Source: an uncultured Lysobacteraceae bacterium (GTDB lineage Bacteria > Pseudomonadota > Gammaproteobacteria > Xanthomonadales > Rhodanobacteraceae). From it: a stretch of DNA of 15,239 nucleotides. Below, piece after piece: positions 1-15,239 of this stretch. The stretch is taken from positions 1-15,239 of the forward strand of contig CAMLLF010000019.1 of NCBI GenBank assembly GCA_946480705.1, in the 5' to 3' direction. The position numbers were made by a program, and so were the translations under genes. Every line of letters begins with the position of its first letter. Position 1 is the first letter of the stretch. The notes under the pieces were generated by a model. It made no database searches and had not been told where the DNA came from. It was given only the letters and a program-made list of their open reading frames with translations.

Positions 1-20
1 TCGGCTTCGGAGCGTGCGGT

Positions 21-47
21 GGCGCAATGCCCTTCGGTTATTGCGCC
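21..47 (-). terminator. Hairpin just downstream of the amidohydrolase gene, possible terminator
   Basis: Perfect 8-bp inverted repeat GGCGCAAT (21-28) / ATTGCGCC (40-47) with an 11-base loop. It begins 15 bases past the stop of the minus-strand amidohydrolase. No T-run follows on the minus strand, so it is a stem-loop that could protect the 3' end or help termination, not a textbook intrinsic terminator. Confidence 0.35.
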
Positions 48-62
48 CTACGTCGGGGGCGG

Positions 63-1595
63 CTATTCGCCCGGCTGCGCGTAGTTCTCGATGCCGCGTT
101 TCTTCTTCTCCGTCGCCACCATCTCGCGCACCTCGCGCAGCAGCTGCTTCGCATCGAACACGATGCCGTCCTTGATCGTGTAGTCGACGCCGCCGACGCG
201 CGCGGGTTTGCCGTCGGCGCCGAGGCGGATATGGCCGGTGCCGTAGAGCACCTTGAGATTCGCGAGCGGGTTTTCCTTGATCACGGCGATGTCGGCGAGC
301 TTGCCGGGTTCGAGCGAGCCGATGCGGTCGGCCGCGCCGAGTGCCTGTGCGCCGTTGAGCGTCGCCGCGCGGATCACTTCGAGCGGATGGAAACCCGCTT
401 CGCGCAGCAACTCCAACTCCTCTATCGTGCCGAATCCGTAAATTTTATAGATGTATCCGGAATCGCTGCCGACGGTGACGCGGCCGCCGCGGTTCTTGTA
501 GTCGTTGACGAACGCCATCCAGCGCCGGTAGTTGTCGCGCCAGGCGACTTCGTCTTCGGTGCCCCAGTCGAAGAAGAAGCTGCCGTGGTTGTCGCGGTTC
601 GGGGCGAAGAAATTCCACAGCGTCGGCCAGGTGTAGCGGTCGTGCCATTCGGCGCGGCGTGCGCGCATGAGGTCGCGGCTGGCCTGGTAGATCGTGAAGG
701 TCGGGTCGAGCGTGAAGTCGAGTTCGAGCAGTTCCTTGATGACGGCTTCGTATTTCTCGCTGCCTTTCTCCGCGGCCTGCGCCCAGAGCCGGCCGGCCTG
801 GCCGAAGCGGTGCGCCTCGTTGCTGTAGTTGTAGTCGGCCGGGTAGTTCTGCACGGTCCTGTCGTCGAACAGCGCTTCGGGCAGGCCGTACCAGTGTTCC
901 ATCGTGGTCAGTCCCCAGCGCGCCGTGGTCAGCACGTTCACGCGCGAGACGTCGAGCTGGGCATGATGGCAGGCGCTGCGCATGCCCTGTTTCCCGAGTT
1001 CCTCGAATGCGGCCTGCAGCACGTCGGGGCGATAGCCGAAGCACTTCATGCCGACGGCGCCTTTCTTCTTCATGTCGCGCACCCACTCGCGCGCTTCCTC
1101 GGGCGTCGTCATCGGCTTGTCGCGGCCCATGCCGAAGTAGGCATACGGAAAGATGCGCGGCGCGGCGGTCGCGTTGGCCTCGCTGCGGCGGGCTTCTTTC
1201 GCGCACCAGTCGATGCCGTTGCCGCAGGCCGGATCGCGCACGGTCGTGATGCCGTGGCCCATCCATAATTTGTACACATAGTCGGCGCTGACGCCCTGCT
1301 CGTCGCCGCCGATGTGGCCGTGCAGGTCGACGATGCCGGGCATCACGTAATGGCCGGCGAGATTGATCGACTGGATGTCGGCGCCGACCATGCGGATCTC
1401 GACGATGCGGTTGCCTTCGATGACGACATCGGCCGGGCCGTAGGCCGGACTGCCGGTGCCGTTGATCACGTTGACGCCGCGCAGGATCAACTGCGTATAC
1501 GGCCCGTCGCCGCTCTGTCGATCGGCACCCGGCGCGATCGCAGCGAACGCTGGCGCGGCGAACAGGGGCAGGGCGGCAAGCAGCAGGCGTTTCAT
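63..1595 (-). CDS. Exported metal-dependent amidohydrolase (imidazolonepropionase/prolidase-like)
   Basis: 510-residue amidohydrolase-superfamily enzyme, expected to hydrolyse an amide or peptide-like bond outside the cytoplasm. Residues 1-19 form a signal peptide (basic start, leucine/alanine core, AFAA cut site). The metal site of the family is readable in order: the DLHGH motif with H92 and H94, a lysine in the GMKCF context (K184, the position carbamylated in prolidase-like members), a histidine at H210/H211, H234 in TMEHW, and the catalytic aspartate D378 in VGSDSG. The C-terminal part shows the usual second beta-sandwich segment around residues 425-445 (IGSLEPGKLADIAV). The start is supported by GGAG at 1601-1604, five bases upstream, and by the signal peptide. 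It stands alone: the next gene upstream on this strand is 367 bases away, across a repeat cassette. The substrate cannot be read from sequence; relatives include Xaa-Pro dipeptidases and uncharacterised periplasmic hydrolases. The family call is firm. Confidence 0.93.
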   Translation of the reverse strand: MKRLLLAALPLFAAPAFAAIAPGADRQSGDGPYTQLILRGVNVINGTGSPAYGPADVVIEGNRIVEIRMVGADIQSINLAGHYVMPGIVDLHGHIGGDEQGVSADYVYKLWMGHGITTVRDPACGNGIDWCAKEARRSEANATAAPRIFPYAYFGMGRDKPMTTPEEAREWVRDMKKKGAVGMKCFGYRPDVLQAAFEELGKQGMRSACHHAQLDVSRVNVLTTARWGLTTMEHWYGLPEALFDDRTVQNYPADYNYSNEAHRFGQAGRLWAQAAEKGSEKYEAVIKELLELDFTLDPTFTIYQASRDLMRARRAEWHDRYTWPTLWNFFAPNRDNHGSFFFDWGTEDEVAWRDNYRRWMAFVNDYKNRGGRVTVGSDSGYIYKIYGFGTIEELELLREAGFHPLEVIRAATLNGAQALGAADRIGSLEPGKLADIAVIKENPLANLKVLYGTGHIRLGADGKPARVGGVDYTIKDGIVFDAKQLLREVREMVATEKKKRGIENYAQPGE

Positions 1596-1724
1596 CGAGG
1601 CTCCGCGGTCGCGTGGTATCGGTCCTTCATCTGGCTTGAGTGTCGAGGCAGCCGCGTGTGCCGGATGTCATGGGGTCGGGAATGGGGAGCGCGGAATCGT
1701 CAGAGCGGGGCGCACCTGGCTTTA

Positions 1725-1780
1725 GCCCTCTCCTCCAAGCCTGCCTGGAGGAGAGGGTGGGGTGAAGGGGAGAAGCGTCA
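1725..1780 (+). repeat. REP-like palindromic element, first copy
   Basis: Perfect 12-bp inverted repeat CCCTCTCCTCCA (1726-1737) / TGGAGGAGAGGG (1746-1757) with an 8-base loop, followed by a G-rich tail TGGGGTGAAGGGGAGAAG. The same tail appears inverted at 1853-1905, which marks the two as one family. Confidence 0.6.
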
Positions 1781-1852
1781 GCTGAAATGCGCTGTCAGGT
1801 TGTCGCGATGGCATTGCGATTCGCCGCGAGAACCAGGCACCGCGCACGCGGT

Positions 1853-1905
1853 ACCTTCTCCCCCTCGCCCCAGCCCGCTCTCCCGACGCCGTCGGGGTGA
1901 GGGCG
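1853..1905 (-). repeat. REP-like palindromic element, second copy, inverted
   Basis: Read on the minus strand it ends in CTGGGGCGAGGGGGAGAAG, matching the tail of the first copy. Its hairpin has an outer stem 1862-1871 / 1894-1903 (CCCTCGCCCC with GGGGTGAGGG, one G-T wobble) and an inner 7-bp palindrome CCCGACG / CGTCGGG at 1882-1896. Confidence 0.55.
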
Positions 1906-1933
1906 CAGTGCGTCAGTTCTGTGGTTGCGATTT

Positions 1934-1961
1934 CCCGCCTCCCATTCCCGATTCCCGGCCC
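1934..1961 (-). repeat. (GGGAATN)n G-tract repeat directly after a stop codon
   Basis: On the minus strand this has five runs of three or more G separated by 2-4 bases (GGGCCGGGAATCGGGAAT, then GGGAGGCGGG), a classical G-quadruplex pattern. It begins one base after the TGA of the small gene at 1963-2247. Similar repeats lie at 6697-6719 and 14149-14167, also at the ends of minus-strand genes. Confidence 0.65.
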
Positions 1962-1962
1962 T

Positions 1963-2247
1963 TCACCCATCCGACAGCCGATGGCTGTCCACCGCACCCA
2001 GATCCAGCCCATAGACCTTCTTCAGATCCTGGATGCGCTTGAGCGTCGCCGGCGAGAACGGCGCCTTGTTCTCCAGCGCGTGCAGCGCGACGCCTTCGAG
2101 CAGGTCGCCGAGCGACAGGTCGAGGTATTCGGCGAGGCCCTTGAGCACCTTGAGCAGGCGCTTTTCGAGGCGCACGCCGGTCTGCACGCGCTCGATCTCG
2201 ACGGCGGCGGCCTTCGCGGCCTTGGCGGGTTTCCGGCTCGTGGCCAT
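1963..2247 (-). CDS. Small ribbon-helix-helix-like protein
   Basis: 94-residue protein of no named family that I recognise. After a basic Ala/Lys-rich head (residues 1-16), residues 19-28 look like a beta-strand (IERVQTGVRL), followed by two helices around 29-42 and 45-59 (LLKVLKGLAEYLDL, LGDLLEGVALHAL). This is the order and size of a ribbon-helix-helix DNA-binding domain such as Arc/CopG. A second helical part (66-80) follows. The start ATG is supported by GGAGA eight bases upstream. The gene is divergent from the SRPBCC gene at 2342 with a 94-base shared control region, so it may regulate that gene and itself. That role is inference from fold and position. The alternative is a conserved small protein that does not bind DNA. 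Its stop is followed at once by a G-tract repeat. Confidence 0.8.
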   Translation of the reverse strand: MATSRKPAKAAKAAAVEIERVQTGVRLEKRLLKVLKGLAEYLDLSLGDLLEGVALHALENKAPFSPATLKRIQDLKKVYGLDLGAVDSHRLSDG

Positions 2248-2276
2248 TGCAACGGTCTCCTTGGCGTGCCCGTCAC

Positions 2277-2306
2277 TTTACCAGTCATGCTCGGATTCCG
2301 TATCAT
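2277..2306 (+). promoter_or_regulatory. Sigma70-like promoter for the SRPBCC gene
   Basis: TTTACC (2277-2282, 4/6 to the -35 consensus) and TATCAT (2301-2306, 5/6 to the -10 consensus) with an 18-base spacer. It would give a leader of about 30 bases before the ATG at 2342. The same divergent gap also holds a weaker minus-strand TTGTTA/CATGAT pair, 17 bases apart, that could serve the small gene at 1963-2247. Confidence 0.45.
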
Positions 2307-2341
2307 GGTTGATATGTACCACGGTAACAAGGCTGTCCGGC

Positions 2342-2785
2342 ATGACCATGACCACGATGAGCGCCGAATCCGGCTTCGAACTGGGCTTGTCCGCGGACGA
2401 CGCCTTGCCGCTGTTCACGGCGCAGGGCGAGCGCCGCTGGGTGCCGGGCTGGGAACCGGAGATGGTCGGTGACGGCGGGCCGGGCAGCGCGTTCGTCACG
2501 CGCATGAACGGCACGGAGACGAGCTGGGTCGTCGTCGACTACGACGTCGCGCGCGGCATCGCGCGCTATGCGCGCTGGGTCGCCGGCGTGCAGGCCGGAC
2601 TCGTCGAGGTGCGATGCGCACCGCTCGCCGCCGATCGCTGCGCGGTGCGCGTGCGCTATGCGTTGACGCCGCTGTCGCCCGAATCCGTCGCGGCCGTGGC
2701 CGGATTTCTCGAACCCGACCGCTTCGCGGGTTCGATCGCGGGTTGGAAGCGGCTGATCGTCGAAGCCGGACTCGCCGCGGACTGA
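2342..2785 (+). CDS. SRPBCC (START/Bet v1-like) family protein
   Basis: 147-residue cytoplasmic protein with the layout of the SRPBCC hydrophobic-pocket fold: an early helix with LPLFT (22-26), the W-PGWEPE motif (33-40), a GSAF strand (49-52), a strand pair around SWVVVDYDVA (61-70) and VRVRYALTPL (102-111), and a long C-terminal helix ending in the FAGSIAGWKRLI pattern (128-139) typical of the family. Members bind small hydrophobic ligands or act on them; the ligand here is unknown. The start is uncertain among ATG 2342, 2348 and 2357. The first is chosen because a weak AAGG lies nine bases upstream. An apparent extension back to 2033 runs antisense through the neighbouring small gene and is rejected. 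It ends 17 bases before the convergent permease stop. The divergent ribbon-helix-helix gene may be its regulator (inference). Confidence 0.85.
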   Translation: MTMTTMSAESGFELGLSADDALPLFTAQGERRWVPGWEPEMVGDGGPGSAFVTRMNGTETSWVVVDYDVARGIARYARWVAGVQAGLVEVRCAPLAADRCAVRVRYALTPLSPESVAAVAGFLEPDRFAGSIAGWKRLIVEAGLAAD

Positions 2786-2802
2786 GCGCGGCGAGTCTCG
2801 AT

Positions 2803-5193
2803 TCAAAGCCCGTCGCGGCGCAGTGCTTCGACGACGCTGAGTTTCGCGGCGCTGCGCGCGGGCAGCAGGCAGGCGAGTACGGCGGCCGGCAGCAGCAGCG
2901 CGGCCCAGAGCAGGCTGCCGGCCGGCGACAGTCGCAGCGGCAGCGGCATGCCGGCGAGGTTGTCGAGCAGCGGCGCGATCGCCGCGGTCGCCGCGAGCGA
3001 CAGCGGCAGCGCGAGCGCAAGACTCAGCAGCGCGGCGCACACGGCTTCGTAGAGCACGCTGCGCAGGATCGTCGCCGGCGTCGCGCCGATCGCGGCGAGC
3101 ACGCCGAGTTCGCGGCGCCGGTCGATGACGGCCGCGCTCGCGGCCGCCGCGAGTCCGGCGAGTCCGACGACGGCCATGATCACGGCGACCGCGCGCAGCA
3201 CGAGCAGCAGGATGCCCAGGTGCGCCCATTGGCTTTCGCCGACGTCGGCATTGTCGATCACGGCGGAGACGGCGATGCCGGCGCCTTCGAGCGTCTTCCG
3301 CACGATGGCGGCGTCGCCGGCGCGACCGTCGCGGTACGCAAGCCGCAGCGACGACACCGCCGTGGCGTCGCCGGGCGCGGCGAGCGCGTAGGCGCCGGGC
3401 GTCGTGTAGATCGACGCACCTGCCATGACTTCGCGTGCGATGCCGACGACCTGCGCGCGCAGATGGCCGTCGGGGCCGCGCAGGTCGAGCCAGTCGCCGA
3501 CGCGCGTGCCGGCGAAGGTCGTCGATGCGGCGACGCTGTTGAGCACGATCGCGTGCGTGTCGCCGGTCGCGAGCCAGCGGCCCTCGGTGATCGGCAGTGC
3601 GAGGAAGTCCGAACCGTCCGGCACGGCGCGCAGACGCACCGCGCCGTGACCGCCGTCGGCATGGGCGCCGGTCACGAACAGCGCGTCGCCGTCGTTGGCC
3701 GCGACCATCGTTGACGGCCAGCTTTCGACGGCACGCAGCCCCGGCACGCCGGCCAGCGCGCGTCGCACCGCGGCGCTGTCGACCGGTTCCTGCAGCGCGA
3801 TGCGCTGCTGGAAATTCCATTGCCGCGCGGCGTCGGCCATGACCGCGTACCAGCCGCTGCGCAGGTTCGCATTCGCGACGAACAGCGCGCCGGCCGCGCC
3901 GAGCAGCGCGAGGTTGAGCACGAGCCGCACGCGCCGCCGCCAGAGATTGCGCCAGGCCAGCGTCAGCGCCGGTGCGCCCGCAAAGCGCGCGGCGAACGCC
4001 GTGCGCTGCGCGTCGCGCGGACTGGCGATGCCGTGATCGTCGAGCGCCGCGCGCACCGGACGCCGCGCCGCGGCGAATACGGGAATCGCGGCGGCGAGGA
4101 CCGGCAGCGCGACGCCGGTCGCGAGCGACAGCAGCGACGGCGCGAGCGCGAGTCCGCGCGCGACGATGCGCAGGTTCAGATGCTGCGCGCTGTGCAGCGC
4201 GAGATGCAGTCCGGCGCCATAACCGAGGAACAGGCCGATCGCGCTCGCGACGAGCGCGAGGCCGGCGATCAGCGCGAGATAGGGCAGGGCGAGCATCCAC
4301 GGCGTCGCGCCGAGGCTCTGCTGGACCGCGATCGCGCGCGACTGCTGCGCGAGCAGGCCGCCGACGACCGCGGCGCAGAGCACCGCGGCGAGCACGACCG
4401 CGAGCACGCCGAATGCGAGCAGCAGGCGCAGCGCCGCCTGCATCTGGGTTTCGTGCGGATGCAGGCCCGGCGGCGGAATGCGCACTTCGCGCACGGCGTG
4501 GCCCTGCGCGACGAGCTGCCGCGCGACGCCGGTCGCGCAGTCGCGGATCACCGCGACGGTCGGGGCGCCGGAACAGCGCAACAGCAGCCAGTCGGGCGCG
4601 GCATCGATGCCGAGCGCGGCGGCCGTCGAGAACGAGGTGTAGGCGTAGACCACGCCTTCCTGCGACGCAGGTGCGAGCGCCGCATCGTGCACGACGCCGG
4701 CGTGACGCAGTGTCGCGCGGCGCTCGCCGTCGAGCAGCAGGCCGAACTCGGCACCGGCATCGAGGCCGAGCACGCCGCGCGCGCTGCGTTCGATCAGCAC
4801 GCCGTTGCCGCCGGGCGGCCAGGTGCCGTCGCGCAGGTCGAACGTCGAGATCTCCGGCAGCGATTCGCCGCGGATATACAGCAGCAGCGGCCGCGTGCGT
4901 CCGTTCGCCGCGACGACGCGGCCGCTCGCGTGCGCGATCAGGTCGGCGCCGGCGACACTGGGCATCGCGCGCACGGCGGCGAGCACCGGCGCGTCGAGCC
5001 GTTCCACGCGCAGTTGCGCCGACGCCGCACGCGTCGCGGCGAAATTCGCCTGCATGCTGCGGGTAAGCGTGTCGCGCGCCGACAGCAGCGCGGTCAGGGC
5101 CGTCATCGCGAGCGCGAGCGCGGCGACGAGCAGCACGAAGCGGTCGCGCGCGAACCGGAATTCGCGCCAGATCTTGCGCCAGCGCGTGCTCAT
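2803..5193 (-). CDS. ABC transporter permease with two FtsX cores
   Basis: 796-residue inner-membrane protein. Predicted membrane segments lie near residues 18-38, 255-282, 300-323, 350-374, 422-440, 657-689, 715-740 and 758-778. This is the duplicated FtsX arrangement: anchor helix, about 215-residue periplasmic domain, three-helix core, then the same again. Core signatures are readable: QSLGATP (292-298) in the first half, RRRELGVLAAIGATP (692-706) and LPARSAAKLSVVEALR (777-792) in the second. Such permeases belong to the LolCDE/MacB mechanotransmission group, which drives lipoproteins, toxins or peptides across the envelope without a classical pore. Its ATG overlaps the stop of the upstream ATPase gene by four bases (ATGA at 5190-5193), so the two are translationally coupled. 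The reading frame stays open upstream through the whole ATPase gene, but that stretch translates as low-complexity Arg/Ala sequence and is not coding. The substrate is unknown. Confidence 0.93.
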   Translation of the reverse strand: MSTRWRKIWREFRFARDRFVLLVAALALAMTALTALLSARDTLTRSMQANFAATRAASAQLRVERLDAPVLAAVRAMPSVAGADLIAHASGRVVAANGRTRPLLLYIRGESLPEISTFDLRDGTWPPGGNGVLIERSARGVLGLDAGAEFGLLLDGERRATLRHAGVVHDAALAPASQEGVVYAYTSFSTAAALGIDAAPDWLLLRCSGAPTVAVIRDCATGVARQLVAQGHAVREVRIPPPGLHPHETQMQAALRLLLAFGVLAVVLAAVLCAAVVGGLLAQQSRAIAVQQSLGATPWMLALPYLALIAGLALVASAIGLFLGYGAGLHLALHSAQHLNLRIVARGLALAPSLLSLATGVALPVLAAAIPVFAAARRPVRAALDDHGIASPRDAQRTAFAARFAGAPALTLAWRNLWRRRVRLVLNLALLGAAGALFVANANLRSGWYAVMADAARQWNFQQRIALQEPVDSAAVRRALAGVPGLRAVESWPSTMVAANDGDALFVTGAHADGGHGAVRLRAVPDGSDFLALPITEGRWLATGDTHAIVLNSVAASTTFAGTRVGDWLDLRGPDGHLRAQVVGIAREVMAGASIYTTPGAYALAAPGDATAVSSLRLAYRDGRAGDAAIVRKTLEGAGIAVSAVIDNADVGESQWAHLGILLLVLRAVAVIMAVVGLAGLAAAASAAVIDRRRELGVLAAIGATPATILRSVLYEAVCAALLSLALALPLSLAATAAIAPLLDNLAGMPLPLRLSPAGSLLWAALLLPAAVLACLLPARSAAKLSVVEALRRDGL

Positions 5194-5888
5194 GCGCGCG
5201 CGCCGCTGTCGTCGGCGATGCGGCCGTCGCGCAGGGTCACGACGCGCGCGAAATGCGCGGCGATGTCGCGCTCGTGACTGACCGTGATCACGGTCTTGCC
5301 GTCGCGTGCGAGGCCGGCGAGCAGGGCGAGCGCGCGCGCCGAGTTCTCGCTGTCGAGGTTGCCGGTCGGTTCGTCGGCGATCACGAGCGGCGGGTCGTTG
5401 GCGAGCGCGCGGGCGATCGCCGCGCGCTGCTGCTGGCCGCCCGAGAGCTGCTGCGGCAGGCGCGCGCCTTCGCCGGCGATGTCGAGGCGTTCGAGCAGCG
5501 CGTCGGCGCGTGCGCGGCGCTGCGCGCGCGGCACGACGCCGGCGAAGTCCATCGCGAGCAGGATGTTCTCGTGCACGGTCAGGCTCGGCAGCAGCTGGAA
5601 GAACTGGAACACGATACCGACCTCGCGGCCGCGCCAGCGCGCGAGCTGCGCGGTGGACAGCGTGCCGAGTTCGACCTCGCCCATGTGCACGCTGCCGTCG
5701 TCGGGCCGGTCGAGGCCGGCGAGCAGGTTCACGAGCGTGGTCTTGCCGCTGCCCGAGCGGCCGACGATCGCGACGCTCTCGCCGCGCGCGATGTCGAGGT
5801 CGACGCGGTCGAGCGCGGTGCAGCCCGCGGCGGCTTCGCCGTAGCGCCGCGAGACGTTGCGCAGTCGGATCAGGGAATCGGACGCCAT
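5190..5888 (-). CDS. ABC transporter ATPase, LolD/MacB type
   Basis: 232-residue cytoplasmic ATPase partner of the FtsX-type permease. All nucleotide-binding motifs are intact: Walker [10 protein letters not shown] (43-51), Q-loop Q95 in FQFFQLLP, signature LSGGQQQR (148-155), Walker B LVIADEP (168-174) followed by TGNLDS, and H-loop H205 in VSHE. The [15 protein letters not shown] segment and the TGNLD motif are typical of the LolD/MacB/YbbA group. The ATG at 5888 is preferred because an AGG Shine-Dalgarno lies just upstream and the protein then begins [16 protein letters not shown], the usual first strand. Longer in-frame starts at 5975 and 5954 would add a tail with no family match. It is first in a two-gene operon and divergent from a TetR gene 116 bases away. 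Confidence 0.95.
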
Positions 5889-6004
5889 CGGTGCCTGCCG
5901 GTTGTTCGCGGGTTCGGGCCGCGACGATACTGCGCCCCGCACGCGCTGCAGCATCGGCGCGGCGCTGTCCGACATTTCGATCGCGTTTGTTCGGGATCCC
6001 GCTC

Positions 6005-6592
6005 ATGACTCACGCCAAGACCGATGCGCGGGCGCTGCGCTCGCGCGAAGCTCTGCTCGATGCGTTCGCCGGGCTGCTGCACCAGCGCGGCTACGAGCGG
6101 CTGACGATCCAGAACGTGCTCGACAAGGCCGGCGTCTCGCGCGCGACGTTCTACGAGCATTTCCGCAACAAGGACGACCTGCTCGCCAACAGCGTCGGCC
6201 GCCTGCGCGGCTGGCTGCAGCGCGAATCGCAGATCGCGGCGGCGAGTGCACCCGGCATGCAGCTCGGCTTCACGCTGCCGTTCTTCCGGCACGTGCGCCA
6301 GGCCGCGACGCGCGTGCACGCACCCGGCGTGCAGCTGGCGGTCGAGAAGCACATGCGCCTGCTGCTCTGCGAACTCGTGCGCGACGAACTGCGCGCGCAG
6401 CCGCAGGCGGCGCGGCTGCGCGAGGCGGAGATCGAAGCGGTCGTGCAGCACGTCGCCGGCGCGCTGTCGAACGTGCTGCTCTGGTGGCGCGAGACGCGAC
6501 CCGAACTCACGCCGGAGCAGCTCGATGCGATCTTCCGGCAGATGACGCTGCCGGGGATTGCGGGCGTGCTGGCGGTGATGGCCGCCGCGTAA
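6005..6592 (+). CDS. TetR/AcrR-family transcriptional regulator
   Basis: 195 residues. The N-terminal TetR DNA-binding domain is clear: a first helix around 10-28 (ALRSREALLDAFAGLL), then the helix-turn-helix at about 32-56 with LTIQNVLDKAGVSRATFYEHF, and KDDLLANS after it. The C-terminal ligand domain (60-195) is not specific enough to name an inducer. It is divergent from the ABC exporter operon, the usual arrangement for a repressor of an efflux pump, so it probably represses that operon and itself (inference). The 116-base gap has no clean long palindrome; a 10-bp palindrome CGGGATCCCG (5992-6001) sits directly before the ATG and contains the only purine-rich ribosome-binding candidate. 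A reading frame extending back to 5306 is antisense to the ATPase and rejected. Confidence 0.93.
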   Translation: MTHAKTDARALRSREALLDAFAGLLHQRGYERLTIQNVLDKAGVSRATFYEHFRNKDDLLANSVGRLRGWLQRESQIAAASAPGMQLGFTLPFFRHVRQAATRVHAPGVQLAVEKHMRLLLCELVRDELRAQPQAARLREAEIEAVVQHVAGALSNVLLWWRETRPELTPEQLDAIFRQMTLPGIAGVLAVMAAA

Positions 6593-6654
6593 TCGCGAAA
6601 CGGGTCGAGTCCGTGGAACTGGCGAGGGTGAGGCGGAAACCCATCGCCGCCATG

Positions 6655-6678
6655 CCCTCCCCTTGAAGGGGAGGGTTT
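6655..6678 (+). terminator. Hairpin with short T-run after the TetR gene
   Basis: 8-bp perfect stem CCCTCCCC (6655-6662) / GGGGAGGG (6668-6675) with a 5-base loop, followed by TTT. It lies 62 bases past the TetR stop and could end that transcript. Its sequence also resembles the REP-like hairpins near 1726, so it may be a solitary repeat used as a terminator. Confidence 0.4.
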
Positions 6679-6696
6679 GTCCGCCTGTCTTTTACC

Positions 6697-6719
6697 GATT
6701 CCCTATTCCCGGTTCCCCC
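6697..6719 (-). repeat. (GGGAATN)n G-tract repeat directly after the hydrolase stop
   Basis: On the minus strand the stop codon TGA of the hydrolase gene (6720-6722) is followed immediately by GGGGGAACCGGGAATAGGG and AATCGG: two perfect GGGAATN heptamers plus a longer G-run. Three runs of three or more G are present, with a fourth GG. Confidence 0.6.
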
Positions 6720-8630
6720 TCACCGCGCCGCGTTCGAATTCATCGTCGCATTGCGTGAGGAGTCGTTGTACTGCGCCGGATCGCGCATGCCGCTGGTGTG
6801 GCACTGGCCGCTCGTGTGTCCGCGGTTGACGCCGCCGCTGAGCTGGCCGTTGGCCTGCTCGGTCGTGCCGTCTTCGGGATCGCTGAGCACGAGGTCGGTC
6901 GCGATCTGGCAGTAGTCGTTCGTCCACCAGTTCGTCGTGCGGAACGCGGTCGTGTAGTAGTTCACCTTGGCGCGCGACGCGGTCGGGATGCCGGCGAGCC
7001 ACGCGGATGCGCCGCTGTAGCTCAGGTTGTCGTTCGTGCCGCAGCCGACGCCGAACCACGAGCCGAGCGTGGCGAGGATGCCGGCGAGGTTCGTGCCCTT
7101 GTACGGCGTGCCGACGGACTGGATCAGGCGTGCGCCGGTCGCGTTGTCGAGTCCGCTCCAGTAATAGGTATACAAGTGCAGGGATGCCGCGCCGCCCTGG
7201 CTGTGGGCGACCGTGCCGAACGAGTTCCAGGTGCTGCCGAAAGTCTGCAGCAGGCGCGCGAACGCATCGTGGCTGCGGTTCTTGTTGACGTCGAGGAAGG
7301 TCGACGCGGTCGAGAACTGCGAGGCCGGCCAGACGCCGCCGGAGCAGTAGCCGTGCACGAGGATCAGGCGCTGGCCGACGCCCTTGGTCGCCTCGCCGCC
7401 GCTCGGGCGCGGGCCCATGCGCATGGCTTCGTCGATGCCCTTGGGCGCGGCGCCGAGCAGGCGGCGCGCGGGCAGGTCGAGCGCAAGCGTGCGCGCGCCG
7501 GCCAGCGTGACGAAATGATCGGGATCCTCGATGCGCAGTTCGCGCAGCTGATACGGCGGCTGCGCATCGGCGCGCGCGACCCAGCGCGGATCGAAGCCGA
7601 GGCCGAGTACGCCGTTCTTGTCCGGCGTGACCATGCCGCTGACCCAGGCGACCGGGCGTTCGTTGCCCTTGCCGTCGGTGCCCCAGACTTCGGCGTAGGC
7701 GCGATAGTGCTGGCCGGGCTTGTTCGCGACGGTCGGCAGGTCGATCGAGAGACGGCCGTCGGCCTGCGTGCGTGCCGATACGACCGATTCGATCGGCGAC
7801 AGGCGCAGCGAGGCATCGACGACGGGCAGCACGTGTTCGGCCGAGCGCACGACGCGCTGGCCGTTCGCGTTGGTGCCGTCGGCCAGGACCTGGGCGACGT
7901 AGGTGCCGCTCTGTTCGGCGATGAAGCCCGCGCCGAAGAGACCGTCGCCGGCCACGGCGTCGGCATGCAGGCCGTCGTCGAACATTGCGTAGCTGCTGAC
8001 CGCGCCGTCGGGCGCCGTCACGCGCAGCGTCGCCGAGGCGATGCGTGCGCCGCTCGCGCGCGCGCCGCCGAGCGTCGCGACGACGTCGAGCTGCTGGCCG
8101 ACGATCTGCCGGCGGTGCGCCGGATAGGACATGAGTTCGGTCGCCGTGTCGCCTTCGAGCAGCACGTAGCCGCTCTGCGAGCGGCTCGCACCGGCGTCGA
8201 TGCGCAGATTCCAGGTGCCGGTTTCCAGCGAATCGAGCGCGTAGTAGCTGGCCGGAACGCGCGCTTCTTCGAACGCGAAATCGGCCGAACGCGCGCCGGT
8301 GCTGAGTTCCTGCGCCGGAATGCGGCGGCCGGTCGGCGACTGCAGCTCGAGCAGCCAGTCGCTGTTGTTGCCCGAGAACACGAGGAAGCGGACCTTGCCG
8401 TTCTCGACCGGCAGCACGTGCTGCCAGCCTGCGCCGCGTGTGTCCATCTGCACCGGGATCAGCGCGCTATGGGAAAAGATCGCCGCGTCGGCCGGATCGG
8501 GGACGCGCATTTGCGTGAATTCTTCCGGAGGCCCGGACAGTTGCTTGGGAATGGGATTGGCGAGCACCGCGAGCGGTGCGGCGAGCAGCAAGGACGAAAC
8601 GACGGCCAACGTCAGGGGACTTCTGGTCAC
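6720..8630 (-). CDS. Secreted alpha/beta hydrolase with choice-of-anchor-X-like N-terminus (conditioned medium factor-like)
   Basis: 636 residues. A signal peptide (1-24, cut near VLA-NP) leads into a beta-rich region, 50-165, with FLVFSGNNSDWLLELQSPTG, like the choice-of-anchor X domain. Further beta-sandwich sequence follows, with DDGLHADAVAGDGLFGAGF (218-236), a calcium/Ig-type pattern. The C-terminal part (about 418-636) is an alpha/beta hydrolase: LILVHGYCSGG (422-432) for the oxyanion region, nucleophile S477 in AHSQGG (first Gly of GxSxG replaced by Ala), candidate acid D584 or D587, and candidate catalytic H605 or H611. Such proteins are predicted lipases/esterases or extracellular signalling factors; the substrate is not readable. 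The start is a GTG, supported by GGGAGGG (8637-8643) six bases upstream and by the signal peptide. It is divergent from the M36-like gene at 8984, another secreted protein. Confidence 0.88.
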   Translation of the reverse strand: MTRSPLTLAVVSSLLLAAPLAVLANPIPKQLSGPPEEFTQMRVPDPADAAIFSHSALIPVQMDTRGAGWQHVLPVENGKVRFLVFSGNNSDWLLELQSPTGRRIPAQELSTGARSADFAFEEARVPASYYALDSLETGTWNLRIDAGASRSQSGYVLLEGDTATELMSYPAHRRQIVGQQLDVVATLGGARASGARIASATLRVTAPDGAVSSYAMFDDGLHADAVAGDGLFGAGFIAEQSGTYVAQVLADGTNANGQRVVRSAEHVLPVVDASLRLSPIESVVSARTQADGRLSIDLPTVANKPGQHYRAYAEVWGTDGKGNERPVAWVSGMVTPDKNGVLGLGFDPRWVARADAQPPYQLRELRIEDPDHFVTLAGARTLALDLPARRLLGAAPKGIDEAMRMGPRPSGGEATKGVGQRLILVHGYCSGGVWPASQFSTASTFLDVNKNRSHDAFARLLQTFGSTWNSFGTVAHSQGGAASLHLYTYYWSGLDNATGARLIQSVGTPYKGTNLAGILATLGSWFGVGCGTNDNLSYSGASAWLAGIPTASRAKVNYYTTAFRTTNWWTNDYCQIATDLVLSDPEDGTTEQANGQLSGGVNRGHTSGQCHTSGMRDPAQYNDSSRNATMNSNAAR

Positions 8631-8983
8631 GGTTTTCCCTCCCAGGAACTGTGAGCTCGTGGATTAGTGCTGGTTCTTGCGGTATTCCCCGAATGGATCG
8701 ACACCCTCCGCGAGCCGGAGGGGAACCGGCACGATATCCAAACGAACGTTCGATGCACGCCGCAGCGCAGCAAGCGCGCCGCGGCAGAAGCGGCTGAGAC
8801 CGCTACGAGCCGATGTCGCTGGCCGACCCCGAACCGCGTTGGTGTTGCCAGGAAGCGCATCGCGCGATGACGCGCGCAGGGCTCGCGATCCGATCGCCGC
8901 GCCGGCGTCGCGGCACTCGGCGCTGCGCTTTGACGTACTCAGTCAGGCTCATGTCGGACGTGCGACCGGGGAGGGTCACGAAC
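8631..8983. other. 353-base divergent intergenic region between two secreted-protein genes
   Basis: No gene is supported here; open frames crossing it have no family character and no better start. It holds the two ribosome binding sites (8637-8643 minus, 8968-8975 plus), a 7-bp hairpin CCCTCCG (8704-8710) / CGGAGGG (8716-8722), a 10-bp palindrome CGAACGTTCG (8743-8752), and a -35-like TTGACG at 8930-8935 without a good -10 partner. Promoters for both genes must lie here, but I cannot place them. Confidence 0.5.
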
Positions 8984-10252
8984 ATGCCGTACATCACTGC
9001 ACGACAGCCGGCGGCGGGCATTGCGCTCGCGCTGCTGGCATCGGTGGGCGCGCAGGCCGCGAGCTACCGCGTGTTTCCTGTGCCTGTCGCGAGCCCGGAC
9101 CACGGCGCGCGCGTGCTGGCGACCAACCCGCACCAGCTCGACGCATCGCCGTTCGGCTGGCACGACACGAACGGCGTGGCCGGGGCCGAGTTCACGACCC
9201 TTCGCGGCAACAACGTAACGGTCTACACGGACATCGACGCCAACAATGCGTCGGACGGGCCCGGGCCGGACGGCGGTGCGGGACTGCTGTTCGACTTCGC
9301 GTGGTCGCCGGCGAATCCGCCCTCGTCGTACAAGGAGGCGCTCGCGACCAACGCGTTCTACTGGGCCAACATGCTGCACGACATCTTCTGGCGCCACGGT
9401 TTCAACGAGGCGGCGAGAAACATGCAGGCGAACAACTACGGCCGCGGCGGCGTGGGCAACGACCCGCTGATCGTCGAGATCATGGACGGCAGCGGCATCA
9501 ACAACGCGAACGGCTCGTCGACGGCCGACGGCGTCAGTCCGCGTATCCAGTTATACGAGTGGAACGCTACCTCGCCGCGCCGCGAGGGCAGCTTCGATGC
9601 GACGACGTTCCTGTATGCCTACGGGATGGTGCTCCACGCGCGCATCGCCGGCACCAGCTGCAACGGCAATGCGGAGCGGCCGGCCAGCGGCTACAACGAC
9701 TTTTTCGGAATTCTGCTGACGACGAACTTCGCGCATGCGACGCCGACTCAGCCGCGCGGGCTCGGCACGTATGTGCTTGGCCAGCCGGTCAACGGCACCG
9801 GCATTCGCACGGCGCCGTACACGACGGATTTCGCGTTGAACCGCTACACCTACAACGACACGCGCACGCTGGCCGTGCCGCACGGCGTCGGTTTCGTCTG
9901 GGCGTCGATGCTGTGGGAGGTGACCTGGGGCATGGTCGCCCGGCACGGCGCCAGCAACGACTGGTTCAACGGCAACGGCGCGGAAAACCGCATGCTGCGC
10001 CTCGCGATCCGCGCCATGCAGCTGCAGCCCTGCCAGTCCGGCTTCGTCGATGCGCGCACGGCGTGGCTGGCCGCCGACGACGAACTCTATGCGGGCGAAA
10101 ACCGCTGCATTCTCTGGCGCGGATTCGCGCGGCGCGGTCTCGGCGCATCGGCCGTGCAGGGCTCGGCCGGCAGCAACAGCGACAACACCGAAGCGTTCGA
10201 TCTGCCCGCCGACTGCGCCGATCTGATTTTCGACGCCGATTTCGATCCCTGA
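8984..10252 (+). CDS. Secreted fungalysin (M36)-fold protein lacking the zinc site, probable pseudopeptidase
   Basis: 422 residues: signal peptide 1-26 (GAQAA cut), then the mature M36 domain without the long FTP propeptide usual in the family. Hallmarks are intact: SYRVFPVPVASPDHG (27-41), SPFGWHDTNGVAG (55-67), TNAFYWANMLHD (122-133), NNYGRGGVGNDP (150-161), MDGSGINNAN (167-176), and the C-terminal core WASMLWEVTWGMVARHG to FARRGLGASAVQGS (306-394). The zinc-binding helix expected as HEYxHG reads YAYGMV (211-216). The third-ligand motif expected as GEGWSDF reads ASGYNDF (234-240). So both zinc histidines, the catalytic Glu and the third ligand are all gone, by substitution and without a frameshift. 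It cannot act as a normal M36 protease; a binding or decoy role, or early decay, are the options. It ends with an acidic tail, LIFDADFDP. ATG 8984 is chosen for GGGGAGGG (8968-8975) and the signal peptide over an in-frame ATG at 8813. Confidence 0.85.
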   Translation: MPYITARQPAAGIALALLASVGAQAASYRVFPVPVASPDHGARVLATNPHQLDASPFGWHDTNGVAGAEFTTLRGNNVTVYTDIDANNASDGPGPDGGAGLLFDFAWSPANPPSSYKEALATNAFYWANMLHDIFWRHGFNEAARNMQANNYGRGGVGNDPLIVEIMDGSGINNANGSSTADGVSPRIQLYEWNATSPRREGSFDATTFLYAYGMVLHARIAGTSCNGNAERPASGYNDFFGILLTTNFAHATPTQPRGLGTYVLGQPVNGTGIRTAPYTTDFALNRYTYNDTRTLAVPHGVGFVWASMLWEVTWGMVARHGASNDWFNGNGAENRMLRLAIRAMQLQPCQSGFVDARTAWLAADDELYAGENRCILWRGFARRGLGASAVQGSAGSNSDNTEAFDLPADCADLIFDADFDP

Positions 10253-10255
10253 ACA

Positions 10256-10617
10256 GCGACGAATGCGTTCTACTGGGCCAACATGGCCCACGACATTTTT
10301 CTATCGCCACGGGTCGCGCGGCGCGGCGCCGGCGGCGACTGGTTCGACGGCAACGGCGCGGAGAACCGCCCGCTGCGCCTGGCCATTCGTGCGATGCAGC
10401 GGCAGCCCTGCGAGGCGGGCTTCATCGACGCGCGCACCGCGTCGTTCGCTGCCGACATCGAACTCCCTGACGGCGAGAACCGCTGCATCCTCCGGCGAGG
10501 ATTCGCGCGGCGCGGTCCCGGCGTGTCGGCCGTGCAGGGTTCGACTGCGAGCAACACCGACAACACCGGCGCGTTCGACGCGCCGGAGGACTGCAACGAT
10601 CCGATCGTCGAGGACGG
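10256..10617 (+). pseudogene. Decayed, internally deleted tandem copy of the M36-like gene
   Basis: Starting four bases after the upstream TGA, in the same reading frame, the sequence encodes ATNAFYWANMAHDIF, equal to residues 121-135 of the preceding gene. A +1 base insertion (GACATTTTTCTATCGCCAC against GACATCTTCTGGCGCCAC) and a deletion of roughly 180 codons follow. It resumes as VARRGAGGDWFDGNGAEN, equal to residues 318-335, and continues to DNTGAFDAPEDC. From DWF to DC, 66 of 86 residues match the upstream copy by hand count. Conserved tryptophans are replaced by R and S, as expected of decay. It ends in IVEDGSE, which looks like an altered IF-DGFE tail. It has no start signal of its own, no signal peptide and no zinc-site region. 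The open frame continues to 10738 across the end of the convergent beta-lactamase gene, but that extension is shadow sequence. Confidence 0.8.
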
Positions 10618-10640
10618 CTCCGAAGTCCGAGCGGCGGCGA

Positions 10641-10657
10641 TCCGTCGACGCGACGGA
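10641..10657 (-). terminator. Hairpin downstream of the beta-lactamase gene
   Basis: Perfect 7-bp stem TCCGTCG (10641-10647) / CGACGGA (10651-10657) with a 3-base loop, 14 bases past the beta-lactamase stop. No T-run follows, so termination is only a possibility. Confidence 0.3.
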
Positions 10658-10671
10658 CCGCCGCGCCGGTC

Positions 10672-11586
10672 TCACGGTTTCGGCGCGCGTTCTTCCCTGA
10701 GGCGTGCGTCGAGCCTTTCGCGCGCGGAGTCGGCATAGCGCCGGCAGGCGCTTGCGTCGATGAACGGATCGGCTTTCGCGCCCTGGGCGCGCTGCGCGAG
10801 CTTTTCGTCGAACTTCGCGAAACCCGGATGCACCGGCACGAGAATGTCGCAGGAAAGTTTCGCGACCCGGTCGATGCTCGCGCGGAAGCTTTCAGCGATG
10901 CCGCCGTTGCCGTCGGCGCCGCCGAAGCGGTAGGCGTCGTCGGAGACGGCATTGAGGCTGTCGGCGTAGACGAGATTCACGCAGTCGCCGCCGCTGCAGT
11001 CCTGCCAGCTCCAGGTCGTCGCGCCGGCGGTGTGTCCCGGCGTGTAGTGGGCGGTCAGCACGAGCTTGCCCAGGCGCAGGGTTTCGCCGTCGGCGACGCG
11101 CTGCACTTTGCTCAATTTTGGAAACCCGTTCGCCTTGTCGCCGAAACCGGCCTGCGGATCGTCCTGGGGCGGAACGCCGGCGATCAATGCGTCGGCGCTG
11201 CGCGCGCTCGCGATAACCGTTGCACCGCTCGCGCGCGCGAGCGCGGCGACGCCGCCGACGTGATCGTAGTGCGCATGCGACACCGCGATGTACCTGATCT
11301 GGTCGAGACGAAAGCCGAGCGTTTCGATGTTGGCCGCGATCAGCGGCGCGGATTCGGGCAGGGCGCCGTCGAGCAGCACGAGTCCCTCGCCCGAATCGAT
11401 GAGCACCGACGACAGTCCGCGCGTGCCGACGAACCAGCTCTTGCCGTGCAGCACGAACGGTGCCTGCGGCCGGTTCCATTCCGCGCACGACGAACAGTTC
11501 TTGGGAGAATCGGGCCGCAGCGGCGCAGCGGTAGCGGTGACGCAAGCAATGGCACAGAGGCCGGACAGCAGGGGACGCAGCAGCAT
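10672..11586 (-). CDS. Subclass B3 metallo-beta-lactamase
   Basis: 304-residue exported zinc hydrolase, expected to open the ring of penicillins, cephalosporins and carbapenems in the periplasm. Signal peptide 1-21 (MLLRPLLSGLCAIAC, cut near ATAAP; a C11 is present, but the context is not a clean lipobox). Zinc ligands are complete: H104, H106, D108 and H109 in SHAHYDHVGG, H185 in TPGHTAG and H253 in PVHPG. H/H/D-H without the B1 cysteine is the B3 pattern, and flanking B3 hallmarks include WFVGTRGLSSVLID (51-64), TPGHTAGATTWSW (182-194) and VYADSLNAVS (206-215). Whether it confers resistance is not shown; many environmental Lysobacterales carry such chromosomal enzymes. The upstream in-frame ATG at 11739 would bury the signal peptide, so 11586 is preferred. 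The ribosome binding site is weak. It is monocistronic and converges on the M36 pseudogene. Confidence 0.92.
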   Translation of the reverse strand: MLLRPLLSGLCAIACVTATAAPLRPDSPKNCSSCAEWNRPQAPFVLHGKSWFVGTRGLSSVLIDSGEGLVLLDGALPESAPLIAANIETLGFRLDQIRYIAVSHAHYDHVGGVAALARASGATVIASARSADALIAGVPPQDDPQAGFGDKANGFPKLSKVQRVADGETLRLGKLVLTAHYTPGHTAGATTWSWQDCSGGDCVNLVYADSLNAVSDDAYRFGGADGNGGIAESFRASIDRVAKLSCDILVPVHPGFAKFDEKLAQRAQGAKADPFIDASACRRYADSARERLDARLREERAPKP

Positions 11587-11616
11587 CGAGGCGTTTCCGC
11601 ACGGAAAGGGGCCGCG

Positions 11617-11622
11617 ATTATG
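11617..11622 (-). promoter_or_regulatory. -10 element candidate for the beta-lactamase gene
   Basis: CATAAT on the minus strand (5/6 to TATAAT), in the context GCATAATCG, giving a leader of about 24 bases. There is no recognisable -35; that zone is occupied by the inverted repeat at 11626-11652. A very similar GCATAATC lies 30 bases before the AraC gene. Confidence 0.4.
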
Positions 11623-11625
11623 CGG

Positions 11626-11652
11626 TCGCGCCGCGGGCAGGCCGCGGCGCGA
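11626..11652. promoter_or_regulatory. 11-bp inverted repeat beside the beta-lactamase promoter, candidate operator
   Basis: Perfect arms TCGCGCCGCGG (11626-11636) and CCGCGGCGCGA (11642-11652) with a 5-base spacer, directly upstream of the candidate -10. As DNA it could be an operator; as RNA from upstream read-through it would be a very stable hairpin. The rest of the gap (11653-11884) shows nothing I can name. Confidence 0.4.
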
Positions 11653-11884
11653 AATGTGGCGAAATTCTGCGTGCGATGCGCGTCGGCGCTCGACACGAGC
11701 GCGTTCCGTCAACTCCGCCGCCGCGATGTCGCGGCTCACTGCAATCTACGGTTTCCCGTCACGACGCGCGGTCCGCTTTCGCAGGGTGCGGTGAGCGCGG
11801 CGAACCGCAACGTCGCGGTGTACGTCATGGCGTGTATCGGTCCCGCAAGCGGGTTTCGTCCATGTCGCCATCGCGACGCTGCAG

Positions 11885-12883
11885 TCACGCGTTCACTGTC
11901 GCCATGTTCGCCGCGGCGTAGCGCGTGCCGGAGACGGGGTGGCTCGCGAGCACGTCCGCGATCGACTGCAGCTCGGTGCGGCTCAACACGATGCGCGTCG
12001 CGGCGGCGTTCTCGTCGAGGCGCGCGATGCGGCGTGTACCCGGAATCGGCACGATGTCCTCGCCCTGGTGCAGCAGCCACGCGAGCGCGAGCTGCGCCGG
12101 CGTGCAGCCGCGCTGGCGCGCCAGCGCGGTCAGCGCGTCGACGAGCAGGCGGTTCACGTCGAAGTGGCCGGCCTGGAAGCGCGGGTTGTTGCGCCGGTAG
12201 TCGTCGGCGTCCAGCGCGTCGGTCGAGGCGATCGCGCCGGTCAGAAAGCCGCGGCCGAGCGGACTGTAGGCGACGAAGCCGATGCCGAGCTCGCGGCAGG
12301 CGAGCAGGGCGTCGTTCTCGACGTCGCGCGTCCACAGCGAATATTCGCTCTGCAGCGCGGCAATGCGATGCACGCCGCTCGCGCGGCGCAGCGTGTTGCC
12401 GTTGGCTTCCGACAGGCCGAGGAAGCGCACCTTGCCGGCCTCGACGAGTCGCGCCATTGCGCCGACGGTCTCCTCGATCGGCACCTTCGGATCGACGCGA
12501 TGCTGGTAGTAGAGGTCGATGTGATCGACGCCGAGCCGGCGCAGGCTCGCGTCGCACGACGCCGCGACATAGCCGGGGCTGCCGTCGATGCCGAGAAACG
12601 CGCCGTCGGGCGCGCGCACGTTGCCGAACTTCGTCGCGAGCACGACGTCGTTGCGGCGCACGCGCAGGACTTTGGCCAGCAGTTCCTCGTTGCGGCCGAC
12701 ACCGTACATGTCGGCCGTGTCGAGAAAGTTCACGCCGGCGTCCAGCGCGTGATGCAGCACGGCGAGGTTGTCGGCCTCGTCGCTGGCACCGTAGAAATCG
12801 GACATGCCCATGCAGCCGAGGCCGAGGGCGGAAACGACGAGGCCGTCGCGGCCGAGCGCGCGGCGGGCGAGAGAGTGGTTCAT
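11885..12883 (-). CDS. Aldo/keto reductase
   Basis: 332-residue cytoplasmic NADPH-dependent oxidoreductase with the (alpha/beta)8-barrel sequence pattern of the aldo/keto reductase superfamily. The catalytic tetrad is complete: D55 in FLDTADMY, Y60, K85 in ATKFG and H128 in YYQHRVD. The N-terminal [12 protein letters not shown] (21-32) and the C-terminal cofactor segment VPIPGTRR are typical of the AKR11/AKR13-like bacterial group (YakC/IolS relatives). Substrates in this group are small aldehydes and ketones; the specific one is not readable. ATG 12883 has GGAG upstream and gives the usual N-terminus. It is divergent from an AraC-type regulator with 245 bases between, which suggests that regulator controls it (inference). 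Confidence 0.94.
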
Positions 12884-13128
12884 CGGGAGGCTCCGGGGAG
12901 GGGAAAGTGGACAGAGGAGAGGCGTGAGAAACGAGTCGCTGCTGCGCTCGCCCGCTTGTCGTTTCTTCGTTCTCGCTACTGCCGCCGCAGAGTAGTCCCC
13001 GCGCGTCGCCGCGGCTTAGCCCAAAGCTGCGGCAGACTTGCCCGATCCTGCAATTCGCGGTTCGTCGCGGTCGTGCGCGCGCGAGGTCGTGCGCATAATC
13101 CGCACCGTCTCCGCTACCGGGAAACGCC
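12884..13128. promoter_or_regulatory. Divergent control region of the reductase and AraC genes
   Basis: 245 bases without a gene. It holds a 10-bp inverted repeat with one mismatch, GCCGCGGCTT (13008-13017) / AAGCTGCGGC (13024-13033), and a -10-like CATAAT (13094-13099) for the AraC gene, about 30 bases before its GTG, with no good -35. The inverted repeat is a candidate regulator site only. Confidence 0.35.
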
Positions 13129-14067
13129 GTGTCCGCCGCTACATCCACACCGAGCGTCGCCCCGTTCGACGGGTTCGCACCGCAGCGCGAGCTGGCCGAC
13201 CGGATTGCCCGATTGACGCACGGCGACGGCCTGCATGCGACCGCGGTCGAGCCGCTGGTCCTGATCCGCATGTCCGAGCCGACGCAGCCCATCGCGTCCG
13301 TCTACGAACCCAGCCTCTGCGTCGTCGTGCAGGGCCGCAAGCAGGCGATCCTCGGCGACGAGGTGTTCGTCTACGACCCGCTGAATTACCTCGTCGTCTC
13401 GATGACCCTGCCCGTGGTCGGGCAGATCCTGACCGCGACGCCGGCGCAGCCCTACCTGTGCCTGCGCATCACGCTCGATTTGCGCGTGCTCGGCGAACTC
13501 GTGCTGCAGTCGCCGCCGTCGACGCCACGGCCGACCGACCGCGCGCTGTTCCTCGCGCGCACCGAACTGCCGCTGCTCGACGCACTGCTGCGCCTGCTGC
13601 GGCTGCTCGACTCGCCGCAGGAGATCGACGTGATCGCGCCGCTGATCCTGCGCGAGATCAGCTATCGCGCACTTTGCGGCGATCTCGGCTATCGCCTGCG
13701 CGATCTCGTCGTCGCCGACAGCGCGGGGCATCGCGTCGGCCGCGCGATCGACCTGATCAAGTCGCGCTACGCCGACGCGCTGAGCGTCGAGGAACTCGCC
13801 GATGCCGCGCACATGAGCGTGTCGGCGCTGCATCACCGCTTCAAGGCGGCGACGAGCCTGTCGCCGCTGCAGTTCCAGAAATCGCTGCGCCTGCACGAAG
13901 CGCGGCGCCTGATGCTGGCCGAAGGCTTCGAGGCCGCCGCCGCGGCGCACCGCGTCGGCTATGAGAGCGCGTCGCAGTTCAGCCGCGAATACCGCCGCCT
14001 GTTCGGCGCGCCGCCGCGGCGGGAGATCGTGGCGCTGCGGGCGCTCGGAGGGGCGGCGAGTGACTAG
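13129..14067 (+). CDS. AraC-family transcriptional regulator with AraC_N (PF06719-type) sensor domain
   Basis: 312 residues. The N-terminal part (about 20-180) matches the AraC_N-type sensor with VYEPSLCVVVQGRKQAILGD (59-78 region), YLVVSMTLPV (87-96) and the PYLCLRITLD segment. The C-terminal part (about 203-300) holds two helix-turn-helix motifs: LSVEELADAAHMSVSALHHRFK (first) and AAAHRVGYESASQFSREYRRLFG (second), the AraC/XylS signature. It starts at a GTG; GGGAA lies just upstream and no ATG gives the conserved LADRIARLTHGDGLHAT opening. Regulators of this type are often divergent from aldo/keto reductase or short-chain dehydrogenase genes and activate them, which fits the neighbour at 11885-12883. 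The inducer is unknown. Confidence 0.93.
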   Translation: MSAATSTPSVAPFDGFAPQRELADRIARLTHGDGLHATAVEPLVLIRMSEPTQPIASVYEPSLCVVVQGRKQAILGDEVFVYDPLNYLVVSMTLPVVGQILTATPAQPYLCLRITLDLRVLGELVLQSPPSTPRPTDRALFLARTELPLLDALLRLLRLLDSPQEIDVIAPLILREISYRALCGDLGYRLRDLVVADSAGHRVGRAIDLIKSRYADALSVEELADAAHMSVSALHHRFKAATSLSPLQFQKSLRLHEARRLMLAEGFEAAAAAHRVGYESASQFSREYRRLFGAPPRREIVALRALGGAASD

Positions 14068-14148
14068 GAACTAGAGGGGCTGCGGGCGGACCTCGATTTT
14101 CTGGATCGTGCTGGCTGGTTTCCGTACACAAAGGGCAGTGGTCAGGAA

Positions 14149-14167
14149 CCCCTAATCCCTATTTCCC
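14149..14167 (-). repeat. GGGAAT-type G-tract repeat spanning a stop codon
   Basis: On the minus strand GGGAAATAGGGATTAGGGG contains three G-runs with 4-5 base spacers. It overlaps the last codons (Gly-Asn-Arg-Asp) and the TAG of the MarR-GNAT gene, so the repeat itself encodes the C-terminus. It is a degenerate relative of the repeats at 1934-1961 and 6697-6719. Confidence 0.5.
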
Positions 14168-15105
14168 AGGATCATGTAGACATCCGACCGGCTGTAATGC
14201 GAATCGGGTTTGCGCTGCGGCTGATGCTCGAAGCCCATGCGTTCGTACAGCGTCAGCGCGGGTTTGAGGCGCGAGTTCGATTCGAGGAACAGCGTCCGGC
14301 CGTTGCGTTCGCGGAACACCTCGATCGCGCGCGCGAGCAGGCGGCGACCGACGCCGAGACCCTGATGGGTTTCGTCGACCGCCATCTTCGTGAGTTCGTA
14401 GACGCCGGGCGATTCGACCTTGAGCGCGCAGGTGCCGATGACCTGGTCGTCGAGCACGGCGAACAGCACTTCGCCGCCGCCGGCGATGAGTTCGCCTTCG
14501 GGATCCGACAGCACGCGGTGGTCGATTTCCTCGAGATAGAAATACTTGCGCAGCCAGTCGGCGTTGAGGCGATAGAAGTGCTCGCGCAGCGCCGGATCGA
14601 AGCCGACCACGCGCACGCGCGCGCTGTCGGTGGCCTGGCTGCGCGCGACGATGGCGGCGGGCAGGCCCGGATCGAGCACGGTCTCGAAGCGCGCCAGGGT
14701 CGCGAGCAGATCGATGTCGGCCGCAGCGCAGCGTTCGTCGAGTTCCTGCACGATGGCCTTCCACGCCGGGCGTACGTCGCGCAGCACGTCGCGCGCGCGG
14801 TCGGTCAAGGCGAGGCGACGGCGGCGGCGGTCGGTCGGGTCGTCGACGACGGCGACCCATTCCTCGGCGACGAGCTTGTCGGCGAGCTGGCTGACCGCCG
14901 AGTGGGTCTGTCCGATCTGCGCGGCGATGCTGCCGACCGACTGCGGCCCCTGGTCGTGCAGCAGGCGCAGCACCGGAAACCAGCGGCCCTGCAGCGGCAG
15001 CCCGCGCAGACGGTAGACCTCGTCAGCCAGTGCGTAGAGCTGGTCGCTGATGGCGCGCAGGCGGCTGCCGAGCGCGAGCAGACCCAGGTCGGCGAGAAAG
15101 GTCAT
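14152..15105 (-). CDS. MarR-GNAT fusion: winged-helix regulator joined to an N-acetyltransferase
   Basis: 317 residues. Residues 1-150 are a MarR winged-helix domain: dimer helix (10-35), recognition region SVGSIAAQIGQTHSAVSQLADKL (56-78) and the wing VDDPTDRRRRRLALTD (87-102) with the family DxRxRR basic turn. Residues 162-317 are a GNAT acetyltransferase: VLFAVLDDQVIGTCAL strands (213-228), motif A YELTKMAVDETHQGLGVGRRLL (236-257) with the acetyl-CoA loop Q248-G-L-G-V-G253, and motif B TLYERMGF (285-292). Such fusions are known and are thought to be autoregulated regulators that also acetylate a small molecule or protein; target unknown. The start is set by ATG 15105, with a perfect palindrome only 11 bases upstream. 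It converges on the AraC gene, with 84 bases between that show no clear terminator. Confidence 0.93.
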   Translation of the reverse strand: MTFLADLGLLALGSRLRAISDQLYALADEVYRLRGLPLQGRWFPVLRLLHDQGPQSVGSIAAQIGQTHSAVSQLADKLVAEEWVAVVDDPTDRRRRRLALTDRARDVLRDVRPAWKAIVQELDERCAAADIDLLATLARFETVLDPGLPAAIVARSQATDSARVRVVGFDPALREHFYRLNADWLRKYFYLEEIDHRVLSDPEGELIAGGGEVLFAVLDDQVIGTCALKVESPGVYELTKMAVDETHQGLGVGRRLLARAIEVFRERNGRTLFLESNSRLKPALTLYERMGFEHQPQRKPDSHYSRSDVYMILGNRD

Positions 15106-15116
15106 GGTGATGTCCC

Positions 15117-15146
15117 GGTATTTATGTAAGCAATAACATAAATACC
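15117..15146. promoter_or_regulatory. Perfect 11-bp inverted repeat, likely MarR-type operator
   Basis: Arms GGTATTTATGT (15117-15127) and ACATAAATACC (15136-15146) with an 8-base spacer, the most AT-rich stretch near this end of the window. It lies 11 bases before the start of the MarR-GNAT gene, as expected for autorepression by a dimeric winged-helix protein. I could not fix a single -10/-35 pair, but several TA-rich hexamers overlap it. The remaining 93 bases (15147-15239) show no supported gene. Confidence 0.75.
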
Positions 15147-15239
15147 TGTCGTGCCGTGGCGCAAGGCCGCTGCGCGGGGCAACGGCGCGACGAACGGTGC
15201 CCGATCCGATTTACGGGCCGGGCGCGGGGGCGGGATCAT

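Follow-up and report, generated by a model that had tools for sequence, protein, structure and literature searches.

A gene with the fold of the M36 metallopeptidases (8984..10252, forward strand; 422 amino acids plus stop) of an uncultured Lysobacteraceae bacterium encodes a probable pseudopeptidase, in which every residue of the zinc site is replaced. We analysed this gene within a window of 15,239 nucleotides—the whole stretch of DNA under study—and find it to belong to a clade, termed clade A in the following, of which all 51 listed members lack the zinc site. Very likely, the gene is not decaying, and its product is a dead enzyme that has been retained in a different role. Probably, it is a conserved secreted pseudopeptidase, which retains the M36 fold without zinc or catalysis and binds through a surface other than the former cleft. 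That the product is a dead, secreted M36 scaffold and has kept a function had already been proposed in a preliminary description of this DNA, and the shared zinc-less state together with dN/dS values below 1 supports that proposal.

The gene starts at ATG 8984, 8 nt downstream of the putative ribosome binding site GGAGGG (8970..8975, the same strand as all features of the gene given below). An alternative in-frame ATG at 8813 would result in a reading of 479 aa; the 422-aa start is preferred as it fits the signal peptide and the usual lengths of clade A proteins. Residues 1–25 (8984..9058) are signal-peptide-like, and both this N-terminus and the good ribosome binding site are as initially described. 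The Pfam profile PF02128 (Peptidase_M36) matches residues 27–390 over its full length (profile 1–368 of 368, E 2e-105) with 353.5 bits against a gathering cut-off of 23.3; hence, the frame is intact. For the three-dimensional structure, an intact M36 catalytic-domain fold is predicted (pLDDT 87).

The zinc ligands of M36 enzymes are both His of HExxH together with the Glu of ExxxD. In the window protein, the alignment puts YAYGMV at the HEYxHG position (residues 211–216, 9614..9631) and ASGYNDF at the GEGWSDF position (residues 234–240, 9683..9703)—letters and coordinates that agree with the preliminary description. Thus, the first His is replaced by Y211, the catalytic Glu by A212, the second His by M215, and the third zinc ligand Glu by S235; in these columns, 119 of the 182 listed homologues have H, E, H, and E. 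D239, the Asp of ExxxD, is retained here and in all 51 listed clade A members. Another HExxH that could serve as the site was looked for and is absent from the window protein, scanned over its whole length, as well as from all 51 listed clade A proteins. As the zinc columns are substituted in 51 separate protein clusters, a sequencing error in the window is no explanation, and together with the full PF02128 match this upholds the earlier view of a substitution instead of a frameshift or sequencing slip. For the fungal M36 protein Mpr1, replacing the conserved residues of both motifs is reported to abolish proteolysis, and replacing the first His and the Glu alone to leave the cell-level function intact (PMC6117016); a partial loss is thus no safe sign of a dead protein. 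Unlike such a partial loss, the window protein has all four zinc and catalytic positions replaced.

The homologue set combines the best 120 of 355 matches (7992 candidates scored) with the best 120 of 2653 (7996 scored), and every homologue count refers to the 182 distinct proteins among the matches listed. The 63 proteins whose zinc quartet is not H, E, H, E comprise the 51 of clade A—the clade of the window protein—11 of a clade B, and the single protein P0106. Two trees were calculated, one of 110 rows (10 of 120 rows left out) and one of all 182, both without residues 206–245; in both, the clade A branch bears an SH-aLRT support of 100 and all 51 listed members lie on one side of it. In a profile search, each of the 49 full-length members scores at least 633 bits, and the next protein, which is site-intact, scores 524; given this gap, no intact clade A member is seen among the matches listed. 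None of the four quartet residues is kept in 50 of the 51 listed members, and P0040 keeps the second His. The closest annotated members carry the source name 'M36 family metallopeptidase'; this name, like that of elastinolytic proteinase, is very probably wrong for all 51 listed members.

Clade B (P0063, P0066, P0067, P0070, P0075, P0081, P0090, P0097, P0101, P0136, and P0152) has, like clade A, a good M36 domain apart from the missing zinc quartet. It differs by its separate position in the tree (support of 100 for 9 rows in the 110-row tree and of 78 for 11 rows in the 182-row tree), by different substitutions, and by its domains, as precomputed Pfam assignments give PF13860 (FlgD_ig) for all 11 rows and FTP for five of them. 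Hence, the zinc site was lost at least twice within the sampled tree. The quartet of P0106 reads H, L, H, E: its catalytic Glu is changed to Leu, and both His and the third Glu are kept. In the 182-row tree, it sits near clade B in a set that includes three intact proteins as well.

In clade A, the M36 domain very probably persists after the loss of its propeptide. The FTP propeptide (PF07504) was found in none of the 51 listed members at E 0.001, and all of them have at most 84 residues ahead of the mature domain; among the 119 listed intact relatives, 88 have at least 172 residues there and 31—some perhaps truncated—at most 125. Residue 26 of the window protein aligns with the start of mature fungalysin, which is residue 246 in 4k90_A, where that chain begins, and residue 1 in 7qfy, 7qp3, and 7z6t. 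Three of the M36 structures compared are titled as lacking the propeptide. By this alignment, the signal peptide joins the mature domain directly, with no propeptide in between. Compared with the fungalysins (MEROPS M36; 4k90 of Aspergillus, 7qfy, 7qp3, and 7z6t), clade A is therefore without HExxH, third-ligand Glu, and FTP propeptide. A P-domain (PF01483) is present in 12 of the 51 listed members (E 0.001).

The distribution of clade A across the family is sparse. Among 197 family genomes, 16 have any match at E 1e-10 and five a close one (52–68% identity); four of these five had entered the sample beforehand for having homologues, so that the unbiased yield is a single genome, G113. In four of the five, whose completeness is not stated, the zinc-less protein is the sole PF02128 match. 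T. caeni is the exception, as a further M36-containing frame of 1079 aa in its genome bears an HExxH motif (HEWGHT).

Which parts of the domain remain constrained was assessed for 49 of the 51 listed clade A members—the fragments P0109 and P0116 were left out—over 383 comparable columns. The 119 listed intact relatives are at least 97% conserved in 65 of these columns, 48 of which are occupied by that residue in 90% or more of the 49 clade A members. Nine of the 65 are strongly relaxed in clade A (entropy of at least 1.5 bits), and all nine belong to the 12 near-invariant columns at residues 211–238, with none among the 53 elsewhere (Fisher p 7e-9). The mean column entropy is similar in both sets (1.22 and 1.30 bits), with the 119 drawn from more taxa. 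Lowering the threshold to at least 90% gives 127 columns, of which 24 are relaxed, including columns 179, 180, 187, 188, and 189, H300, and—outside of the cleft motifs—columns 352, 356, and 361. The first five of these fall into residues 173–190 (NNANGSSTADGVSPRIQL; 9500..9553), the counterpart of the substrate strand, which we presume by analogy with thermolysin to be the substrate-binding edge strand. His300 (9881..9883), which we take to be the transition-state His, is present in the window protein and in 35 of the 49 members. In this respect, clade A amounts to a natural experiment: constraint on the protease fold has persisted and the catalytic columns have become free to vary, which separates the residues that keep the fold from those that keep the activity.

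Other positions are fixed in clade A and different in the intact relatives: L73, V80, L120, A124, I134, H138, S203, and L244, and likewise D312, A323, S324, R336, and R339, with E334 in 43 of 49 members and Asp in the other six. For those in helix 113–137, we infer a repacking of the core. Residues 312–339 (9917..10000), with the clade consensus D312, A323, S324, E334, R336, and R339—the window protein has E312—are a candidate for a new interaction surface, and their clade-specific positions possibly mark it.

Taken together, both the propeptide and the entire zinc site of an M36 zymogen were probably lost just once, at the origin of clade A and in an order of events that is itself inferred; so far, this clade is seen in Lysobacterales, in Tahibacter, Dokdonella, and relatives. 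The signal peptide would now lead directly into the mature domain, and the product would be exported and folded as an intact M36 domain. Having lost all ligands, it presumably binds no catalytic zinc and cleaves no peptide bonds. Outside the cytoplasm, it most probably acts as a binding or scaffold module by way of a surface other than the old cleft—for which the surroundings of residues 312–339 are a candidate—and, in the branch of longer proteins, through the added P-domain. A surface outside the cleft is preferred because the cleft columns are those that have been set free.

A different reading leaves the cleft in use: as a decoy, the dead enzyme would still bind peptides or protease inhibitors and thereby shield an active protease. 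The overall fold, many glycines near the cleft, R220, and D239 are all kept, and pseudopeptidases of other families act by binding, with Ecm14 of family M14 as one suggested case (PMC11241649). This idea retains some weight since T. caeni has an active-looking M36 protein and the search for proteases covered PF02128 only. The relaxation of the substrate strand and of the transition-state His, however, argues against a preserved peptide cleft, and within the same PF02128 search no other M36 protein is seen in four of the five genomes. We hence regard a decoy as unlikely; the binding of a peptide in the old cleft, which the preliminary description had offered as one function, is weakened by the same loss of constraint.

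It is also conceivable that the zinc site was rebuilt for a new catalytic activity—for example, with the Tyr/Lys/Ser set found in the closest sister group of the window protein. Indeed, the quartet Y, G, K, S occurs in 10 of the 49 full-length members, and both Y211 and S235 are common to the window protein and its nearest relatives among the matches listed. Position 211 is aromatic in 46 of the 49, and all 49 have A, G, T, or S at position 212. However, the window protein has Met where the Y, G, K, S group has Lys, position 215 ranges over Q, K, I, M, and S and position 235 over S, I, V, and F, and 24 different quartets occur among the 49 full-length members listed. A shared replacement motif or new active site was looked for and, with this variation, is not claimed; we deem a new activity very improbable. 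Judged from the alignment, the conserved feature of clade A is the absence of the zinc site and not the letters YAYGMV. Of the conservation that the preliminary description had proposed to test for this variant, the missing site thus stands in all 51 listed members, while the letters themselves vary.

Equally faint are the prospects of a regulatory partner or folding helper for an active M36 enzyme of the same cell. The second frame of T. caeni with its HEWGHT motif would suit such a role, but the zinc-less protein being the sole M36 match in four of the five clade A genomes (completeness not stated) speaks against it. By the same token, a partner protease, if it were an M36 protein of the same cell, would be absent from four of the five genomes.

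The locus and its rates of change bear on whether the gene is maintained. The window and T. caeni share the order amidohydrolase, DUF4785-type secreted protein (reverse strand), M36 (forward strand), and MBL-fold protein (reverse strand), with identities of 89%, 79%, 69%, and 77–79%, respectively; the window is accordingly assigned to a Tahibacter-like bacterium. Between the two, the M36 gene has a dN/dS of 0.10 by maximum likelihood (ML)—with an ML dS of 1.9, near saturation—and 0.37 by NG86; three neighbour genes show 0.046–0.113 (ML) and 0.157–0.329 (NG86), so that the M36 gene has the highest NG86 value of the four. A syntenic Dokdonella-type pair (L003/L139) with the same neighbours and 86% amino-acid identity over the compared codons gives 0.17 (ML) and 0.21 (NG86) for the M36 gene, above all four neighbours (0.035–0.139 and 0.073–0.189). 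The M36 gene is under purifying selection that is a little weaker than that on its neighbours—a constraint that is real, not extreme—and the values below 1 that the preliminary description had set as a test are found in both comparisons.

Directly downstream of the gene lies an internally deleted second M36 copy (10256..10611, forward strand), which aligns with the gene over 44 nt (86% identity) and 300 nt (81%). This copy is without its own signal peptide and misses a large central part; compared in frame, it shows a dN/dS of 0.40 (NG86) and 0.18 (ML). In T. caeni, a second copy is absent between the M36 and MBL genes. Early pseudogenization, in which the catalytic site decayed in a gene no longer needed, could invoke this neighbouring copy, as the locus does lose copies, and the faster evolution of the M36 protein (69% identity to T. 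caeni against 79–91% for the neighbours), but for clade A it is refuted and the least credible of the explanations put forward, since the zinc-less state is common to 51 listed protein clusters of one clade with the remaining fold conserved, dN/dS is 0.17–0.21 in the syntenic pair, and the window frame is open despite about 30% amino-acid divergence from T. caeni.

A partner gene present throughout the clade was not found in six stretches (the window, L001, L003, L004, L139, and L140) by a search that used crude picking of reading frames and missed the M36 gene of L004. The neighbour links that were seen join the window with T. caeni and the two Dokdonella-type loci with each other, in addition to one weak MBL-like match in L140.

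The C-terminus of the window protein bears the segment LIFDADFDP (10223..10249), a divergent copy of the clade's [IL]FxxGF[EDQ] segment that is predicted to be flexible. The intact C-terminus noted in the preliminary description is borne out: the segment matches that of clade A, although the window's own copy, IFDADFD, has diverged. In a loose form, [ILV]Fxx[GND][FL][EDQNG], the segment follows the domain in all 49 full-length clade A members listed—at most five residues from the end in 32, and ahead of a longer C-terminal part in 17, which are ~600 aa in length. The strict form [ILV]FxxGF[EDQ] is found in 38 of the 49, with the window protein not among them. For comparison, the loose tail occurs in 7 of the 119 listed intact relatives (101 of which have tails of at least 20 residues) and in none of the 11 clade B rows. 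Intact M36 proteins that bear the tail often read FxDGFESGD, and some are from outside the order. A tail unique to clade A and the order was considered and rejected: no more than five residues from the end, 1 of the 119 carries it, but on a wider look seven do.

On the DNA level, the pattern FxxGF[EDQH] plus stop—of which the last base triplet admits TGG, too—occurs 13–36 times per genome in 10 family genomes, with 0–1 occurrences each for the backwards and the permuted pattern. Of 101 order genomes, 39 contain it at least 10 times (up to 64 times; 0–3 for the backwards control), and in each of 149 phylum genomes, save T. caeni with 13, it occurs at most four times. All 30 sites that were fetched (L109–L138) end a reading frame; for 10 of them the fetched DNA covers the whole frame, which by a crude measure opens with a hydrophobic, signal-like part in nine. 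As a sequence feature, the tail is enriched in the order, not unique to it, and it may be a localisation signal or merely a common tail.

The strongest NCBIfam matches of five clade A proteins tested are NF038113, NF038111, and NF038112—the M36 families dependent on T9SS, rhombosortase, and myxosortase, which have secreted M36 domains like clade A—and no model for the tail is among their matches. The window protein reaches 447.9, 160.6, and 131 bits, respectively, below the cut-offs of 885, 1700, and 1500. The known C-terminal sorting domains of these families were not found in clade A; the IFxxGFE-like tail is in their place. A tentative and rather doubtful extension of the above would see clade A as a neofunctionalised non-catalytic M36 family, exported and displayed by Lysobacterales as a binding module, with the tail as an unrecognised localisation signal that parallels those three sorted families. 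In the open-access literature, we found no description of a bacterial zinc-less M36 clade or of an IFxxGFE-like tail. The nearest likeness is Ecm14 of Ascomycota, a conserved secreted-type pseudopeptidase of a zinc family (M14), which differs from clade A by its fungal origin and its unrelated fold and family. Ecm14 has been described as involved in cell-wall maintenance, and MEROPS is reported to keep lists of non-peptidase homologues (PMC11241649).

Besides the M36 gene, the window holds further genes, and no Rfam family matches it at gathering scores. Upstream of the M36 gene, a secreted-looking protein of 636 aa is encoded on the reverse strand (6723..8630). It is 79% identical in T. caeni and matches DUF4785_3rd with 20.6 bits, under the cut-off of 24.5; from its GHSQGG-type look, and not from a family match, we take it to be lipase-like. 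Also on the reverse strand (2806..5975), the window encodes the ATPase and permease of an ABC transporter, which have no match in the 10.4 kb stretch of T. caeni (L001), where the amidohydrolase gene lies close to the DUF4785-type gene—pointing to an insertion or a loss between the two species.
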